In this document: piece by piece, positions 1-64,000 of the stretch
Position numbering within the stretch: the first letter of the stretch is position 1
Layout of the letters: each line of letters starts with the position of its first letter
Source of the DNA: Sphingomonas melonis
GTDB taxonomy: Bacteria; Pseudomonadota; Alphaproteobacteria; Sphingomonadales; Sphingomonadaceae
Assembly (NCBI RefSeq): GCF_013409985.1
Contig: NZ_JACCBY010000001.1
Span: 620,001-684,000, forward strand
Direction: 5' to 3'
Length of the DNA stretch: 64,000 nt
The notes under the pieces: model-generated
Database searches by the model: none
Told to the model about the DNA's origin: nothing
Seen by the model: the letters and a program-made list of their open reading frames with translations, nothing else
Translations under genes and position numbers: made by a program

Positions 1-578
1 TCGGTGCCGGCGAGCAGCCGTTCGACATTGTCGCGATGCTTCCACAGCACGATCGCGGCCAGCGCGAGCAGCAGCATGACGAGGTCGAACCGGCCGAACA
101 GCGCACCGCTGACCGGCGCGCTCGCCGCCGCGGCGATGCCCGCGACCGACGAGATGCGCAGCGTGGCGAGCAGGCCGAGCCACACGACGGCATAGACCAG
201 CCCCATCGGCCAGTGCAGCGCGAGGACGATGCCCATCAGCGTCGCGACGCCCTTGCCGCCCTTGAAGCGCAGCCAGACCGGATAGCAATGGCCGATGAAC
301 GCCGCCGCCGCCGCGATCATGCCGTCGCCGGGGAACAGCCATTCGGCCAGCCACACCGCCGCGGCGCCCTTGGCGAGATCGAGCAGCAGCGTCGCCGCCG
401 CCAGCCCCTTGCGCCCGGTGCGCAGCACGTTGGTCGCGCCGATATTGCCCGAGCCGATGCTGCGCAGGTCGCCGGCACCGGCGAGGCTGGTAAGGATGAC
501 GCCGAACGGGATCGAACCCAGCACATAGCCGAGCAGCAGCGCGCACGTCGGCGCGATCCAGAGTATGTGCGTGTGCAA
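1..578 (-). CDS. plsY: Glycerol-3-phosphate acyltransferase PlsY (3' end outside window)
   Basis: PlsY is the membrane enzyme that acylates glycerol-3-phosphate from acyl-phosphate, the first step of phospholipid synthesis. Translating the complement from a TTG at 578 gives a hydrophobic protein with the family motif GSGNIGATN near residue 44 and a second signature FKGGKGVAT about 60 residues later. The TTG is preceded by a good Shine-Dalgarno (GGAGG within ggaggacggggcag). The frame is open to base 1, so roughly the last few residues are missing. It is transcribed away from murI. Identification is firm; only the start (TTG) is inferred. Confidence 0.9.
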   Translation of the reverse strand, partial: MHTHILWIAPTCALLLGYVLGSIPFGVILTSLAGAGDLRSIGSGNIGATNVLRTGRKGLAAATLLLDLAKGAAAVWLAEWLFPGDGMIAAAAAFIGHCYPVWLRFKGGKGVATLMGIVLALHWPMGLVYAVVWLGLLATLRISSVAGIAAAASAPVSGALFGRFDLVMLLLALAAIVLWKHRDNVERLLAGT

Positions 579-692
579 GACTGCCCCGTCCTCCCCGGCC
601 GACCATAGCGCCATCACCGGGGCTTCGCCAATGGCCCCTTCATAACTTCGATCAAGGTTGGCGTGCGGCGCGGCGACGGCTTATGGGCGCGG

Positions 693-1487
693 ATGATGGA
701 TGACGCGCCGATCCTGTTCTTCGATTCGGGTGTGGGCGGCCTGTCGGTGGTCGCGCCGACGCGGGCGCTGCTGCCGCGCGCGCCGATCGTCTATACCGCC
801 GATTCCGCTGGCTTTCCCTATGGCATCAAAAGCGAGGCGGAGATCGCCGCGCGGGTGCCGGCGCTGCTCGGCCGGCTGGTGGAGCGGTATCGGCCGCGGC
901 TGGTGGTGATCGCGTGCAACACCGCCTCGACGATCGCACTGCCGGTGGTACGCGCGGCGCTCGACGTGCCGGTGGTCGGCACGGTGCCGGCGATCAAGCC
1001 CGCCGCGGCGCTCAGCCGAAGCCGGGTGATCGGCGTGCTCGGCACCGATGCGACGGTCCGCCAGGCCTATGTCGACGATCTCGCGGCGCGGTTCGCGGGC
1101 GATTGCGTCGTGCTGCGCCACGGCTCGGCGGAACTGGTGCGGCTGGCCGAGGCGAAGCTGGCGGGGGAGGCGACCGATCCGGCACGCTATCGCGCGGTCC
1201 TCGCCGGACTGTTCGACCAGCCCGAGGGCGCTGGGATCGACGTGATCGTCAACGCCTGCACGCATTTCCCGCTGGTCCAGGCGGAGCTGGCGGCAGCGGC
1301 GCCGGGGGTGCGGTTCGTCGACGGCGGGCCGGGGATCGCGCGACGGATCGCCTTCCTGACCGAGGGGCAGGGGTGGCCGGCGGGCGAGTCGGTGCATCGC
1401 GCGGTGTTCACGCGGCTGGGCGAGGCGGAGCGGGCGCTGGCGCCGGCGCTGGCGGAGTACGGGATCGGGGCGATCGAGGGGCTGTGA
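693..1487 (+). CDS. murI: Glutamate racemase
   Basis: Converts L-glutamate to D-glutamate for peptidoglycan. The protein (about 264 residues) opens with ILFFDSGVGGLSV, the conserved N-terminal loop, and carries both catalytic cysteines in VIACNTAST and VNACTHFP. An upstream in-frame ATG at 663 would add ten residues (MRRGDGLWAR) that are not family-like, so one of the adjacent ATGs at 693 or 696 is preferred. It is divergent from plsY, with 114 bp between the two starts for their promoters. Confidence 0.93.
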   Translation: MMDDAPILFFDSGVGGLSVVAPTRALLPRAPIVYTADSAGFPYGIKSEAEIAARVPALLGRLVERYRPRLVVIACNTASTIALPVVRAALDVPVVGTVPAIKPAAALSRSRVIGVLGTDATVRQAYVDDLAARFAGDCVVLRHGSAELVRLAEAKLAGEATDPARYRAVLAGLFDQPEGAGIDVIVNACTHFPLVQAELAAAAPGVRFVDGGPGIARRIAFLTEGQGWPAGESVHRAVFTRLGEAERALAPALAEYGIGAIEGL

Positions 1488-1629
1488 GCCGTACCGGCCG
1501 GCAGGCGGGGCGTCGGCTTTGTTGTCTTAGGCGGGATCGACATTCAAGCTTCGGAGATAACGCCGCCCCGGCAGGGCAAGGCTATCGTGTGGACGTTCGC
1601 TTGAGTCCGCCGTCTCCCAATCCCACCCC

Positions 1630-1734
1630 GTCACCCCGGACGTGTTCCGGGGTCCACTCTGCGGCGAGGGGAAAGGCTTGATGGGGCACCGTTCTCCTGT
1701 GGCTCGGTGGACCCCGGAACGAGTCCGGGGTGAC
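1630..1734. repeat. Host palindromic repeat pair, GTCACCCCGG family
   Basis: A unit beginning GTCACCCCGGACGTGTTCCG (1630-1657) faces an inverted copy (1707-1734) about 50 bp away. Each unit is itself near-palindromic. The same family recurs at 3443-3546, 9028-9132 and singly at 12097-12123, with a degenerate half at 61271-61287. I see none inside the prophage. The rest of the 604-bp murI-hemA gap holds a second repeat type (next entry) and no convincing gene. Confidence 0.85.
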
Positions 1735-1835
1735 GGGTACCAGGAGGACGCCGACACGAACCTCATCACCGGAGCCATAGGCGATAGCCCTCCCCGGCGA
1801 GAGAGGAATTGGGCTGAATGTCGATCCGGCCTAGC

Positions 1836-1919
1836 GTTCGCCCTGAGCCTGTCGAAGGGCGGTGCCATGGACGGAACGATCGCCTGTGACACGGGCGCTT
1901 CCACAGGCTCCGCGCGAAC
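1836..1919. repeat. Second host inverted repeat, GTTCGCCCTGAGCCTGTCGA type
   Basis: Positions 1836-1860 carry a sequence starting GTTCGCCCTGAGCCTGTCGA. Positions 1897-1919 hold a related, diverged inverse copy ending CCGCGCGAAC. This is a repeat style commonly seen between sphingomonad genes. Its function is unknown. A degenerate relative (CCTTCGACAGGCCGTG) lies near 56967. Confidence 0.6.
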
Positions 1920-2091
1920 CGTGGCGCGTGGGGCGGGCGTTCCGCTTCCGCCAGCAGCCAGCCCTGCGCCGGTCGAGGGGGCGTGCCGCGCCCACCCCGC
2001 GAGGGTGGGACAAAATGTCCAGCCCCCCCGATCACGCTGAGCGCTTTTATCCACTGGCAAGGCTGTCGCCGCATCGGTACATGGCTAACCC

Positions 2092-3333
2092 ATGAGCAGC
2101 GACGGTACCGACGTACGCGTGGATTATTCGCGCGTCTTCACCCAGGCGATCGATCGCCTGCATAGCGAGGGCCGGTATCGGGTCTTCATCGACATCCTCC
2201 GCAACAAGGGGGCCTTCCCCAACGCGCGCTGCTTCGCCGGGCACAATGGCCCCAAGCCGATCACCGTCTGGTGCTCGAACGACTATCTCGCGATGGGCCA
2301 GCATCCCAAGGTCATCGGCGCAATGGAAGAGGCGCTGCACGACGTCGGCGCCGGTTCGGGCGGCACGCGCAACATCGGCGGCAACACGCATTATCACGTC
2401 GACCTGGAGCATGAGCTCGCCGACCTGCACGGCAAGGAAGGCGCATTGCTGTTCACCAGCGGCTATGTCTCGAACGAGGCGACGCTGTCGACGCTCGCCA
2501 AGATCCTGCCGGGCTGCATCATCTTCTCGGACGAGCTCAATCACGCGTCGATGATCGCGGGCATCCGCAATGCCGGCTGCGAGAAGCGCATCTTCCGCCA
2601 TAACGATCTCGCGCATCTCGAGGAGCTGCTCGCCGCCGAGGACCCGGCGGTGCCCAAGCTGATCGCGTTCGAGAGCGTCTATTCGATGGAGGCCGATGTC
2701 GCGCCGATCGCCGCGATCTGCGACCTCGCCGACAAATATAACGCGCTGACCTATCTCGACGAGGTCCATGCGGTCGGCATGTACGGCGCGCGGGGCGGCG
2801 GCATTTCCGAGCAGGAGGGCGTCGCCGACCGGCTGACGATCATCGAGGGCACGCTGGGCAAGGCGTTCGGCGTGATGGGCGGTTATATCGCCGCGGACCA
2901 GACGATCATCGACGTCATCCGCAGCTATGCGCCCGGCTTCATCTTCACCACGTCGCTGTCGCCGGTGCTGGTCGCCGGCGTGCTCGCCAGCGTCCGCCAC
3001 CTCAAGGCGTCGAGCGTCGAGCGCGAGGGGCAGCAGGCGTCGGCGACGCTGCTCAAGACGATGCTCAGCGAGGCCGGGCTGCCGGTGATGCTCGGGAGCA
3101 CGCATATCGTGCCGATCCTCGTCGGCGATCCGGTCAAGGCCAAGCGGATCAGCGACATCCTGCTCGCCGAATATGGCGTGTACGTGCAGCCGATCAATTA
3201 TCCCACCGTGCCGCGCGGCACCGAGCGGCTGCGCTTCACGCCGGGGCCGAGCCACACGCCGGCGATGATGCGCGAGCTGACCGATGCGCTGGTCGAGATC
3301 TGGGGTCGGCTCGAACTGCGCAAGGCGGCCTGA
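2092..3333 (+). CDS. hemA: 5-aminolevulinate synthase
   Basis: PLP enzyme condensing glycine and succinyl-CoA to 5-aminolevulinate, the C4 (Shemin) route to heme used by alphaproteobacteria. The 413-residue protein shows the full family layout: [10 protein letters not shown] near the N-terminus, [15 protein letters not shown], the [11 protein letters not shown] aspartate block, and the PLP lysine in [10 protein letters not shown]. The GTG at 2119 (VDYSRVF) is an alternative start that matches many homologues better. Neither start has a strong Shine-Dalgarno. Large minus-strand open frames across this gene are shadows. Confidence 0.95.
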
Positions 3334-3442
3334 CGCGGCGTCCGATTGCTGGCGTGAAGCTCATGACGTCCCCCCTCGCCGGGTTCGGGATCGTCACATA
3401 TCGGGGCGGCAGCGCGGTTCGATCTTTTTCCGCATGAGACCC

Positions 3443-3546
3443 GTCACCCCGGACGCATTGCGGGGTCCACTCCGCGGCGGGGGGAACGGCTCGAAACGAC
3501 ACCTCTCCCTTGCGGCCGGGTGGACCCCGGAACGAGGACGGGGTGA
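3443..3546. repeat. Host palindromic repeat pair, GTCACCCCGG family
   Basis: Units at 3443-3470 and, inverted, 3520-3546 (the second is slightly degenerate) fill the convergent gap between hemA and the DUF3429 gene. No other feature is visible in 3334-3619. Confidence 0.8.
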
Positions 3547-3619
3547 GTCGGGAAAGCGTCCGGCCTGCGTGATGGGTCCTCGGCGGCGGTTCTGTTTCAA
3601 TCCGTAGCCGCTCGCGCGA

Positions 3620-4156
3620 TCAGCTTCCTGACAGGCTGCAGATGATCCCGCACAGGATCGTCAGGCCGCCAAGTCCGATCGACAGCGGCACGCGCAGCGC
3701 CATCCAGCCGGCCGGGGCGATGTCACCATCGACCAGCCGCCGGTCGATCAGCAGCGTCATGATCACCGCCGACCCCATCAGCACCAGCGCCAGGCCCATC
3801 GGCAGCACGCGCGCGATCGACAACAGGATCAGCAGCGCGCCGAACAGCGACGGCAGCACCGCCAACGTCGCGATCCGCCCCTGCTGCTGGCCGCTGCGCA
3901 TCGCGAAGCCCCACCAGATACCGCCGAGGAAGCTGAGGATCAGCGCCGCATAGGCGAAGGCGAACATCGGCCCGACATCGCTGTCCTTGCCGAACACGCA
4001 GGTGGCGACCGCGGCAATCTGCGGAAACAAGCCGGCATAGCCGAGGATCAGCGGCGATTCGCCGACGCTGCCGCGGGCGGGTGCGGGATCGGCCATGCCG
4101 GCCGGCGCGGGGGCCGGCGCGGAAGTGGGGACTTGCGGCATGTTCTTATCCTGCAT
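3620..4156 (-). CDS. DUF3429 family membrane protein
   Basis: A 178-residue inner-membrane protein with a Pro/Ala-rich N-terminal tail of about 30 residues and then five hydrophobic segments. The segment around SFLGGIWWGFAM matches the DUF3429 (TMEM69-like) family, whose function is unknown. ATG 4141 is an alternative start and is better placed behind an AGGA. It is convergent with hemA and divergent from rpiB. Confidence 0.75.
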   Translation of the reverse strand: MQDKNMPQVPTSAPAPAPAGMADPAPARGSVGESPLILGYAGLFPQIAAVATCVFGKDSDVGPMFAFAYAALILSFLGGIWWGFAMRSGQQQGRIATLAVLPSLFGALLILLSIARVLPMGLALVLMGSAVIMTLLIDRRLVDGDIAPAGWMALRVPLSIGLGGLTILCGIICSLSGS

Positions 4157-4271
4157 TGCGTGGAGCGCTTAGCGCGCGAACGACGCCCGGCGTTCCGCAA
4201 CAGGTGTGGCATTTGGCCGTATCCCTCGCTAAGGCGCCCTGACCGCCCATCATCGTCACGGGACGTCACCC

Positions 4272-4706
4272 TTGCGCATCGCCTTCGCCTCCGATCACGC
4301 CGCCGTCGCGCTGAAGGCGCTGCTGGTCGATCATGCCGGCACGCTCGGCCATGAGGCGGTCGATCTCGGGCCGGACAGCGACGCGCGCGTCGATTATCCC
4401 GATTACGGCTACAAACTTGCGCGCGCCGTCGCCGCGGGCGAGGCGGATTGCGGCGTCGCCCTGTGCGGGTCGGGGATCGGCATCTCGATCGCGGTCAACC
4501 GCGAACCGGCGTGCCGCTGCGCGCTGGTCTCCGAACCGCTGTCGGCGGCGCTGGCCCGCCAGCATAACGACGCCAACGTCATCGCGATGGGCGCACGGCT
4601 GATCGGTCCCGATCTCGCCAAGGCCTGTCTCGAAGCCTTCCTCGCCGCCCCGTTCGAGGGCGGTCGTCACCAGAACCGCGTCGACAAACTGTCGCGAAAG
4701 GACTGA
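4272..4706 (+). CDS. rpiB: Ribose-5-phosphate isomerase B
   Basis: Interconverts ribulose-5-phosphate and ribose-5-phosphate. The 144-residue protein starts [14 protein letters not shown] and contains the active-site cysteine loop [15 protein letters not shown] and the [12 protein letters not shown] block typical of RpiB. It uses a TTG start at 4272. The stop is 4 bp from the glyA start, so the two are co-transcribed. Confidence 0.93.
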
Positions 4707-4710
4707 TCCC

Positions 4711-6021
4711 ATGAGCACCCAGCCCACCGACTTCAGCGATATCCGCCACACCGGCTTCTTCAGCCAAGCGCTCGCCGACGCCGATCCGGCGGTGTTCGCC
4801 GGCATCGCGCACGAACTGGAGCGCGAGCAGACGCAGATCGAGCTGATCGCGTCGGAGAATATCGTCTCCAAGGCGGTGCTCGAGGCGCAGGGGTCGGTCT
4901 TCACCAACAAATATGCCGAGGGCTATCCCGGCAAGCGCTATTATCAGGGCTGCGCCCCGTCCGACGAGGTCGAGAGCCTGGCGATCGAGCGTGCCAAGCA
5001 GATCTTCGGCTGCGGCTTCGTCAACGTCCAGCCGCATTCGGGCGCGCAGGCGAACGGCGCGGTGATGCTGGCGCTGGTCAAGCCGGGCGAGACGATCCTC
5101 GGCATGAGCCTCGACGCCGGCGGTCACCTGACCCATGGCGCGCGCGCGGCCATGTCGGGCAAGTGGTTCAACGCGGTGCAGTACGGCGTCGATCCGGTGA
5201 CGCATCTGATCGATTACGATCAGGTCGAGGCGCTTGCGGTCGAGCATAGCCCCAAGCTCATCATCGCCGGCGGCAGCGCCTATCCGCGCGTCATCGACTT
5301 CGCCCGCTTCCGCGAGATCGCCGACAAGGTCGGTGCGTACTTCATGGTCGACATGGCGCATTTCGCCGGCATCGTCGCCGCCGGCCTGCATCCGACGCCG
5401 TTCGGCCATGCGCATGTCGTCACCACGACGACGCACAAGACGCTGCGTGGCCCGCGCGGCGGCATGATCATGACCGACGATGAGGCGCTGGCCAAGAAGA
5501 TCAACTCGGCGGTGTTCCCGGGCCTGCAGGGCGGGCCGCTGATGCACGTCATCGCCGCCAAGGCGGTCGCGTTCGGCGAGGCGCTGCAGCCGGGCTACAA
5601 GAGCTATATCGCCGCGGTGGTCGAGAACGCCAAGGTGCTCGCCGCGACGCTGAAGGAGCGCGGCTCGGATGTCGTCTCGGGCGGCACCGACACGCATCTC
5701 GCGCTGATCGACCTCACGCCGCTCGGCATCACCGGCAAGGACGCCGACGAGGCGCTGGAGCGCGCCGGCATCACCTGCAACAAGAACGGCATCCCCAACG
5801 ATCCGCTGCCGCCGGTCAAGACCAGCGGCATCCGCGTCGGCTCGCCCGCCGGCACGACGCGCGGGTTCGGCCCCGCCGAGTTCCGCGAGATCGGCCATAT
5901 GGTCGCCGACGTCCTCGACGGTTTGGCCAAGAAGGGCGAGCATGGGGACCCCGAGGTCGAGGCGAACGTTCGGCAGCGTGTACGCACGCTGTGCGCACGC
6001 TTCCCCATCTACGAAGGATAA
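4711..6021 (+). CDS. glyA: Serine hydroxymethyltransferase
   Basis: Interconverts serine and glycine with transfer of a one-carbon unit to tetrahydrofolate. The 436-residue length is normal. Visible signatures are the N-terminal [15 protein letters not shown], the tyrosine block [11 protein letters not shown], and the PLP-lysine motif [19 protein letters not shown] lies 9 bp upstream of the ATG. It is the second gene of the rpiB-glyA-nrdR run. Confidence 0.97.
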
Positions 6022-6025
6022 CGAC

Positions 6026-6199
6026 ATGTCGAAGATCGAAGAGGTCCAGGCGACCGTCAAGAACACCCCCGGCCTCGGCAAGAAGATGGCCAAGTACGGC
6101 GCGATCGGCGCGGTCGTGGCGATTCCGATCCCATTCGTCGGTCCGGTGCTGGGTGCGCTGGTCGGCGCGGGCGTCGCCTACGCCAAGCGCAAGGATTGA
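6026..6199 (+). CDS. Small glycine-rich membrane protein
   Basis: A 57-residue protein with a charged N-terminus (MSKIEEVQATVKN), one hydrophobic segment (AIGAVVAIPIPFVGPVLGAL) and a basic tail ending AKRKD. The start is set by AAGGATAACGAC directly upstream. It sits 4 bp after glyA and 8 bp before nrdR in the same direction, so it is translated within that operon. No known function. Confidence 0.7.
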   Translation: MSKIEEVQATVKNTPGLGKKMAKYGAIGAVVAIPIPFVGPVLGALVGAGVAYAKRKD

Positions 6200-6207
6200 T
6201 CGCCTGA

Positions 6208-6684
6208 ATGCGTTGCCCGTTCTGCGGCCATGAAGACAGCCAGGTAAAGGACAGCCGCCCCACGGAAGACGGGGCGGCGATCCGGCGCCGGCGCCAGTGC
6301 GAAGGCTGCGCGGCGCGCTTCACCACCTTCGAGCGGATCCAGCTCCGCGACCTGTGGGTGATCAAGAGCACCGGCAGCGGCGGGGTGCGGCGCGAGCCGT
6401 TCGATCGCGAGAAGCTGCTGCGCTCGGTGTCGATCGCGACGCGCAAGCGGCCGATCGAACCGGTACGGATCGAGAAACTGGTCAGCGGCATCCAGCGCCA
6501 GCTCGAAACGCAGGGCGAGAGCGAAGTGTCGTCGAAGCGGATCGGCGAGATGGTGATGGACGGGCTCAAGGGGCTCGATTCGGTCGCCTATATCCGCTTC
6601 GCCAGCGTCTATCGCGACTTCAGCGAGGCGCGCGACTTCGAGGAATTCGCCGGCACGGTCGAGCAGGCGGGGCGCGCCGAATGA
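6208..6684 (+). CDS. nrdR: Transcriptional repressor NrdR
   Basis: Zinc-finger and ATP-cone repressor of ribonucleotide reductase genes. The N-terminal ribbon is MRCPFCGH ... CEGCAARF (two CxxC pairs). The ATP-cone follows from about residue 47 ([13 protein letters not shown]) to [13 protein letters not shown]. The length of 158 residues is typical, and the usual glyA neighbourhood in alphaproteobacteria is kept. Its stop overlaps the next start as ATGA. Confidence 0.95.
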
Positions 6685-7430
6685 AGCCGGTCATCGTGCT
6701 CGTCCGCCCGCAACTGGGCGAGAATATCGGCAAGGCGGCGCGCGCCATGCTCAATTTCGGCCTCACCGACATGCGGCTGGTGTCGCCGCGCGACGGCTGG
6801 CCCAATCCGCAGGCGGGGCCGGCGGCGAGCGGCGCCGACAGCGTGCTCGCCGACGCACAGGTGTTCGACAGCGTCGCCGAGGCGGTGGCGGATTGCGCGC
6901 ACGTCTATGCGACGACGGTGCGAAAGCGCGGCGTCACCAAGCCGGTGGTGACGCCAGAGGTCGCCGCGCGCGACATCCATGCGGCACCGGAACGATCGGC
7001 GATCCTGTTCGGGCCGGAGCGTTCGGGGCTGGAGACCGACGACGTCGCGCTGGCGCGGACGATCGTCACCGTGCCGATCAACCCCGAATTCGGCAGCCTC
7101 AACCTGGCGCAGGCGGTGATCCTCGTCGCCTATGAATGGTCGAAGGGCGAGGCGCTGGTGCAGCCGTCGATCAACCCGATCGAGCAGCCCGCGCCGCATG
7201 AGGAACTGGAGGGCATGATCCTCCAGCTCGACGACATGCTGGAGCGCGCCAATTTCTTCTTCCCGCCCGAGCGCGTGTTCCAGACGCGGCGGACGCTGCG
7301 CACCTTGCTGACCAAGCCGGGCTGGTCGTCGCAGGAGGTGCGGACGGTGCGCGGCGTGCTGTCGGCGCTTGACGGCGCCAAGGAGCGCCGGGTCGAGGCT
7401 CAGCGCCGGTCGAACGACGCCAGTTCGTAG
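6681..7430 (+). CDS. trmJ: SPOUT-family RNA methyltransferase (TrmJ-like)
   Basis: A 249-residue SPOUT methyltransferase beginning [23 protein letters not shown]. The knot region contains [14 protein letters not shown], the SAM-binding GPE motif, and [15 protein letters not shown]. TrmJ-type enzymes 2'-O-methylate position 32 of tRNA; the assignment to TrmJ rather than another TrmH relative is inferred. It is translationally coupled to nrdR. Its 3' end overlaps the convergent chorismate mutase gene by 31 bp. Confidence 0.8.
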
Positions 7431-7714
7431 GCGATCGACGCCTCGACGAGCTGTTCCCACAGATCGGCGATGACCGCGCCGGGCAGGCCGAGCGCCTCGG
7501 CCTCGGCGCGGGCGTTGGCGATGACCTGCGCCTTGCGCGCCTCGTCGCGGACATGGCCGCGCTCCGGCTTGATGCGTGCGGCGGCGTCCATATAGGCGAA
7601 GCGGCGCGCGAGCAGCGCAACCAGTTCGCGGTCCAGCGCGTCGACGCCGGCGCGGACCTCGGTCATCGTCGTGCAGTCGGGGCCGGCCAGTAGCGGAGCA
7701 GGGGGCGTGGTCAT
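7400..7714 (-). CDS. Chorismate mutase, AroQ type
   Basis: A 104-residue all-helical AroQ-class protein. It carries the pattern VRAGVDALDRELVALLARRF, a conserved RIKPERGHVRDEARKAQVI stretch, and a C-terminal helix with [10 protein letters not shown]. It converts chorismate to prephenate for Phe/Tyr synthesis. It stands alone, not fused to a dehydratase. The gene is convergent with and overlaps the methyltransferase gene end. Confidence 0.85.
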   Translation of the reverse strand: MTTPPAPLLAGPDCTTMTEVRAGVDALDRELVALLARRFAYMDAAARIKPERGHVRDEARKAQVIANARAEAEALGLPGAVIADLWEQLVEASIAYELASFDRR

Positions 7715-7820
7715 CGCGCTTCCTTATCGCCGCCGCCACGGATGTCGAGTTTGTGAGGCCGGCATCTTCCCTTGCCGGGGCGATCGTGTCACCTTTGCTG
7801 CCTTATCTGGGAGGATCGCC

Positions 7821-8090
7821 ATGTTCGCACTTGCCATTGCCGCAATGTTGCTGCCCGCCGTCGCGCAGGAGCCAGCGCCGTCGGCGACGCCATCGCCCGC
7901 GCCTACCGCGAAGGCGGTCAAGCGGATCTGTCGTCGCGAAGCGCCGATCGGATCGATCATGCCGCACCAGACCTGCTACACGCGTGCCCAATGGGCAGCC
8001 ATCGACGCCAAGAACGGCGACAATTGGGATGCGGCGCGTCGCGCGAACGCCGCGCGCACTACGACGATCCCACAGCAGCTCCGCCCTTGA
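7821..8090 (+). CDS. Small exported protein of unknown function
   Basis: An 89-residue protein with a signal peptide (MFALAIAAMLLPAVAQ), a Pro/Ala/Thr linker, and a basic region with two cysteines (RICRREAP and HQTCYTRAQW). GGGAGGA lies just upstream of ATG 7821. Proteins with the C...MPHQTCYTRAQW pattern are common uncharacterised sphingomonad proteins. No operon partner. Confidence 0.65.
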   Translation: MFALAIAAMLLPAVAQEPAPSATPSPAPTAKAVKRICRREAPIGSIMPHQTCYTRAQWAAIDAKNGDNWDAARRANAARTTTIPQQLRP

Positions 8091-8256
8091 CTTGATCCGC
8101 ACCAGCATCTAGGCGGCCGCCTTCGCAACAGCCCCCGCATCCCGGTGAAGCGGACGGCCTGCCCCGCAAGGATCAGCAGAGCGATACCGGGACAAACCCT
8201 GCCGCATGGTTCGCCATGGGGTGGGACCACGTTGTTACAGTTGCCAAGGAATTATC

Positions 8257-8871
8257 ATGTCGAAGCGCCATAGCGCCAAGCACAAGCTCGATCGTCGTCT
8301 CGGCGAGAACATCTGGGGCCGGCCGAAGAGCCCGGTCAACAAGCGCGAATACGGTCCGGGCCAGCACGGCCAGCGCCGCAAGGGCAAGGTGTCGGACTTC
8401 GGCATCCAGCTGCGCGCCAAGCAGAAGCTCAAGGGCTATTACGGCGACGTCACCGAGAAGCAGTTCAAGGCCTGCTACACGGAAGCGGCCCGCATGAAGG
8501 GCGACACCAGCCAGAACCTGATCGGCCTGCTCGAGCAGCGCCTCGACATGATCGTCTATCGCGCCAAGTTCGCGCCGACGATCTTCGCTGCGCGCCAGAT
8601 CGTCAATCACGGTCACATCCGCGTCAACGGCGTGAAGTGCAACATCGCGTCGCGCCGCTGCTTCGTCGGCGACGAGATCACGCTGGGCACCAAGGCCAAG
8701 GAAATGGCGCTCGTCCTCGAGGCGCAGAACCTCGCCGAGCGTGAGATCCCCGATTACGTCGCACCGGACGGCAATGCCAAGGTCACCTTCGTTCGCGTTC
8801 CGACGCTCGACGAAGTGCCCTATCCGGTGAAGATGGAACCGAACCTGGTTGTCGAGTTCTACTCGCGTTAA
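8257..8871 (+). CDS. rpsD: 30S ribosomal protein S4
   Basis: A 204-residue S4 that binds 16S rRNA and nucleates small-subunit assembly. It shows [20 protein letters not shown], the [10 protein letters not shown] block, and the S4 RNA-binding domain ([20 protein letters not shown]). The start is fixed by AAGGA 7 bp upstream. It is monocistronic, with a strong terminator 30 bp downstream. Confidence 0.97.
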
Positions 8872-8900
8872 TTCGGGTTCTTCCGGTTTCGGATTTGAAG

Positions 8901-8927
8901 GGGCGGTCCTTGCGGGCCGCCCTTTTT
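8901..8927 (+). terminator. rpsD intrinsic terminator
   Basis: GGGCGGTCC and GGGCCGCCC form a nine-pair stem (one G-U) with a TTGC loop, followed by five T. Confidence 0.9.
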
Positions 8928-8933
8928 GATTCG

Positions 8934-9349
8934 CGCGAAGGCGCGAAGACGCGAAGGTGTTCCGCTTGGGGCGGGGTATAGCTCATGGCAGCCGTGATGA
9001 GGCTCGGTGCATTGCCTCGTCAGAGCCGTCACCCCGGACTCGTTCCGGGGTCCACTCCGCGGCGAGGAGAGGGGCCTGAGGCGTGAGCGCGCGCTTGCGG
9101 CACGGTGGACCCCGGAACGAGTCCGGGGTGACGGGGTGGGCGTGGCGAACCTATGGGCTACGCGACGGGCCGCGCATGGTTCTTCTCCCTATTCCTTCGC
9201 GCCTTCGCGTGATTCATTTTGCGCGCAGAGGCGCAGAGAGCGCGGAGGATGATGCGCTCAGGTCGGGCTGGGCGGCTTCCAGATGCGTTATGAAGACGCC
9301 TTCGGCGGCATTGGCGTAATCCCTCTGCGTCCTCTGCGCCTCTGCGCGC
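8934..9349. repeat. Nested inverted repeats filling the rpsD-M28 peptidase gap
   Basis: Three inverted pairs nest here. GCGCGAAGGCGCGAAGACGC (8934) faces CCTTCGCGCCTTCGCGTG (9194). The host GTCACCCCGG unit (9028-9055) faces its inverse (9105-9132). GCGCGCAGAGGCGCAGAG (9221) faces CTCTGCGCCTCTGCGCGC (around 9332-9349). No gene is supported in this 573-bp stretch. Confidence 0.75.
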
Positions 9350-9444
9350 AAAAGCCTTCATCCCCGCGCGCCGTGCACCCGCCCGTGGACAAGCCCGCGG
9401 CCCGGCGGCAAAAGGCCGGTCACGCCCTTCATGCGGAGTAATCG

Positions 9445-11085
9445 ATGCGTCGTCTCGTTCTTGCGGCCCTGCTCGCCACGCCGGGCATGGCGCTCGCCCA
9501 ATCCGCGCCGCCGATCTCCGTCGAGACGATGAAGGCGGTTACCAAGACCCTGTCGTCCGATGCCTTCGAGGGCCGCGCGCCGGGCAGCGCGGGCGAGGAG
9601 AAGACGCTCGCCTACCTCCAGCAGCAATTCGCCAAGGCGGGGCTCAAGCCGGGCAACAAGGGCAAGTGGCTGCAGGACGTGCCGCTGGTCGAGATCACCG
9701 CGCAGAACGTCACCCCGCTGACGATCACCGGCGGCAAGACGCCGCTCGCCCTCGCCTACGGCAAGGACATGGTGATCGGCACCTATCGCGGCACGCCGCA
9801 TATCGACGTCAAGGACAGCGCCATCGTCTTCGCGGGGTACGGCATCAATGCCCCCGAGAAGGGCTGGAACGATTATGCCGGGCTCGACGTCAAGGGCAAG
9901 ACGGTGATCGTCCTGATCAACGACCCCGACTGGCAGACTGCGGGGCTGACCGGCCCGTTCAACGGCCGGGCGATGACCTATTACGGCCGCTGGACGTACA
10001 AATATGAGGAAGCCGCGCGGCAGGGCGCGGCGGCGGTGATCATCGTCCACCAGACCGAACCCGCCGCTTATGGCTGGAACGTCGTCCAGTCGAGCAACAC
10101 CGGCGCGGCGCATGTCGCCGATGCCGCCAACGGCCATATGGACGACACCGCCGCGCACGGCTGGATGCAGCTCGACCAGGCGCGCGCGCTGTTCGCCAGC
10201 GCCGGCAAGGACTTCGACAGCCTTGCCGCCGCCGCCAAGATCAAGGGCTTCAAGCCGGTGCCGCTGGGGCTGAAGGCCTCGGTGAGCTTCGACAACCAGA
10301 TCAAGAAGCAGATCTCGCACAATGTCGTCGGCATCCTGCCGGGGCGCGAGGCGCCGGACGAATACGTGCTGCTGTCGGCGCATTGGGATCACCTCGGCCG
10401 CTGCACGCCGGTCAACGGCGACGATATCTGCAACGGCGCGGTCGACAATGCCGATGGTACCGCAGCGCTGGTCGCGCTGGCGGAAGCGAATGCCAAGGCC
10501 GGCCCGGCGCGCCGCTCGATGGTGTTCGTCGCGCTGACCGCTGAGGAGTCCGGGCTGCTCGGCTCGGCCTATTACGGCGAGAATCCGGTCTACCCGCTCG
10601 CCAAGACCGTCGGCGGCGCCAACATGGATGCGCTCGCCATGTACGGGCCGGCGAAGGACGTGATCGTGATCGGGCCCGGCAAGTCGCAGCTCGACGCGTA
10701 TCTGACCACCGCGCTCAAGCGCCAGGGTCGCACCGCGACCCCGGAGCCGACGCCGGAGAAGGGCTTCTATTACCGCTCCGACCATTTCAGCCTCGCCAAG
10801 CACGGCGTGCCGATGGTCTATTTCGAGACCGGCCAGAATCTGGTGAAGGGCGGGCTCGCCGCGGGTCAGGCGGCGGCGAAGGATTATGAGGAGAACCGCT
10901 ATCACGCGCCCTCCGACGAATACGATCCCAATTGGGACTGGAGCGGCGTGCAGCAGGACGTCGGCCTCTATTATATGATCGCGCGCGATCTTGCCGAAAG
11001 CCGCGAGTGGCCCAATTGGACGCCCGGAGACGAATTCCGCGCGATCCGTGACAAGAGCCGCGCCAGCCTGGGAGCCGCCAAGTGA
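9445..11085 (+). CDS. Exported M28 family zinc peptidase
   Basis: A 546-residue protein with a signal peptide (MRRLVLAALLATPGMALAQ), a PA-type insert, and an M28 aminopeptidase core. Metal-ligand motifs are visible: SAHWDHLG, NGAVDNADGTAA, TAEESGLLGS and the late RSDHFSLAKHGVP. The expected site is the periplasm, where it would release amino acids from peptides. GGAG lies 7 bp before the ATG. The stop overlaps the aguA start as GTGA, so expression is coupled to polyamine synthesis genes. Confidence 0.9.
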   Translation: MRRLVLAALLATPGMALAQSAPPISVETMKAVTKTLSSDAFEGRAPGSAGEEKTLAYLQQQFAKAGLKPGNKGKWLQDVPLVEITAQNVTPLTITGGKTPLALAYGKDMVIGTYRGTPHIDVKDSAIVFAGYGINAPEKGWNDYAGLDVKGKTVIVLINDPDWQTAGLTGPFNGRAMTYYGRWTYKYEEAARQGAAAVIIVHQTEPAAYGWNVVQSSNTGAAHVADAANGHMDDTAAHGWMQLDQARALFASAGKDFDSLAAAAKIKGFKPVPLGLKASVSFDNQIKKQISHNVVGILPGREAPDEYVLLSAHWDHLGRCTPVNGDDICNGAVDNADGTAALVALAEANAKAGPARRSMVFVALTAEESGLLGSAYYGENPVYPLAKTVGGANMDALAMYGPAKDVIVIGPGKSQLDAYLTTALKRQGRTATPEPTPEKGFYYRSDHFSLAKHGVPMVYFETGQNLVKGGLAAGQAAAKDYEENRYHAPSDEYDPNWDWSGVQQDVGLYYMIARDLAESREWPNWTPGDEFRAIRDKSRASLGAAK

Positions 11086-12056
11086 CCGTATTGCCGCCGC
11101 CCGCCGAATGGGCCCCGCATGACGCCGTGTGGATCGGCTTTCCCAGCCATCCCGAATTGTGGGAGGAGGATCTCGATCCCGCGCGTGAGGAAGTGGTCGC
11201 CTTCGCGCGCGCCGTCCATGCCGATGGCCGCGGCGAGCGGGTGATCCTGGTCGCTGCCGATGCCGAGGCGGGCACCGCCGCCGGGCGGATGGCGCCGTTC
11301 GCCGAGGTGGTGGTCGAGCCGTTCGGTGACATCTGGCTGCGCGACACGGGGCCGATCCTGCTCGGCACCGGCGAGGCGTGCGACTTCGGCTTCAACGGCT
11401 GGGGCGGAAAATACGACCTGCCCGGCGACGACACGATCGGCCTGCGCCTTGCCCAGCAGCGCGGCCTGCGCGTCGGATATTGCAACTGGGTGCTCGAGGG
11501 CGGGGCGATCGACGGCGACGGCACCGGCACGGTGGTGACGACCGAGCAATGCCTGCTCAACCCCAATCGCAACCCGACGCTCGACAAGGCGCAGATCGAG
11601 GCGCGCCTGCGCAGCGATTTGGGCCTGACGCGGGTGGTGTGGCTGGGCGACGGGCTGCTCAACGACCATACCGACGGCCATGTCGACAATCTCGCCCGGT
11701 TCGTCGGCGAGGGGAAGCTGGCGCTGCCGGAGGCGGCCGAGAACGACCCCAATTGGCAGGTCTATCAATTCGCGCTGCGCGATGCGCGCGCCGCCGGGCT
11801 GGAGGTGGTGACGATCCCGTCGCCGGGCCGCGTGCTGCGCGACGAAGAGGTCGTGCCGGCGAGCTATATGAACTTCTACATCGGCAATGCCGCGGTGGTG
11901 GTGCCGCTCTATGGCGCGGAGAACGACGAAGCCGCGGTGCGCGCGGTACAGGCCCTGTTCCCGGATCGCGAGGCCGTCGGGCTGCGCGCCGACCATATCC
12001 TGACCGGCGGCGGCAGCTTCCACTGCATCAGCCAGCAGATCCCGTCGCGAGGGTGA
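11082..12056 (+). CDS. aguA: Agmatine deiminase
   Basis: Hydrolyses agmatine to N-carbamoylputrescine and ammonia. The 324-residue guanidino-group-modifying protein contains MPPPAEW-like WAPHDAVWIGFP, the FGDIWLRDTGPI block, NDHTDGHVDN and the catalytic cysteine in TGGGSFHCISQQ. It has a GTG start inside the end of the M28 peptidase gene. The next gene encodes the following step of the same pathway. Confidence 0.95.
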   Translation: MTVLPPPAEWAPHDAVWIGFPSHPELWEEDLDPAREEVVAFARAVHADGRGERVILVAADAEAGTAAGRMAPFAEVVVEPFGDIWLRDTGPILLGTGEACDFGFNGWGGKYDLPGDDTIGLRLAQQRGLRVGYCNWVLEGGAIDGDGTGTVVTTEQCLLNPNRNPTLDKAQIEARLRSDLGLTRVVWLGDGLLNDHTDGHVDNLARFVGEGKLALPEAAENDPNWQVYQFALRDARAAGLEVVTIPSPGRVLRDEEVVPASYMNFYIGNAAVVVPLYGAENDEAAVRAVQALFPDREAVGLRADHILTGGGSFHCISQQIPSRG

Positions 12057-12096
12057 TTACCGATCGGAGTGGGTGATCTTCGATTTCACCCACTCC

Positions 12097-12123
12097 GTCA
12101 CCCCGGAACGAGTCAAGGGTGAC
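12097..12123. repeat. Single host palindromic repeat, GTCACCCCGG family
   Basis: One unit (gtcaccccgg at the left end, aagggtgac at the right) lies between aguA and aguB without an inverted partner. It may slow or stabilise the aguA-aguB message. Confidence 0.7.
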
Positions 12124-12195
12124 GGGTGGAGCGCACGAGCACCCGCGCCACACGCAAGGGGTGACGACTCGCCTCCGCCCCCTTATGTGGCGCGC

Positions 12196-13043
<848 letters not shown>

Positions 13044-13056
<13 letters not shown>

Positions 13057-13745
13057 CGCAGCGCGATCGCGCGGGCGAAGACGGTCTCGAACATCGCCTC
13101 GTCGAGCCGGCCGGTGTTCTGGTTGTAGCGCGACGGGTGGTAACTATCGATGAGGATGCGGCCGTCGGGCATGCGATGCTCGGCGCCGTGGCCGAAATTC
13201 GCCTTGGGCAGGCGGCCGCCCATCACCTTGACCGCGGACTGATGCGCGACCTGCCCCAGCGCCACGACGATGCGGACGTTGGGCAGGCTGGCGATCTCGC
13301 CGTCGAGGAACGGCCGGCAGGTGCGGATCTCCTCCGGCGTCGGCTTGTTGGCGGGCGGCAGGCATTTGACCGCATTGACGATGATCGCGCCGGTCAGCGC
13401 GAGATCGTCGGTGACGCGGTTGGCGAACGTCCCGGTGGCGAGGCCGAGCTTGCCGAGCGTCGCGAACAGCAAGGTGCCCGAATGATCGCCGGTGAACGGC
13501 CGCCCGGTGCGGTTGGCGCCGTGCAGGCCGGGCGCGAGCCCGACGATCGCCAGCCATGCCGCGGGGTCGCCGAAGGCGGGCACCGGCGCGTTCCACCAGG
13601 TCGGATTGTCCAGCCGCAGTGCCTCGCGCGCCGCGACGAGCCGCGGGCAGCGCGGGCAGTCGCGCGGCGGCTCGACCGCGGCGAGCGGATCGGGGGCGGG
13701 CAGGTCGGTGGTCGCCGGATCGGGCGCGAGCGTATCGAAGGTCAT
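13044..13745 (-). CDS. Uracil-DNA glycosylase, family 5 (UDGb)
   Basis: A base-excision repair enzyme of 233 residues. It has the family-5 pattern: four cysteines for a 4Fe-4S cluster (DCPRCPRL, VKCLPP, RTCRPF), motif A GLAPGLHGANRTGRPFTGD, and motif B HPSRYNQNTGR. Motif A ending GLAPG without a catalytic Asp/Asn in the usual place is typical of UDGb. It is divergent from folK, with 22 bp between starts. Confidence 0.88.
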
Positions 13746-13767
13746 CGCTTTCGCCTAAAGGCCCGGG

Positions 13768-14244
13768 ATGGCGACGGCAATCTATGCGATCGGGATCGGA
13801 TCGAACCGGCGCGGGCGGCATGGCGGCCCGGCGGACGAGGTGCGGGCGGCGATCGCGGCAATCGGCGGGCTGGTGGCAGCGTCCCCGGTGATCGGCTCGG
13901 CACCGCTGGGACCGTCGATCCGCCGCTTCGCCAATGCCGCGATCCTGATCGCCAGCGACGAGCCGCCGCCGGTGCTGCTCGCCCGGCTCAAGCGTATCGA
14001 GGCCGCCTTCGGGCGGCGGCGCGGGCGGCGCTGGGGCGCGCGGGTGGTCGACCTCGATATCCTGCTGTGGTCGGGCGGCATCTGGCGCGAGCGGCGGCTG
14101 ATGGTGCCGCATGCGGCGCTCGCCGAGCGGCCGTTCGTGCTCGCTCCGCTCGCCCGGATCGCGCCCGGCTGGCGCCACCCGGTCGATGGGCGATCGATCC
14201 GCCAATTGGCACATGCAGTTGACCGACCGCGCGCTCGCCCCTAG
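13768..14244 (+). CDS. folK: 6-hydroxymethyl-dihydropterin pyrophosphokinase
   Basis: HPPK of the folate pathway, 158 residues. The N-terminal YAIGIGSNRRGR and the signature RRWGARVVDLDILL are present. It is compact compared with enteric FolK, as is usual in sphingomonads. It ends 20 bp before tRNA-Lys. Confidence 0.88.
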   Translation: MATAIYAIGIGSNRRGRHGGPADEVRAAIAAIGGLVAASPVIGSAPLGPSIRRFANAAILIASDEPPPVLLARLKRIEAAFGRRRGRRWGARVVDLDILLWSGGIWRERRLMVPHAALAERPFVLAPLARIAPGWRHPVDGRSIRQLAHAVDRPRARP

Positions 14245-14264
14245 GTGCCGCGGATCGATGGCGG

Positions 14265-14340
14265 GGGTCCGTAGCTCAGTCGGTAGAGCAAGCGACTTTT
14301 AATCGAGAGGTCCCGGGTTCGAGCCCCGGCGGACCCACCA
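14265..14340 (+). tRNA. tRNA-Lys(TTT)
   Basis: A 76-nt cloverleaf with acceptor GGGTCCG/CGGACCC, D-arm AGCTCAGTCGGTAGAGC, anticodon loop CTTTTAA (anticodon TTT), T-arm GGTTCGA and an encoded CCA. The last 14 nt are part of the prophage attachment site, and the gene is left intact at the attL side. Confidence 0.97.
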
Positions 14341-14356
14341 TCGACGCTTTCCGGGG
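14327..14356. repeat. attL (30-bp core)
   Basis: Starts at the last C of the T-arm of tRNA-Lys, covers the acceptor 3' strand and CCA, and continues 16 bp (tcgacgctttccgggg). It is identical to 56428-56457, after which one G is missing on the right side. Confidence 0.93.
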
Positions 14357-14496
14357 GCATCCATCCGGTCCCAAATCATCCCAAAAACCGCAGAAAACCC
14401 TCGATTCCTTGTCGCGCGGTGTCCCGTCGGGTATCATGCATGCGAGCACCATCCGGGGGCATCCTGGGGGTACCTGAACCGGAAGGTGGGGGCATC
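14353..14496. repeat. Three direct copies of GGGGGCATC between attL and int
   Basis: GGGGGCATC occurs at 14353-14361, 14455-14463 and 14488-14496, with GGGGGTACC at 14465-14473. Short iterated sites beside the core are what tyrosine integrases use as arm-binding sites. That role is inferred. Confidence 0.45.
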
Positions 14497-15765
14497 GTGG
14501 CACTAACCGACATGCAGGCGCGCAAAGCCGCAGCCGCTGAGAAGGACTACAAACTGGCTGACGGAGGCGGTTTGTACCTCTTCGTCACCACCAAAGGCTT
14601 CAAATCCTGGCGCTTCAAATACCGATTCGGCGCCAAGGAGAAGGTGTTGACGTTCGGCGGGTACCCTGAGGTGTCGCTGAAGGAGGCGCGCGAGCGGCGG
14701 GATGAAGCTCGCGCCGAGCTCCGCAACAACCAGGATCCCTCGATCGAGAAGCGGAAGCGCGCCATGCGGGCGCATGCATCGGCTGGCGCGACCTTCGAGG
14801 TCGTGGCGAGGCGCTGGTACGAGGCTCAATGCCCCCGCTGGTCGCCTGTGCAGCGCAAGAAGGTCATCCAGGCCCTCGAGCGCGATATCTTCCCTGAGAT
14901 CGGCTCTCTGCCGCTCCTGGACGTAGATGGGCCGATGATCCTGCGGATGCTCCGCAAGGTCGAGGCTCGTGGCGCGATCGACACCGCCAAGCGCCTCCGC
15001 CAGCACGTGTCAGGGGTGTTTGGCTACGGGATGGCCGAAGGGCTCGTCACCGGCGATCCGTCCGTCGGGATCAAGAAGGCGTTGAAGCCGACACCGACGG
15101 GCGGCAAGCAGCCGGCGCTGAAGGACCTCGCCGCAGCTCGCCAGCTGCTCGCCGACATTGAGGCGTCCACCTCGGGTCCGATGACCAAGCTCGCGTCGAA
15201 GCTGCTGGCCCTGACGGCTGTCCGGCCTGGCATCCTGCGTGCGGTGCCCTGGAAGGAATTCGAGGGAATCGACTGGTCAGACCCGGATGCGCCGGCACCA
15301 GAGGCCCTTTGGCGCATCCCTGCGGCGCGGATGAAGCTGGCGATGGAGAACAAGGCGGATGAGGCGTTCGAGCACGTCGTGCCGCTATCCTGGCAGGCTG
15401 TCGAGGTGCTGCACGAGGCCCGACGGCTGACGGGGCGCTTCCCCTATGTCTTTCACAGCGTCCGCTCGACGCGTCAGCCGATGAGCGAGAACACACTGGG
15501 ATATATGTACTCGCGAAACGGCTACAGCGGCCGGCACGTACCGCACGGCTGGCGGTCGACCTTCTCCACCATCATGAATGAGCGCGCGGTCGAGCAGCGC
15601 CGACCGGATGATCGTGCCATCATCGACGCTATGTTAGCGCACCGGCCTAAGGGGGAGTCGGGTTCGGAGATGGCGTATAACCGGGCTGCCTATATGCCGA
15701 GGCGGCGGGAGATCGCGCAGGAGTGGGCGGATCTGCTTTCTACGAGAAGGCACTCGGTGGCCTAG
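14497..15765 (+). CDS. int: P4-type tyrosine recombinase (prophage integrase)
   Basis: A 422-residue integrase of the P4/DUF4102 group. It has an N-terminal arm-binding domain (KDYKLADGGGLYLFVTTKGFKSW ends the first strand set; here abbreviated LADGGGLYLF), a SAM-like core from about residue 100, and a catalytic domain with Arg in LTAVRPGILR, HGWR, and Tyr in AYNR near the end. The frame extends upstream to 14419, but the GTG at 14497 is behind GGAAGGTGGGGG and gives the family-like start VALTDMQARK. It lies 140 bp from attL, in the usual position for an element using a tRNA 3' end. Confidence 0.93.
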   Translation: MALTDMQARKAAAAEKDYKLADGGGLYLFVTTKGFKSWRFKYRFGAKEKVLTFGGYPEVSLKEARERRDEARAELRNNQDPSIEKRKRAMRAHASAGATFEVVARRWYEAQCPRWSPVQRKKVIQALERDIFPEIGSLPLLDVDGPMILRMLRKVEARGAIDTAKRLRQHVSGVFGYGMAEGLVTGDPSVGIKKALKPTPTGGKQPALKDLAAARQLLADIEASTSGPMTKLASKLLALTAVRPGILRAVPWKEFEGIDWSDPDAPAPEALWRIPAARMKLAMENKADEAFEHVVPLSWQAVEVLHEARRLTGRFPYVFHSVRSTRQPMSENTLGYMYSRNGYSGRHVPHGWRSTFSTIMNERAVEQRRPDDRAIIDAMLAHRPKGESGSEMAYNRAAYMPRRREIAQEWADLLSTRRHSVA

Positions 15766-16149
15766 GGCTGAGGCGTTGCAATCATTCTCGCTTCATCCGT
15801 ACCCCGCACTGTTCTATGTGTAACCGCTGAGCGCTGGTGTTAGGAGACCGCCCGCCCCGCGCCCATGGATCTGTTTCATTACAGCTCGATTGCGTAAGGG
15901 CTCGGTCCAGAGCCCATCCCCATGGCCTTGAGAGCAGCGTTTCGAAGTCAGAAACGCAAAATTTGTTGACGGCGGGGTCAACACGCATCATCACGTTTTT
16001 GGAAGTTATTTCCGGTCAAAGCGGAAAAAGGCTCCCACTGAAGCGTTGTCCAAACCGGTAACACGGCATTTACGTCCAGCGTGTATAGCACGTTTCTGGG
16101 CGTAAAATCACGTTGTACCGATGCTGTAACAGAATGGAGGGTATGTAAC
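15766..16149 (+). other. Gene-poor AT-richer leader upstream of the cargo pair
   Basis: No convincing gene. A GTTGAC-N6-GTCAAC inverted repeat lies at 15965-15982, and TGTAAC occurs twice flanking the Shine-Dalgarno of the next gene (around 16125 and 16144). The base composition drops relative to the integrase gene. It probably contains the promoter of the winged-helix/dGTPase pair, but I cannot place it. Confidence 0.4.
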
Positions 16150-16371
16150 ATGACCCATATGCACGAAATCCCAACCGACGACGAGGTGCTCGCCGTTCTT
16201 GCGGATTTAGGAGCAGTGTCAGCGCGTGATTTGGTTGACGCGCTTGTAAAACAGCAGCACCCTAGTAGAGACGCACAACGCGCCATCCAGCGATGTCTTG
16301 ATCGAGGGAAGATCGAACTCGGCCGCGGCATGTTGTTGAGCGTGAGGGCTAAGCAGCTGCAGGCTGCCTAA
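16150..16371 (+). CDS. Small winged-helix-like protein
   Basis: A 73-residue protein (MTHMHEIPTDDEVLAVLADL...). Two short helices (EVLAVLADLGAVSARDLVDA and a second, DAQRAIQRCLDRGKI) followed by a basic LGRGMLLSV strand resemble a minimal winged-helix fold that compares replicated helices. The start is set by GGAGG 9 bp upstream of ATG 16150; the frame is open further up. It is 20 bp before the dGTPase and in the same direction, so it may regulate or partner it. The fold is inferred from pattern only. Confidence 0.6.
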   Translation: MTHMHEIPTDDEVLAVLADLGAVSARDLVDALVKQQHPSRDAQRAIQRCLDRGKIELGRGMLLSVRAKQLQAA

Positions 16372-16391
16372 CATCAGGCGACGGGGGCACT

Positions 16392-17696
16392 TTGGGCTGG
16401 GATTTGAAGGCACGTAGAGAGCGTAGCCACAATGCCGCAGGGGCAGACCAAAGGGCCTCGTTTGGACGCGATAGGGATCGTGTACTTTACTCATCTGCCT
16501 TCCATCGCTTAGCTGGCATAACTCAGGTTGTGCGCGCTGGGGAGGCAGAGTACTTTCATACACGGCAGCAGCATACGCTTAAGGTTGCGCAGGTCGGCCG
16601 TCGTCTTGCTGAGTTTGTTGGCAAGCAAACGCCGCGTCTTGCTCGTAATTGGGGAATTCATCCAGAGGTAGTTGAAGCGGCTTGTCTTGCTCACGATCTA
16701 GGACACCCTCCTTTTGGGCACATCGGCGAGCATACGCTCAACCGGCTGGTCGAAGCCGCGGGCGACTTTGATGGTTTCGAGGGCAATGCGCAGTCTTTTA
16801 GGATTGCCACACGGATAGGTGTTCGGTTTGACCAGGATCCCGGCTTTGACCTGACGCGCGCAACCCTTGCGGCGATTCTAAAGTACCCTTGGCTTCGTGA
16901 CCTTGACGACCCCAAGCGGTCAAAAAAGTGGTCGTGCTATGAGAGCGATAAAGACGCTTTCCTATTCGCGCGCAAGTATCACGAGCATGATGATCGACAG
17001 ACGGCGGAAGCTGCGCTCATGGATTGGGCTGACGATATAGCCTATTCCGTTCATGACCTTGAGGATTTCCATCGCGCCGGGGTGATACCATGGCATCTGA
17101 TATTTCATACAACTCATTCGTCGGAACTCGTCCGAAAGGCCCAAAAAGCGTGGTTTGGCGCGCCAAGCGATGCGAAGCAAAGACTTGAGGATGCAGTAGC
17201 GCGGCTTGCCGGCTATTTCGCAGGCTGGGAAGTTATCATCGAAGAGCCGTATGACGGATCTCGCTACCATCGGGTTGCGTTGCGCGCTCTTACATCCACG
17301 CTGATCGGGCGATATGTGCAGGCTACCAGGCTCAATCCAGATATGGCAGGTCAGCCCGTAATACGGGGTGAAGAAGAAGAAGCTGAAATTTATATTCTAA
17401 AGCAAATTACCAGAGATTATGTAATCACAAGCCCTACACTTCTTGCTCAGCAGCATGGGCAACAACGAATCATTCAAGGTCTCTACAGCGCTATTTCTGA
17501 AGGAGCTGTGCGAGAAAAAGGACGCCCGGGCTTCTTGCCTGTGAGGCTCTCGTATCTATGGGACGAGGCAAAATTTTCAATACCGCGTTTCGCGGCTGAC
17601 TGCATCGCCAGTTTAACAGAAGGTCAAGCGACCGCACTGTATGGTCGGTTGTACGGAACGGCTGCTGGATCCGTATTAGACCCCATAGTGCGCTAG
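16392..17696 (+). CDS. dgt: dGTP triphosphohydrolase (HD domain), prophage cargo
   Basis: A 434-residue dGTPase-like protein that would hydrolyse dGTP to deoxyguanosine and triphosphate. HD metal ligands are visible: His61 in HTLKVAQ, His101-Asp102 in CLAHDLGHPPFGH, and the distal Asp in DWADDIAYSVHD (211-221). The N-terminal block SSAFHRLAGITQV is typical of Dgt. It uses a TTG start (16392), closely following the small winged-helix gene. Codon use is clearly lower in GC than the integrase or the late genes. Members of this family protect cells from phages by draining dGTP; that role here is inferred from location. Confidence 0.88.
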   Translation: MGWDLKARRERSHNAAGADQRASFGRDRDRVLYSSAFHRLAGITQVVRAGEAEYFHTRQQHTLKVAQVGRRLAEFVGKQTPRLARNWGIHPEVVEAACLAHDLGHPPFGHIGEHTLNRLVEAAGDFDGFEGNAQSFRIATRIGVRFDQDPGFDLTRATLAAILKYPWLRDLDDPKRSKKWSCYESDKDAFLFARKYHEHDDRQTAEAALMDWADDIAYSVHDLEDFHRAGVIPWHLIFHTTHSSELVRKAQKAWFGAPSDAKQRLEDAVARLAGYFAGWEVIIEEPYDGSRYHRVALRALTSTLIGRYVQATRLNPDMAGQPVIRGEEEEAEIYILKQITRDYVITSPTLLAQQHGQQRIIQGLYSAISEGAVREKGRPGFLPVRLSYLWDEAKFSIPRFAADCIASLTEGQATALYGRLYGTAAGSVLDPIVR

Positions 17697-17795
17697 CTGC
17701 TAGCGCCACAAATTAGCGGCTTGAGCGCATGTAAAGACTGGCTGTTTGAACTACGTATATTTCACAGTTCGTCCTAGCAGCATGAGCGGCCTACA

Positions 17796-17999
17796 CTACG
17801 CCGCATCTTGCCACTCCATCGGCGCTGCGATCCACCTCTCTAGTTCGGTCTCCCGCCAGGCCACTGCGTTGGTGCTGAGCTTAATCGCTAGCGGAAACTC
17901 GCCAGCTTCCATCTTCCGGTAGATCGACGTGCGCGACAGCCCGGTACGATCCTTCACCTCCGGCAGCCGGACAAGGCGGTTACGCTGCTCCCCGGTCAT
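17796..17999 (-). CDS. AlpA-family DNA-binding regulator (possible excisionase)
   Basis: A 67-residue MerR-like helix-turn-helix protein: RLPEVKDRTGLSRTSIYRKM and then FPLAIKLSTNAVAWRETELERWI, the AlpA signature. AlpA proteins activate int or act as excisionase-like factors in P4-type elements. ATG 17999 overlaps the upstream stop as ATGA and is 6 bp from GGGAGA. It is convergent with the dGTPase gene and is the last gene of the leftward block. Confidence 0.85.
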   Translation of the reverse strand: MTGEQRNRLVRLPEVKDRTGLSRTSIYRKMEAGEFPLAIKLSTNAVAWRETELERWIAAPMEWQDAA

Positions 18000-18382
18000 C
18001 GACACTCTCCCATCTTATAGCGGCGCCAGTAGCTGTCCCATCGAACGGCGGCGCCGGCCGCGATCGTGGCGCAGGAAAGACTGCGACCGTCGGGTAAGGT
18101 GCAGCGTGCAACCACCCGCTTGTAACTCGTCCCCATCGGCTGACAGACCAGCCGCTGGTTGAACGTCAGGCGGCTGACGATCTGCTGGCTGCGCCGGGCC
18201 GCCGCATCATCGCAGGTGTACGTTACGCGACGAGCGGCGGGACGACGGCAGGGCTCAGCGCTTTCAAAGTCCGGTGCCTGGATGCCGGCAACGCGTACCT
18301 TCTGGCCTGAGCGACACCACAGCGGGCCGTCGCCATCGTGTACCTTCACGACCTCGCAAACGAATGGCGGCAGGGGCGTCAT
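17996..18382 (-). CDS. Staphylococcal-nuclease-like (SNase) protein
   Basis: A 128-residue thermonuclease-fold protein. It has VVKVHDGDGPLWCRSGQKVRVAGIQAPD (quoted in part: VHDGDGPLWC, VRVAGIQAPD), the usual Asp/Arg region, and a C-terminal YKRVVARC strand and W-rich end. Cysteines in C..CRRPAARRVTYTCD suggest disulphides. No clear signal peptide. It is coupled to the AlpA gene by an ATGA overlap. Possible roles are host DNA turnover or superinfection exclusion; the sequence does not decide. Confidence 0.75.
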   Translation of the reverse strand: MTPLPPFVCEVVKVHDGDGPLWCRSGQKVRVAGIQAPDFESAEPCRRPAARRVTYTCDDAAARRSQQIVSRLTFNQRLVCQPMGTSYKRVVARCTLPDGRSLSCATIAAGAAVRWDSYWRRYKMGECR

Positions 18383-18406
18383 GCTGCCACCTCGCTCGTT
18401 CGAGTT

Positions 18407-18556
18407 TTAGCCGAACAGACGGCTCCAGAAGGACGGCCGGGGCGCCCGCAGTTTGAGCCACTGAGCACGCGCATCGGCGGCACGCTGATGGAGCGCTCGA
18501 AGGCACTGGTCCCGCGGCAGATCCGAAAGACGAGCTGGAAGGTGAGAGCGGTCCAT
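18407..18556 (-). CDS. Small basic protein, candidate
   Basis: A 49-residue frame (MDRSHLPARLSDLPRDQ ... PSFWSRLFG) directly upstream of the SNase gene in the same direction. The composition (mixed polar helix with Arg/Leu/Ala, ending FWSRLFG) is protein-like, whereas the two other minus frames here are Ser/Pro/Arg-rich and look like shadows. Moderate Shine-Dalgarno (GGA 8 bp upstream). Function unknown. Confidence 0.4.
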   Translation of the reverse strand: MDRSHLPARLSDLPRDQCLRALHQRAADARAQWLKLRAPRPSFWSRLFG

Positions 18557-18716
18557 AACGGTCCAGATCTTTCAGCGACGAAGCGGTGTTTTTCAATGGC
18601 GATGCGGTGAAACGGCGACGCCGGCGCAGGGTATGCGCGGGCCTGTGACATGGCAGCAACAGCGTAGATCGGTGGCCCGAAAAGCCTATCAACAATAAGG
18701 CAACCCTGCTGGCTTG

Positions 18717-18744
18717 TTATCGCGATAAATCTGTTCGAGATAAC
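18717..18744. promoter_or_regulatory. Candidate operator: palindrome TTATCGCGATAA and half site
   Basis: A perfect 12-bp palindrome TTATCGCGATAA (18717-18728) is followed by GAGATAACGAG, a related half site. It lies between the small leftward genes and a short rightward ORF, where a divergent promoter would be expected. The binding protein is unknown. Confidence 0.4.
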
Positions 18745-18786
18745 GAGCAGCCGGCCGATCAATGAGCTGGTGAGAGAGAGGTTTGA

Positions 18787-18894
18787 ATGTTCGTCATCGG
18801 TGTGCTGGGTGCATGGTTCGCTACGTCCCTCGTTGCGGGGGCTGGGTTCGCCGCGATGGCGAGCGTGCGCGATCGAAGCACGCCCGGTTACTAA
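18787..18894 (+). CDS. Single-helix microprotein, candidate
   Basis: A 35-residue frame MFVIGVLGAWFATSLVAGAG...RDRSTPGY with one membrane helix and a short basic tail. GAGAGAGG lies upstream of the ATG at a usable distance. Rightward, against the surrounding leftward genes. One of several such peptides in this prophage. Confidence 0.45.
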   Translation: MFVIGVLGAWFATSLVAGAGFAAMASVRDRSTPGY

Positions 18895-18926
18895 GTCAGC
18901 TGGCTCGCGGCTGATGGCTAAGCTCA

Positions 18927-19205
18927 TCATGCCGCCAGCCTTGCCGTCGTAGGGAACGGTACAACCGTCTCTCCATCGTCCGGACCGCCGTCGTCTTCCT
19001 CGGTCCAATCGCCGCAGTGCCGATCTGCATGCGTTTCGGGGAAGACGCTAACGATGATGCCCGCCAGACTGACGACCGTGGGTCCTGACAGGAGGCAGGT
19101 GCCGATTTCCTCGTTGGCACCGCGCGGGCGCCTGATACCGGTCGACATAGACGGCTCGGTATTGGACCAATGGGCGCAGTTAGCGCAGACGCGTTCGCAG
19201 GTCAT
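18927..19205 (-). CDS. Cysteine-containing small phage protein
   Basis: A 92-residue protein starting MTCERVCANCAHWSN. A C...CxxC cluster, a later GTC and an HC pair suggest a zinc- or metal-binding knuckle. The acidic stretch TEEDDGGPDDGE lies near the C-terminus. The start overlaps the stop of the preceding gene as ATGA, so the two are coupled. Not recognised. Confidence 0.6.
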   Translation of the reverse strand: MTCERVCANCAHWSNTEPSMSTGIRRPRGANEEIGTCLLSGPTVVSLAGIIVSVFPETHADRHCGDWTEEDDGGPDDGETVVPFPTTARLAA

Positions 19206-20215
19206 GCACCCAGCTCCGGCTGGCGGCTGACTAATGAAGCCTTGGGCTGCTTGGTCGCCAACCGCTTAACATCCGCAATGATCCCCCGAGCGTGATCGGC
19301 AAACAGCTCGTCTACAGATCCACCGGCGCGCTCCAGCGCAAGATCGATCTTGGTGACGACGTCCCCCAGGTTGCGCGCCGGGACCCGATCAATCAGATGA
19401 TCCATGGCCATGCAGTATGTGTCGCAGAGGGCATCGACCTGGGGGTGTTCGATTGGACATTGGTCGGATATCGCGCGGGCTGCCTTGTATGCTGCGAGGG
19501 CTTCGCTCCACTGGTCTCCGGTGCCCGCAGCCTGCAGCGCATTATATGTTGCACTGACCTTCTCAGCGGCGAAGGCGTCGGCGATCACGTTTGCGAGGAG
19601 AGCAGGCCAGCTCGCAGTTGTCGTTGCGGGCTCAGCCTTGCGAGCGATCGCATCAAGACCGCATGTGACGGCCGACGCTGTTTGCAGATCGGGGATCAGT
19701 CCAGCGATAGTGGTGTGGATCAGCGTTCGACGAGCCCTATTGATAGCCAGCGGCCCCATGACGCGGCTGTCCGATGCCTCGATTGCCGCAATCCAAACCT
19801 TGAGCAACAGGTCATCCATCGAACACGCCGGCGTCTCCGTAACCGCATCGATACTGCCCGTGTGAGCGTCACAAAGACGGTAGCCTAGCTCGTCGTCATC
19901 CTCGCGCTCGCCTGCAAACCGCGCAGTAGCCTCGCCCCAGGCTACGAACGCTTTGAACATCGCTGGCGAGAGGGCATGACGCGCAGTTGCGATCAGCGCT
20001 TTGGTATCGGCGCCAACCTCACGTGCTAGGCCGGCGAGCCGCTCCGCAGCGGCGACCTCGTCCAACGTCGCGTCGCGGACGGCTGCCGGCATCTCCGCAA
20101 GCCTGCGCTGGACCGCGATCGCCGCGGCACTATTAGAGAAGGCGACGCGGATGTTGGGAAGCGCGGCGGCAGGGGCCGGCGGGCTATAGGGTTGGTAGAG
20201 CGGCTGCGATGCCAT
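19202..20215 (-). CDS. Conserved-looking phage protein, unknown
   Basis: A 337-residue soluble, Ala-rich, mostly helical protein (MASQPLYQPYSPPAP..., then long amphipathic helices). GGAGA lies 8 bp before the ATG. First gene downstream of the repressor in the leftward direction, with the palindrome AGTATCGATACT in its upstream gap, so it may be under repressor control. No family recognised. Confidence 0.7.
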   Translation of the reverse strand: MASQPLYQPYSPPAPAAALPNIRVAFSNSAAAIAVQRRLAEMPAAVRDATLDEVAAAERLAGLAREVGADTKALIATARHALSPAMFKAFVAWGEATARFAGEREDDDELGYRLCDAHTGSIDAVTETPACSMDDLLLKVWIAAIEASDSRVMGPLAINRARRTLIHTTIAGLIPDLQTASAVTCGLDAIARKAEPATTTASWPALLANVIADAFAAEKVSATYNALQAAGTGDQWSEALAAYKAARAISDQCPIEHPQVDALCDTYCMAMDHLIDRVPARNLGDVVTKIDLALERAGGSVDELFADHARGIIADVKRLATKQPKASLVSRQPELGA

Positions 20216-20260
20216 GATGCTTCTCCATCATACGGCAGGCCGGGAAGCAGCCTGCTGAGA

Positions 20261-20272
20261 AGTATCGATACT
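20261..20272. promoter_or_regulatory. Candidate repressor operator AGTATCGATACT
   Basis: A perfect 12-bp palindrome in the gap between the 20215 gene start and the repressor gene 3' end. It shares the GATACT/AGTA elements with a site in front of the Cro-like gene. Confidence 0.45.
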
Positions 20273-20283
20273 ATATGTACTGC

Positions 20284-21030
20284 CTACTTGGCAATACCAA
20301 ATGTACCGGACGGCCCTCCCATCCAGACCACCCGACCCCATACCTCCAGCGCTGCCTTGGACGCACGGTGAACCGTCTCCTTATCCGCATTGAGGATGAG
20401 GATGTCTTCGCCTTCGGCATCAATAGGGCATACAGACATGCCGCTGTCGAAGCCGACCAGCCAAAGATGGTCGCTCATTGGATCCGGTGAATACCGGCGA
20501 TCAATAATTATGGTCGATCCTTTTTTGAGGGTGCTCCACTCTAGATCCGAGTCTATCTCGACCGCCTGAAGGCGGAGGTTGATCTTACGTAAGTCCGGAA
20601 CCAACGACTTTATAAGAGACTTGTCCATTATTAATGGTTCGTATGGGTCCTGAGCCACAGCCTTAAAACCCGACAATCTCGACGTGGTTAACTTTGGTAT
20701 AAGCGCAATGTTGAACTTGTCTAGTATTGCCTCATCTATATCCTTTATGCTTAAAATCTCATCCAGAGTTAGTAGAGATGCTTGAAGCTTTTCGCGGGTG
20801 GACAATCCTTGCTCTGTTTTAAAGCCGACTATCCATGCAGGTGACACCTTATAGGCTCGACCGTACGCTTCGGCATGTTTGAGGGGAATGCCACGCGTTC
20901 CATTCTCATGATGACGGTACCTGCTTTCCGGCCATCCAAATGCTCGCGCCGCTTCGGCGGCGGATTCAAAGCCAGCGCGTTCGCGTGCGGAGCGGAGGCG
21001 ATCGTGGGGATGGTCGTCAGGTGAAGTCAT
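20284..21030 (-). CDS. CI-like phage repressor (HTH plus S24-like C-terminal domain)
   Basis: A 248-residue protein. Residues about 10-65 form a Cro/CI helix-turn-helix (RLRSARERAGFESAAEAARA ... KHAEAYGRAYKV). The C-terminal half looks like an S24/LexA-type dimerisation domain, with LKKGSTIIIDRR near 168-179 and GRVVW near the end. The usual SM-x-P-T serine motif before TLKKG reads DSDLEWS, so the nucleophile is displaced or missing. The middle of the gene is AT-rich. It faces the Cro-like gene across a 71-bp promoter region, the classic immunity layout. Confidence 0.82.
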   Translation of the reverse strand: MTSPDDHPHDRLRSARERAGFESAAEAARAFGWPESRYRHHENGTRGIPLKHAEAYGRAYKVSPAWIVGFKTEQGLSTREKLQASLLTLDEILSIKDIDEAILDKFNIALIPKLTTSRLSGFKAVAQDPYEPLIMDKSLIKSLVPDLRKINLRLQAVEIDSDLEWSTLKKGSTIIIDRRYSPDPMSDHLWLVGFDSGMSVCPIDAEGEDILILNADKETVHRASKAALEVWGRVVWMGGPSGTFGIAK

Positions 21031-21075
21031 GGAGGCACTCTATCATCAGGAACGGTACAAAAGGGATTGCCGCGC

Positions 21076-21097
21076 AGCGATACTTTTAGTACTGATA
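21076..21097. promoter_or_regulatory. Candidate operator in the CI/Cro divergent region
   Basis: GCGATACTTTTAGTACTGATAGC contains TACT-TTT-AGTA (21081-21091) inside imperfect flanking arms GCGAT/ATAGC. It ends a few bases before the Cro-like start, where a repressor would block rightward early transcription. Confidence 0.45.
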
Positions 21098-21101
21098 GCG
21101 G

Positions 21102-21341
21102 ATGTCAAACCTCGACCCCATCTTCGCCGTGTGGCCCTCCGCAAAAGCGATGGCTGACGATATCGGACTTTCGGATGTGACCGTCCGTCAGTGGCGAAAC
21201 CGCTCGGGTACAATCCCGCCGAAATATTGGCGCCAGATTCAGGGTGCGGCAGCGGTGCGCGGGGTCGAGCTCTCGATTGAACTTTTTGTCCCCCGCGAAA
21301 CTGATGCTGTTGCCGATGCTCCCGCACGGCGCGCCGCGTGA
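21102..21341 (+). CDS. Cro-like helix-turn-helix protein
   Basis: A 79-residue protein with AVWPSAKAMADDIGLSDVTVRQWRNRSGTIPP (quoted in part: MADDIGLSDVTVRQW). This is the short HTH pattern found in Cro-type proteins of alphaproteobacterial prophages, followed by PPKYWRQIQ. Divergent from the repressor, so it should be the first early lytic gene. The complementary strand holds an overlapping open frame (see findings). Confidence 0.75.
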   Translation: MSNLDPIFAVWPSAKAMADDIGLSDVTVRQWRNRSGTIPPKYWRQIQGAAAVRGVELSIELFVPRETDAVADAPARRAA

Positions 21342-21502
21342 TTTCGGTTTTCACCCCAGCACAATCCATCGAGATTGATGATCGCATCGTTGCGATGGTC
21401 GTCGCTGCTTTGGTGAAGGCGATGGCGCCCGTCGCTGCCGCGCTATCGCCAACGAGCGCTATCTGGATAGCGCGCCACAGCCTGTCGAGATCGCGCTTTT
21501 GT

Positions 21503-21889
21503 TCATTCGCCCCCAAGCCGGATCGGTCGCGGCTCATGACTAGTACCTTCCGCCCGGTGGCCGACGGCTTCCATGCATTCGCGAAAGACAGCGATAGCGT
21601 CGTCCTTCGCTGCGACGGACTGCGGGTCCCGTTCGGCGATATGCTGGAACAGAGCGAACGCAACGGCGGTGTCGCTGCCGGCGGCGGTGCGCAGGGGCAT
21701 GTCGGGGTCGAGCATAGAAAGCCTCTCGATGATCTGCTTGCGGCGTGGATGGCTGTCTGGCGATCCGTTCGCAAGGCATGTTCGCAGAACCACAGCCCAG
21801 GGCAGCAGGTTAATCGCTTCCGCCAATCTGAGTGTGCATTCTTCTCCGTTGGCTCGTGCAGTCTGAAGCAGGCAATGGCGAACCAGCAT
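21503..21889 (-). CDS. Unknown prophage protein
   Basis: A 128-residue soluble protein (MLVRHCLLQTARANGEE ... FALFQHIAERDPQSVAAKDD) with amphipathic helices and normal codon bias. The plus-strand frame across it is Arg/Pro/Ser-rich and is a shadow. It runs leftward between the rightward Cro and replication genes, an unusual interruption of the early operon. GGCGG immediately precedes the ATG. Confidence 0.55.
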   Translation of the reverse strand: MLVRHCLLQTARANGEECTLRLAEAINLLPWAVVLRTCLANGSPDSHPRRKQIIERLSMLDPDMPLRTAAGSDTAVAFALFQHIAERDPQSVAAKDDAIAVFRECMEAVGHRAEGTSHEPRPIRLGGE

Positions 21890-22000
21890 CCGCCGGCTCG
21901 CATTGTCTCCCCGGTGCCGGGTCTTCGCCGCTCGCCCCTCTGCGGGACGGATGCAGGGGTGATCGCGACTTCTCCCGAAACGCGCGCGGTCACCCCGACC

Positions 22001-22234
22001 TTAGTCATTGTCCGGCACCGTCGTACGCACGATTTGCACGATCTCGCTGAGGATCGTCGCGGGCGCGCCGTCCAGCACAATGTCGTTCAGCCGATCGAAC
22101 GCGTTGAGGAAAGTGTGAACCACATGGTTCGGCACCTCCGCGTCGCGCATCGCATCGACGATCGCCGCCGTCATGTTTGCGAGCGCCATCACGGTGATCC
22201 GTACCTCGGCTCGAGCTTTTCTGTCTTTCACCAT
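22001..22234 (-). CDS. Unknown small helical prophage protein
   Basis: A 77-residue protein MVKDRKARAEVRITVM...HVVHTFLNAFDRL..., predicted as two or three helices. It is divergent from the 22252 gene, with only 17 bp between the start codons, so promoters must overlap coding sequence or transcription comes from further out. Not recognised. Confidence 0.55.
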   Translation of the reverse strand: MVKDRKARAEVRITVMALANMTAAIVDAMRDAEVPNHVVHTFLNAFDRLNDIVLDGAPATILSEIVQIVRTTVPDND

Positions 22235-22251
22235 GCCGCGGGGATTGCCGC

Positions 22252-22722
22252 ATGACCGCACCGAACATCCACGGACGCCGTCGCACGTTCTCCGCGTCAG
22301 CCGCGGTCGACGCACAGAATGCGATCCTTACCAGCATCAAGACCGATGACGCTGCGACCTGGGCGGATATGGGTCGGGTACTCGGCAAGTCCGACGATCG
22401 CGCGGCCGCCTATGCCAACACGTCCTCGCCGATCGATCTGCCGACGTTCCTGGCGGGTTGCCACGAGTGGGGCGGACGGTTCGCGGATCCGCTTCTCGCG
22501 CTGGTCGGTGGCCGCTGGGCGGATGCCGGCGCGATCTGCACCGGTGACGAGAGTGCGGCGCTGACGCTCGCTAACCTGCTGCCGGCCGTGATCGCCATCG
22601 AAGCCGACCAGCTGACCGAGACGCACGAACTGCTGCCGCACGAGGCACTGATACGCCGCGTCAACGCGCTCACCTGCGTATGGCTGGAGATGATCGCGGC
22701 TGAGAAGGGCAGGGGACAATGA
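22252..22722 (+). CDS. Phage early protein, possibly regulatory or replication-linked
   Basis: A 156-residue protein. DAATWADMGRVLGKSDDRA and FLAGCHEWGGRFADPLLALVG resemble the spaced helix pairs of phage regulatory proteins of the CII type, but I cannot confirm membership. Its stop overlaps the primase start (ATGA), so it belongs to the replication operon. Confidence 0.6.
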   Translation: MTAPNIHGRRRTFSASAAVDAQNAILTSIKTDDAATWADMGRVLGKSDDRAAAYANTSSPIDLPTFLAGCHEWGGRFADPLLALVGGRWADAGAICTGDESAALTLANLLPAVIAIEADQLTETHELLPHEALIRRVNALTCVWLEMIAAEKGRGQ

Positions 22723-23726
22723 GCCGCCGTCCTATTGATCGTGTCGCACGTGCCGAGCGCGAGGCTGCCTTCCGTCGTGCTGTCGACGAGGCGAAGCAGC
22801 GATACAACATCAGCGACGTGGTGGCGCGCACCCGCAAGGTGACCCGCGCTGGCAAGAACGAGAAGCGGGCGCTGTGCGCCTTTCACAGCGAGAAGACACC
22901 GTCGATGCAGCTCAACGATGCCAAGGGCACGTATCACTGCTTCGGCTGCAACGCGTCCGGCGACATCGTCAGCTACGTCATGAAGACCGAGAACATCGGC
23001 TTCATGGATGCAATGCGATGGCTCGGTGCCGCCAGTCTGCCGGGCGTCGATCCTGCCCAGCGCGCCAGGGCGGCACAGGAAGACGAGGCGGACCGTCAAC
23101 GCGCCATCGATCGGGCCCGCGATGTCTGGGATCGTGCGGTGCCGGCGCCGGGTACGCCCGCCGAGGTCTATCTGCGCAGCCGCGGCATCATCATGCCGAT
23201 CCCGCATACCATCCGCTTCGCCACGACACCGGCCTGGTACGACGACGATACCGGTCAGTGCGGTCCCGATCTTCCGGCGCTCATAGGTGCGGTCATCGAT
23301 GGCGATGACCAGCTGATCGGCCTGCAGCGCGTGTTCCTCGCTGACGGCGGCAAGCGCAAGGCGCGCATGGAGAAGCCGAAGCGCAGTCTTGGCCGAGTGA
23401 AGGGCGGGGCACTGCGGATCAACTCCGACGCCGACAGCTACGGCCATGAACTGATCCTCACCGAGGGGCCGGAGGACGGCCTGAGCCTCGCGCAGGAGCT
23501 GGGCGCAGAGGTGTGGGTGACGCTTGGCACTGCAATGATGCCGTTCATCGACTATCCGCCACGCATCGTGTCGATCGTCATCGCCGGTCAGAACGATGCC
23601 GCTGGCCGCGCTGCGGTTGAGCAGGCCGAGGAAGACCTGTTAGAGCGTGGCTTTGCGACGCGCACGATGTGGCCGGCAGATGGCTACAAGGACTGGAACG
23701 ATCAGCTCCGCGGCATCCGCGCATGA
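22719..23726 (+). CDS. Phage primase (CHC2 zinc finger and TOPRIM)
   Basis: A 335-residue primase-like protein. The zinc finger is Cys53-x2-His56 ... Cys74-x2-Cys77 (LCAFHSEKTPS ... YHCFGCNASGD). The TOPRIM part shows ILTEGPEDGLSLAQ near residue 246 and later VSIVIAGQNDAAGR. The central RNA-polymerase part is shorter than in bacterial DnaG, as in many phages. Coupled by overlaps on both sides, upstream with the early gene and downstream with dnaB. Confidence 0.88.
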   Translation: MSRRPIDRVARAEREAAFRRAVDEAKQRYNISDVVARTRKVTRAGKNEKRALCAFHSEKTPSMQLNDAKGTYHCFGCNASGDIVSYVMKTENIGFMDAMRWLGAASLPGVDPAQRARAAQEDEADRQRAIDRARDVWDRAVPAPGTPAEVYLRSRGIIMPIPHTIRFATTPAWYDDDTGQCGPDLPALIGAVIDGDDQLIGLQRVFLADGGKRKARMEKPKRSLGRVKGGALRINSDADSYGHELILTEGPEDGLSLAQELGAEVWVTLGTAMMPFIDYPPRIVSIVIAGQNDAAGRAAVEQAEEDLLERGFATRTMWPADGYKDWNDQLRGIRA

Positions 23727-25168
23727 GCGGCTCATTTCAGGAGCAGTTCGCCGCTGCTGAGCAGGGTATCGCGCTCGCCAACGTCGAGGCGGAGATCGGC
23801 CTGCTTGGCGACCTCATCAACGACAATCGCCTGATTGACTTAATCGCCGATCGCCTGCGCGGCCGCGACTTCTCAGTGCCGCTGTACGGGCGCGTCTTCG
23901 ACCAGATGCTCGACCAGTCGTCGACGGGCGCGAACGTCGATGCCGTGACGCTGGCGCCGCACTTTGGCGAAGATCCCGACTGGCCGCGCGCCTTTGCCGT
24001 GCTGTCCGCGGCTTCTCTCAATTCTGGTCCGCGGGCGCGGACCAAGGCGTACTTCGAACAGATTACGATGCTGTCGAGCCGGCGGCGGATGGTGGCCGGG
24101 CTGCAGGACGTCGTGCACTCAGCGCGTGATCTCAGCGTTATCCGGGAAGAGCTGCTCGCCAATGCAGACGAGGCTGTCGCCGAACTCGCTGAGCAGGTCG
24201 TTACCACCCAGGCGCCAGTCGGCACCTACGCGCAGGCGGTGATCGACAGCTTCGGGCAGCCGATCGTCGGCGTCCGCTGCGGCATGATCGGCTCGCTCGA
24301 CGATGCGATCGGCGTGCTGCGGCCGGCAAACCTCGTCGTCGTCGGCGGCCGGCCTGGCATGGGCAAGACCAGCCTCGTCACCTCCTATTCGATTGGCGCA
24401 GCGTCGCGCGGTCACGGGGTGCTCATTTTCTCGCTGGAAATGAGTGCCGACGAGCTCACCCGCCGCATGCTGGCGGACATGACCTTCACCACGAGGGGAG
24501 GGGTGCCTTACGAGGATGTTCGCGATGGCACAGTGCGCGGGCATGATCTGGCGGCGGTGCTGGATGCCAAGCAGCGCTTCGACGCGCTGCCGCTCGAGAT
24601 CAACGAGACGTCCGGCCTGACGCTGTCCAAGCTGACTCGCCAGGCGCGCACCCATAAGCGCCGCCTCGCCGCTAAGGGCGAGAAGCTTGAGCTCGTCGTC
24701 GTCGATTACCTCCAGCTGATGGCGCACAGCCGCAAGGGCATGTCGCCCTACGAGCATGCCAGCGAGGTCAGCATTGGCCTCAAGACTTTCGCCAAAGCGG
24801 AAGGCCTGACCGTGATGGCGGTAGCCCAGCTTAGCCGGGAGGTGGAGAAGCGTCCCGACAAGCGGCCTATGCCGTCGGACCTGCGCGACAGCGGCCAGAT
24901 CGAGCAGGACGCCGACGTCATCCTCTTCGTCTACCGCGAGGAGGAGTATCTCCGCCGCAGCGAGCCCGAGGATCACTTCGGGAGCAAATACGAGGCGTGG
25001 CGCACCGACATGGAAGCGGTGCGCAACAAGATCGAGTTCCTGGTCCCGAAGCGTCGCAGCGGCCCCACGGGCAAGGCTGTCGGCTGGTTCTTCGGCGCCA
25101 ACTCTGCCGTCCGCGGCAGCGAGTTCTACCAGCAATCCAACCCTCAAGACGGCGGAGCAATTCGGTGA
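23723..25168 (+). CDS. Phage replicative DNA helicase (DnaB-like)
   Basis: A 481-residue RecA-fold hexameric helicase. The N-terminal domain (residues about 15-150) holds EAEIGLLGDLI. Walker A is GGRPGMGKTS at about 208-217 and Walker B is VVVDYLQLM. The arginine/R-loop region is VAQLSREVEKRPDKRPMPSDLR. The ATG at 23723 overlaps the primase stop as ATGA; upstream extension reads a shadow. It loads at the phage origin together with the primase. Confidence 0.92.
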   Translation: MSGSFQEQFAAAEQGIALANVEAEIGLLGDLINDNRLIDLIADRLRGRDFSVPLYGRVFDQMLDQSSTGANVDAVTLAPHFGEDPDWPRAFAVLSAASLNSGPRARTKAYFEQITMLSSRRRMVAGLQDVVHSARDLSVIREELLANADEAVAELAEQVVTTQAPVGTYAQAVIDSFGQPIVGVRCGMIGSLDDAIGVLRPANLVVVGGRPGMGKTSLVTSYSIGAASRGHGVLIFSLEMSADELTRRMLADMTFTTRGGVPYEDVRDGTVRGHDLAAVLDAKQRFDALPLEINETSGLTLSKLTRQARTHKRRLAAKGEKLELVVVDYLQLMAHSRKGMSPYEHASEVSIGLKTFAKAEGLTVMAVAQLSREVEKRPDKRPMPSDLRDSGQIEQDADVILFVYREEEYLRRSEPEDHFGSKYEAWRTDMEAVRNKIEFLVPKRRSGPTGKAVGWFFGANSAVRGSEFYQQSNPQDGGAIR

Positions 25169-26118
25169 CGCTACCTGATCCCATGACACCGCCCGACTGC
25201 GATCTGCGGGGCCTCGAGTATATGCCGCTGCTTGGACAGCGCCTGTTCGGCAGCGACTTCAACGGCACCGCCAGCGACAGTGAGTGGCGCGCCGCGCTGA
25301 CGCTCTGGTGGGCGGCGTGGACGCAATGCCCCGCCGGCTCGTTGCCCGACGACGACGCGGCCCTATGTCGCCTTGCCGACCTCGGCCGGGACGTGAAGAC
25401 GTGGCTGAAGCTGAGGGACAAGGCACTGCACGGTTTTGTGAGGTGCAGCGATGGCCGCCTCTATCACCCCACGCTTGCCGAGCAGGCGGTGATCGCTTGG
25501 GGCAAGCGCCAGCAGGATCGCGTTGCGCGGACTGCCGATACGCAGCGCAAGGCGAAAGAGCGGGCTGCCAGGTCCGAGCTGTTCAAACAGCTGGAGGCGG
25601 TTGGCGTCACGCCCGACTGGAACACGAAGACCAAGGATCTACGCGAACTCGTCACGCAGTATTCCGCCGGACACTCCGGCTCCGGTCACGCACCTGTCAC
25701 GCCACCTGTCACACGGACAGTCACGGCTAAGACGGGACGGGACGGGACAGAAGAAGAAAGAAGAAGTTCCGTAGCTAACGCTACGGGCGCTTCGCCGCCG
25801 ATTTTGGAAGATCCGAGCAAGGTCCTGTTCGACGCTGGCGTCGCCCTGCTGGTCAAGGCGGGGGTGTCGGAGCGGCAGGCGAGGGGGCTGATCGCCAAAT
25901 GGCGGAAGTCGAAGGGCGAGCCATGGGTCCGGGAGGCGCTGGTCAGCGCTGAGGGCAAGGCTGAGCCTGTGTCGTGGATCGAGGCCCGGATGGCGTCGGC
26001 GAGCAACGTCGAGGACGAGGCTCGGGCTGTCAGCCACGCTACGGCCGAGCGCTACCGGCGGATGGCGATCCCTGGGCCGCCGGTCAGTGCCAGACAGGCG
26101 GAGGCGATCGGTGGTTGA
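25165..26118 (+). CDS. Replication accessory protein with DUF1376-like N-terminus
   Basis: A 317-residue protein. The N-terminal 110 residues (EWRAALTLWWAAWTQCPAGSLPDDDAAL, quoted in part) match the DUF1376 pattern of phage replication operons, with SLPDDD, LARLADLGR-like CRLADLGRD and DGRLYHPTLAEQA. A polar linker leads to a C-terminal helical domain (AGVSERQARGLIAKWR). GTG 25165 overlaps the dnaB stop and has GGAG 7 bp away; ATG 25183 is the alternative. Confidence 0.7.
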   Translation: MTLPDPMTPPDCDLRGLEYMPLLGQRLFGSDFNGTASDSEWRAALTLWWAAWTQCPAGSLPDDDAALCRLADLGRDVKTWLKLRDKALHGFVRCSDGRLYHPTLAEQAVIAWGKRQQDRVARTADTQRKAKERAARSELFKQLEAVGVTPDWNTKTKDLRELVTQYSAGHSGSGHAPVTPPVTRTVTAKTGRDGTEEERRSSVANATGASPPILEDPSKVLFDAGVALLVKAGVSERQARGLIAKWRKSKGEPWVREALVSAEGKAEPVSWIEARMASASNVEDEARAVSHATAERYRRMAIPGPPVSARQAEAIGG

Positions 26119-26176
26119 GGGGCCACGCTCGTCAACCAACGTCGCGGGAAGGTCGGTGGCGCAGCGGTTGCTGTGG

Positions 26177-26317
26177 TCAGTCCCGCGGCTTGCTTCGACG
26201 TTCACCGACGCGGTTGAGCGCACGCAGCTCGCTCATGCCACGCTGGTTCAGCAACACCCCTGCGATTACGGCGAGGTTGGCAGCGATGAAGGTGCTCAGC
26301 ACGACGTAGCAGGTCAT
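26177..26317 (-). CDS. Single-helix membrane microprotein
   Basis: A 46-residue frame MTCYVVLSTFIAANLAVIAG...NRVGERRSKPRD with one N-terminal membrane helix and a basic cytoplasmic tail. AAGGAGA stands 6 bp before ATG, the best ribosome binding site in this part of the prophage. Overlooked easily because of its length. Function unknown. Confidence 0.6.
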   Translation of the reverse strand: MTCYVVLSTFIAANLAVIAGVLLNQRGMSELRALNRVGERRSKPRD

Positions 26318-26391
26318 CGGTCGTCTCCTTGGGATGTCGTGATTGGTGGGTGTCCTCGCCGTCGACGGGCGCGTGGCACCGGCGGACGCTC

Positions 26392-26769
26392 CTACGCGGC
26401 GAACGCTTCGTTGCCGGGACGCCAGCCGCTGAGCATCCGATGCTGCCGCTCATCGCTCGCTTCGAAGAAGTGCTTGATGACCGCACCTCGCTCGTCGGCT
26501 GTCAGGGGCACCACGAACGAGCAGCCAAATCGGACGCCGTCCTGGCGGACGATGTCGGCCTCGTGCTCACCGATGCCGGGCAAATTGACGCGGATCACGT
26601 CGCCGACGTTCAGCCGTACTGCCGCAAGCATCAGGAAGCCGGTTGTCGAGAGTTCCTCGACCAGGACTGAAGCTGATTGGGCTGCATCGTTGCTCACCAT
26701 GCCATCCAGTGCGAGCTCACTGCGGCGAGCGGCACGACGTTCGGTTTGTAGGCCTACGACTAATTTCAT
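26392..26769 (-). CDS. PilZ-like domain protein
   Basis: A 125-residue single-domain protein. ERRAARR gives the RxxxR arginine pair. The second motif reads ELSTTG where D/N-x-S-x-x-G is usual. Beta-strand pattern VGDVIRVNLPGIGEHEADIV and FGCSFVVPL fit PilZ. PilZ domains bind cyclic di-GMP; the Glu substitution leaves binding open. GGAGAAG precedes the ATG. Uncommon in prophages. Confidence 0.7.
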   Translation of the reverse strand: MKLVVGLQTERRAARRSELALDGMVSNDAAQSASVLVEELSTTGFLMLAAVRLNVGDVIRVNLPGIGEHEADIVRQDGVRFGCSFVVPLTADERGAVIKHFFEASDERQHRMLSGWRPGNEAFAA

Positions 26770-26965
26770 CGGTCTTCTCCGGGGGCGCAGGCAGCCTGTA
26801 GCGTTGCGTTCCTTTCGCTTCGGTAAAGCCGATTACCAGTCGTGCGCATTGAGCGTGCCGGCGGCGCTCAGCCTGCTCCGTATCGCGGGATCGGCAAAGC
26901 TTGTGCTTCCCTCCGGCTGGCGCGATGCTCCGTCTCCGGAGCTGCGGCAGCAGAACGCCGTCGTC

Positions 26966-27343
26966 TTATTTCCGCACTCCGCTGATCAGCCATTCCTCGG
27001 CCTCAGCGATTGTTTCGAAGTATTCGGCATTACGACCCTGGGCTGCGCGCTGGATCTGCCCCCTGGCCAACGAGCGTGGAACGACGAATGCGATCCGCTT
27101 GGAAGCCGTCTTTGGGTTGGACAAAATCCGCTGAAATTCGGCGACCGCGTCCTGCTTTTGGATGCTCATCTGGGTGATGTCGACAAGCGTCAGATGTTGA
27201 TTTGGCCCGCACTTGAGTTCCGTGTGGGCGGCATCTCTCGCAACGGCAAATGCCTCAATGTCAGCGATCTCAAAAAAGCCAGACATGGTGATGAGCAAGA
27301 GGCCGTCATCCGGGTAGTGATTGATATCAAACTTCGCCGTCAT
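26966..27343 (-). CDS. SpoIIAA/STAS-like protein
   Basis: A 125-residue protein starting MTAKFDINHYPDDGLLLITMSG (first 20: MTAKFDINHYPDDGLLLITM). Strand-helix alternation, FEIADIEAFAVARDAA, and TLVDITQMSIQKQD resemble SpoIIAA-like proteins. ATG 27343 has AAGG a few bases upstream; 27364 and 27418 are upstream alternatives. It follows the same leftward direction as the PilZ gene, with about 200 bp between them. Confidence 0.6.
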   Translation of the reverse strand: MTAKFDINHYPDDGLLLITMSGFFEIADIEAFAVARDAAHTELKCGPNQHLTLVDITQMSIQKQDAVAEFQRILSNPKTASKRIAFVVPRSLARGQIQRAAQGRNAEYFETIAEAEEWLISGVRK

Positions 27344-27454
27344 TGTGCCTTGCAGCCCCTTCATGTGCCCGAGGAGCCTTAGGCATTGCCGGCCATTCGG
27401 CGCAACGCGTGAAATCATTTTTTACTGGCAATATTGGCAAGGCGAGCGGGGAAG

Positions 27455-28024
27455 ATGGCGAGGATCAAGCAGCAGGATCATGACGGTGCCAGCATGCGCT
27501 GGTGCATTCTTCGCACCAGCGGCGGGCGTACCTTACCTTTGGCTAAGTCTCTCGCTGCCGCGGGCCTCGACGTCTGGACGCCCGTGCAAACGCTTACCAA
27601 GCGTCGCGGCCGGACCCGGGAACGGATCGCCTATGACGCGCCAATTATGCCGACTTTCGTGTTCGCCCGGGCTCATCAGCTCGCCAATCTCGCTCGGATT
27701 GCAGCTCAGCCCTTCAGTTCTCATCCAGACTTTTCGATCTTCCGTCATCTTGGGCGTGTTCCGCTGATCTTGGATAGCGAAGTGGCTGAAGCTCGGAGAG
27801 TGGAGGAGCGGGGGCGTCGCGCAGCTCTGGTTGGCACACGCAAGTCGTTCGTGGTGGGGCAACCGGTGCGAGTATCGGAGGGACCTGGCGCGGGACTTTC
27901 CGGCGAAGTGGTGGCGAACGGTGACGGTAAGTTCGTGCTTGTCGCGTTCGGCACCATCAACATGAAAATCGGGGCTTGGCTACTCGGAACGGATGAAGTA
28001 CAAACAACGGAATTAGCCGCCTAA
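27455..28024 (+). CDS. Phage NusG/RfaH-like transcription elongation factor
   Basis: A 189-residue NusG paralogue. The N-terminal NGN domain has MRWCILRTSGGRTLPLAK (RWCILRT is the family opening), AAGLDVWTPVQ and the APIMPTFVFAR strand. A C-terminal KOW-like part reads GQPVRVSEGPGAGLSGEVVA. NGN proteins bind RNA polymerase clamp and set pausing and termination. ATG 27494 is an alternative start nearer the domain edge. It lies just before the late operon and is the last rightward gene before it, so a late antiterminator role is plausible but inferred. Confidence 0.8.
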   Translation: MARIKQQDHDGASMRWCILRTSGGRTLPLAKSLAAAGLDVWTPVQTLTKRRGRTRERIAYDAPIMPTFVFARAHQLANLARIAAQPFSSHPDFSIFRHLGRVPLILDSEVAEARRVEERGRRAALVGTRKSFVVGQPVRVSEGPGAGLSGEVVANGDGKFVLVAFGTINMKIGAWLLGTDEVQTTELAA

Positions 28025-28117
28025 GCGGCCTGCGACGATTGCAGTGGCTGGCCACCGTCGTCCCTACTCACCGAGGCAGGCGCTTCTGGTGTTGTCCTAC
28101 GGCATGGCTCAGCCACT

Positions 28118-28654
28118 TTAGATATAATCGATCTCTTCCTCTTCTTCAGGCTCTGTCTGATGCTGAGGCTCGTGAAAAAGCGGCTCGTCGATAGCCAGCT
28201 CCTCAACAGGCAAGTCTTTCGATCGCAAACCAAGCAGCTTTCGGATTGCCACGCGTTCGCTGACCAAGTGCTCGTGCAGCTCAATCGCCATTGCTAGCGC
28301 CTCGTATCGATATGACGACCAATCGTGGATGCGCTGGCCGCTGTCAGGTGACCGGATGAAGGCGCGATATCGCTCGCCCATTTCGATGCAGGCAGCCTTG
28401 AGACGCATGCCCTCGACTGCCTGGTCACCACCCATCGCGATGGCAGGCGCAAACACGTCGCGGTGTTTGAAGAGGGCGTAGTCGACGAGGAGGCGGGTTA
28501 GCTCCATGCGCTTTGCTGTGAGTTCGCTCGTCAGCGACGCAGTTGAGGTTTCCCGGTGCATCTGCCGAATGCCCCACGAGACGATCGGCAATACCGCCGA
28601 CTGATGTGCATCGAGCTTCGCGGCCAAATCGCGCTTGTTCATGATCGATGACAC
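28118..28654 (-). CDS. Unknown soluble prophage protein
   Basis: A 178-residue, helix-rich protein ending in an acidic run (EPEEEEEIDYI). GTG 28654 is 6 bp from AAGGGG; ATG 28642 is the internal alternative. It runs leftward, opposite to NusG-like and late genes. It contains MELTRLLVDYALFKHRDVF and a central RYRAFIRSPDSG. No family recognised. Confidence 0.6.
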   Translation of the reverse strand: MSSIMNKRDLAAKLDAHQSAVLPIVSWGIRQMHRETSTASLTSELTAKRMELTRLLVDYALFKHRDVFAPAIAMGGDQAVEGMRLKAACIEMGERYRAFIRSPDSGQRIHDWSSYRYEALAMAIELHEHLVSERVAIRKLLGLRSKDLPVEELAIDEPLFHEPQHQTEPEEEEEIDYI

Positions 28655-28859
28655 GATGATCCCCTTGGCGGCTCAACCTGCCGTACGAAGATCGGCTCCC
28701 TCGTACGAGACCCTTTGATGGTTAACGACAAAAGCCATCGACAAGATCGTCATACAAGGTTCGGTTGGATTCCTCCGGCTGCTCTGAGCAGTGGGAGCAA
28801 AGGCGCACGCGTCGAGCGTTCGGCCTGCGGTATGGTGGAAGCGACTGCCGTCCTGCCCG

Positions 28860-29099
28860 CTAGCTTAACGTTTCAGCACTCATCCAAGATCGCGGACCGT
28901 GGTCGAATAGATCCGCAGCTTTGATCAGTTCGGCTGCGCGGTCTTTTAGAAGCGCTGCGTCACTGGCGTGATCGCTATGTGTGGCACGATGAAGGCAGAC
29001 GAGGGCCTCGTTCCATAGATCGTCGACGGTCATGGACCGAAGATCGCAGCCGAACCTTACAAGACCCGCAAAGTTCGCCATTAACGCATCGGTATGCAT
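28860..29099 (-). CDS. Small unknown prophage protein
   Basis: A 79-residue frame (MHTDALMANFAGLVRF ... LIKAADLFDHG) with protein-like composition and helices. ATG 29081 is a second start. It sits in the gap before the terminase genes. The remaining parts of 28655-29366 show no other gene I can support and should hold the late promoter. Confidence 0.45.
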   Translation of the reverse strand: MHTDALMANFAGLVRFGCDLRSMTVDDLWNEALVCLHRATHSDHASDAALLKDRAAELIKAADLFDHGPRSWMSAETLS

Positions 29100-29366
29100 G
29101 CATACCTGCCACTCTGATTAGCGTATCTCCGAGTATCGCAGGATCCAGTCCAACTCGGTCACTCAAGACAAACTCGGACTGGGGCGGTGTGACTTGAGCC
29201 GATCCGGACCGATAAAAGGCCGAACCCGACGGGTCCTTCCGGGCCATCTGAGCAGTACGGGGGGCGAAGGCGCAGAAGATCGCTAGGCACGACATGGCCT
29301 ATGGTTCTTCCTCCCCGGTAGGGAAACCGACGCTTTTCTGCGGCTTTGACCAGATGGAGCAGGGAA

Positions 29367-29864
29367 GTGGCGCAGATCGACCTCGAAGAGCCGACCCGGC
29401 CGCAGCTTGCCGCGCTGTTTGGCTGCTCCAGCCGATGGATCGGGGAACTCCGCTCCAAAGGCGACCTGCCGGCGGATGGTGCGTCGCTCCTCGAGAACAT
29501 CGAAGCGTGGGCGCAGAATAAGTATGGCGTCGAGGCGGCTGATCCTGACGCGCTCGACAAGGAACAGCAGCAGGCGCGCCTCGCCAAAGAGCAGGCTGAC
29601 GCCAAAGCGATGGATAACGCGGAGCGGCGGCGCGAGTTGGCCTCGCTGCCCGACATGGTCGCCGCCGGCGCCGGGGTGATCGTCATGATTGTCGCCCAGC
29701 TGCAGCAGGTCGGCGCGCGCGTCGCCAAGGGTGACACCAAGTTGCGAGCTCGCATCGACAGCGAGATCAACAACGTCCTCACCGACCTGAGCATGACGCG
29801 GATTGAAGAGGCGCGCGGCGGGGGCTTTGACGATGGCGAGCCCGAAGACGAAGGGGGCGCCTGA
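29367..29864 (+). CDS. Terminase small subunit (Nu1-like)
   Basis: A 165-residue packaging protein. The N-terminal winged helix (PTRPQLAALFGCSSRWIGEL) is the gpNu1 DNA-recognition fold. A long coiled helix follows (DALDKEQQQARLAKEQADAK). GTG 29367 has GGAG 7 bp upstream; a TTG at 29346 is less likely. First gene of the late operon. It overlaps TerL by 32 bp. Nu1 proteins bind the cos region, so cos is expected nearby. Confidence 0.85.
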   Translation: MAQIDLEEPTRPQLAALFGCSSRWIGELRSKGDLPADGASLLENIEAWAQNKYGVEAADPDALDKEQQQARLAKEQADAKAMDNAERRRELASLPDMVAAGAGVIVMIVAQLQQVGARVAKGDTKLRARIDSEINNVLTDLSMTRIEEARGGGFDDGEPEDEGGA

Positions 29865-31839
29865 GCCTTACCGCGCACCCGGCGCGCACGGCGTTGCCCT
29901 CGCTGCGGGGTGGCTCGCCGCCTGCCAGCCGCGCGAGCGCCCGCCCTTGTCGAAGTTCATGGTCGAGCACGCCCGGTCGGATGACGGCGCGCGTATCCGG
30001 CCATTCCCGTTTCAAGCGGACATCGCCGACGCGTTCACCGATCCCGAGACCGCGCAGCTGTCCGTCCGGAAGAGCAGCCGCATCGGCTACTCGACGATCC
30101 TGCAATGCTTCGTCGCCTGGCGCATCAAATTCGACCCGGCGCGCACGCTCATCTACCAGCCGACGATCGACGACGCGGAGAAGTTCAGCCGCGACGATCT
30201 CGATCCCGTGCTGCAATGGCCGGTCGTCCGATCGGTCGCCACGTTCAAGCCGCGGCACGCCGACAACCAGATCAGGGCGAAGCGCTACAAGGGCGGCTGG
30301 ATCCAAATCAAGGGCGCGAACAGCCCGAAGGAGTTCCGGCGCGTCACCGCCGACGACGTGTTCCTCGAGGAGTGCGACGGCTACCCTTGGGCATCAAAGG
30401 AAGAGGGCGACCCGGCCCGCCTCGCGTTCAAGCGCAACCTGACATCCCCGCGCCGCTTCAGCGCTGCCGGCTCAACGCCAAAGGTGAAGGGCTTCAGCCG
30501 GATCGATCAGCTGTTTGAGCAGGGCAGCCAGGAATACCGGTATGTCCCCTGCCCCAAGTGCGGGCACATGCAGACGCTGGTGTTCGGCGACGGCACCGGC
30601 CCCGGCATCCACTGGGCACCGAAGGAGATCCCAACCCGCGCTTGGTATCAGTGCGAGCAGGGATGCGAGATCGACGAGGCTGAGAAGCCTTGGATGGACG
30701 AGAATGGCGAGTGGCGTGCCCATAATCCGGCACAGTTTCCGCGCCATCGCTCTTTCCACGTCTGGGCAGCGTACAGCCAGCACCCCGGCGCCGCATGGCT
30801 AGAGATCGCGCGCGAGTTCATGGAGGTCCGCAAGGACCCCAACCTCTTGCGGACGTTCGTGAATCAGGTCCTCGGCGAGGCATGGGCAGAGCGCGGCGAA
30901 GCGCCGGAATGGCAGCGCCTCTATGATCGCCGGGAGAAGGCGATGCGGCTCGGCACCCCATCTGCCAAGGCAGGCTTGCTGATCGGCGCAGCCGATGTTC
31001 AGCGCGGCGGCGGCGGCCGCATCGATCTCGATATCTGGGCCTTTGGACAGGACCGGCGGCGCGAGTTCATCGAACGCATCGAGGTGTTCGGGCCGATCGC
31101 TGACAAGAAGACTTGGCAGAAACTCGACGAGCAGGTTGCTCGGACTTGGACCAGCGAAGACGGCCGGCCGATGAAACTCGCCCGCGTGGCTGTCGATTCC
31201 GGCGACGGCGAGAACACCATGGAGGTGTACGGGTGGGCCCGGCGTCACCCAGGCTTCGCCATGGCGGTGAAGGGACGGCACGCGATCGCAGCCAACCAGC
31301 CGATCGGTGCGCCCAGCTGGCAGGATGTAACGGTCGGCGGCCGCAAGCTGAAAAAGGGCGTCCGGCTTTGGAATGTCGGCACCTCGATGCTGAAGCTCGA
31401 GCTGTTCGGAGACCTTGAGAAGGAGAAGCCGGTCGACGGCGAGGCTTACCCTGAGGGGTATGTCTATCTGCCGGACGGAACGACCGACGAGTGGATCAAG
31501 CAGCTGGTCGCCGAAGAACTGCGGATGATCCGGTTGCGGAATGGCGGTTTCCGGCGCGAATGGCACAAGGTTCGCGATCGCAACGAGGCCTTGGATAACG
31601 CCGTTTATGCGCGTGCCGTGGCCTTCTCCCTTGGCGCTGATCGCTGGACGGCCACACAGTGGCAGGTGCTGCTCGAGAAAGAGCCGGAGCCTGATCCGCC
31701 CAAGCCGGCTGAGAAGAAGCCGGCTGCGAAGAAGTCTGCGCCGCCTCCGAAGCCAGCGCCGAAGGTCATCAGGACTAACAAACCGACACCACCGGCGCCC
31801 AAGCCGCCCAGCAACTGGCTGAACCGCAGGAGGCGCTGA
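29833..31839 (+). CDS. Terminase large subunit, GpA family
   Basis: A 668-residue packaging motor with ATPase and nuclease. The adenine/Walker A region reads VRKSSRIGYSTI (78-89), the degenerate lambda-gpA style. Walker B-like DDVFLEECDGYP follows, then a zinc-like CPKCGH ... CEQGCE pair. Nuclease acidic residues fit AADVQRGG and ARVAVDSGDG. The C-terminus is a Pro/Lys-rich tail of about 60 residues (PAEKKPAAKKSAPPPKPA). TTG 29803 is an alternative start. Confidence 0.93.
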   Translation: MASPKTKGAPEPYRAPGAHGVALAAGWLAACQPRERPPLSKFMVEHARSDDGARIRPFPFQADIADAFTDPETAQLSVRKSSRIGYSTILQCFVAWRIKFDPARTLIYQPTIDDAEKFSRDDLDPVLQWPVVRSVATFKPRHADNQIRAKRYKGGWIQIKGANSPKEFRRVTADDVFLEECDGYPWASKEEGDPARLAFKRNLTSPRRFSAAGSTPKVKGFSRIDQLFEQGSQEYRYVPCPKCGHMQTLVFGDGTGPGIHWAPKEIPTRAWYQCEQGCEIDEAEKPWMDENGEWRAHNPAQFPRHRSFHVWAAYSQHPGAAWLEIAREFMEVRKDPNLLRTFVNQVLGEAWAERGEAPEWQRLYDRREKAMRLGTPSAKAGLLIGAADVQRGGGGRIDLDIWAFGQDRRREFIERIEVFGPIADKKTWQKLDEQVARTWTSEDGRPMKLARVAVDSGDGENTMEVYGWARRHPGFAMAVKGRHAIAANQPIGAPSWQDVTVGGRKLKKGVRLWNVGTSMLKLELFGDLEKEKPVDGEAYPEGYVYLPDGTTDEWIKQLVAEELRMIRLRNGGFRREWHKVRDRNEALDNAVYARAVAFSLGADRWTATQWQVLLEKEPEPDPPKPAEKKPAAKKSAPPPKPAPKVIRTNKPTPPAPKPPSNWLNRRRR

Positions 31840-32045
31840 TGGCGTACACCCAGAGTGATCTCGAAGCGCTCAGCAAATCGATCACTGCCGGCATCCGGAG
31901 CGTTACCTACGCCGATGGGCGCAAGGTCGAATATCAGACGCTCGCCGACATGCGCGCACTGCGCAACGACATGAAGGAAGAGGTGGCTGCCGCTGCGCGT
32001 GCAGGTCGCCTCCGGACCACCGTCGGACGGATTATTCGTCGATGA
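31839..32045 (+). CDS. Head-tail joining protein gpW-like
   Basis: A 68-residue protein: SDLEALSKSITAGIRSVTYA, then DGRKVEYQTLADMRALRND. This is the gpW pattern (helix, beta hairpin, helix). It closes the portal after packaging. GCAGGAGG is upstream of ATG 31839, which overlaps the TerL stop by one base, and the stop overlaps the portal start. Confidence 0.85.
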   Translation: MAYTQSDLEALSKSITAGIRSVTYADGRKVEYQTLADMRALRNDMKEEVAAAARAGRLRTTVGRIIRR

Positions 32046-33496
32046 ATGTCATGGACCGCGCCATTGCCGCCGTCTCACCGGTATGGGGTGCCAAGCGTGC
32101 CGCAGCCCGGCGCGCGATCGGCCATCTCAACAAGCAATCGCAGAGGTATGTCGGCAAGCCAGGTGACTGGGACCGTAACACCGGGAATCCTGACGATGCC
32201 CGCCCGGCCCGGGCGACGGATCGCAAGCGCGTCATCGACTTGGTTTCGTCTGACCCCTTCGCGCGCAAGGCGCTGTCGGCCTTGGTGAATAACACCGTCG
32301 GTTGGGGCATCACTGGCGCCCCGAAGAAGGCGCCGACCACCTTCCGCAAGCTGTGGAACGACTGGCTCAAGACGTGCGACTGGTACGGTCGTCTGGGTTT
32401 TAACGGCCTGCAAGAGCTCGCGGTTCGCACCATGTTCCGCGAGGGCGAGGTGTTCGTCGTTTTCCAGACGTTGTCGCTCGCCGAGGCCGCTGGTTCGGTC
32501 CCACTCCGTCTTCAGCTGCTCGACGCTGGCATGCTGGCCACGTCGGTCTACAGTCACGGCGGCAATGACGTATCCGACGGCGTCGAGTGCGACGCCCGCG
32601 GACGGATCGTCGCCTACCACTTCTATGAGGGCCGCCCGAGCCAGCGGTGGGCATCGTATCGCACGGTCCGGGTACCCGCGGCGGACGTCATTCACCTGTT
32701 CGTTCAGGAATATGTGGGGCAGCGCCGCGGTCACAGCGTCTTCAACACCATCGTCAAGCGGCTCGGGGACATAGACGAGAGCGTCGAGGCCGAACTGGTC
32801 CGCAAGAACATCGAGGCCTGCTTCGCCGCTTTCATCACCCAGGGCGTCGACGATGATGGCGTGGTGTTCGGGCAGCTGCAGGGGGACGCGGAAGCGAGTC
32901 CACTCGGCATCCAGAGCGAGGGACTGACTCCGGGCATGGTCAGCCGCCTCGCGCCAGGCGAGAGCGTGAAGTTCGGCGATCCGAAAGCTTCCGGCGGCCT
33001 AAACGACATCCTACGGCTAGCGCTTCTGTCTGCGGCAGCCGGTGCCGGCATCACCTACGAGCATTTCGGCGACCTCTCCAACGTCAACTATTCGAGCTAT
33101 CGCGCCGGAAACCTCGAGTTCCAGCGGTCTACGGGGCGCATCCAGTACAATACGCTGATCCCCGTGTTCCTCGACCGCGTGGCAGCTCGTTTTCAGGAAG
33201 CAGCCTTCACTGCGGGTCTGATGCCGAACCGGGTCTACGAGATGGGCTGGTCGCCTCCGCCGTTCGAAAGCATCGATCGCGCCAAGGAAGCCACGGCTGA
33301 CATTCTGGAGATGGCGGCAGGTCTGGAAAGCCGCCCGAACTTGGTCGTCGCGCGCGGGTACGACCCCGAGCAACTGCGCACCGAAATCGCCGAGGATCGC
33401 GCCGCCAATCGCGATGCGAACCTGGTGTTCGCCGGCGATGCACCCCCGAGCCAGTACGCGCCGGCGGAAGCCGCACCCGCGACGGCTGCCGAATAG
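32042..33496 (+). CDS. Portal protein, lambda gpB family
   Basis: A 484-residue portal forming the dodecameric vertex channel. It contains WDRNTGNPDDARPARATDRKR (in part: RATDRKRVIDLV), LQLLDAGML, and NYSSYRAGNLEFQRSTGRIQ. These are conserved in lambda-type portals. The C-terminal tail is Ala/Pro-rich. Start ATG 32042 overlaps the gpW stop. Confidence 0.92.
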   Translation: MNVMDRAIAAVSPVWGAKRAAARRAIGHLNKQSQRYVGKPGDWDRNTGNPDDARPARATDRKRVIDLVSSDPFARKALSALVNNTVGWGITGAPKKAPTTFRKLWNDWLKTCDWYGRLGFNGLQELAVRTMFREGEVFVVFQTLSLAEAAGSVPLRLQLLDAGMLATSVYSHGGNDVSDGVECDARGRIVAYHFYEGRPSQRWASYRTVRVPAADVIHLFVQEYVGQRRGHSVFNTIVKRLGDIDESVEAELVRKNIEACFAAFITQGVDDDGVVFGQLQGDAEASPLGIQSEGLTPGMVSRLAPGESVKFGDPKASGGLNDILRLALLSAAAGAGITYEHFGDLSNVNYSSYRAGNLEFQRSTGRIQYNTLIPVFLDRVAARFQEAAFTAGLMPNRVYEMGWSPPPFESIDRAKEATADILEMAAGLESRPNLVVARGYDPEQLRTEIAEDRAANRDANLVFAGDAPPSQYAPAEAAPATAAE

Positions 33497-33507
33497 GAGC
33501 CAACCTT

Positions 33508-35709
33508 ATGACGAAGCCCACCACGGTGCGCCCGCGCGCCGACGATGCGCCGCGCCAGATCGGTGAGACGGTCGACGCTCAGCTGCCGCCCGCGCGCGGG
33601 GGCCGCAAGGCCGCCATCGTGGCGGGTGCGCTGCTCGGCTCGGCGATGGCCGGCATGCTGACGCGCGACGCCCCCGGTCAGCGCCCAGGGGCAGACCCCG
33701 AAGAGCGCCGACAGCCCCAGGCCGGCGGTCGCGGCACGCGCAGCCTGACGCTGGCACCGGACAGCTATGACGCCGAGGCTCATACAGTTGAGGCGGTGCT
33801 GTCCACCGGCGCGGCAGTAGCGCGCTACTATTTCACCGAAGAGCTGGAGATCAGCGCCGAAGCGATCGACCTCGACCGCGTCGCCGGCGGGGTGTGCCCG
33901 CTGCTCGATACGCATAACCAATATGAGGTCGGCGCCCAGATCGGCCGGGTCACCTCGGTGCGCTTCGAAGGCGCCCAGTTGATCGGCACCTTGCAATTCG
34001 ACCAGACCACGACCGGCCAAGAGATTGAGGCGCGAGTCGCCCGCGGAGAGCTCCGCGCGATCTCGATCGGCTACCGCGTCACCCGCTGGCAGATCACCGC
34101 CACCGACGACAACGATAACGAGACGTGGCGCGCTGTCGCCTGGGAGCTCCTCGAAGCCAGTCTCGTCCCAGTTCCCGCCGATCCGAACGCCGTGGTTCGA
34201 TCCGCACCAGGGACCACCAGCGCTCACGGATCACAAGAGGAAGAAGATATGCACCGCAACCTGCCGGGCGGCGGCGTCGCCCACCCGAATGCCAACCGTG
34301 GCGCCGCTGCTCCCGCGCAGCCTGCCGCTGACACCACCGTGGTCGTCGAGCCGAACGGCGCGACCCGTACCGAGCCGAACCAGCCCGCCAATACGGCCCC
34401 GGCTGCCGAGCAGCGCGCCGCGGGCGTTTCGGCATCGCGCATCCTCGATCTCTGCGGCCGTTCGGCATCGCTCGGCAACGAGTTCGCCGCCGAGCTGATC
34501 CGCGCCAACGAGACCACGCCGCTCAGCGAGGCCGACCTGCTCGGCCGGGTCAACGAGCGCCTGATCAGCGATCGCCCGACGATTGACGCGCGCGCCGGCG
34601 CCAGCGGCACCGAGACCGAAGGCTATCGGCAGGCGGTCGAAGACGCAGTGATGCTTCGGGCCAATCCCGACGCGCAACTGCCGGACGAACCGGGCCGCAC
34701 CCGGGCGCAGCGCATGGAGGCGGCCCGCGAGTTCCGCGGTCTCACCATGATGGAGCTGGCGCGGGACTATCTCGGCCGCACCGGCATCAACACCCGCGGT
34801 ATGGGCCGGCTCGACGTTGCCGGCGCCGCGCTCGGCATGCGCTATGGCGCGCTGACCACCAGCGACTTCGCCAACGCGCTCGGCGCGGTCACCAGCCGTC
34901 GCGTCCGCGCCGCGTTCGTGGCCGCCCCCCAGACGTTCCGCCCGCTCGTTTCGATCGGCACCCTGCCCGACTTCAAGCCGGCGCAGATCATCGGCCTGGG
35001 CGATGCTCCGGCGCTGCTGAACGTGCCCGAGAACGGCGAGTTCAAGCGGGGCGCGATCACCGACACCGGGATGACCTACCGGCTGTACACCTATGGCCGC
35101 ATCATCGCGATCACCCGCCAGGCGATAGTCAACGACGACCAGAACCTGTTCGGCCGTCTGCCGACGATGTTCGGCCGCAAGGCGGCGGACCTCGAAAGCG
35201 ATCTCGTCTGGGGCATCCTGCTGTCCAACCCGAACATGTCGGACGGCATCCCGCTCTTCCACGCCAGCCACGGCAACCTTGCGCCGGCCGGGGGCGAAAT
35301 CAACGTCGTCAACGTCGGCAAGGGCCGCCAGGCGATGCGCCAGCAGAAGAGCAATGAGGGCGGCTTCCTCAACATCGGCGCGACTTACCTGATCGTCGGC
35401 CCGGCACAGGAAACCGCAGCCGACCAGTTCGTGACCGCGATCACTGCGAATACGAACAGCGCGGTCAATCCCTTCGCCGGTCGCCTGCAGGTGATCGTCG
35501 AGCCGCGCATCACCGACAACAGCTGGATGCTGTCGGCAGACCCGAACGCGTTCGACACGATCGAGCTCGACCACCTGCTCGGTCAGGAAGAGCTGTTCAC
35601 CGATACCCGGGTCGGGTTCGACGTCGACGGCGTCGAGAACAAGGCCCGCCTCGACGTCGGCGCGGCCGCGCTCGACTACCGCGGCTTCTACAAGTCGCCG
35701 GCCTACTAA
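33508..35709 (+). CDS. Prohead protease-major capsid fusion protein
   Basis: A 733-residue fusion. Residues about 75-235 are an HK97-family prohead protease, with the putative catalytic His in PLLDTHNQYEVG and Ser in RAISIGYRV. A Pro/Ala/Asn linker (about 236-320) follows, then a scaffold-like helical part and the major capsid domain (about 430-733: LVSIGTLPDFKPAQ, SNPNMSDGIPLFHASHGN, VEPRITDNSWML). Self-cleavage should release the capsid subunit. No separate protease or capsid gene is present. AGGAG precedes ATG 33508. Confidence 0.9.
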   Translation: MTKPTTVRPRADDAPRQIGETVDAQLPPARGGRKAAIVAGALLGSAMAGMLTRDAPGQRPGADPEERRQPQAGGRGTRSLTLAPDSYDAEAHTVEAVLSTGAAVARYYFTEELEISAEAIDLDRVAGGVCPLLDTHNQYEVGAQIGRVTSVRFEGAQLIGTLQFDQTTTGQEIEARVARGELRAISIGYRVTRWQITATDDNDNETWRAVAWELLEASLVPVPADPNAVVRSAPGTTSAHGSQEEEDMHRNLPGGGVAHPNANRGAAAPAQPAADTTVVVEPNGATRTEPNQPANTAPAAEQRAAGVSASRILDLCGRSASLGNEFAAELIRANETTPLSEADLLGRVNERLISDRPTIDARAGASGTETEGYRQAVEDAVMLRANPDAQLPDEPGRTRAQRMEAAREFRGLTMMELARDYLGRTGINTRGMGRLDVAGAALGMRYGALTTSDFANALGAVTSRRVRAAFVAAPQTFRPLVSIGTLPDFKPAQIIGLGDAPALLNVPENGEFKRGAITDTGMTYRLYTYGRIIAITRQAIVNDDQNLFGRLPTMFGRKAADLESDLVWGILLSNPNMSDGIPLFHASHGNLAPAGGEINVVNVGKGRQAMRQQKSNEGGFLNIGATYLIVGPAQETAADQFVTAITANTNSAVNPFAGRLQVIVEPRITDNSWMLSADPNAFDTIELDHLLGQEELFTDTRVGFDVDGVENKARLDVGAAALDYRGFYKSPAY

Positions 35710-35765
35710 GCCGCCCGTCCAGCACATAGGCGACGGGGCAGCGCTCCGTCGCCGGGAGACAGCAC

Positions 35766-36068
35766 ATGAAGACCATCAGCTTGCGGCAGCCGCTCCCGAT
35801 CGGCGGCCCCGTCCATCACCCTTCGGAGGGGCCGGTCACGGTCGACAGCGAACTTGCCGATCACTTGATCGAAACTGGCCTTGCAGACGAGGTCGAAGAC
35901 GATGGCGAGGAAGGCGACGACGAGGGAGAGGTCGAAGACGGCCTCGACGACCTGACGCTCGTCGACCTGGGCCTGCTCGTCACCAAGGAGGGCGTGCCCA
36001 CTCATGGCGCGACCAAGAAGGCCGACATCATCGCCGCGATCCGCGCTCACCGCGCGCCGGCGGAATAA
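35766..36068 (+). CDS. Small acidic head-region protein
   Basis: A 100-residue protein with a very acidic middle (EVEDDGEEGDDEGEVEDG) and a C-terminal HeH/SAP-like helix pair (VTKEGVPTHGATKKADIIAA). It lies between capsid and DUF2190 genes. Proteins with such helix-extended-helix ends occur beside capsid genes in many phages. Role unknown. Confidence 0.65.
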   Translation: MKTISLRQPLPIGGPVHHPSEGPVTVDSELADHLIETGLADEVEDDGEEGDDEGEVEDGLDDLTLVDLGLLVTKEGVPTHGATKKADIIAAIRAHRAPAE

Positions 36069-36080
36069 GGAGCACCGACG

Positions 36081-36407
36081 ATGAAGAACTTCGTTCAGCC
36101 CGGCGATAATCTCGATCTCGCCGCCCCCCGCGCTCTCACCTCCGGCGCCGGCTTCCTCGTCGGCTCGATCTTCGCGGTAGCGTCGGTCGATGCTGCTCAG
36201 GGTGCCACGCTTGCGGGCGTGACGCGCGGTGTGTTCGACCTTCCGAAGGCAGTCGGGGCCGTCACCCAGGGTCAGAAGATCTACTGGGACAACACCGCGT
36301 TCGTGGTCACGACCACCGTGGGGTCCAACACGCAAATTGGCGTCGCGACGGCGGCCGCAGCTTCGGGCGACGCGACCGCGCGCGTGAAGCTGGGCTACGT
36401 CGCCTGA
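36081..36407 (+). CDS. DUF2190 capsid decoration-like protein
   Basis: A 108-residue beta-rich protein: FVQPGDNLDLAAPRALTSGA, GVFDLPKAVGAVTQGQKIYW, then ARVKLGYVA. This is the DUF2190 pattern, thought to be a head decoration or fiber protein located next to the capsid. AAGGAG precedes the ATG. Confidence 0.82.
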   Translation: MKNFVQPGDNLDLAAPRALTSGAGFLVGSIFAVASVDAAQGATLAGVTRGVFDLPKAVGAVTQGQKIYWDNTAFVVTTTVGSNTQIGVATAAAASGDATARVKLGYVA

Positions 36408-36408
36408 T

Positions 36409-36723
36409 ATGGACCCGTTCGCCGCGGCGCTGGACGCGCTCTTCTACGCGCCCGGCTCCGCGGCGGCGGTCTATATCCCCGAGCATGGTTTTCCGCGCGA
36501 AATCCGCGTGATCCGAAGCCAGCCGGATGCCGATGTTCAGTTCAGCGATTCCCAGATCATCCAGGCGACCAACCTGTTCGAGATCCGCAAGTCGGAGGTC
36601 GACCGGCCGGCGCACGGCGCGCGGCTGATGATCGGCGACGACGTCTATTCTATTCAGGGCGACGGACGGCTCGACGTCGAGGGGCTGACGTGGACCGTCG
36701 GCGCGGAGCCCGATGCGCGTTGA
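36409..36723 (+). CDS. Head-tail joining protein
   Basis: A 104-residue protein in the connector position (lambda FII-like). Pattern: AAVYIPEHGFPREIRVIR, FEIRKSEVDRPAHGARL, IGDDVYSIQGD. Its end overlaps the next gene by 11 bp. Family call rests on position and size. Confidence 0.7.
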   Translation: MDPFAAALDALFYAPGSAAAVYIPEHGFPREIRVIRSQPDADVQFSDSQIIQATNLFEIRKSEVDRPAHGARLMIGDDVYSIQGDGRLDVEGLTWTVGAEPDAR

Positions 36724-37378
36724 TGTCGGCTTCGGCGATCTGCGGCTGCAACTGGACGGCATCGAAGGCGATATCGCCAAGCTGGCCAGCGCCGCGATGC
36801 GCGAGACGACGCCGATCGCCAAGCAGGAGCTTCGCGCGCAGGTCACCAGCGCCGGCCTCGGCACGCGGCTGGCGAACACTTGGCGCAGCGAGGTTTATCC
36901 GCGGTCGAGCGTCAGCCTGAACCCCGGCGGCTATATCTGGTCGAACGCGCCAGATATTGTCGACAGCTTCAACCGTGGCGCGACAGTCCGCCCGATCGGC
37001 AGCGCTAAATACCTCTGGATCCCGACCAAGAACGTGCCTCGGGCGCGTGGTCGCGTGAACCGGCGAGGCCAGACCATCAAAGGCGGTGCGATGTCGCCCG
37101 AAGAGGTCGAGAACGCCTTCAACAACGATTTCCAGATCAGGCGCGGCAAAAATGGCACGCTGCTCGCCTTCATTGAGGTCATTCGCGCGCGAAACGGCCG
37201 CGGCATCCGCGGCGCCACCAAGGGGCGCGTCGCCCAGGGGCGCAAGGTCGCGCCTGTGCTGATGTTCGTCCTACGCCGCACCGTTCGCCTGCCGAAGCTG
37301 CTCGACATCGAGGCGGTCGCCGACCGCTGGGCCGACAGCTTTAGCGCGTCCTTCAGCCGGAGATTGGGTGAGCTATGA
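36713..37378 (+). CDS. Phage tail-connector protein (DUF6441-like)
   Basis: A 221-residue protein with MSPEEVENAFNNDFQIRRGK and VAPVLMFVLRRTVRLPKLLD. It holds the position of the minor tail/tail-completion protein Z between connector and gpU-like genes. Basic, with a helical C-terminus (ADRWADSFSASFSRRL). It ends in an ATGA overlap with the next gene. Confidence 0.65.
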   Translation: MRVDVGFGDLRLQLDGIEGDIAKLASAAMRETTPIAKQELRAQVTSAGLGTRLANTWRSEVYPRSSVSLNPGGYIWSNAPDIVDSFNRGATVRPIGSAKYLWIPTKNVPRARGRVNRRGQTIKGGAMSPEEVENAFNNDFQIRRGKNGTLLAFIEVIRARNGRGIRGATKGRVAQGRKVAPVLMFVLRRTVRLPKLLDIEAVADRWADSFSASFSRRLGEL

Positions 37379-37815
37379 GCCATCGTCTCGACGTGCTGAA
37401 AGCGCTCAAGAACGTGATCGCCAACGCCCTCCCTGGCGCGCAGGTCATGGGTCTGGACGGCGACGAGGTCGCGCCGCAGCGCGTCCCGGACGGCGGGCGC
37501 GTCATCGTGCGCACCGGCGATCCCGGTCAGCCCGAGGTCGACCTGTCGCCCGCCCGCTACAACTACGATCACAGCATCCCGATCGAGATCGCAGCCTACA
37601 AGAGCGCGGGCCGCACCGCTGAGGAAGCGCTCGACGACATGCTGATGGCGATCGACGCGGCGGTCCTCGCCGACCGCTTCCTCGGCGGTCTCTGCACCTA
37701 CCTCGACGCCATGGCGCCGGCGACCGACGACATTTTTACAGAGGGCGCCACCCCGCTTCGCGGCGCCGACCTCATGCTGGTCGCCAGCTACACCACCACC
37801 TCACCTCTCACCTGA
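37375..37815 (+). CDS. Tail terminator-like protein (gpU position)
   Basis: A 146-residue protein. HRLDVLKALKNVIANALPGA opens it, with later DHSIPIEIAAYKSAGRTAEEALDD. The fold pattern and location just before the tail tube gene fit a tail terminator or completion protein. Coupled upstream by ATGA. Confidence 0.7.
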   Translation: MSHRLDVLKALKNVIANALPGAQVMGLDGDEVAPQRVPDGGRVIVRTGDPGQPEVDLSPARYNYDHSIPIEIAAYKSAGRTAEEALDDMLMAIDAAVLADRFLGGLCTYLDAMAPATDDIFTEGATPLRGADLMLVASYTTTSPLT

Positions 37816-37828
37816 TCGGAGATAGCCA

Positions 37829-38794
37829 ATGGCTCTCACGCCTACCAAGCGGGCGCGCGGTTCGAATGCCAAGGTCATTGGCGCCTTCGAGACGACGCCG
37901 GGCAGCGTACCTGCGACCAATGGCAGCTGGTTCAGCCTGCCGATCGTCAGCCACAGCCTCGGCGAAGAGCGCCCGCTGATCGCGAGCGACCTGCTCGGGC
38001 AGGGCCGCGAGATGCAAGACCCGACGCCGGACGTGGCGACGAACGACGGCGACATCGTCGTGCCCGTCGACGCGCGCAACTTCGGCCGCTGGCTCAAGCT
38101 GTTCTTCGGCGATGCGGCCGTCACCGGCAACGCCACCGACGGCTATACCCACACCTTCACCTCGGGCGCGCAGGTGCTGCCGTCGATGTCGATCGAAGTC
38201 GGCTCGCCGGAGGTGCCCGCCTATACCGTCAACCGCGGCGCACGCGGCAACCAGCTGCGCATCGGCATGTCGCGCTCGGGCCTGCTCAACGCCACCTGCA
38301 GCCTCATTTGCATCGGCGAGACCGACCCGATCGCCACCAGCGCCGGCCCGGCCAGCCCGGCGGCGCTCGACACGGTCCGCTTCCCGCAAGCGACCGGCTA
38401 CGTGAACAAGGGCGGTCAGGCGCTGGGCAGCGTCGTCGGCGCCGATTTCACCTTCTCGAACAACCTCGAGAAGGTCGAGACCATCCAGGGAGATGGCCGC
38501 ATCGAGGACAGCGACGCCGGCATGGCGCAGTCGACCGGATCGATCACCGTCCGCTTCGCCGACCTGACGCTTCTCGCCGCGGCGACCAGCGGGGCGCCCG
38601 TCGACCTCGCCTTCGGCTGGTCGTTCGGCGCCTTCAGCCTCGTCTTCCTCGTCCCCCGCGTCTTCCTGCCGAAGCCGAAGCGTCCGATCACCGGCCCGAA
38701 CGGCATCCAGGCCCAGTTCAACTGGCAGGCGTCGCGCGGCACCGGCGGGTTCAGCACTCGCGCCGTGCTCAAGACCGACGTCGCGAGCTACTGA
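37829..38794 (+). CDS. Major tail tube protein
   Basis: A 321-residue protein. GAFETTPGSVPATNGSWFSL begins the core. VGADFTFSNNLEKVETIQGD and the later SITVRFADLTLL are typical of phage tail-tube proteins of this group. It forms the siphovirus tail tube. The ATG follows a GGAGA. The stop overlaps the chaperone start (TGATG). Confidence 0.82.
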   Translation: MALTPTKRARGSNAKVIGAFETTPGSVPATNGSWFSLPIVSHSLGEERPLIASDLLGQGREMQDPTPDVATNDGDIVVPVDARNFGRWLKLFFGDAAVTGNATDGYTHTFTSGAQVLPSMSIEVGSPEVPAYTVNRGARGNQLRIGMSRSGLLNATCSLICIGETDPIATSAGPASPAALDTVRFPQATGYVNKGGQALGSVVGADFTFSNNLEKVETIQGDGRIEDSDAGMAQSTGSITVRFADLTLLAAATSGAPVDLAFGWSFGAFSLVFLVPRVFLPKPKRPITGPNGIQAQFNWQASRGTGGFSTRAVLKTDVASY

Positions 38795-39348
38795 TGCTCG
38801 TCGCTCGGCGGCCGGCGGGGCCGGAATGGAAGACCGTCATGGGCGCGCAGGTGCAGTTCGCGCCGATCGACCGCGCCAGCCTGCGCCGCGCGCGCCGCGC
38901 CGCGCTGGCGGTGCTCGGCCGTGACGAGCATGAAGGCTCGGAAGCCGCGTCGGCCGAGGAGCAGATGGCCGAACTCGGCGACGCGCTCAGCCACGCCTTG
39001 CTGATGCAGGGCATCACCGATTGGAAGGACGTCTGCCTGATGGCGGACGGTGACGACGCCGGTCCTGGCGAGGTGCTGGAATGCACCGACGAGAACAAGG
39101 CGCTGGTCCTGTCCGACCCGCTGACCTTCGAGGCGTTCGATGCCGCCTACGTCATCCCCTTCGTCGTTCGCGAGCGGGCAAAAAACGCTTACGCCGCCTC
39201 TCCGAATGGCACTGGGGCGGCGGCGACCGAGGCGAGCGTTACTGCCAACTCTCCTGCCAGGCCGACACCAAAGGCCGGTGCGAAGGATGCACCTACCGGG
39301 CGGAAGCCCCGCAGGACGAAGACGCCGAAGTCGTCTGGGACGTCCTGA
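38794..39348 (+). CDS. Tail assembly chaperone, zero-frame product (gpG-like)
   Basis: A 184-residue product. An N-terminal chaperone part (about 1-130: QMAELGDALSHALLMQGITD, CTDENKALVLSDPLTFEAFD) is followed by a low-complexity tail (PARPTPKAGAKDAPTGRKPR). The slippery sequence at 39180-39186 lies at codons 129-131. The normal stop product is analogous to lambda gpG. It sits between tail tube and tape measure. Confidence 0.85.
   Translation: MLVARRPAGPEWKTVMGAQVQFAPIDRASLRRARRAALAVLGRDEHEGSEAASAEEQMAELGDALSHALLMQGITDWKDVCLMADGDDAGPGEVLECTDENKALVLSDPLTFEAFDAAYVIPFVVRERAKNAYAASPNGTGAAATEASVTANSPARPTPKAGAKDAPTGRKPRRTKTPKSSGTS
39180..39186 (+). promoter_or_regulatory. Programmed -1 frameshift site A AAA AAC
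   Basis: Zero-frame codons are GCA AAA AAC, which contain the canonical slippery heptamer X XXY YYZ in exact phase. Slipping by one base enters the -1 frame, whose reading continues open to 39527. Confidence 0.85.
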
Positions 39349-39527
39349 ACGCCTGCGACCGGCAGATCCGCACGGTCGGCATGGGGCAGCCCTTTGCCCT
39401 CGATTTCAACGCCGTGATGGCGATGGGCACCGCGCTCGGTGCCGACATGGAACTGCTCGCCGACGTCCTGCCGGCGGCTGAGATCGCAATCATCGGCAAC
39501 CTGGTGCCCGACGAGGCACCTGATTGA
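39186..39527 (+). CDS. Frameshift extension of the tail chaperone (gpGT-like)
   Basis: The -1 frame after the heptamer codes RLRRLSEWHWGGGDRG, a Cys set (YCQLSCQ, GRCEGCTYRA), and VWDVLNACDRQIRTVGMGQP, then a hydrophobic C-terminus. It has no good start of its own. With the first 131 codons of the zero frame it gives a 244-residue fusion, matching the G-GT arrangement of lambda. Conserved domain-like content here argues that the frame is translated. Confidence 0.8.
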   Translation, partial: RLRRLSEWHWGGGDRGERYCQLSCQADTKGRCEGCTYRAEAPQDEDAEVVWDVLNACDRQIRTVGMGQPFALDFNAVMAMGTALGADMELLADVLPAAEIAIIGNLVPDEAPD

Positions 39528-39537
39528 GGAGGATGGA

Positions 39538-42312
39538 ATGCCGCGTTCCGTAGCAATCCGCCTCGGCACCGAGGGCAAGGCGCAGGTCAAAGCCGACTTC
39601 GTCGAGATCGGCGACACCGGCGATGCGCAGGCGAAGCGCTGGTCGCGCTCGTTCGATTCCGCCACCAAGGACGTCGAAGCGGCGTTGCAGCGGCAATCGA
39701 ACGCCGCAGCCAAGCTCTCGATGATCACGCCTCAGTCTGCAACGCAGATGCGGATCAACGACACGAACAGCACGGGCTATGGCCAGCATGAGGGGTCGGC
39801 TCGCCAGTCGGCTATGGCCTTCCGCGAGCTCATTGCCGCGCAGGAGCAGATGGAGAACCGCGCGAACGCGTTGCGCGCGGCCATCGATCCGGCTTTCGCC
39901 GCGCAGCAGCGCTTCGACCGCGAGATCGCAGAAGCTCGCACGCTCATTTCGACAGGCGCGATCACGCTCGACGAATATTCCAAGCGGCACGTGCAGCTAC
40001 AGCAGCAGATGAACGTGTCAGCCAAGGGGCTGCACAACCAAGCCGAGGCGAGTGGCGCGGCGAAGGCCGGCTATCAGCAGCTGAATTTCCAGCTGAGCGA
40101 CATCGCCACGCAGTTTTCGTCGGGTACGCCCCCGATGCAGATCTTCGCGCAGCAGTCTGGTCAGCTGTTCCAGGCCCTCGGGCTGATCGCATCCGGCGGT
40201 GCCGCGGCGGGCAAGGGTGTAGAGGCGGCGGCAAGCGCGTCCGAGGACTCCGCGCCCGACATCGCCGGCTTCGGTGAGCAAGTTACGGGCGTCGCCGAGA
40301 AGGCGGAGGGCATGACCGGCAAGCTGGGCGCCGTTGCGGGGTTCATGACGGGCCCGTGGGGGGCTGCCCTACTGGTCGGGATATCGCTCCTCACCCCCTT
40401 CATCGCCAAGCTGTTCGAGAGCAACAACGCGCTCGATGATGCCGTCGACAAGCTGAAAAAGGATGCGGAGGCTACCGAGGTCAACCGCCAGGCACAGCTT
40501 GCGTTTGCCAAGTCGGCGGAGGGTGTCGCCGCAGCGATCCGCGAGAACACCGCGGCGGTGCAAACCTCGCTGGCAACACAGCGCACGGCTGCCGAGCAGA
40601 ATAATATCAACGCTCGCGCCAATCTGGCCGAAGAGCTGTCCATCCGAGCGAAGACCCGCGCACGGCTCGAAGATGCCCGTGCGATGCTACAGGCCGAAAT
40701 TCGGGCCTCACGCATGGGCGGAGAGCGCGGCGATGTCGCGACGATGGGGATTGCGAGCAAGCAGGCCGAGGTCGACGCGATTGACCAGGCGCTCACCGCG
40801 CAGAGCGCGGCCGTCGCCAAGGCCGAGGCCGCGCTCGGCCAGTCCCGCATCGCACTCGCTGCGGAGCAGGGCAAAGAAGCGGCGCGGCTGGCAACTGATC
40901 CAATCGCCCGCATCAACAGACTATACGGCGACCAAATCGAGAAGCTGAAGGCGAGTAAGGCCGCAGCAGTCGCGAGGGGCGAAGCCGTTGGAGCGGCCTC
41001 AAAGGCTGAGTTCGACGCGATTGAACGCAACAGGCAGGCCGCCATCAAAGCCGAGCAGGATCGGCAGAAAGCTGCCAACTCCACGAAGCGTGATCAGGAA
41101 ACGCTGACGGCCAACTCGGTGGCCAGCATGTTGCGCGGCGCGCTGCCCGGCGTTCACGTCACCAGTACCACCGGCGGCAAGCACGTCGCGAACAGCTACC
41201 ACTATCGCAACCAGGCGGTCGATTTCGTCCCGTCCGGCGGCATGCAGTCGATGACTAAGGCCGATGTCCGCAAGATCTTCGAATCGCGCGGCATCGACAT
41301 CGTCGAACTCCTCGGCCCTGGCGACAAGGGCCACAGCGACCATTTCCACGTCGCGTGGACGAAGGGCAAAATGGCCCTCGACGAGTTCAAGGACGCCGCC
41401 AAGCGCGCGAAGGAAGCGGCGCACGACGCGGAGGAGGCCAACGACAAGCTCAACGCCGACCTGCGCGAGGTGGTCGGGGCCTTTGATCCCGCGCGCGCAG
41501 CGGCTGATGCCTATGCCGAATCACTGGCCAAGATCGATACGCTGGTCGGCGAGGGCAAGCTGACGGTCGACCAGGGCAACGGCCTGCGCATGGCGGCGTA
41601 TCACGCTGAGGCCAAGCGCATGGCCGACGAGAGCTACGAGACCTTCAAGAAGCTGTTTGGCACCGACGATCCCATGGCTGACGCGGTCGAGGGTGCCCGG
41701 CGCAACATCGGCAATCGGGTCGATCAGATGGCCGAGCAGGATGAAGCGAAGGTCAAGGTCGTCACGACGGCGCTCGACGAACTCCGCGGGTATGGCTCCG
41801 ACTTCGTCAGCACCGTGCTCAGCGAGGATACGTGGTCCAGCTGGGGGAACGCCGGCAAGACGATCCTGAGCAGCCTCAAGAACGAGTTCATCACCCTCGC
41901 CCTGCTCAACCCGCTGAAGAACCTCATCAACGGCGACAAGGCGCTGCCGACGTTGTCCTCGGCAATCGGCAACATCGGGAAGCTGTTCAAGCCAGGCACG
42001 AACGCAGCCGGCACCGAATATTGGCCAGGCGGCATGTCGCTGGTCGGCGAGAACGGGCCCGAGATCGTCAGCATGCCTCGCGGGTCGCGCGTAACCACGG
42101 CGCAGGAGACGCGGCAGCTGTTCGCCAACGACAATCCCTCGCCCTCAGTTACGCACAACCACTTCTCAGGGAATCTCATGACGCCTGAGTTCTGGGAGCG
42201 GATCAACGCCGGCGATGCGGGCGCAGCGATGCAGGGCGCGGCAGGCGGCGCAGCAATGAGCCAGGCGGAGGGCACGCGCAGCGCGGCGCGGCGTCTCGGG
42301 CGCTTCCGTTGA
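39538..42312 (+). CDS. Tail tape measure protein with embedded M15-type peptidase
   Basis: A 924-residue protein that sets tail length. Start ATG 39538 has GAGGAGG upstream. Coiled helices (about 30-200 and 310-520) surround membrane-spanning-like segments (GAVAGFMTGPWGAALLVGIS). Residues about 530-615 hold an M15/VanY-like zinc site: His555-x6-Asp562 (SYHYRNQAVDFVP) and HFH at 602-604. The C-terminus has GGMSLVGENGPEIVSMP. The peptidase would open peptidoglycan during DNA entry. Confidence 0.92.
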   Translation: MPRSVAIRLGTEGKAQVKADFVEIGDTGDAQAKRWSRSFDSATKDVEAALQRQSNAAAKLSMITPQSATQMRINDTNSTGYGQHEGSARQSAMAFRELIAAQEQMENRANALRAAIDPAFAAQQRFDREIAEARTLISTGAITLDEYSKRHVQLQQQMNVSAKGLHNQAEASGAAKAGYQQLNFQLSDIATQFSSGTPPMQIFAQQSGQLFQALGLIASGGAAAGKGVEAAASASEDSAPDIAGFGEQVTGVAEKAEGMTGKLGAVAGFMTGPWGAALLVGISLLTPFIAKLFESNNALDDAVDKLKKDAEATEVNRQAQLAFAKSAEGVAAAIRENTAAVQTSLATQRTAAEQNNINARANLAEELSIRAKTRARLEDARAMLQAEIRASRMGGERGDVATMGIASKQAEVDAIDQALTAQSAAVAKAEAALGQSRIALAAEQGKEAARLATDPIARINRLYGDQIEKLKASKAAAVARGEAVGAASKAEFDAIERNRQAAIKAEQDRQKAANSTKRDQETLTANSVASMLRGALPGVHVTSTTGGKHVANSYHYRNQAVDFVPSGGMQSMTKADVRKIFESRGIDIVELLGPGDKGHSDHFHVAWTKGKMALDEFKDAAKRAKEAAHDAEEANDKLNADLREVVGAFDPARAAADAYAESLAKIDTLVGEGKLTVDQGNGLRMAAYHAEAKRMADESYETFKKLFGTDDPMADAVEGARRNIGNRVDQMAEQDEAKVKVVTTALDELRGYGSDFVSTVLSEDTWSSWGNAGKTILSSLKNEFITLALLNPLKNLINGDKALPTLSSAIGNIGKLFKPGTNAAGTEYWPGGMSLVGENGPEIVSMPRGSRVTTAQETRQLFANDNPSPSVTHNHFSGNLMTPEFWERINAGDAGAAMQGAAGGAAMSQAEGTRSAARRLGRFR

Positions 42313-42899
42313 GCGTGTTCATCCCCTGGACTCGGATCGCAGACCTGACGATCCGGCCCCGGCTGTTCTCGTCCAATCAGGAGGGGGTGCTCGGCGGCGA
42401 GGATCTGCAAATCTCGCGGATGGGCGATCGCTTTGCCGTCGACGTCAGCACGACGCAGCTGCGGCAGGACGCCGAAAGCCGGGACCTGATCGGCTTGCTG
42501 ATGGAGGCGACGACTGCGGATGCGCGCATGCAACTTCGGCTGCCCAACGCACCGCGGCCGATCGGCAGCGGGATCGTCGCAGATGGCGCCGGGCAGACGG
42601 GATCGACCATCAACCTTCGCGGTGCCTATCGGCAGACTGAGTTCGTGCGCCGCTTCTTCAGCATCGTTCACGGGGGCGTCCACTACGTCCACATGGTCCG
42701 CGGTCGTGCGATGGCCGATGCGAACGGCAAGGTGGCGCTGCCGATCTGGCCCATGCTTCGCTTCGTCACCACCGATGGCGACGTCTGCCACTTTGATGAT
42801 CCGATGATCGAGGGGCAGCTGGTCGGCTTCGACAAGGGCGCCGGGTTCGAGCGCAACCGCACCAAGCCGCTGTCCTTCTCCATCCAGGAGCGAAAGTGA
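42309..42899 (+). CDS. Distal tail protein (gp12-like position)
   Basis: A 196-residue protein, first of a four-gene distal-tail set. It has RRFFSIVHGGVHYVHMVRG and DPMIEGQLVGFDKG. The order (about 200 aa, about 210 aa, NlpC-like, large hub) matches the distal-tail cassette of siphoviruses and gene transfer agents. The ATG overlaps the tape measure stop. Confidence 0.65.
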   Translation: MSVFIPWTRIADLTIRPRLFSSNQEGVLGGEDLQISRMGDRFAVDVSTTQLRQDAESRDLIGLLMEATTADARMQLRLPNAPRPIGSGIVADGAGQTGSTINLRGAYRQTEFVRRFFSIVHGGVHYVHMVRGRAMADANGKVALPIWPMLRFVTTDGDVCHFDDPMIEGQLVGFDKGAGFERNRTKPLSFSIQERK

Positions 42900-43540
42900 C
42901 CTTCCGCCTCACCCCTCAGGCGTCGGCTGCGCTACGGTCGGGACAGCACCCGCTTGCCCCGCTCGTCGAGGTGGTCCTCTCCGGTTATACCATGCGCCAC
43001 TTGGTTGGCGCCGGCGAGGTGCCGTGGGGCGACAAGCTATTCACCGGCAGCGACGATATGTTCGGCTCGCTGGTCGCCGCGGGCACGCTGAAGGACGGCG
43101 TCGGCGATGAAGCCCCGGACTGGGATCTGACCTTCGTACCGCCCAGCAGCATTGCCGCGGCGGCCTTGGCATCGGCGACGGCCCAGGGCGGCAAGGTGCG
43201 GGGCTGGCTGGCGGTCGTCGACCGGGCGACCGGGCAGATCATCCCGGATCCGCTGCAGCTATTCGCCGGCGAGCTCGACGTCCCGCGGCTGCGGGTCGGC
43301 AAGGGCACTAGGTCGGTCGAATGGCGCTGCACCTCCGCGCTCGAGCCGTTCCACGATCAGGAGATCGGCGCGCGCCTGTCTGACGCCTGGCACAAGCTGG
43401 TGTGGCCGGGCGAAGCCGGGCTGGCCAACATGACCGGCATCGAGCGCACCAGCTATTGGGGCGTGGAAAAGCCGCCATCGGCGGTGTCTGTGATCAGCGG
43501 CAGCACGCGCGCGAGCTTCCTGGGAGCGATGGGGCTATGA
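42896..43540 (+). CDS. Tail tip/minor tail protein (DUF2163-like position)
   Basis: A 214-residue protein. GYTMRHLVGAGEVPWGDKLF and PDPLQLFAGELDVPRLRVGK are distinctive, as is FVPPSSIAAAALASATAQGG. It holds the second position of the distal-tail cassette, where DUF2163/gpL-like proteins are found. GTG start (42896) overlaps the upstream stop. Confidence 0.6.
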   Translation: MTFRLTPQASAALRSGQHPLAPLVEVVLSGYTMRHLVGAGEVPWGDKLFTGSDDMFGSLVAAGTLKDGVGDEAPDWDLTFVPPSSIAAAALASATAQGGKVRGWLAVVDRATGQIIPDPLQLFAGELDVPRLRVGKGTRSVEWRCTSALEPFHDQEIGARLSDAWHKLVWPGEAGLANMTGIERTSYWGVEKPPSAVSVISGSTRASFLGAMGL

Positions 43541-43956
43541 TCGAGATGATCCGGCGCCAGCAGGCGGCGCAGGCGGCGGTCGACCGGTTCAAGGGTCAGC
43601 CGTGGCAGCTGGGCAAGAACGACTGCGTCCGCATGGCCGCGTTCGTCCTCCGCAAGATGGGACATCGCCCGCAACTCGGGAAGGCTGGCAGCTATACCAC
43701 GGCCGCCGGTGCCATGCTGGCGCTTAAGCGAGTAGGGCATGACAGCTTGGCCGGCGCCTTGGATTCGCTGGGGCTGGAGCGGATCGCCCCCGCCGCGGCG
43801 CGCGTCGCCGACATTGTGATGATCCCTGGCGAGGCGCCCCTTGACGGTGCGCTGACGATCGCCGTCGGAAACGGTCGGGTGCTCGGCTTTCATGAGGATG
43901 TCAGCTCGGCCGAAATCCTTCAGCCAGTCCAATTTATCGCTGCGTGGAGAGTGTAA
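43537..43956 (+). CDS. NlpC/P60-like tail peptidase (DUF6950-like)
   Basis: A 139-residue cysteine-peptidase-like protein. The Cys30 block is WQLGKNDCVRMAAF. A later His is in GRVLGFHEDV. It usually hydrolyses peptidoglycan at the tail tip. Start ATG 43537 overlaps the upstream stop; 43546 is the next ATG. The frame upstream is a shadow. Confidence 0.78.
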   Translation: MIEMIRRQQAAQAAVDRFKGQPWQLGKNDCVRMAAFVLRKMGHRPQLGKAGSYTTAAGAMLALKRVGHDSLAGALDSLGLERIAPAAARVADIVMIPGEAPLDGALTIAVGNGRVLGFHEDVSSAEILQPVQFIAAWRV

Positions 43957-43963
43957 GGGCGGC

Positions 43964-46222
43964 ATGGCGAAAACTCTCCGCACCGCAGCTTTTGTTGTAG
44001 GCGCCGTCGCGCTTGCCGCGACAGGCGTTGGTTTGGCCATTGGAGCGACGGCGGCAGCGTACGTCGGCGTCGCGGGGGTATCGATCAGCACCATTGCCAC
44101 CGCGGCTTCTACAGCCGCCGCTGTGCTTTCGTTTGCTGCATCGGCAGCGACCCCAAAGGGTACGGTCGGCGGCAACGCCACGCAGTTCAAGATCGACAAG
44201 GACGCCGGCATGCCGGTCGCGATTGGGCGAACGTACAGCGGCGGCAACGTCGTGCATCGTCAGTATTACGGCTCCAAGAACAGCCTCGAATCCTGGGTGA
44301 CCGTCCACAGCATCGGCCCGGTCCGCGGCCTTGGCCCGTTGCTGATCAACAAGGTGGCGACCAGCCTCAACGGCACGGCGATCGGTGGCAGCTACGCCGG
44401 GTACATGTGGCTCGACCAGCAGCTGGGCGCTTGCCCGGAGACGCGCGCAATGGCGGGGCCGCAGGGCGCGTTCGCCGGCTGGGGGTCGACAAGCCTCCTA
44501 TCGGGGCTGGCCGCCGACCTGTGGACGCTGAAGTTCGACGACAAGGGCAAGATCTATCCGAACGGCGTGCCGCAGCGCGGCCGCATCGTTGAAGGCGTCT
44601 ATGTCTACGATCCCCGCCTCGACAGCACCTACAGCGGTGGCGGCTCGGGCGCGTGCCGCCTTGGACAGGAGTCGACCTACGTCTGGTCGGAAAACCCGGC
44701 CCTGCATGCGATCACCTGGGCGTTCGGCCGCTATCAGAACGGCGTGCTGATCGCCGGCGGCGGGATCGGAGCCGACGGCATCGACATGGCTCCGTTCGTC
44801 GACTGGGCGAACGTCTGCGACGCGAACAACTGGAAGGTGGGCGGCATCGTCTACACCACCAGCGACAACAGCTGGGACATTCTTAAGATGATTGCCCAAG
44901 CTGGCGGCGGCGAGGTGTTCCCGGTGGGGGCGCAGCTGTCGTGCAGCTTCAACGCGCCGCGGGTGTCGATCGGCACGATCACATCGAATGACATCACCGG
45001 CGACGTGGACGTGCCGGGCACCGCCTCACGCCGCCAGCGCCGCAACACCGTCATCGCCCGCGTGCATCTCGAAAGCCACGGCTGGGAAGAGGTGCCCTTG
45101 GATGCGATCGCCATCCCCGACTATGTCGCGGCCGATGGCGGCAGCCGACCGAGCGAGATCACCTTCCCGCTGGTGCAGCAGGTCGACCAGGGCGCGCAAC
45201 TGGGGCTGTACGAAATCTGGAACGGTCGCGAGCTCGACGGCATCGTCCTGCGGAGCAAGGTCTATGCGATCGGCTACCGCCCCGGCGACTGCCTGACCGT
45301 CAACATTCCAGACGCGGCCCTCGCGCGCGATGTCGTTGTCCGCAATCGCGAGATCGAGGGCAGCAACATGACGGTCACCCTGACCTGTCGCTCCGAGACC
45401 TTCGCCAAGCACGCTTTCTGCCTCGGCAAGGCTGGCGCCGCCCCGCCAACGCCTGATCTATCCGTGCCGCCCAGTTACCCGATCGAAAACACGTCGTCGC
45501 TGCAGCTGGCAATCGCCACGTCGTTCCCGATCGGCCTGTCGATCACCGCCGCAGCGGATGGGGCGATCACGATCAGCAACCATGTCCGCCGCTACACGGA
45601 CGGGCACGCGGACGTGAACGTCACCGGCACGACCATCGCAAGCGGCCTTGCTGCCGGCGACTTCCGCGCGATCGGGTACGACGATTCCGACCGGGTCGGG
45701 GGCGCAGTCGCCTATGTGCTGGACCCCGACGACATCAACGCCCGCGCGTCGCCGGATCACCCCGGCCGCCATTACATCGGCTATGCGATCATCCCGACCG
45801 CTGGCTCGCCGCCCTCGGGCGGCGGCGGGGCGACGCCGCCAGGCGGACGCTGCCCGACGACCGACACGCCGATCCTGATGGCCGACATGACTGAGAAGCC
45901 AGCCGGAGAGATCGTGGTGGGTGACCGCGTCCGGACGCGTCACGAGGAGACCCTGCGCTGGGGCTTCTACCCCGTCGAGGCGGTCGAGATCGCCGACAGC
46001 GACGACGTCTGGAAGGCGACGGTCGACGGCAAGGATCTACGCGCAACCGGCGATCACCGGGTTTACGTCGGCCAGTGGGTGATGATCCGCGACCTGCCCG
46101 GCGCGGCGAAGGTCGCGGGTACGCTGGCGATAGTCAAGATTACCGTCACCGGCGCTCACACCTACGTCACGAACGGCATCCTGAGCCACAACATCAAGAT
46201 GGATCAGCCGAACCTCGAATGA
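43964..46222 (+). CDS. Tail hub/host-specificity protein with C-terminal Hint domain
   Basis: A 752-residue central tail (gpJ-like) protein. A hydrophobic N-terminus (about 1-60) leads to a beta-rich hub (VAIGRTYSGGNVVHRQYYG; RQRRNTVIARVHLE; DCLTVNIPDAALARDVVV). A Pro/Gly linker (GSPPSGGGGATPPGG) joins a Hint domain at residues 630-743: block A CPTTDTPILMAD starting at Cys630, block B Thr695-x2-His698 (TGDHRV), block F/G AHTYVTNGILSHN with His742-Asn743. Nine residues follow. The residue after Asn is Ile, so splicing should not occur, while cleavage may. AAGGGCGG precedes ATG 43964. Confidence 0.88.
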   Translation: MAKTLRTAAFVVGAVALAATGVGLAIGATAAAYVGVAGVSISTIATAASTAAAVLSFAASAATPKGTVGGNATQFKIDKDAGMPVAIGRTYSGGNVVHRQYYGSKNSLESWVTVHSIGPVRGLGPLLINKVATSLNGTAIGGSYAGYMWLDQQLGACPETRAMAGPQGAFAGWGSTSLLSGLAADLWTLKFDDKGKIYPNGVPQRGRIVEGVYVYDPRLDSTYSGGGSGACRLGQESTYVWSENPALHAITWAFGRYQNGVLIAGGGIGADGIDMAPFVDWANVCDANNWKVGGIVYTTSDNSWDILKMIAQAGGGEVFPVGAQLSCSFNAPRVSIGTITSNDITGDVDVPGTASRRQRRNTVIARVHLESHGWEEVPLDAIAIPDYVAADGGSRPSEITFPLVQQVDQGAQLGLYEIWNGRELDGIVLRSKVYAIGYRPGDCLTVNIPDAALARDVVVRNREIEGSNMTVTLTCRSETFAKHAFCLGKAGAAPPTPDLSVPPSYPIENTSSLQLAIATSFPIGLSITAAADGAITISNHVRRYTDGHADVNVTGTTIASGLAAGDFRAIGYDDSDRVGGAVAYVLDPDDINARASPDHPGRHYIGYAIIPTAGSPPSGGGGATPPGGRCPTTDTPILMADMTEKPAGEIVVGDRVRTRHEETLRWGFYPVEAVEIADSDDVWKATVDGKDLRATGDHRVYVGQWVMIRDLPGAAKVAGTLAIVKITVTGAHTYVTNGILSHNIKMDQPNLE

Positions 46223-46266
46223 TCGTTCGCTGGGTTAGCCGCAAGCTGCTGCCCCTCAACACCTGA
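46219..46266 (+). CDS. Very short coupled ORF, candidate
   Basis: A 15-codon frame MIVRWVSRKLLPLNT whose ATG overlaps the hub stop (ATGA). Amphipathic and basic. It may be a coupling leader for the spike gene; real translation is uncertain. Confidence 0.25.
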   Translation: MIVRWVSRKLLPLNT

Positions 46267-46282
46267 CCCCTCGGAGACATCG

Positions 46283-48340
46283 ATGGACACTACCGCCCGT
46301 CTGGACCTGTCGGTCTGGCGCAATGATGACGTATGCGAAGTCCCGCTTCGCATACGCGGGCTCGACGCCAGCGTCATCGACATGCTGATGGAGGTGCGGC
46401 TCATCGAGGACACACCCGGCGCACCGCTGATGAGCCTGGGCAAGGTCGTCAACGGCAACGCTGAAGGACTGCGCGTGGCGGGGGTCAGCTATGATGGGGG
46501 CGTGACGGTCAGCGACGTCCGCATGCGGTTCAACAAGTCCAGCCGTCAGGCGCTGCCGTATGCGGGCGAGATGGGTGACTCCACCACCTTGCGATACGCC
46601 TTGTCGATTGCCGGCAAGACCCGGCTCGTGGGCGCGTTCACCGTCCTCGCTCACGCTATTGGCAGCGATAATGCTCCAGTCAGCCGTTCCATGGCTTGTG
46701 GCGCGGCAGCAGCCGGTGGCGGGACGTCGGGAGGAGCGACGCTTACCATCGCCGCGGACAGCGTCGCAGAGATCACGATCGATGGCGCCGACATCGTGGC
46801 GACGATCGCCAACGATGCGCAGCTTGCTGCGGGGCAAGCTGCGCAAAGCATGGCACTGGCGAACAGCGAAGCCAACCGGTCGCAGGCTGCGGCCGACGTG
46901 TCCGGTGCAGCTGCCACCAAGTTCTTCGACACGAAGGCAGCGCTTGTCGCGGCAAACCTCCCGAACGGCACGGTCGCCCGTGTCTGGATCGATGAGAGCA
47001 ACAAGGGCCGCTACACCGAGTACCGCATCGAGGCGGGCGCGCCAGTGCTGAAGCTCGACATTCCGCGCAGCAGCGACGCGTCGACGTTCGGAAGCCAGGG
47101 TTTCCTCGCTGCATCGTTCCGCGGCGACAACGACCTGGCATTCCTCGACCTCTTCTACACCTCCGACGGCAAGAACATGTACCGTCTCAATGGCGGAGCG
47201 ATCTACTCGCCTGGCGAGATGCGCGACCCGTCGATCATCCTCAACGACGACGGCAAATGGCACCTTGCTGCAACCTTCGGGTACAACTCGACCAAGATCA
47301 TCCGCGCAGTCGCGCCGTCGCCTGCGGGTCCGTGGAGCGCGCTGCCGAGCATCGAGTGCGGCGCGGTTGCTTGGGCACCCAGCTGGTTCCGCCACCCCGT
47401 CACTGGCGTCCTCTATCTTGAAGTCGCACTCGCCGACTACGCGCAGGACACTGCGCCGCGTCACATGGCTTTCGTCGAATTCACCAATGCTGAGTTAAGC
47501 GCGTCGAAAGCGCCGGTCTCGTTCGGCATCACCGGTAACTACATCGATGCTCAGACGGCCTTCGATGGGGCGACGGGGAAATACAGCTTCTTCGTCAAGA
47601 AGGAGGATGCGGGCGCGAAGTATATCGAGCGCTTCACAAGCATGTCCTATCCCGACCCTGGCGGTTGGACGAACGCGAACAGCGGCGACTATCTGGGGCT
47701 GAAGGCGGCTGCCGCAGCGCTGGGCGGAGACAGTGTCGAGGGTCCGACGCATGGTTGGCTCAATGGCCTGTTCTACCTGATGGTCGATGCCAACTCGATC
47801 AGCCGGGTCTTCATGACGACGGCGCCGTCACCGGACGGCCCATTCTCTGCTCCGCAACTCGTGGATACCCATGGCGCGACCATGCGCCACTTCTTCTTGG
47901 TTCCACTGTCCGACGCGAACCATCGGGCTGCCGCTGTCGAGAGTGTGGCCATGCTCTCGACGCAGCGGATTGCCGAACTGGCTCCCGCAGCGCGCGCTGC
48001 GGTGCCCCTGGACGCCGCGCTGATGAACGGCTGGACGAAGGACGTGCAGTTCGCCGTCGATCGTAACGCCCCAGCTGGATACGTGAAGCTCGTCGGAGAA
48101 GTTAGCCGAGCCACCGCCCCCGCAACAGACGCTGAACGGACGATCGCGCAGCTGCCTCCCGCCTTCGCCAATGCCACCTATGAGCGGTTTCACTGCGTCA
48201 GCGTAGGCGACGCCGCAGGCGCTGACCTGCTGATCTACAAGGGGTTCCTGATCTGGGAACGCGGCGCCTTCAAGCGGATAAACCTCGGGGCGGTCATGTA
48301 CATTCTGGATGGCGCCGTCACGGGTTTGAACGGCGGTTAA
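46283..48340 (+). CDS. Tail spike with GH43-like five-bladed propeller
   Basis: A 685-residue protein. The N-terminal 150 residues (LDLSVWRNDDVCEVPLRIRG) form a tail attachment part, followed by an Ala-rich helical stalk (about 160-220). From about residue 280 the repeats fit a GH43/GH32-type beta-propeller: GEMRDPSIILNDDGKWHLAA (RDP aspartate), SPAGPWSALPSIECG, DGPFSAPQLVDT. This domain would bind or cleave surface glycan. The C-terminal part (about 570-685) resembles spike ends. Catalytic Glu not certain. The last gene of the tail block. Confidence 0.72.
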   Translation: MDTTARLDLSVWRNDDVCEVPLRIRGLDASVIDMLMEVRLIEDTPGAPLMSLGKVVNGNAEGLRVAGVSYDGGVTVSDVRMRFNKSSRQALPYAGEMGDSTTLRYALSIAGKTRLVGAFTVLAHAIGSDNAPVSRSMACGAAAAGGGTSGGATLTIAADSVAEITIDGADIVATIANDAQLAAGQAAQSMALANSEANRSQAAADVSGAAATKFFDTKAALVAANLPNGTVARVWIDESNKGRYTEYRIEAGAPVLKLDIPRSSDASTFGSQGFLAASFRGDNDLAFLDLFYTSDGKNMYRLNGGAIYSPGEMRDPSIILNDDGKWHLAATFGYNSTKIIRAVAPSPAGPWSALPSIECGAVAWAPSWFRHPVTGVLYLEVALADYAQDTAPRHMAFVEFTNAELSASKAPVSFGITGNYIDAQTAFDGATGKYSFFVKKEDAGAKYIERFTSMSYPDPGGWTNANSGDYLGLKAAAAALGGDSVEGPTHGWLNGLFYLMVDANSISRVFMTTAPSPDGPFSAPQLVDTHGATMRHFFLVPLSDANHRAAAVESVAMLSTQRIAELAPAARAAVPLDAALMNGWTKDVQFAVDRNAPAGYVKLVGEVSRATAPATDAERTIAQLPPAFANATYERFHCVSVGDAAGADLLIYKGFLIWERGAFKRINLGAVMYILDGAVTGLNGG

Positions 48341-48549
48341 TCGTCTCGGCCGGAGATCCTTTTCAGATCAATCCGGTCGCGGCCGCCAAGCTTAACCACA
48401 CCGGGGTGAGCACCACCGCCAGTGTCGCAAAGTGCGAGACACGCGAATGACGCGACCCCGAGGCTTTCGAGAGGTGGCTCTGCATTCTCATGCTCCTGAA
48501 CGACAGCCGCCCAAACCGTAACTCCCAAGAAGGGTTCCTTGATGAGCAA
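48337..48549 (-). CDS. Antisense small protein, candidate
   Basis: A 70-residue minus frame (TTG 48549) ending LALCDTGGGAHPGVVKLGGR... with protein-like composition through the 200-bp gap between spike and the first membrane gene. It overlaps both neighbours slightly. No Shine-Dalgarno. It could be a phage moron, but may be chance. Confidence 0.3.
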   Translation of the reverse strand: MLIKEPFLGVTVWAAVVQEHENAEPPLESLGVASFACLALCDTGGGAHPGVVKLGGRDRIDLKRISGRDD

Positions 48550-49075
48550 CAGCAGCTTCGCGGCTCAGTCGGTCGCGCGCGGCCCAATGACGGTCGCGCC
48601 ACCGTCGTTTGACGGACATGGGTGGCTTGTCGTCCTCAACCTCGCGGGCTTCACAGCGGGGTTCGGCATTTCGCTGATGCTCGCCCTCAAGATGGCGCGC
48701 GACATCTGGCGGCACCGAGACGAGGACAAGCTCTGGCACCCGGTGACCGTCTGGCGGGGGTTCGGCGGAGCCGTCGCCCTTGCCATGGCGATCCGGTTTG
48801 GTCCGGCCGCCATGGTGCTGTGGGGCTGGGACCCGCAGCAAGCGCATGCGACCGGCTGGCTCCTCACCTTCCAGCGTTTCACAGATCCGATTGCCTTTAC
48901 GCTCGGCCTGCTCGCCCTTGGCCTATTCGAGATTTCCGGCCGCACCATGGCGGAGCACCTCAAGAGGGAGCCGCTCCCGACGCGCCTCTGGGCGTCCCGG
49001 CACCAGCTGAAGCGCCCGAGCTGCATCTTCCTCCTCAGCCTGATCGCGGCGATAGGCGTGGTTTCCACGCGATGA
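48542..49075 (+). CDS. Membrane protein in lysis region
   Basis: A 177-residue protein with four hydrophobic segments (LVVLNLAGFTAGFGISLMLA; FGGAVALAMAIRFGPAAMVL; DPIAFTLGLLALGLFEI; SCIFLLSLIAAIGVV). ATG 48542 follows AAGAAGGGTTCC. It lies before a second membrane protein and the endolysin, so it may be a holin or antiholin part. No family recognised. Confidence 0.6.
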   Translation: MSNSSFAAQSVARGPMTVAPPSFDGHGWLVVLNLAGFTAGFGISLMLALKMARDIWRHRDEDKLWHPVTVWRGFGGAVALAMAIRFGPAAMVLWGWDPQQAHATGWLLTFQRFTDPIAFTLGLLALGLFEISGRTMAEHLKREPLPTRLWASRHQLKRPSCIFLLSLIAAIGVVSTR

Positions 49076-49497
49076 TGTGGCGGTCGATCGCGACGGTCGG
49101 CGCCGTCCTCCCCGCGGCCGCGGCTGCTCTCGCAAAGGACAAGGCTGCTACCGTGACCGAGTCCATTCCCGTCGTCTGGCACTTCGTCGGCTACCCGTTC
49201 GAGGCGGGCAGCATGATCGCGGGCCTGTGCGCCTGCCTCGCTGTGCGGTTCTACGTCAGCCAGGAGGCCCGGAAGGATCACCGCTGGAACGTCGACCTTC
49301 CGGTGTCGGTGCTCACCCTGCTGTTCACCGCCGGCATGATCATCCGGCTGCGGCCCGAGCCGTTCTGGGCATTGGTCTACGGGACCGGGCTCGGATCGGC
49401 CGGCGTGCTGATCATCAGCGCGTGCCTCGCGTGGGTGAAGCGCGGGAGCGACCTGTTCCAGCCGCCCAAGGCGCCACCGAGCAAGCCGGAGGCGTAG
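49072..49497 (+). CDS. Membrane protein, holin candidate
   Basis: A 141-residue protein with an N-terminal hydrophobic segment and two or three helices (PFEAGSMIAGLCACLAVRFY; LPVSVLTLLFTAGMIIRL; LVYGTGLGSAGVLIISACLAW). It has a charged C-terminus (PPKAPPSKPEA). It starts inside the preceding stop (ATGA). Immediately upstream of the endolysin, typical of holins. Confidence 0.6.
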   Translation: MMWRSIATVGAVLPAAAAALAKDKAATVTESIPVVWHFVGYPFEAGSMIAGLCACLAVRFYVSQEARKDHRWNVDLPVSVLTLLFTAGMIIRLRPEPFWALVYGTGLGSAGVLIISACLAWVKRGSDLFQPPKAPPSKPEA

Positions 49498-49649
49498 CGC
49501 GCCCCGCCCTGCCGACTGGGGGGAGGACAGAGCGGAGCACGCGGCACCAGGGGAGATGCCACCGTAGCGGGAGTACGGTCGCGCTCTTCTGCGCTTCGCG
49601 TGCGCCGCGGTCCAACCGGCATCCCGACTATCTGTGAGAGGATTATCCG

Positions 49650-50294
49650 ATGACGACGGCACCTGCGCCGGCGATCGCGGCGCCGCGCGCGCTGGCGCGC
49701 CCGAAGGCTTTCTTCGACCGCGTTCGGCCCCAATTCGCGAATGGCACGATCAGCGCGGCGCAGTTGGCTGGCATCCAGTGCAAGCTCAACGCATTCGGCG
49801 CGGCTGGCTGCCCGATCGCATATGTCGCCTACGGGTTGGCGACGTCATTCTGGGAGACGGCGCAGACGATGCTCCCGGTCCGCGAGATGGGCCGCGGCAA
49901 GGGCAGGCCATACGGCGTGCCCGGCAGGCACGGAGGCCAGATCCCTTACGGTCGCGGCGACGTCCAGCTGTCCTGGGCGGACAATTACGATAAGGCAGAC
50001 GTGGAGCTCGGCCTCAAAGGCGCGCTGATCGGCAATTACGACCTCGCCCTCGACCCCGCCATCTCGGCGCGGATCATGGTCGAGGGGATGCTTGAGGGCT
50101 GGTTCACCGGCAAGCGCCTGGCCAGCTACCTGCCCCCGTCGGGGCCCGCCACGCCCGCGCAGTTCACCGCGGCGCGCCGGATCATCAACGGGACCGACCG
50201 CGCCGCCCAGATCTCGGCGATCGCCGCGGTTTTCCAGGACGGGCTTTCGCTGGGCGGATGGGGGCCTGTTCTTCCTCCCGCGCCGCGCGCCTGA
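49650..50294 (+). CDS. Endolysin, GH19 (chitinase-like lysozyme) family
   Basis: A 214-residue glycosidase that should cut peptidoglycan at lysis. Signatures: GLATSFWETAQTMLPVREMG with catalytic-type Glu69/Glu79, PYGRGDVQLSWADNYDKA (GRG-x-x-QLSW-x-x-NY is GH19), and RRIINGTDRA. No export signal is obvious, so release depends on the holin. Start ATG 49650 behind GAGAGGATTATCCG. Confidence 0.88.
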   Translation: MTTAPAPAIAAPRALARPKAFFDRVRPQFANGTISAAQLAGIQCKLNAFGAAGCPIAYVAYGLATSFWETAQTMLPVREMGRGKGRPYGVPGRHGGQIPYGRGDVQLSWADNYDKADVELGLKGALIGNYDLALDPAISARIMVEGMLEGWFTGKRLASYLPPSGPATPAQFTAARRIINGTDRAAQISAIAAVFQDGLSLGGWGPVLPPAPRA

Positions 50295-50414
50295 AGCGCC
50301 GCCACAGCGCCACCATCCATTTCGCCAGCCGTACCATGCCGCCCTTCTACCCCGGGGCGGCGCGCTGCCGGCTGAACCATCCCGTCACCACAGGTTCACG
50401 CAAGGAGGCACCCC

Positions 50415-50783
50415 GTGTCCATCAAGTCGTTCTTCAAGAAGCTCTTCCGATCGCCCGCCGCCCAGGAGGTGGTCGAGATCATGCTCACCGAGACGCTGGA
50501 GGCCGTCGCCCTCCTCATGACGCTGCCGATCGCCAAGACGGTCCGCGACAACATCCTGACCATCTCCAACGACAGCCTGTCCGGTCAGCAAAAACTCGAC
50601 GTCGTGCTCGGCCGCACCATCCCCGCGCTCATCGCACTGATGAAGGGGAAGGGGCTGGAGACTGCGGCCGGCGACATCGAGGACATCGCGCGCGGACTCG
50701 TCCAAGCGATCTATAACGACGTGGCCTCAGCGCGCGCCGGCACAGTTGCCCGGAAGATCCTCACGCTCTTCGGCGTCCGGTGA
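50415..50783 (+). CDS. Unknown late-gene protein
   Basis: A 122-residue helical protein (MSIKSFFKKLFRSPAAQEVV ... IARGLVQAIYNDV) with a basic amphipathic N-terminus and a hydrophobic helix near 30. GTG start behind AAGGAGG. It lies after the endolysin, so it may be an accessory lysis or virion protein. Not recognised. Confidence 0.6.
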   Translation: MSIKSFFKKLFRSPAAQEVVEIMLTETLEAVALLMTLPIAKTVRDNILTISNDSLSGQQKLDVVLGRTIPALIALMKGKGLETAAGDIEDIARGLVQAIYNDVASARAGTVARKILTLFGVR

Positions 50784-51037
50784 GCGGCACCGGCCGGGTC
50801 GTCCATATCGGCGCCGGCACCGTCCCCAACACCAACCGGGCGGCGCGGCGCGTGCTGGTCGACCGCCCGAGCGGTGAGCGCCTCCTGTTCTACGTCCTAG
50901 GCACCAGCGCTTATGTAAGCTTTGCGAATGGCGACCGAAAACTTCGGGAGACCCGTCTGCCTTGGCTCACCCGCTGCGAAGCCGGCGCCCCGCTGCTGTG
51001 CCGGTACGGAACGCGCCAGATGCGAAGAGCTATCTAG
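50780..51037 (+). CDS. Small unknown protein, end of late operon
   Basis: An 85-residue basic protein (GRVVHIGAGTVPNTNRAARR, LLFYVLGTSAYVSF). It starts by GTGA overlap with the preceding gene. It is the last gene of the rightward late block. The C-terminus (RYGTRQMRRAI) is arginine-rich. Confidence 0.45.
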   Translation: MSGTGRVVHIGAGTVPNTNRAARRVLVDRPSGERLLFYVLGTSAYVSFANGDRKLRETRLPWLTRCEAGAPLLCRYGTRQMRRAI

Positions 51038-51098
51038 CCACTTCTTTGCGGGTAAAAGTGCAGCTTGCGAGACTCAGATATACGATTACTACGGACGA

Positions 51099-51257
51099 AT
51101 GAATCAGCCGATTTCTGCCGCTTGTGACATGGTCCGGCTTCGCGCCCTCCTCGTCGAGGCCTTGGCCGAAGCTGATAAATGCGATGTTCCGGCAGCGGCG
51201 TATATTGCAGCCGCCCTCGACCGCCTCGATGATGTCATTTCTACTGCATCAATCTAG
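51099..51257 (+). CDS. Small helical protein
   Basis: A 52-residue protein, MNQPISAACDMVRLRALLVE then ADKCDVPAAAYIAAALDRLD. This is a recurrent small helical type in sphingomonads. The upstream part of the open frame is not protein-like. It overlaps the convergent gene end by a few bases. Confidence 0.5.
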   Translation: MNQPISAACDMVRLRALLVEALAEADKCDVPAAAYIAAALDRLDDVISTASI

Positions 51258-51650
51258 CAGTCGCTGTGCGTTGAACATCGCTTCAAGAACCCTTACCACT
51301 GCATTGAAGCCTTGGTCTGTAAGAGCTACCGCTTCATTGTTTTTTTCGATAAGTCCTTCGTGAAGCAACGCAATCAACCAGCGATCAACTAGGCGCGGGC
51401 TCATCCCGTCATGTCTGCCAAGATCGGCTGCGCCAGGATACAGAGCGTTTTCTTCCGCGATGAACAGCTCCAACAAAAGGTTCATCGGCGTCGGCGGTGA
51501 AAAGCCCGCTGGCAAGTGTGACGATACGACACGGGACGCTGCAAGCATTTTTTCGGCCAACTTGAGCGTAGTGGTTGTGCTCACGACGCGCACTTTCCCG
51601 TCGGGAACCGATAGTATCCGCGGCAACGTCGACCTCCCCTTAGAAGCCAT
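51249..51650 (-). CDS. Winged-helix (MarR-like) regulator
   Basis: A 133-residue protein with helix-turn-helix PRLVDRWLIALLHEGLIEKN and a wing (NEAVALTDQGFNAVV), preceded by MNLLLELFIAEENALYPGA. This is the MarR-like pattern common in sphingomonads. The TTG at 51626 stands 6 bp behind the excellent AAGGGGAGG inside the frame and may be the true start. ATG 51650 has no Shine-Dalgarno. The structured RNA A and its terminator lie about 130 bp upstream, so its message could be attenuated. Confidence 0.7.
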   Translation of the reverse strand: MASKGRSTLPRILSVPDGKVRVVSTTTTLKLAEKMLAASRVVSSHLPAGFSPPTPMNLLLELFIAEENALYPGAADLGRHDGMSPRLVDRWLIALLHEGLIEKNNEAVALTDQGFNAVVRVLEAMFNAQRLLD

Positions 51651-51783
51651 GGCTAATCTATTTTAGCGAGGATTTGCAAGGACTTGCGGTTTTTGAGCAA
51701 GCGCATAGCGCACTGGGATATCGAGAGGGCAACGCCTGGTTGACGAGCTCGCGTCCGCAACGTCGACTTCGATATGCCAATGT

Positions 51784-51914
51784 TGAAAAAGGAGCCCACC
51801 CGCACAGGGGGCTGATGGGCGGGCTCCAAGGTTGCATGTCCGATGAGGGTTCTGACCCGTCGAGCATGGCGCGGTGTGCGCCCGATTCGGCACGCCGTCG
51901 CGCACATGGGCTAT
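51784..51914 (-). ncRNA. Structured RNA element A with intrinsic terminator
   Basis: On the minus strand: a conserved block ATAGCCCATGTG, a stem UGUGCGC/GCGCACA, a second hairpin CAUG-CGA-GGGU / ACCC-UCG-CAUG, then GGAGCCCGCCC/GGGUGGGCUCC followed by UUUUUC. The last part is a strong terminator (51784-51827). By-eye alignment to element B (56575-56706) is about three quarters identical over the first 100 nt, with paired changes in the hairpins. It begins just after the stop of the 62-residue gene and could be its 3'-UTR RNA, an sRNA, or a leader of the next gene. Confidence 0.65.
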
Positions 51915-51918
51915 TGAT

Positions 51919-52107
51919 CTAGGCCTGTTGCAGTGCCTGCCGAGCGGCAACGGCAAGCTCGCGGAACGCGGCCTGCCACGTCGCGCCTGCCTCACTCCAG
52001 GGGATCGGACCTTCGAGGTTCCCGATCCGGCTATCCCAAAGCTTCTCCGCGAGGTGCTCGTTGACGGCGTTGATGTCGTTGCTGGTGCATAGGCGGCAGC
52101 GGGGCAT
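51919..52107 (-). CDS. Small protein with CRLC motif
   Basis: A 62-residue protein starting MPRCRLCTSNDINAVNEHLA, then DSRIGNLEGPIPW. A CxxC at the N-terminus suggests metal binding. It directly precedes the structured RNA on the same strand and probably shares its transcript. No family recognised. Confidence 0.55.
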   Translation of the reverse strand: MPRCRLCTSNDINAVNEHLAEKLWDSRIGNLEGPIPWSEAGATWQAAFRELAVAARQALQQA

Positions 52108-52151
52108 GGTGAATCGCTTGCGTTGTTGTTCCTGTTACGTTCCATAGCCGA

Positions 52152-52427
52152 ATGCGTCGCCAGCAGCGAATCACGGTCGAGCTATCGGTGCAGATCCTGC
52201 GCGCGGCGATGGCGTCGGGTGACCGGATTGATCCTGCCGCGGCACCGGTCCGCCTCGCGCTGCGATGCCTCTGGCCGCACTGCCCCGAGCGCTGGCCGCT
52301 GGTCCAGTTCTGGGAGGGCGGACAAGGTACGCACGATATCGGCCGGGCGCAGTCCATGACGGCTTCGTTCCACGGGATCATCCGTCAGCTGCGTCGGTCG
52401 GGTGCTTGGTCCGACACTACGGACTAG
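52152..52427 (+). CDS. Unknown small prophage protein
   Basis: A 91-residue protein (MRRQQRITVELSVQILRAAM, with RLALRCLWPHCPERWPLVQF). Rightward, opposing its neighbours. The ribosome binding site is weak. Composition is protein-like. Its end overlaps the convergent microprotein by 4 bp. Confidence 0.5.
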   Translation: MRRQQRITVELSVQILRAAMASGDRIDPAAAPVRLALRCLWPHCPERWPLVQFWEGGQGTHDIGRAQSMTASFHGIIRQLRRSGAWSDTTD

Positions 52428-52522
52428 TTCTCGTCGTACCCGCGAAATACCCAGCCGAGGAGTAATACGGAAAGCACGAACGCCGCGGCAAACGCGAGAA
52501 AGACTCTAAGCTCTACATGCAC
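52424..52522 (-). CDS. Single-helix membrane microprotein
   Basis: A 32-residue frame (GTG 52522) VHVELRVFLAFAAAFVLSVL...GWVFRGYDEN with one membrane helix. The ribosome binding site is weak. Similar in design to other microproteins of the prophage. Confidence 0.4.
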   Translation of the reverse strand: MHVELRVFLAFAAAFVLSVLLLGWVFRGYDEN

Positions 52523-52566
52523 GCGGACGCGCTAGCCGCCATATAGCCCAGCCGCAAATCATCGGC

Positions 52567-52782
52567 TTAGCTTATGCTCCCGTGCGTGGGCTGATAGCCG
52601 ACGGGCACGCCGGCCGGGTTAGGCGTGAACCACGCCTGCCCTTGGCGGACGAGAATGGTTTCGTTGCGGACGCCGTTCGCGTCATCAATTTTCGTGACCA
52701 CGCGCACCCCTTCAGGCGCCGTGTAGATGGGGTGCCACTTCCTCACGGGCCACGCATAGCGGCAGTCCATCGCGCGGAGCAT
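52567..52782 (-). CDS. Small phage protein (DUF551-like pattern)
   Basis: A 71-residue protein: VRKWHPIYTAPEGVRVVTKI, then ANGVRNETILVRQGQAWFTP and a closing PTHGS. This W-x-P-I-x-T-A-P layout with a terminal P-T-H is typical of small phage proteins of unknown role. ATG 52770 is an internal start. Confidence 0.6.
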   Translation of the reverse strand: MLRAMDCRYAWPVRKWHPIYTAPEGVRVVTKIDDANGVRNETILVRQGQAWFTPNPAGVPVGYQPTHGSIS

Positions 52783-52861
52783 TAACCAAAGATGCTGTCG
52801 AGCAATGGCATTCGCCAGCTGCGCCGGTCAGGCGCCTCGTCGGAAGAGACGCAGACATAAC

Positions 52862-52884
52862 AAAGGGGGCCGAAGCCCCCTTTG
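52862..52884 (-). terminator. Intrinsic terminator with UUCG loop
   Basis: On the minus strand AAAGGGGGC-TTCG-GCCCCCTTT followed by GTT. A six- to nine-pair stem with the stable UUCG tetraloop. It ends transcription of the 52948-53187 gene. Confidence 0.8.
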
Positions 52885-52947
52885 CGAGCACCGGAGTGCT
52901 CCATTTGACCTGGCGGACGATGAGAGGGGTACGTCAGGCCAACGGTA

Positions 52948-53187
52948 TTAGTTGCTGTCGCTGTCGTCGTCGTCAGCAACGATGACGATGCCGGCGACGA
53001 CCGCCGCGGCGGCAACGAGAGCGATAATGATGCCACCACCGGCAAGCTCGCTCTTCTTCGCCGAAGCCGAACCAGCGCGAACGGACTTGGCGACCGACAG
53101 GCTGGCTGCCGGGTTGACCGGAGCGGCGGCGACAGGCGCCGCAACGAGCGCGGTGGCGGCAACGGCGGCGAGGTACTTCCGAACCAT
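52948..53187 (-). CDS. Small exported membrane protein
   Basis: A 79-residue protein: signal peptide MVRKYLAAVAATALVAAPVA, a Ser/Ala stretch, then a membrane helix (GGGIIIALVAAAAVVAGIVI) and an acidic end DDDDSDSN. This type is frequent in sphingomonads. ATG 53187 is 6 bp behind GGGAGA. Terminator follows 64 bp later. Confidence 0.7.
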   Translation of the reverse strand: MVRKYLAAVAATALVAAPVAAAPVNPAASLSVAKSVRAGSASAKKSELAGGGIIIALVAAAAVVAGIVIVADDDDSDSN

Positions 53188-53329
53188 GATCATTCTCCCG
53201 GCTATCTATTACGGCAATTGTGCATTGCAGCATCAATCGTAAAGAAATGGTTACCGGGGTCAACCCGCTGATCTTTTGAAGGAATTATCCGTTTGCCGGG
53301 AGGATCAGCTGCCTAGACGGATGAACGCC

Positions 53330-53572
53330 CTAGTGCGTCGGCATCCACGGATCGCGCGCGCCTAGCTCCCGCTCGTCGATCATCAGCAGCTGGGCCAGGC
53401 AGAGCCGATCGTCTTCATGCAGCATCTCCGGGCTGCCGTGTTCGACGTATTGCCGTAGGTAGCCCGCGTGACGGCTGAGCATCGCAGACAATTCGGCGAG
53501 GCAAATCCCGCGCTCGTTGGCACGGCGGCCGAGATTGGCGCGCGCCTCCTCTGGCGTAGTTGGTTCAATCAT
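53330..53572 (-). CDS. Short HTH-like protein
   Basis: An 80-residue protein. TPEEARANLGRRANERGICL and AELSAMLSRHAGYLRQYVEH resemble the helix-turn-helix of XRE-type regulators; the later LAQLLMIDERELG also fits. Role unknown; possibly a phage transcription factor. Confidence 0.6.
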   Translation of the reverse strand: MIEPTTPEEARANLGRRANERGICLAELSAMLSRHAGYLRQYVEHGSPEMLHEDDRLCLAQLLMIDERELGARDPWMPTH

Positions 53573-53585
53573 CGCTTAGGCGCGC

Positions 53586-53861
53586 TCATATACGCAGGTT
53601 CCGGTGTCGCAGCTCGGCGCGAAGGGCGTCAACTCCGTAGTTGCTGGCTTCCCTTGAGGCGCGCGCATAGGCCGCGATTAAACGGTCGTCTGGCCAGGCA
53701 CCTTGCAGGCCCTCGACCTTCTGCTTGAATACCGCGATGACACTGGAGGTGGATTGTTGATCGTTAATCCCGGTCACACCGACGCCACCATGCTCTAGTT
53801 CATGAATGCGGGCACGCAAGCCGGCGAGGCGTGCGAGATCGTGATGGGACTCGTCGGTCAT
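53586..53861 (-). CDS. Unknown small protein
   Basis: A 91-residue mostly helical protein (MTDESHHDLARLAGLRARIH ... DRLIAAYARASREASNYGVD). A TTG at 53867 is an upstream start. It overlaps the end of the small ORF upstream (stop at 53864). Same direction as the HTH gene. Confidence 0.55.
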   Translation of the reverse strand: MTDESHHDLARLAGLRARIHELEHGGVGVTGINDQQSTSSVIAVFKQKVEGLQGAWPDDRLIAAYARASREASNYGVDALRAELRHRNLRI

Positions 53862-53863
53862 AT

Positions 53864-53965
53864 TCAAACGTTACGCGGCCTCTCGCGATTCGCGCAAGAC
53901 GCGCTCAGCGCAGCGACGATCAGCGCCGCGCCGAAAGCAAGGAAGGTCAGGGACAGGCTGCTCAT
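53864..53965 (-). CDS. Single-helix membrane microprotein
   Basis: A 33-residue frame MSSLSLTFLAFGAALIVAAL...CANRERPRNV with one membrane helix, a cysteine and a basic tail. It lies immediately upstream of and overlaps the next gene, which supports translation. Function unknown. Confidence 0.4.
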   Translation of the reverse strand: MSSLSLTFLAFGAALIVAALSASCANRERPRNV

Positions 53966-54094
53966 CTGTGCGCCCTAACCCTATGCACCTCCCGATGTAA
54001 GGCGCCAACGCGGTCGCAGGAATCGCCGCTTCTGTAACTCGACGCGCCGCTGGCTCGGCCCCGATCTACTGTCAAGCGAAGTGGTCGTGGCCGA

Positions 54095-54346
54095 TTACTT
54101 CGCCTGTCTGTCTAACCTGGCAGCGACCTGCTGCCAGCCAGATCGAGACCGGCATTCGACCCGCCTCGATGCTTTGTTCGCTAAGCATATCTTTGGATCG
54201 CGGAGCGCAGGGGGGCTGGTCCTCCAGCCCTGCTCGCCAAATAGAGACATTGGCGCCGGCGCTCCAAACCGCGAGGGGGTCCATTGCGCTTCCGCGGCAG
54301 CAGGAGTCAGCAGCAACGCGAGAGCAGGAATCGCGTGATATTTCAC
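54095..54346 (-). CDS. Small exported protein
   Basis: An 83-residue protein (GTG 54346 behind ACGGAGG) with a signal peptide (MKYHAIPALALLLTPAAAEA) and a mature part rich in Arg/Ser with two cysteines (KICLANK, VECRSRSG). The two Cys may form a disulphide. Secreted prophage cargo of unknown role. Confidence 0.6.
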   Translation of the reverse strand: MKYHAIPALALLLTPAAAEAQWTPSRFGAPAPMSLFGEQGWRTSPPALRDPKICLANKASRRVECRSRSGWQQVAARLDRQAK

Positions 54347-54447
54347 AAGCGGGCCTCCGTAGAAACGTCAGAGGCTATGCCTCAACCAAGCAAGGTGCAA
54401 GCCCCGGACCCATGAGTTGCAGCGCGCCCTGATGTGCTAGCTAGAAG

Positions 54448-54729
54448 TCAGCGCGGCGCGATTGCCTCGACCAATGCCGATGAAGGGCGAAATTTGATGC
54501 GGGGCCGGGTTGAGGCATCCACCGGCTCACGGTTGCGTGGGTTATGCTTGCGCCCCTGGCTAGGCGGCGCGACGGAAAAGGCTGCAAAGCCACGAAGCTC
54601 TATTCGTCCGTGCTGAACGAGTTGGTCCGACATAGCTTCGAAGAAAGCGTTCACCAGCGCTTGGCACGTGGCGCCAGACAGATCCGGGTTCGAAGCGGCT
54701 ATGCGTTCGATAAGTTCGGCTTTGACCAT
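54448..54729 (-). CDS. IHF/HU-family DNA-bending protein
   Basis: A 93-residue histone-like protein. KAELIERIAASNPDLSGATC is the N-terminal helix pair. GRIELRGFAAFSVAPPSQGR and RNREPVDASTRPRIKFRPS are the saddle and DNA arms. Closest to IHF-beta pattern. A prophage copy may support recombination, cos packaging or regulation. Confidence 0.82.
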   Translation of the reverse strand: MVKAELIERIAASNPDLSGATCQALVNAFFEAMSDQLVQHGRIELRGFAAFSVAPPSQGRKHNPRNREPVDASTRPRIKFRPSSALVEAIAPR

Positions 54730-54931
54730 CCGTCTCTATACCTCGGGCTACTATCAAGAGATCATCTCATGATATGCCAGCTGCGTCAGCCATCGCGGCT
54801 ACATAGCGCCTACCCTTTACCAGCCGTCGGGCGTCCACTAAGCTTGCGGCAAGCCTCGCCCAGCCAGTGGGTCGCTTCATCCTCTGTCATCCGCCAAACC
54901 TATGCTGCCGCACGGCGTCTCTTGAGCAGAC

Positions 54932-54990
54932 AAAAAAAGGGCCGCCGAAGCAGCCCGAAGGATTAGGAGAGGATGCCTGAAAGGCACTCT
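54932..54990 (-). ncRNA. Hairpin plus terminator, possible small RNA
   Basis: On the minus strand, AGAGagTGCCT-TTC-AGGCAtcCTCT (54966-54990) is followed 10 nt later by GGGCTGC-TTCG-GCGGCCC and seven T (54932-54956). No leftward gene I can support ends just before it (the 54810-54890 frame is beyond it). So this may be a small RNA or an orphan terminator. The 492-bp gap 54730-55221 holds nothing else I recognise. Confidence 0.5.
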
Positions 54991-55221
54991 CTGTGTGCGG
55001 AGGGCGCTTGTCGCTGGCGAATGCAAAGACGGTTAACGTACTTGCGCGAATTGCAATCGAGCAGCCGGCGGGGCCCTCCATCCCTGATGGGTGAAGCGCT
55101 TCGATACGAGTGCAAGGCAGAACGCGTATGATCTCGCTTAGTAGGGACCAGATGGATTCGATGCGCATCCGGAACAATGGCCCGTGGATCGCTTTTATGA
55201 TCCCGTCACCGGGAGAGCTTC

Positions 55222-56223
55222 ATGATCCGCCGCCACATCGCCGCTTTGTCGGCCAGCGCAATCCTCCTCGCGCCTGTTGCGCCTCTCGCCGCGCAGAAAA
55301 CAGTTCGCTCAATTTCGGCGACCGACAAGGCGCAGGGTGGCCAGGCGCATCCGCAACTACTCGCGGAATTCGGCGGGGCCTATAAGGGGCCTCAAGCTAC
55401 CTTCGTAGAACGCGTCGGCAAGCGCGTCGCCGTCCAGTCCGGGCTGTCGAATGCGGGCGGCGACTTCACCGTCACTCTGCTCGACTCGCCGGTAGAGAAC
55501 GCGTTCGCCATTCCGGGGGGATATATCTACGTCACCCGCCAGCTGCTCGCGCTGATGACATCAGAGGCCGAACTCGCATCGGTGATGGGGCACGAAGTGG
55601 GCCATGTCGCCGCTCGCCACGCGGCTTCCCGAAACACGCGTGCGACGATCGGCGGCCTGCTCGCCCGCGGCGTCGGACTTGCCACCGGCAGTGATATCGC
55701 CACGCGCGTCGCGGGTGCGGGCGCGCAACTCTACACGCTGAAATACGGCCGTGATCAGGAGTATCAAGCCGATGCGCTTGGCGTCCGCTACATCGCCGCG
55801 GCGGGCTATTCTCCCTATGCCTCGGCAGATATCCTCGCCGCCCTGGATGAATCAACCGGGCTGTCGGCGCAGGCGAGCGGCACCGCCCGTTCCGCACCGA
55901 CCTGGGCGTCGACGCACCCGAACGGAGCCGATCGCGTGCAGCGCGCGGCGGCGCTTGCGAAAGCCACAGGCAAGCCGGAGACCGCGATGGTACAGGACAC
56001 GGCATTCCTGCGCATGCTTGACGGCCTGCCCTATGGTGATGCCAAGCAGGGCCGCAGGGTTGTCCGGATCGTCACCGTGGGCCCAAGGGACACGATCGAC
56101 ACTCTCAGCCAGCGGATGGCAGTAGCGGATAGCAAGCGCGACCGTTTCCTCGTCATGAACGGCCTACCCGATGACGAGCCGCTGAAGCCCGGAACGCTCG
56201 TCAAGCTGGTCGTCGCGGCGTGA
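55222..56223 (+). CDS. Exported M48 family metallopeptidase
   Basis: A 333-residue peptidase. Signal peptide MIRRHIAALSASAILLAPVA. Zinc motif HEVGHVAARHA (HExxH) and the downstream Glu in YGRDQEYQADALG. The C-terminal part has a LysM-like VTVGPRDTIDTLSQRMAVAD. Same direction and codon bias as host genes. It is the last gene before attR, opposite to the other right-end genes, so it looks like cargo that could act in the cell envelope. Confidence 0.85.
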   Translation: MIRRHIAALSASAILLAPVAPLAAQKTVRSISATDKAQGGQAHPQLLAEFGGAYKGPQATFVERVGKRVAVQSGLSNAGGDFTVTLLDSPVENAFAIPGGYIYVTRQLLALMTSEAELASVMGHEVGHVAARHAASRNTRATIGGLLARGVGLATGSDIATRVAGAGAQLYTLKYGRDQEYQADALGVRYIAAAGYSPYASADILAALDESTGLSAQASGTARSAPTWASTHPNGADRVQRAAALAKATGKPETAMVQDTAFLRMLDGLPYGDAKQGRRVVRIVTVGPRDTIDTLSQRMAVADSKRDRFLVMNGLPDDEPLKPGTLVKLVVAA

Positions 56224-56285
56224 TCCGAGTCGTGAATCGGTGCCCCGCGATTGCCGGCGGATATTCGAGCCATGGCGGCGAGGTA

Positions 56286-56354
56286 GTACCCTGCACTTCA
56301 CGCTGAACGAGCGATTGTGCCGCGGCGCTCATGGCACCTCACGTGCAGGGGTAC
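56286..56354. repeat. Inverted repeat near attR
   Basis: GTACCCTGCAC (56286-56296) and GTGCAGGGGTAC (56343-56354) form imperfect arms with one extra G. Just inside attR, it may be an arm or regulatory site. The left arm region shares GGGGGTACC. No gene fits 56224-56427. Confidence 0.5.
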
Positions 56355-56427
56355 CAGTGGGGGTATTTAGCTAATGCTTCGTTCCAGAACGTCGCATTCA
56401 CCTAACAAATTCGCTAAGAGTGGTGGG

Positions 56428-56457
56428 CGGCGGACCCACCATCGACGCTTTCCGGGG
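56428..56457. repeat. attR (30-bp core)
   Basis: Perfect copy of attL 14327-14356, followed by cat where attL has gcat. It contains only 14 nt of the tRNA 3' end. Confidence 0.93.
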
Positions 56458-56574
56458 CATCTGCGGCCGCAGCGACCGGCCGGTGCCGGCACCATGCCCT
56501 TGGCGGCCTGGTTGTCGCGGCGCCAAGCTGAGCATCGCGCCCTGCCGATAGTCCGCTGCGGCGATCTGCCGCTT

Positions 56575-56706
56575 CGGAAAGGAGGAGCTCGCCGGCAGCA
56601 GCAACGGCCGGCCCGCGAGCTCCAGTGTGCATGCCCGAGCGAGGTTCCGTCTCGGGCATGGCCGAGTGTACGCGGCTAATCCGGCACCGTCGCACACATG
56701 GGCTAT
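56575..56706 (-). ncRNA. Structured RNA element B, host copy
   Basis: Related to element A. Minus strand: ATAGCCCATGTG, GUGU...ACAC stem, a perfect ten-pair hairpin CATGCCCGAG/CTCGGGCATG (56630-56639, 56651-56660), then GGAGCTCGC/GCGAGCTCC (56584-56592, 56615-56623), with only a weak pyrimidine tail. It lies 118 bp outside attR in the host sequence that adjoined tRNA-Lys before integration. The gap 56458-57008 holds no gene I can support otherwise. A small + frame and a - frame over it are not conserved between the copies. Confidence 0.6.
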
Positions 56707-57008
56707 CAACCTGTTTTGTAAGCAGAATTACTGCTCAGGCGCGCATCGCTGATGCTGCGGTGACGTGGCCGATGGAGCGGCCGAGCTGGCCAGATGGAAT
56801 CGACGGTACGGACATGGGCGACCCGACCGCCGCAGGAGCAATCCTCGCGACGAGGCTTGCTTGGCACGCCCAGCGGCGGTTTCAAGAGCCTGTTGCGGCA
56901 TTGCAACACGATGACGGTGGCGTTCGCAGAGCCGGGATATCGATCCCAAAATGGGTGTTTAACCCTTCGACAGGCCGTGTTTCGCCTGCCGCTTACAAGG
57001 TGATTGAT

Positions 57009-57584
57009 ATGAAGAAGCTGCTTCTCGCAGCGGCCGGTGCCGCATTCCTCATCCCCGCTGCAGCCTCCGCTCAGGACACGACGTCCGACGGTTCGCGCGC
57101 GTTCGGGATCGACCCGTATGTCGGCGTGACCGGAGTCTATGAAGGCTTTGAGAGCAATCCCGGCCACGGCATCCCGTTCTCGGCGCCCGGCGATCGTCTG
57201 AAGGGCGGTCTCGTCGAGGGCGTCGCGGGTGTGAACGTGCCGCTCGGATCGTTCTTCGTCGGCGTCGAGGGCAATGCCGCCAAGGGGTTCAGCGGTGACA
57301 TCGATTGGGAATATGGCGTCCATGGCCGCGCCGGCGTGCGCGCTGGTGAGACCGGGCTGCTGTACGGCAAGGTCGGCTATCGGTGGGTGAACTTCGATCG
57401 CTACGGCAGCAACAGCCCGGATTTCGGCCGTATTTCCTACGGCGTAGGCGGTGAGTTTGGGCCGAAGGCGGTGGGGCTTGATGGGTTGGTGAAAAAGGAA
57501 GGCGTGCGATTCCGCGCCGAGGTGGCGACAACCGGCAATTTCGAGACGGTTCGTCCGTCGCTGGGGATCATCGGTCACTTCTGA
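57009..57584 (+). CDS. Outer-membrane beta-barrel protein
   Basis: A 191-residue protein with signal peptide MKKLLLAAAGAAFLIPAAAS and alternating strands (DPYVGVTGVYEGFES, VAGVNVPLGSFFVGVEGN, GLLYGKVGYRWVNFD, PSLGIIGHF with C-terminal Phe). The C-terminal aromatic and strand pattern match OmpA/OprF-like small barrels. ATG 57009 is 8 bp behind AAGGTGA. It is the first clear host gene right of the prophage. Strong terminator follows. Confidence 0.82.
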   Translation: MKKLLLAAAGAAFLIPAAASAQDTTSDGSRAFGIDPYVGVTGVYEGFESNPGHGIPFSAPGDRLKGGLVEGVAGVNVPLGSFFVGVEGNAAKGFSGDIDWEYGVHGRAGVRAGETGLLYGKVGYRWVNFDRYGSNSPDFGRISYGVGGEFGPKAVGLDGLVKKEGVRFRAEVATTGNFETVRPSLGIIGHF

Positions 57585-57609
57585 GACGTTCCCACACCGT
57601 TGCCTCAGG

Positions 57610-57646
57610 GAGCCCCGGACCATGCGTCCGGGGCTCTTTGCGTTTT
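57610..57646. terminator. Bidirectional intrinsic terminator
   Basis: GAGCCCCGGAC-CATGC-GTCCGGGGCTC gives an 11-pair stem with a T-rich right side. It serves the outer-membrane gene, and with the A-rich left side possibly the VanZ gene. Confidence 0.85.
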
Positions 57647-57648
57647 AG

Positions 57649-58020
57649 CTAGAGGCGGCTCCTCGGCCGGGCCGGCCTGACCGCGGCCACCACCACGATG
57701 ACGCCGACGATGATCGCGGTGTCCGCCACCCAGTCCATGATGTCGCAGTCGCGGTGCAGCGCCGGGATCGACTGGACCAGTTCGATGATCGCGCCGAGGA
57801 AGCTCAGCCGCTCGGCGATGCGCAGCAGGTCGGCGCGCGGCCAGCCCGCGCAGGCGAGGATCGTCAGCGTGCCGAACGCGGCCATATGCTGCCATTTGTC
57901 GACGACCTCGACGGTGATCGGCGGGCGTGGCGACAGCGCCATGACCAGCGCGAAGACGAGGGCGGCCCAGAAGAGCAGCCGTGCGATCGGCGCGACGCGC
58001 GCCCGTCCGGTTCGAAACAT
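57649..58020 (-). CDS. VanZ-like membrane protein
   Basis: A 123-residue inner-membrane protein. VEVVDKWQHMAAFGTLTILA is the VanZ motif (D-K-x2-H-x3-F). Three or four membrane segments and a DCDIMDWVADTAIIVGVI end follow. Function in this family is poorly defined. It ends just inside the shared terminator. Confidence 0.75.
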   Translation of the reverse strand: MFRTGRARVAPIARLLFWAALVFALVMALSPRPPITVEVVDKWQHMAAFGTLTILACAGWPRADLLRIAERLSFLGAIIELVQSIPALHRDCDIMDWVADTAIIVGVIVVVAAVRPARPRSRL

Positions 58021-58120
58021 GCCTGCGCCCTACGTCCGCCCCGGCGATGCGTCCACCGGCGTTCGGTAAGCCGTTGTGCTGGCTGCGTCGCGCTGGCGAC
58101 GCCGTGGACACGCTCCCGCG

Positions 58121-59122
58121 CTAGCGCGCAATCACCGCGGCGATTGCGTCCTGTATGATAAGTGATGCACCGCCGCGGCCCCAACCACGACGATAGTGGC
58201 GCTGGCGATAGGCCGCGTAGAGCCGCCGCAGCCGGACGACGACGTTCGGATGGGCGAAAACCGCCTGACGCGCCGCATAAAAGGCCGCCACGCCCGACCA
58301 GCGATCCACGGCGGTGTGGAAGGCGGCGGAGTCAATGTCGCCGCGCAGGCGCGCCAGCAGGCGGGCCGTCTCCGCGGCGATGCGCTCCCGCTGCTCGATA
58401 TAGGTGGGATATTTGCGCACCGCCTTACGCACCCGGCCGACGATCGAGGTTCGGCCACTGCCGAAGACGTTGCCGCCATGCTGGCGATACAGAGCGAGCG
58501 GCTCGTCGATATAGCATGCGTTGCCGAACAGCCCGGCAACCAGATAGAACCAGCGGTCGTGCGACATCGGCCGATCATATTCGATCAGGTCGTGCGGCCG
58601 CGTCGCCGGATCGATCAGGTGCAGCAATTGGCGGTCGATCGTGCAGGTGAAGCCGAGGAAGACGCCCCATGGTTCGAAGCTCTGCCCGGACAGGATCGCG
58701 TGCCGGGAGAGGTTGAACGACCTGCCGATCCGCGTGCCGGCCTCGTCAATCAGATCGACGCGGTGCGAGCAGAGCAGCGATCCGGTCGTGGCCATCGCGT
58801 CGAGCGACCGCGCGATCTTCGACGGATGCCAGATGTCGTCCTGATCGCAGAAGGCGATGTAGCGGCTCTCGCACAGGCGGATCGCCTTCATGAAGTTCTC
58901 GGAGAAGCGCAGCCGCGCCTCGTTACGATAGAGGCGGACGGGGAAGGGAGCGGTGCGTGCGAATGCTTCGACGATCGCGACGGTGCGGTCGGTCGACAGA
59001 TCGTCGCAGATGACGAGTTCGGCCGGACGATGCTCCTGCTCAGCCAGTGAGCGGAGTTGCTCGGAAAGGAACCGCTCACCATTGTATGCCGCCATGGCGA
59101 CAGAGACTTTGCTGGCCTGCAT
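58121..59122 (-). CDS. Family 2 glycosyltransferase
   Basis: A 333-residue GT-A protein. SVAMAAYNGERFLSEQLRSL is the N-terminal strand and helix, DDLSTDRTVAI the nucleotide-sugar site, and CDQDDIWHPSKI the DxD-like motif, with HDRWFYLVAGLFG later. It transfers sugars in surface polysaccharide synthesis. ATG 59122 has AGGGGAGG upstream; an upstream frame to 59206 is open but has no support. Stand-alone, with no neighbours of the same pathway. Confidence 0.85.
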   Translation of the reverse strand: MQASKVSVAMAAYNGERFLSEQLRSLAEQEHRPAELVICDDLSTDRTVAIVEAFARTAPFPVRLYRNEARLRFSENFMKAIRLCESRYIAFCDQDDIWHPSKIARSLDAMATTGSLLCSHRVDLIDEAGTRIGRSFNLSRHAILSGQSFEPWGVFLGFTCTIDRQLLHLIDPATRPHDLIEYDRPMSHDRWFYLVAGLFGNACYIDEPLALYRQHGGNVFGSGRTSIVGRVRKAVRKYPTYIEQRERIAAETARLLARLRGDIDSAAFHTAVDRWSGVAAFYAARQAVFAHPNVVVRLRRLYAAYRQRHYRRGWGRGGASLIIQDAIAAVIAR

Positions 59123-59280
59123 GACGAGTTCCTCCCCTGCTTTTCTTTGACCCTGTACCGGGGAAAGCGGTGGAAGCAATGCCATGCACACGGATAATCG
59201 CGCCAAGTCGGTATCGAATCAGGATTCTGCGCGACCGAAGACTTGCCCGCTCCGCCGGCGGGCGGAGCGGGTGGGGCGGG

Positions 59281-60234
59281 TCAGCCGCGGCGCTTGAGCA
59301 GGCCGTGCATGTCGAGCCAGCGGCTGAATTCCTCGAACCAGCCGGTGCTCGTCGTCGGCTTCTGGTACATGCCGAAGCCGTGGCCGCCCTGTTCGAACAG
59401 GTGGAATTCGACCGGGCGCTTGGCGGTGCGCCAGCTTTCGATCAGCCCGAAGCCGCCGTTGGCGAAGAACGGATCGTCGGCGGCGAGCGCGACGAACATC
59501 GGCGGCGCGTCGGCGGGGACGGTGACCGCCATCAGCGGGCCATAGATGTTGCCGATGAAGGCGGGCCTGGCATCGCCGCCGGTCAGCGTCGTCGCCATCG
59601 TCAGCATCGCGCCGGCGGAAAAGCCGATCATGCCGATCCGGTCGGCGTCGACATGCCATTCGGCCGCGCGCTTGCGGACCAGGGCGAAGGCGGCGCGGGC
59701 GTCGGCGATCTGCGGGGCGAGGCCGGCGGCCATCGCGTCGGGCCGGGGACGCGGCGGCCGCGCGCCGGGCGCGAAGATCTCGGCCATCGACCGTTCGAAG
59801 CCGGGCATGTCGGCCGGCGTCGGGTTGAGCCGGTATTTGAGGACGAAGGCGGCGACGCCCTTGGCGGCGAGCGCGCGCGCGACGTCCCAGCCCTCATTCT
59901 CCATCGACAGCGTGCGGAAGCCGCCGCCCGGCGCGACGATGACCGCCGCGCCCGTCGCCCTGGCGGGATCGGGCAGGAAGGGGGTCAGCGTCGCGACGGT
60001 GACGTTGCGGGTGAAGACGCTGCCATATTGGCTGTGCCACGCCTCCGGTGCGGTCGCGCCGGGCAGCTTGCCGGTGTCGAGCGTGATCGCGCCCGGCTGC
60101 GCCGGGGTGGGGATCGGCACCATCTTGTCGCTCTGCGCCTGCACCGGCGCGCTCAGCGCCGCGGTGGCGAGGATGCCGATGCCGATCGGTCGCAACAGAT
60201 ATGCAATGGCCGCGGCGTAAATCCGGTGTCTCAT
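59281..60234 (-). CDS. Exported alpha/beta-hydrolase esterase
   Basis: A 317-residue protein. After a signal-like segment (IGIGILATAALSAPVQAQ), VIVAPGGGFRTLSMENEGWD gives the oxyanion loop and GMIGFSAGAMLTMATT the nucleophile (G-x-S-x-G). GGHGFGMYQKP carries the catalytic His. Resembles BD-FAE/acetyl-xylan-esterase-like enzymes. SD GGGAGAGCG before ATG 60234. It follows a homologue and the xylA-xylB genes, so it may deacetylate xylan or oligosaccharides. Confidence 0.8.
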   Translation of the reverse strand: MRHRIYAAAIAYLLRPIGIGILATAALSAPVQAQSDKMVPIPTPAQPGAITLDTGKLPGATAPEAWHSQYGSVFTRNVTVATLTPFLPDPARATGAAVIVAPGGGFRTLSMENEGWDVARALAAKGVAAFVLKYRLNPTPADMPGFERSMAEIFAPGARPPRPRPDAMAAGLAPQIADARAAFALVRKRAAEWHVDADRIGMIGFSAGAMLTMATTLTGGDARPAFIGNIYGPLMAVTVPADAPPMFVALAADDPFFANGGFGLIESWRTAKRPVEFHLFEQGGHGFGMYQKPTTSTGWFEEFSRWLDMHGLLKRRG

Positions 60235-60266
60235 GCTTCGCTCTCCCTGATGATCGTCATTGTGTG

Positions 60267-61154
60267 TCATTGCCCGGCGGCACGCGGCCGGGGCGACAGC
60301 CAGCCGCTGTCCGCCAGCCAGTCGTTGAGCCGGTCGGGCCAGTGCAGGATCGAGATCCGGTTCGATTCGTCGAGGTTGAAGGCGTGATCGCTGTCCGCAT
60401 ACATATGCAGTTCCGCCGACACGCCGGCCTTGCGCAATTGTTCGTAGAGCGCGACCGAGGGCGGCGCGCAGCAGGCGTCGCGGCTGCCGGCAACGATGAA
60501 GGCGGGTGGCGCCTTGGCGATCGCCTTGGCGGGGATGCCGCGCGGTCCGGGGAACACGAGCACCTGGAAATCGGGGCGCGCCGAGAGGCGGTCGATCGCA
60601 TCCACCGCAGGGCGGCCGGCGGGTTCGGGATTGTCGGCGATCTGCGAGACCAGTTCGCCGCCGGCGGAAAAGCCCATCGCGCCGACGCGGGCGGGGTCGA
60701 TGCCGTAATCGGCGGCATGGGCGCGCACCCAGCGCATCGCGCGGCGCGCATCGTCGGCGGCGTCGCCCTCGACCGAATAGGTCGAGCCGGGCTCGTTCGC
60801 GAGCCGGTATTTGAGGACGAAGGCGGTGATGCCCATGCGGTTGAGCGCAGTGGCGACCTTGGTGCCCTCGTTGGTCCAGACGAGCAATTTGTGGCCGCCG
60901 CCGGGCATGATGACGACCGCGGCGCCGTTGCGGTGCGCCGGATCGGCGGGGAAGGCGATCAGCGAGGGATCATGGATGTTGCGCACCCAGTAATCGCGGG
61001 CGACCTCGGCCTCCTGCCGGCGCGCGCGTGAGCCGGGCGCACCGTCGGGCCACAGCGTGATCGTGGTGTAGGTGGGCGGTTGTTGCGGGGCCGGATCCTG
61101 CGCGGGCAACGGCGCCGCGGCCAGCAGGATCGCCAAGGCAAAGGCTCGGCGCAT
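60267..61154 (-). CDS. Exported alpha/beta-hydrolase esterase, paralogue
   Basis: A 295-residue homologue of the next gene. Signal MRRAFALAILLAAAPLPAQ, VVIMPGGGHKLLVWTNEGTK, GAMGFSAGGELVSQIADN, DSDHAFNLD. ATG 61154 is 6 bp behind GGGAGA; two upstream starts (GTG, ATG) are open. Lies 33 bp upstream of its paralogue in the same direction, so probably one operon. Same class as acetyl-xylan esterases. Confidence 0.8.
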   Translation of the reverse strand: MRRAFALAILLAAAPLPAQDPAPQQPPTYTTITLWPDGAPGSRARRQEAEVARDYWVRNIHDPSLIAFPADPAHRNGAAVVIMPGGGHKLLVWTNEGTKVATALNRMGITAFVLKYRLANEPGSTYSVEGDAADDARRAMRWVRAHAADYGIDPARVGAMGFSAGGELVSQIADNPEPAGRPAVDAIDRLSARPDFQVLVFPGPRGIPAKAIAKAPPAFIVAGSRDACCAPPSVALYEQLRKAGVSAELHMYADSDHAFNLDESNRISILHWPDRLNDWLADSGWLSPRPRAAGQ

Positions 61155-61357
61155 CATCACTCTCCCAATGTGTCCGGTCGCCGTGTTCGACGTTCCGGGG
61201 TCCCGGCCGATGCCGGGGCGATTGCCTGTGAGCAGCGAGCATTGTCGTGCCCCATGCTCGTTGAACTGGCCCCGAGTCCGGGGTGACGGTGCTGGCGCGG
61301 ATACCGACCGCGGTGCCGCCGCGACGGGCGATGGCGCTGTGGCCGGGCCGGGGAGGC

Positions 61358-61381
61358 GTCCGGCCCCGTGCGGGGCCGGAC
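61358..61381. terminator. Perfect hairpin downstream of xylA
   Basis: GTCCGGCCCC-GTGC-GGGGCCGGAC: ten perfect pairs just past the xylA stop on the minus strand. No T-run, so it may be a processing or attenuating hairpin rather than a full terminator. Confidence 0.6.
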
Positions 61382-61390
61382 ACGCAAGCG

Positions 61391-62698
61391 TTAGAGGAAA
61401 CGGTTGATGAGGTTCTCGAGCCGCTCCTGACCGCCCGAGCGCGGCTGCGGATCGATGTTCTGCTCGACCGCGAGATCGGCGATGCCGGCGAGATCGAGAT
61501 TGGCGATCTTGCCGCCGAACTCGCCCGTCCAGCCCGCGTAACGCTCGGTCTTGGCGGCGTCGAGACGACCGTCCTCGATCAGCGCGGCGGCGTTGAGCAG
61601 GCCCTTGGCGACGACGTCGATGCCGCCGACATGGCCGTGGAACAGGTCGATCGCGTCGATCGACTGACGGCGTACCTTGGCGTCGAAGTTGAAGCCGCCG
61701 GTGGTGAAGCCGCCCGCGCGCAGGATCTCGACCATCGCCAGCGTCAGTTCCTCGACCGAATTGGGGAATTGGTCGGTGTCCCAGCCGTTCTGCGGATCGC
61801 CGCGGTTGGCGTCGATCGAACCGAAGATGCCGAGCGCGCCGGCGGTGGCGATCTCATGCTCGAAGGTGTGGCCCGACAGCGTGGCGTGGTTCGCCTCGAT
61901 GTTGACGCGCACCTCGTTCTCGAGGCCGTAGCGCTTGAGGAAGCCGTACACGGTCGCGGTGTCGAAATCATACTGGTGCTTGGTCGGCTCGTGCGGCTTC
62001 GGTTCGATCAGGATCGTGCCGGTGAAGCCGATCTTGTGCTTGTGCTCGACGACCAGGCTGAGGAAGCGGCCGAAATTGTCGAGCTCGCGCTTCATGTCGG
62101 TGTTGAGCAGCGTCTCATAGCCCTCGCGACCGCCCCACAGGACGTAGTTCTGGCCGCCGAGGCGATGCGTCGCCTCGAGCGCGTCGCGCACCTGCATCGC
62201 GCCGAAGGCATAGACCTCGGGATCGGGGTTGGTCGCGCCGCCGGCGGCGAAGCGCGGGTGGCTGAACAAATTGGCGGTGCCCCACAGCAGCTTGCGGCCC
62301 GACGAGGCCTGCAGCTTTTCGAGGTGGTCGACGGCTTCCGCGAAATAGCGGCGATGTTCGGTGACGTTGGCGGCATCGGCCATCACGTCGACGTCGTGGA
62401 AGCAATAGAAGGGCACGTCGAGCTTCTGGAAGAAGTCGAACGCGACCTCGCGCTTCTCGGCCGCGGCGGCGCTGTCATTGGGGCCGCGGTGCCACGGGCG
62501 GTTGAAGGTGCCGCCGCCGAACACGTCGGAGCCGGGCCAGCAGAAGGTGTGCCAGAAGCAGGCGGCGAAGCGCAGATGCTCTTCCATCGTCTTGCCGAGC
62601 ACGACGCGGTTCTTGTCGTAGAAACGGTAGGCGAGTTCGTTCTCGCTGTCCGGTCCTTCGTAGCGGATTTGTGGGATGTCGGCGAAAAAGTCAGCCAT
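61391..62698 (-). CDS. xylA: Xylose isomerase
   Basis: A 435-residue TIM-barrel metalloenzyme that converts xylose to xylulose. Motifs: [23 protein letters not shown] (catalytic His), [48 protein letters not shown]. Mg/Mn ligands are present. ATG overlaps the xylB stop (TGATG) and is behind AAGGACC. It works with xylB. Confidence 0.96.
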
Positions 62699-64000
62699 CA
62701 GAGGGTCCTTATGCGGGGATAGGCGTCGCGGAAGGCGGCGCCCTTGGGAGCGAGGCGCTCGACGAGCGCCGGATCGGGGGTGATCACGTGGGACACGGGG
62801 GGTGCCTGGCAGACGTCGGTGGGACTGCCGCCGTCGACCGCGAGCTGGGCGAGGCGCGCGGCGCCGAGCGCCGGCCCGACCTCGCCGCCCTGGAGGTAGA
62901 CCAGCTCGACGTCCATCGTCGCGGCGAGCGTCTCGCCCCAGTAGCGCGAGCGCGCGCCGCCGCCGATGACCGAGAGGCGCTCGATCGTCGTGCCGGCATC
63001 GCGCAGCACGCGGACGCCGTCGGCGAGCGCGAAGCCGACGCCTTCCAGCACCGCCTGCGCCAGCCGGTCGGGACCGGTGTCGTTGTCGAGCCGGAGGAAG
63101 GCGCCGCGGACCTGCGCGTCGTTATGGGGGGTGCGTTCGCCGGAGAGATAGGGGAGGAACAGCTCCGGCCCGGCACCCGGCCCGGCGCGCTCGGCGCGCG
63201 CGAACAGGTCCGCGGCACCCGCCGCGCCGGTGATCCTGGCGACCCAGTCGATGCACGAGGCGGCGGACAGGTGAACCGCCATCTGGTGCCACATGTCGGG
63301 CAGGCAGTGGCAGAAGGCATGGACCGCACCCGCGACATTGGGGCGGAAGCGGTCGGTGGCGACGAAGATCACGCCCGAGGTGCCGAGCGACAGCAACGCA
63401 TCGCCGTCGCGCACCGCGCCGACGCCCGCCGCGCCGGCGGCATTGTCGCCGCCGCCGCCCGCCACCGGCACGCTGCCCATGCCCCAGAGCTCGGCGATAT
63501 CGGGGCGCAGGCGGCCGGTGGTGGCGCTGCCCTCGACCAGCGCGGGCATCTGCGCCTCGGTGAGGCCGGTGGCGGCGAGCAAGGTGTCGCTCCAGCGCCG
63601 GCCGGCGACGTCGAGCCACAGCGTGCCCGCCGAATCGGACAGGTCGGACACCTTCTCGCCGGTCATCTGCAGCCGGACATAATCCTTGGGCAGCAGCACG
63701 GTGGCGATCCGGGCGAACACCTCCGGCTCGTGATGGCGGACCCATTGCAGCTTGGGCGCGGTGAAGCCCGGCATCGCGAGATTGCCGGCGATGTCGTGCA
63801 ATGCCGGCACCGCGGCTTCCAGCTCGACGCATTCGGCGTGCGAGCGGCCGTCGTTCCACAGGATCGCCGGGCGCAGCGGCCGGTCGTCGGCGCCGAGCAG
63901 CGTCGCGCCGTGCATCTGGCCGGCGAGGCCGATACCGCGCACCGCGCGGCGCACCTCGGGATCGATCGCCTGTACCGCGGCGGTCGTCGCCTGCCACCAG
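62698..64000 (-). CDS. xylB: Xylulokinase (5' end outside window)
   Basis: FGGY-family kinase that phosphorylates xylulose to xylulose-5-phosphate. The frame stays open to base 64000 and begins [20 protein letters not shown], then [40 protein letters not shown], and [14 protein letters not shown]. The N-terminal about 60 residues (with the phosphate loop) are missing. First gene of the leftward xyl/esterase cluster. Confidence 0.93.

Follow-up and report, generated by a model that had tools for sequence, protein, structure and literature searches.

Small RNAs (sRNAs) derived from 3' untranslated regions (3' UTRs) form a general class in bacteria. To our knowledge, work on regulatory RNAs in temperate phages has centred on enterobacteria, and alphaproteobacterial examples are little described. 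Among the Sphingomonas papers listed in a search of titles, mostly outside the subscription journals, none was on such RNAs or on prophage small RNAs. Phage-encoded small RNAs, sponges included, are already known according to parts of two papers (PMC12559287 and PMC12197685), and the first of these, in the same part, describes AgvB and AsxR as phage-encoded anti-sRNAs. Phage-related work on 3'UTR-derived sRNAs also exists, as part of PMC13250501 indicates.

A prophage of Sphingomonas melonis carries an RNA-like element that resembles these systems in some respects. The DNA analysed is a stretch of 64,000 nucleotides (contig NZ_JACCBY010000001.1, positions 620,001 to 684,000), called the window, and coordinates refer to it unless another locus is named. 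The original prediction placed one element (A) inside an att-bounded prophage and a second (B) just outside attR. This arrangement was borne out by a 30-bp exact repeat, with B lying 117 bp beyond it. A third element (C) is on a viral contig. The principal features are as follows.

14265-14340, plus strand: tRNA-Lys(TTT), the integration target (ARAGORN, Rfam)
14327-14356, plus strand: attL core, 30 bp, exact direct repeat at the 3' end of tRNA-Lys(TTT)
14512-15765: integrase
51784-51914, minus strand: element A, RNA-like, in the prophage (BLASTN, Smith-Waterman comparison to B and C, folding)
51895-51914, minus strand: conserved 5' block of A, AUAGCCCAUGUGCGCGACGG
56428-56457, plus strand: attR core, 30 bp, exact direct repeat
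56575-56706, minus strand: element B, outside attR (BLASTN to A, folding)
56687-56706, minus strand: conserved 5' block of B (block comparison of A, B and C)
L223:3556-3685, on viral contig IMGVR_UViG_3300048855_000198: element C, clearly A-like

A is on phage DNA, since it lies between attL and attR and is also present in the IMG/VR copy of the same prophage, which is identical in the compared stretch (11,893/11,893 bases). Like 3'UTR-derived sRNAs, A stands right behind a stop codon and has a terminator at its end; unlike them, B stands without a gene, and A is known here from sequence alone. As with AgvB and AsxR, a small structured RNA on a prophage has a relative outside it; in contrast to them, no host sRNA partner was found for A or B, and B is on DNA missing from a relative. 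A third comparison is with the MmgR/alphaR8 sRNAs (RF00519, suhB), also small structured RNAs with a terminator, one of which is 3 kb away on the same prophage arm; A and B, however, fail to match the covariance model of that family. This neighbouring sRNA (54924-54992, minus strand; 41.2 bits against a cut-off of 41) has an HU-type gene (54448-54729) close by. It belongs to the att-bounded island, lying beyond the prophage end called by IMG/VR (53572) yet inside attR, which suggests phage carriage. The genome contains four MmgR/alphaR8 copies over the cut-off, one of them in the prophage.

A and B are related, as had been proposed. A BLASTN search of the 4.4-Mb genome with B as the query returned B itself and then A (E = 1.2e-5, 72% over query positions 1-92), and the next best of the 40 matches listed had an E-value of 0.145. 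Smith-Waterman scores were 88 for A-B, 103 for A-C and 76 for B-C, and none of 500 dinucleotide shuffles equalled them. The best chance scores in 692 kb of other DNA, both strands included, were 47 for A, 53 for B and 46 for C. This sample comprised 40 regions, one from the same genome and the others from other genomes of the genus, and represents a tiny part of the DNA searched; A's own top score in it, 53, belongs to a candidate D that is considered below. The similarity between A and B is confined to the element and ends at both borders. Their flanks (100 bases upstream and 80 downstream) compare at the level of mononucleotide shuffles, of which 269/500 and 45/500, respectively, scored as high.

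The 5' block is the best-kept part of the element in all three copies. It is identical at 19/20 positions in A-B, 17/20 in A-C and 16/20 in B-C, against 61/107 (57%), 62/104 (60%) and 55/107 (51%) in the remainder. The Fisher p-value for this difference is 0.0008 in A-B, which is biased by the choice of the block for its conservation, 0.041 in A-C, which is freer of selection bias because C came from a protein search, and 0.026 in B-C. Conservation of the block and of the terminator arms exceeds that of the middle of the element, and hairpin 1 is strongly variable (10/26, 9/26 and 11/26 identical positions among A, B and C). The reading frame over the element is unconserved, in agreement with the original prediction. 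The frame that opens at the AUG of the block stops after seven codons in B (MCATVPD-stop), gives MCETGLP-stop in C and runs for 84 codons in A; no good ribosome-binding site was seen, and a leader peptide was rejected.

Element C was found through a protein encoded next to A.

51249-51650, minus strand: 133-aa ORF downstream of A, same strand, with a weak PHROGs match to a replication initiation protein (E = 0.0087)

A search of viral contigs with this protein led to two loci (2/18 candidate stretches), the prophage itself and the contig of C, and a second neighbour-protein search arrived at the same two contigs (2/567 candidate stretches). In Rfam 15, A and B were below every gathering score, and the only window matches at the gathering score, tRNA and suhB, were away from both. 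At E-values up to 5 in 51000-57100, the single match touching either element was M23 (56538-56582, plus strand, 20.5 bits against 41.2, E = 2.3), which is sub-threshold and, on the opposite strand, shares 8 bases with the 3' end of B. Covariance models were run over 93 sources (model R1) and over the window, the 40 regions (up to 19.5 kb) and 6 viral loci (model R2); with stricter filters, no other clear member was found in 295 genomes of the genus. BLAST of these 295 genomes yielded, beyond the home genome, short pieces of at most 48 bases. Among 199 family genomes, three matched B at E-values up to 0.001, namely its own and two with short pieces of the terminator region. BLASTN of phages (with A and C) and plasmids (with A, B and D) gave no match, except for A in six plasmid records at E = 0.3. 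An exact-pattern scan of genome contigs produced at least 119 stretches, none of them A/B-like beyond the pattern (best score 29 against 58 for A-B), and of the viral stretches collected by pattern (3, 27, 42 and 2) only the home prophage and the C contig look real. Weak hits, including L386 and L451, looked like chance terminator matches and were discarded.

There are thus three clear members, A, B and C, in everything searched. The lack of an Rfam match and, under the stricter filters, of another clear member in 295 genomes makes the family look rare, and it is new-looking as well. With no further clear model hit in these genomes, and with covariation among A, B and C that is not significant (below), the outcome runs largely against the original prediction; C was nevertheless found, via the neighbouring protein. 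One additional candidate comes from G481, the closest relative found.

L385:1501-1626 of G481, minus strand: candidate D, which shares hairpin-2 and terminator sequence (fold z-score -3.80)

Candidate D scores 53, 43 and 41 against A, B and C, and none of 500 shuffles of D scored as high. The D-A score of 53 is higher than the 47 that comes next by chance for A in the 692-kb sample, where B reaches 53 by chance. The 5' block is lost from D, and its model E-value of 0.002, obtained in one of 295 genomes, means that about 0.6 such hits are expected by chance. Membership of D is unproven, and no conclusion rests on it. A tiny hydrophobic protein is common to the prophage (26177-26317, minus strand, MTCYVVLSTFIAANLAVIAGVLLNQRG) and to the chromosomal spot beside D, where the G481 version (MTCYIVLGAFIASNVALIAGVMLNQRG) lies at about L385:1388-1469 on the plus strand.

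The best explanation, which we hold tentatively, is that a single small structured RNA cassette spreads on mobile DNA of the genus, with A, B and C as its copies, and may have some regulatory role, perhaps as a 3'UTR-type RNA. The RNA of A would be the 3' end of a transcript of the preceding gene, ORF62, comprising its 3' UTR and terminator, or would come from a promoter inside ORF62, and its release as a 3'UTR-type small RNA is conceivable. In such an RNA, the 5' block (AUAGCYCAUGUG, with the first six bases unpaired in the predicted fold of A) would serve for pairing or binding, and the terminator hairpin for stability. Transcription, processing and regulation in trans of the cassette RNA are thus putative steps. 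Relatedness, sharp borders, the position behind ORF62, conservation of the block and the terminator of A count for the cassette. The non-significant covariation, the weak fold of C, and the failure to find a target or a promoter-like site count against it. A stronger version of this proposal, in which the elements form a new family of mobile regulatory RNAs of Sphingomonas prophages that has a fixed 5' block along with a terminator of its own, inserts behind ORF62 and persists beside a prophage without ORF62, is doubtful.

In the prophage, A directly follows a gene.

51919-52107, minus strand: ORF62, a 62-aa prophage protein whose stop codon is 4 bases before A (homologues, dN/dS-type comparison)

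ORF62 is a real protein gene under purifying selection. Homologues occur in 45/295 genomes of the genus at E-values up to 0.001 and in seven viral loci (7/31 candidate stretches). Synonymous change is 0.48-0.69 per site against 0.06-0.18 for nonsynonymous change, in 9/9 pairs. The protein has no match in PHROGs or Pfam. A lies downstream of this same-strand stop codon, across a gap of 4 bases, and includes a terminator, which is the position typical of a 3'UTR-derived sRNA; B does not have this position, and C stands behind a truncated ORF62 copy with a poor U-run. By position, A would be the 3' UTR and terminator of ORF62. With a gap of only 4 bases between stop codon and block, any separate promoter would have to lie inside ORF62. 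A simple scan found no promoter-like site near A or B, with one site in 5.9 kb (53263-53236) against 1.4 in shuffles.

What stands behind ORF62 varies between genomes. C is placed differently from A, behind an ORF62 copy reduced to residues 25-62 (68%), and TAGATCAATAGCYCATGTG joins the ORF62 tail to the element in both. The intact ORF62 of the C contig (92% identical) has no element behind it, and the element is absent behind every other ORF62 homologue examined. The slot that A occupies here holds an MmgR-type sRNA in G270 and another hairpin with a terminator in G324 and G414. The G270 sRNA is directly behind the ORF62 homologue (L258:1757-1827, the same as L423:9900-9970; 42.9 bits against 41). 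The G324 and G414 arrangement (L280, L291, L297 and L298) is a recurrent GC-rich hairpin and long terminator, CCTCG.TCTCCG/CGGAGAGCGAGG, recognised by eye; in some copies the terminator is followed by AACTTTTT, and it was scored by the terminator script in L291. Overall, terminator-like sites follow 13/44 ORF62 copies against 103/600 random windows, a mild excess only. Lone copies of the 3' part of ORF62 were also seen in the home genome (C5:122126-122188, L287), in G386:C3, G439:C216 and G349:C7, and at L223:3435-3548. It is as if the DNA of the ORF62 tail were a recombination point or consisted of retained pseudogene tails.

In a simpler explanation, A is the plain 3' UTR and intrinsic terminator of ORF62, acts only in cis by insulating 51249-51650, and B and C were carried off by recombination. 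We regard this as quite possible. A begins just past the ORF62 stop codon, has the best terminator of the set and precedes a same-strand gene, and the recurrence of partial ORF62-tail copies elsewhere implies that the surrounding DNA seems to recombine. A bare terminator, however, would have no need of a conserved 5' block. B lacks ORF62 yet has a stronger fold than A, and the intact ORF62 of the C contig does without such an element.

For the RNA structure, the following parts were defined.

51784-51827, minus strand: terminator hairpin of A with a UUUUUC tail (11-pair stem in the fold; purpose-written terminator script)
51835-51868, minus strand: hairpin-2 region of A, CAUG..UCGGACAUG (alignment consensus of A, B, C and candidate D)
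56575-56623, minus strand: terminator-like hairpin of B, tail UCCUUUCC, poor U-run (fold and sequence)
56630-56660, minus strand: ten-pair hairpin 2 of B, CAUGCCCGAG/CUCGGGCAUG (fold)

The folding z-score is moderate for A (-2.31), far beyond shuffles for B (-4.67) and hardly distinct from them for C (-1.29). The predicted ending of A in a terminator with UUUUUC is upheld by the 11-pair stem and the U-run. Its tail is the only one with a good U-run, the others being UCCUUUCC in B, with no U-run, and CUUUCA in C. A simple terminator scan listed neither the A nor the B hairpin and found 4 terminators against a shuffle mean of 4.3; it missed the terminator hairpin of A because of its loop limit (3-8). 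The claim that both elements share three hairpins holds in part. B has its ten-pair hairpin 2, and both have a terminator-type hairpin, but hairpin 2 of A is absent from the predicted minimum-energy fold and contains a C.A mismatch. In the consensus fold of A, B and C alone, the 3' arm of hairpin 2 pairs with the 5' block instead; hairpin 2 reappears once candidate D is added. The predicted fold of A leaves only about the first six bases of the block free, with CAUG mostly paired, and in B still fewer bases of the block are free.

Compensatory base changes had been taken as proof of selection on RNA structure, a claim that the covariation analysis does not sustain. No hairpin-2 pair has a change on both sides, and of the double changes between A and B the one from C-G to U-A in the terminator stem stands out most clearly. 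The consensus of A, B and C has 27 pairs with 2 double changes, as many as in 49/500 shuffles, and a covariation score reached by 32/500. Adding D gives 26 pairs with 4 double changes (12/500), a covariation score reached by 2/500 and a number of paired cells reached by 0/500, figures that include the unproven D and a structure taken from the very sequences compared. At most, then, selection on RNA structure is plausible.

Another explanation is that A, B and C are relics, now decaying, of a phage module that once functioned and are kept only by descent and hitch-hiking. C has a weak fold and a truncated ORF62 before it, and a good U-run is missing from both B and C, either of which may therefore be a relic. 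There are only three clear members, and hairpin 1 is highly variable. As an account of all three elements, decay is nevertheless unlikely, given the better preservation of the 5' block and the terminator arms than of the middle, the ten-pair hairpin of B and the double change that keeps a terminator-stem pair. B has no ORF62 in front and yet folds more strongly than A and C, so the RNA part can persist on its own.

The locus of B bears on its origin.

56458-57650 (right border approximate; no strand assigned): insertion beside attR with B and an outer-membrane-protein-like gene, missing from the tRNA-Lys(TTT) locus of relative G481

As far as the end of tRNA-Lys(TTT), the match between G481 and the window is 90.8%; about 50 bases after this tRNA it resumes at window position 57683, in a host gene whose start in the window is at about 57650. 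The prophage and the DNA from 56458 to about 57650 (about 1.2 kb), B included, are missing from that locus. In G424, G379, G222 and G489, the 9-10 kb that follow this tRNA have no match to the window, and the tRNA flanks of these four genomes and G481 hold nothing above chance when compared to A, B and C (best score 49). The outer-membrane-protein-like gene (57009-57584, plus strand) was labelled from reading its signal peptide and has no Pfam match; relatives of its protein are present in 194/295 genus genomes. G481 has this gene elsewhere, beside tRNA-Lys(CTT), with a 97% identical protein and without B. The gene is perhaps cargo moved between tRNA-Lys sites. Another gene, apparently cargo too, encodes an M48-family peptidase at the right end of the att-bounded island (55222-56223, plus strand; PF01435, E = 1.4e-34).

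A, B and C are therefore all on DNA that looks acquired. The original prediction regarded B as a host sRNA and A as a copy captured or mimicked by the phage, possibly a decoy. Given its absence from the G481 tRNA-Lys(TTT) locus, B is not demonstrated host backbone, and the main support for the decoy idea is therefore gone. B does lie outside attR, and the near-identical 5' blocks would set A and B in competition for any partner they share. Pairing between A and B, however, is no better than between shuffles (26/60 as good), no clear orthologue of B was found in the 295 genus genomes, and the tRNA flanks of the five relatives hold nothing that scores above chance. We consider this origin very improbable.

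The search for partners of the 5' block identified no clear target among its near-complements in the home genome. There are 15 besides A and B (17 rows), against 2 for a backward control pattern. One of the 15 is at a plausible start codon, that of a phospholipase-D-like gene (a label from reading the protein), where about 0.4 such sites are expected by chance on a rough hand estimate. An anti-sRNA (sponge) aimed at the MmgR/alphaR8 sRNAs is the least probable of the explanations: the prophage itself carries an alphaR8 sRNA and a sponge of this family is described in Caulobacter in part of PMC12559287, but the interaction energy with the prophage MmgR-type RNA, the one of the four genomic copies for which it was computed, is at the shuffle level (15/60 as strong for A, 55/60 for B, 29/60 for C and 53/60 for D).

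In summary, the structured RNA cassette on mobile DNA remains our tentative choice, and the A/B/C family adds at most one more example to the known phage-encoded small RNAs. Without expression, A would be no more than an ordinary 3' UTR of a phage that has two relatives scattered elsewhere. If A is expressed, this arm of the prophage would carry two small RNAs, A and the MmgR-type sRNA, and phage-borne RNAs could be sought at the slot behind ORF62 in the genus's other prophages.
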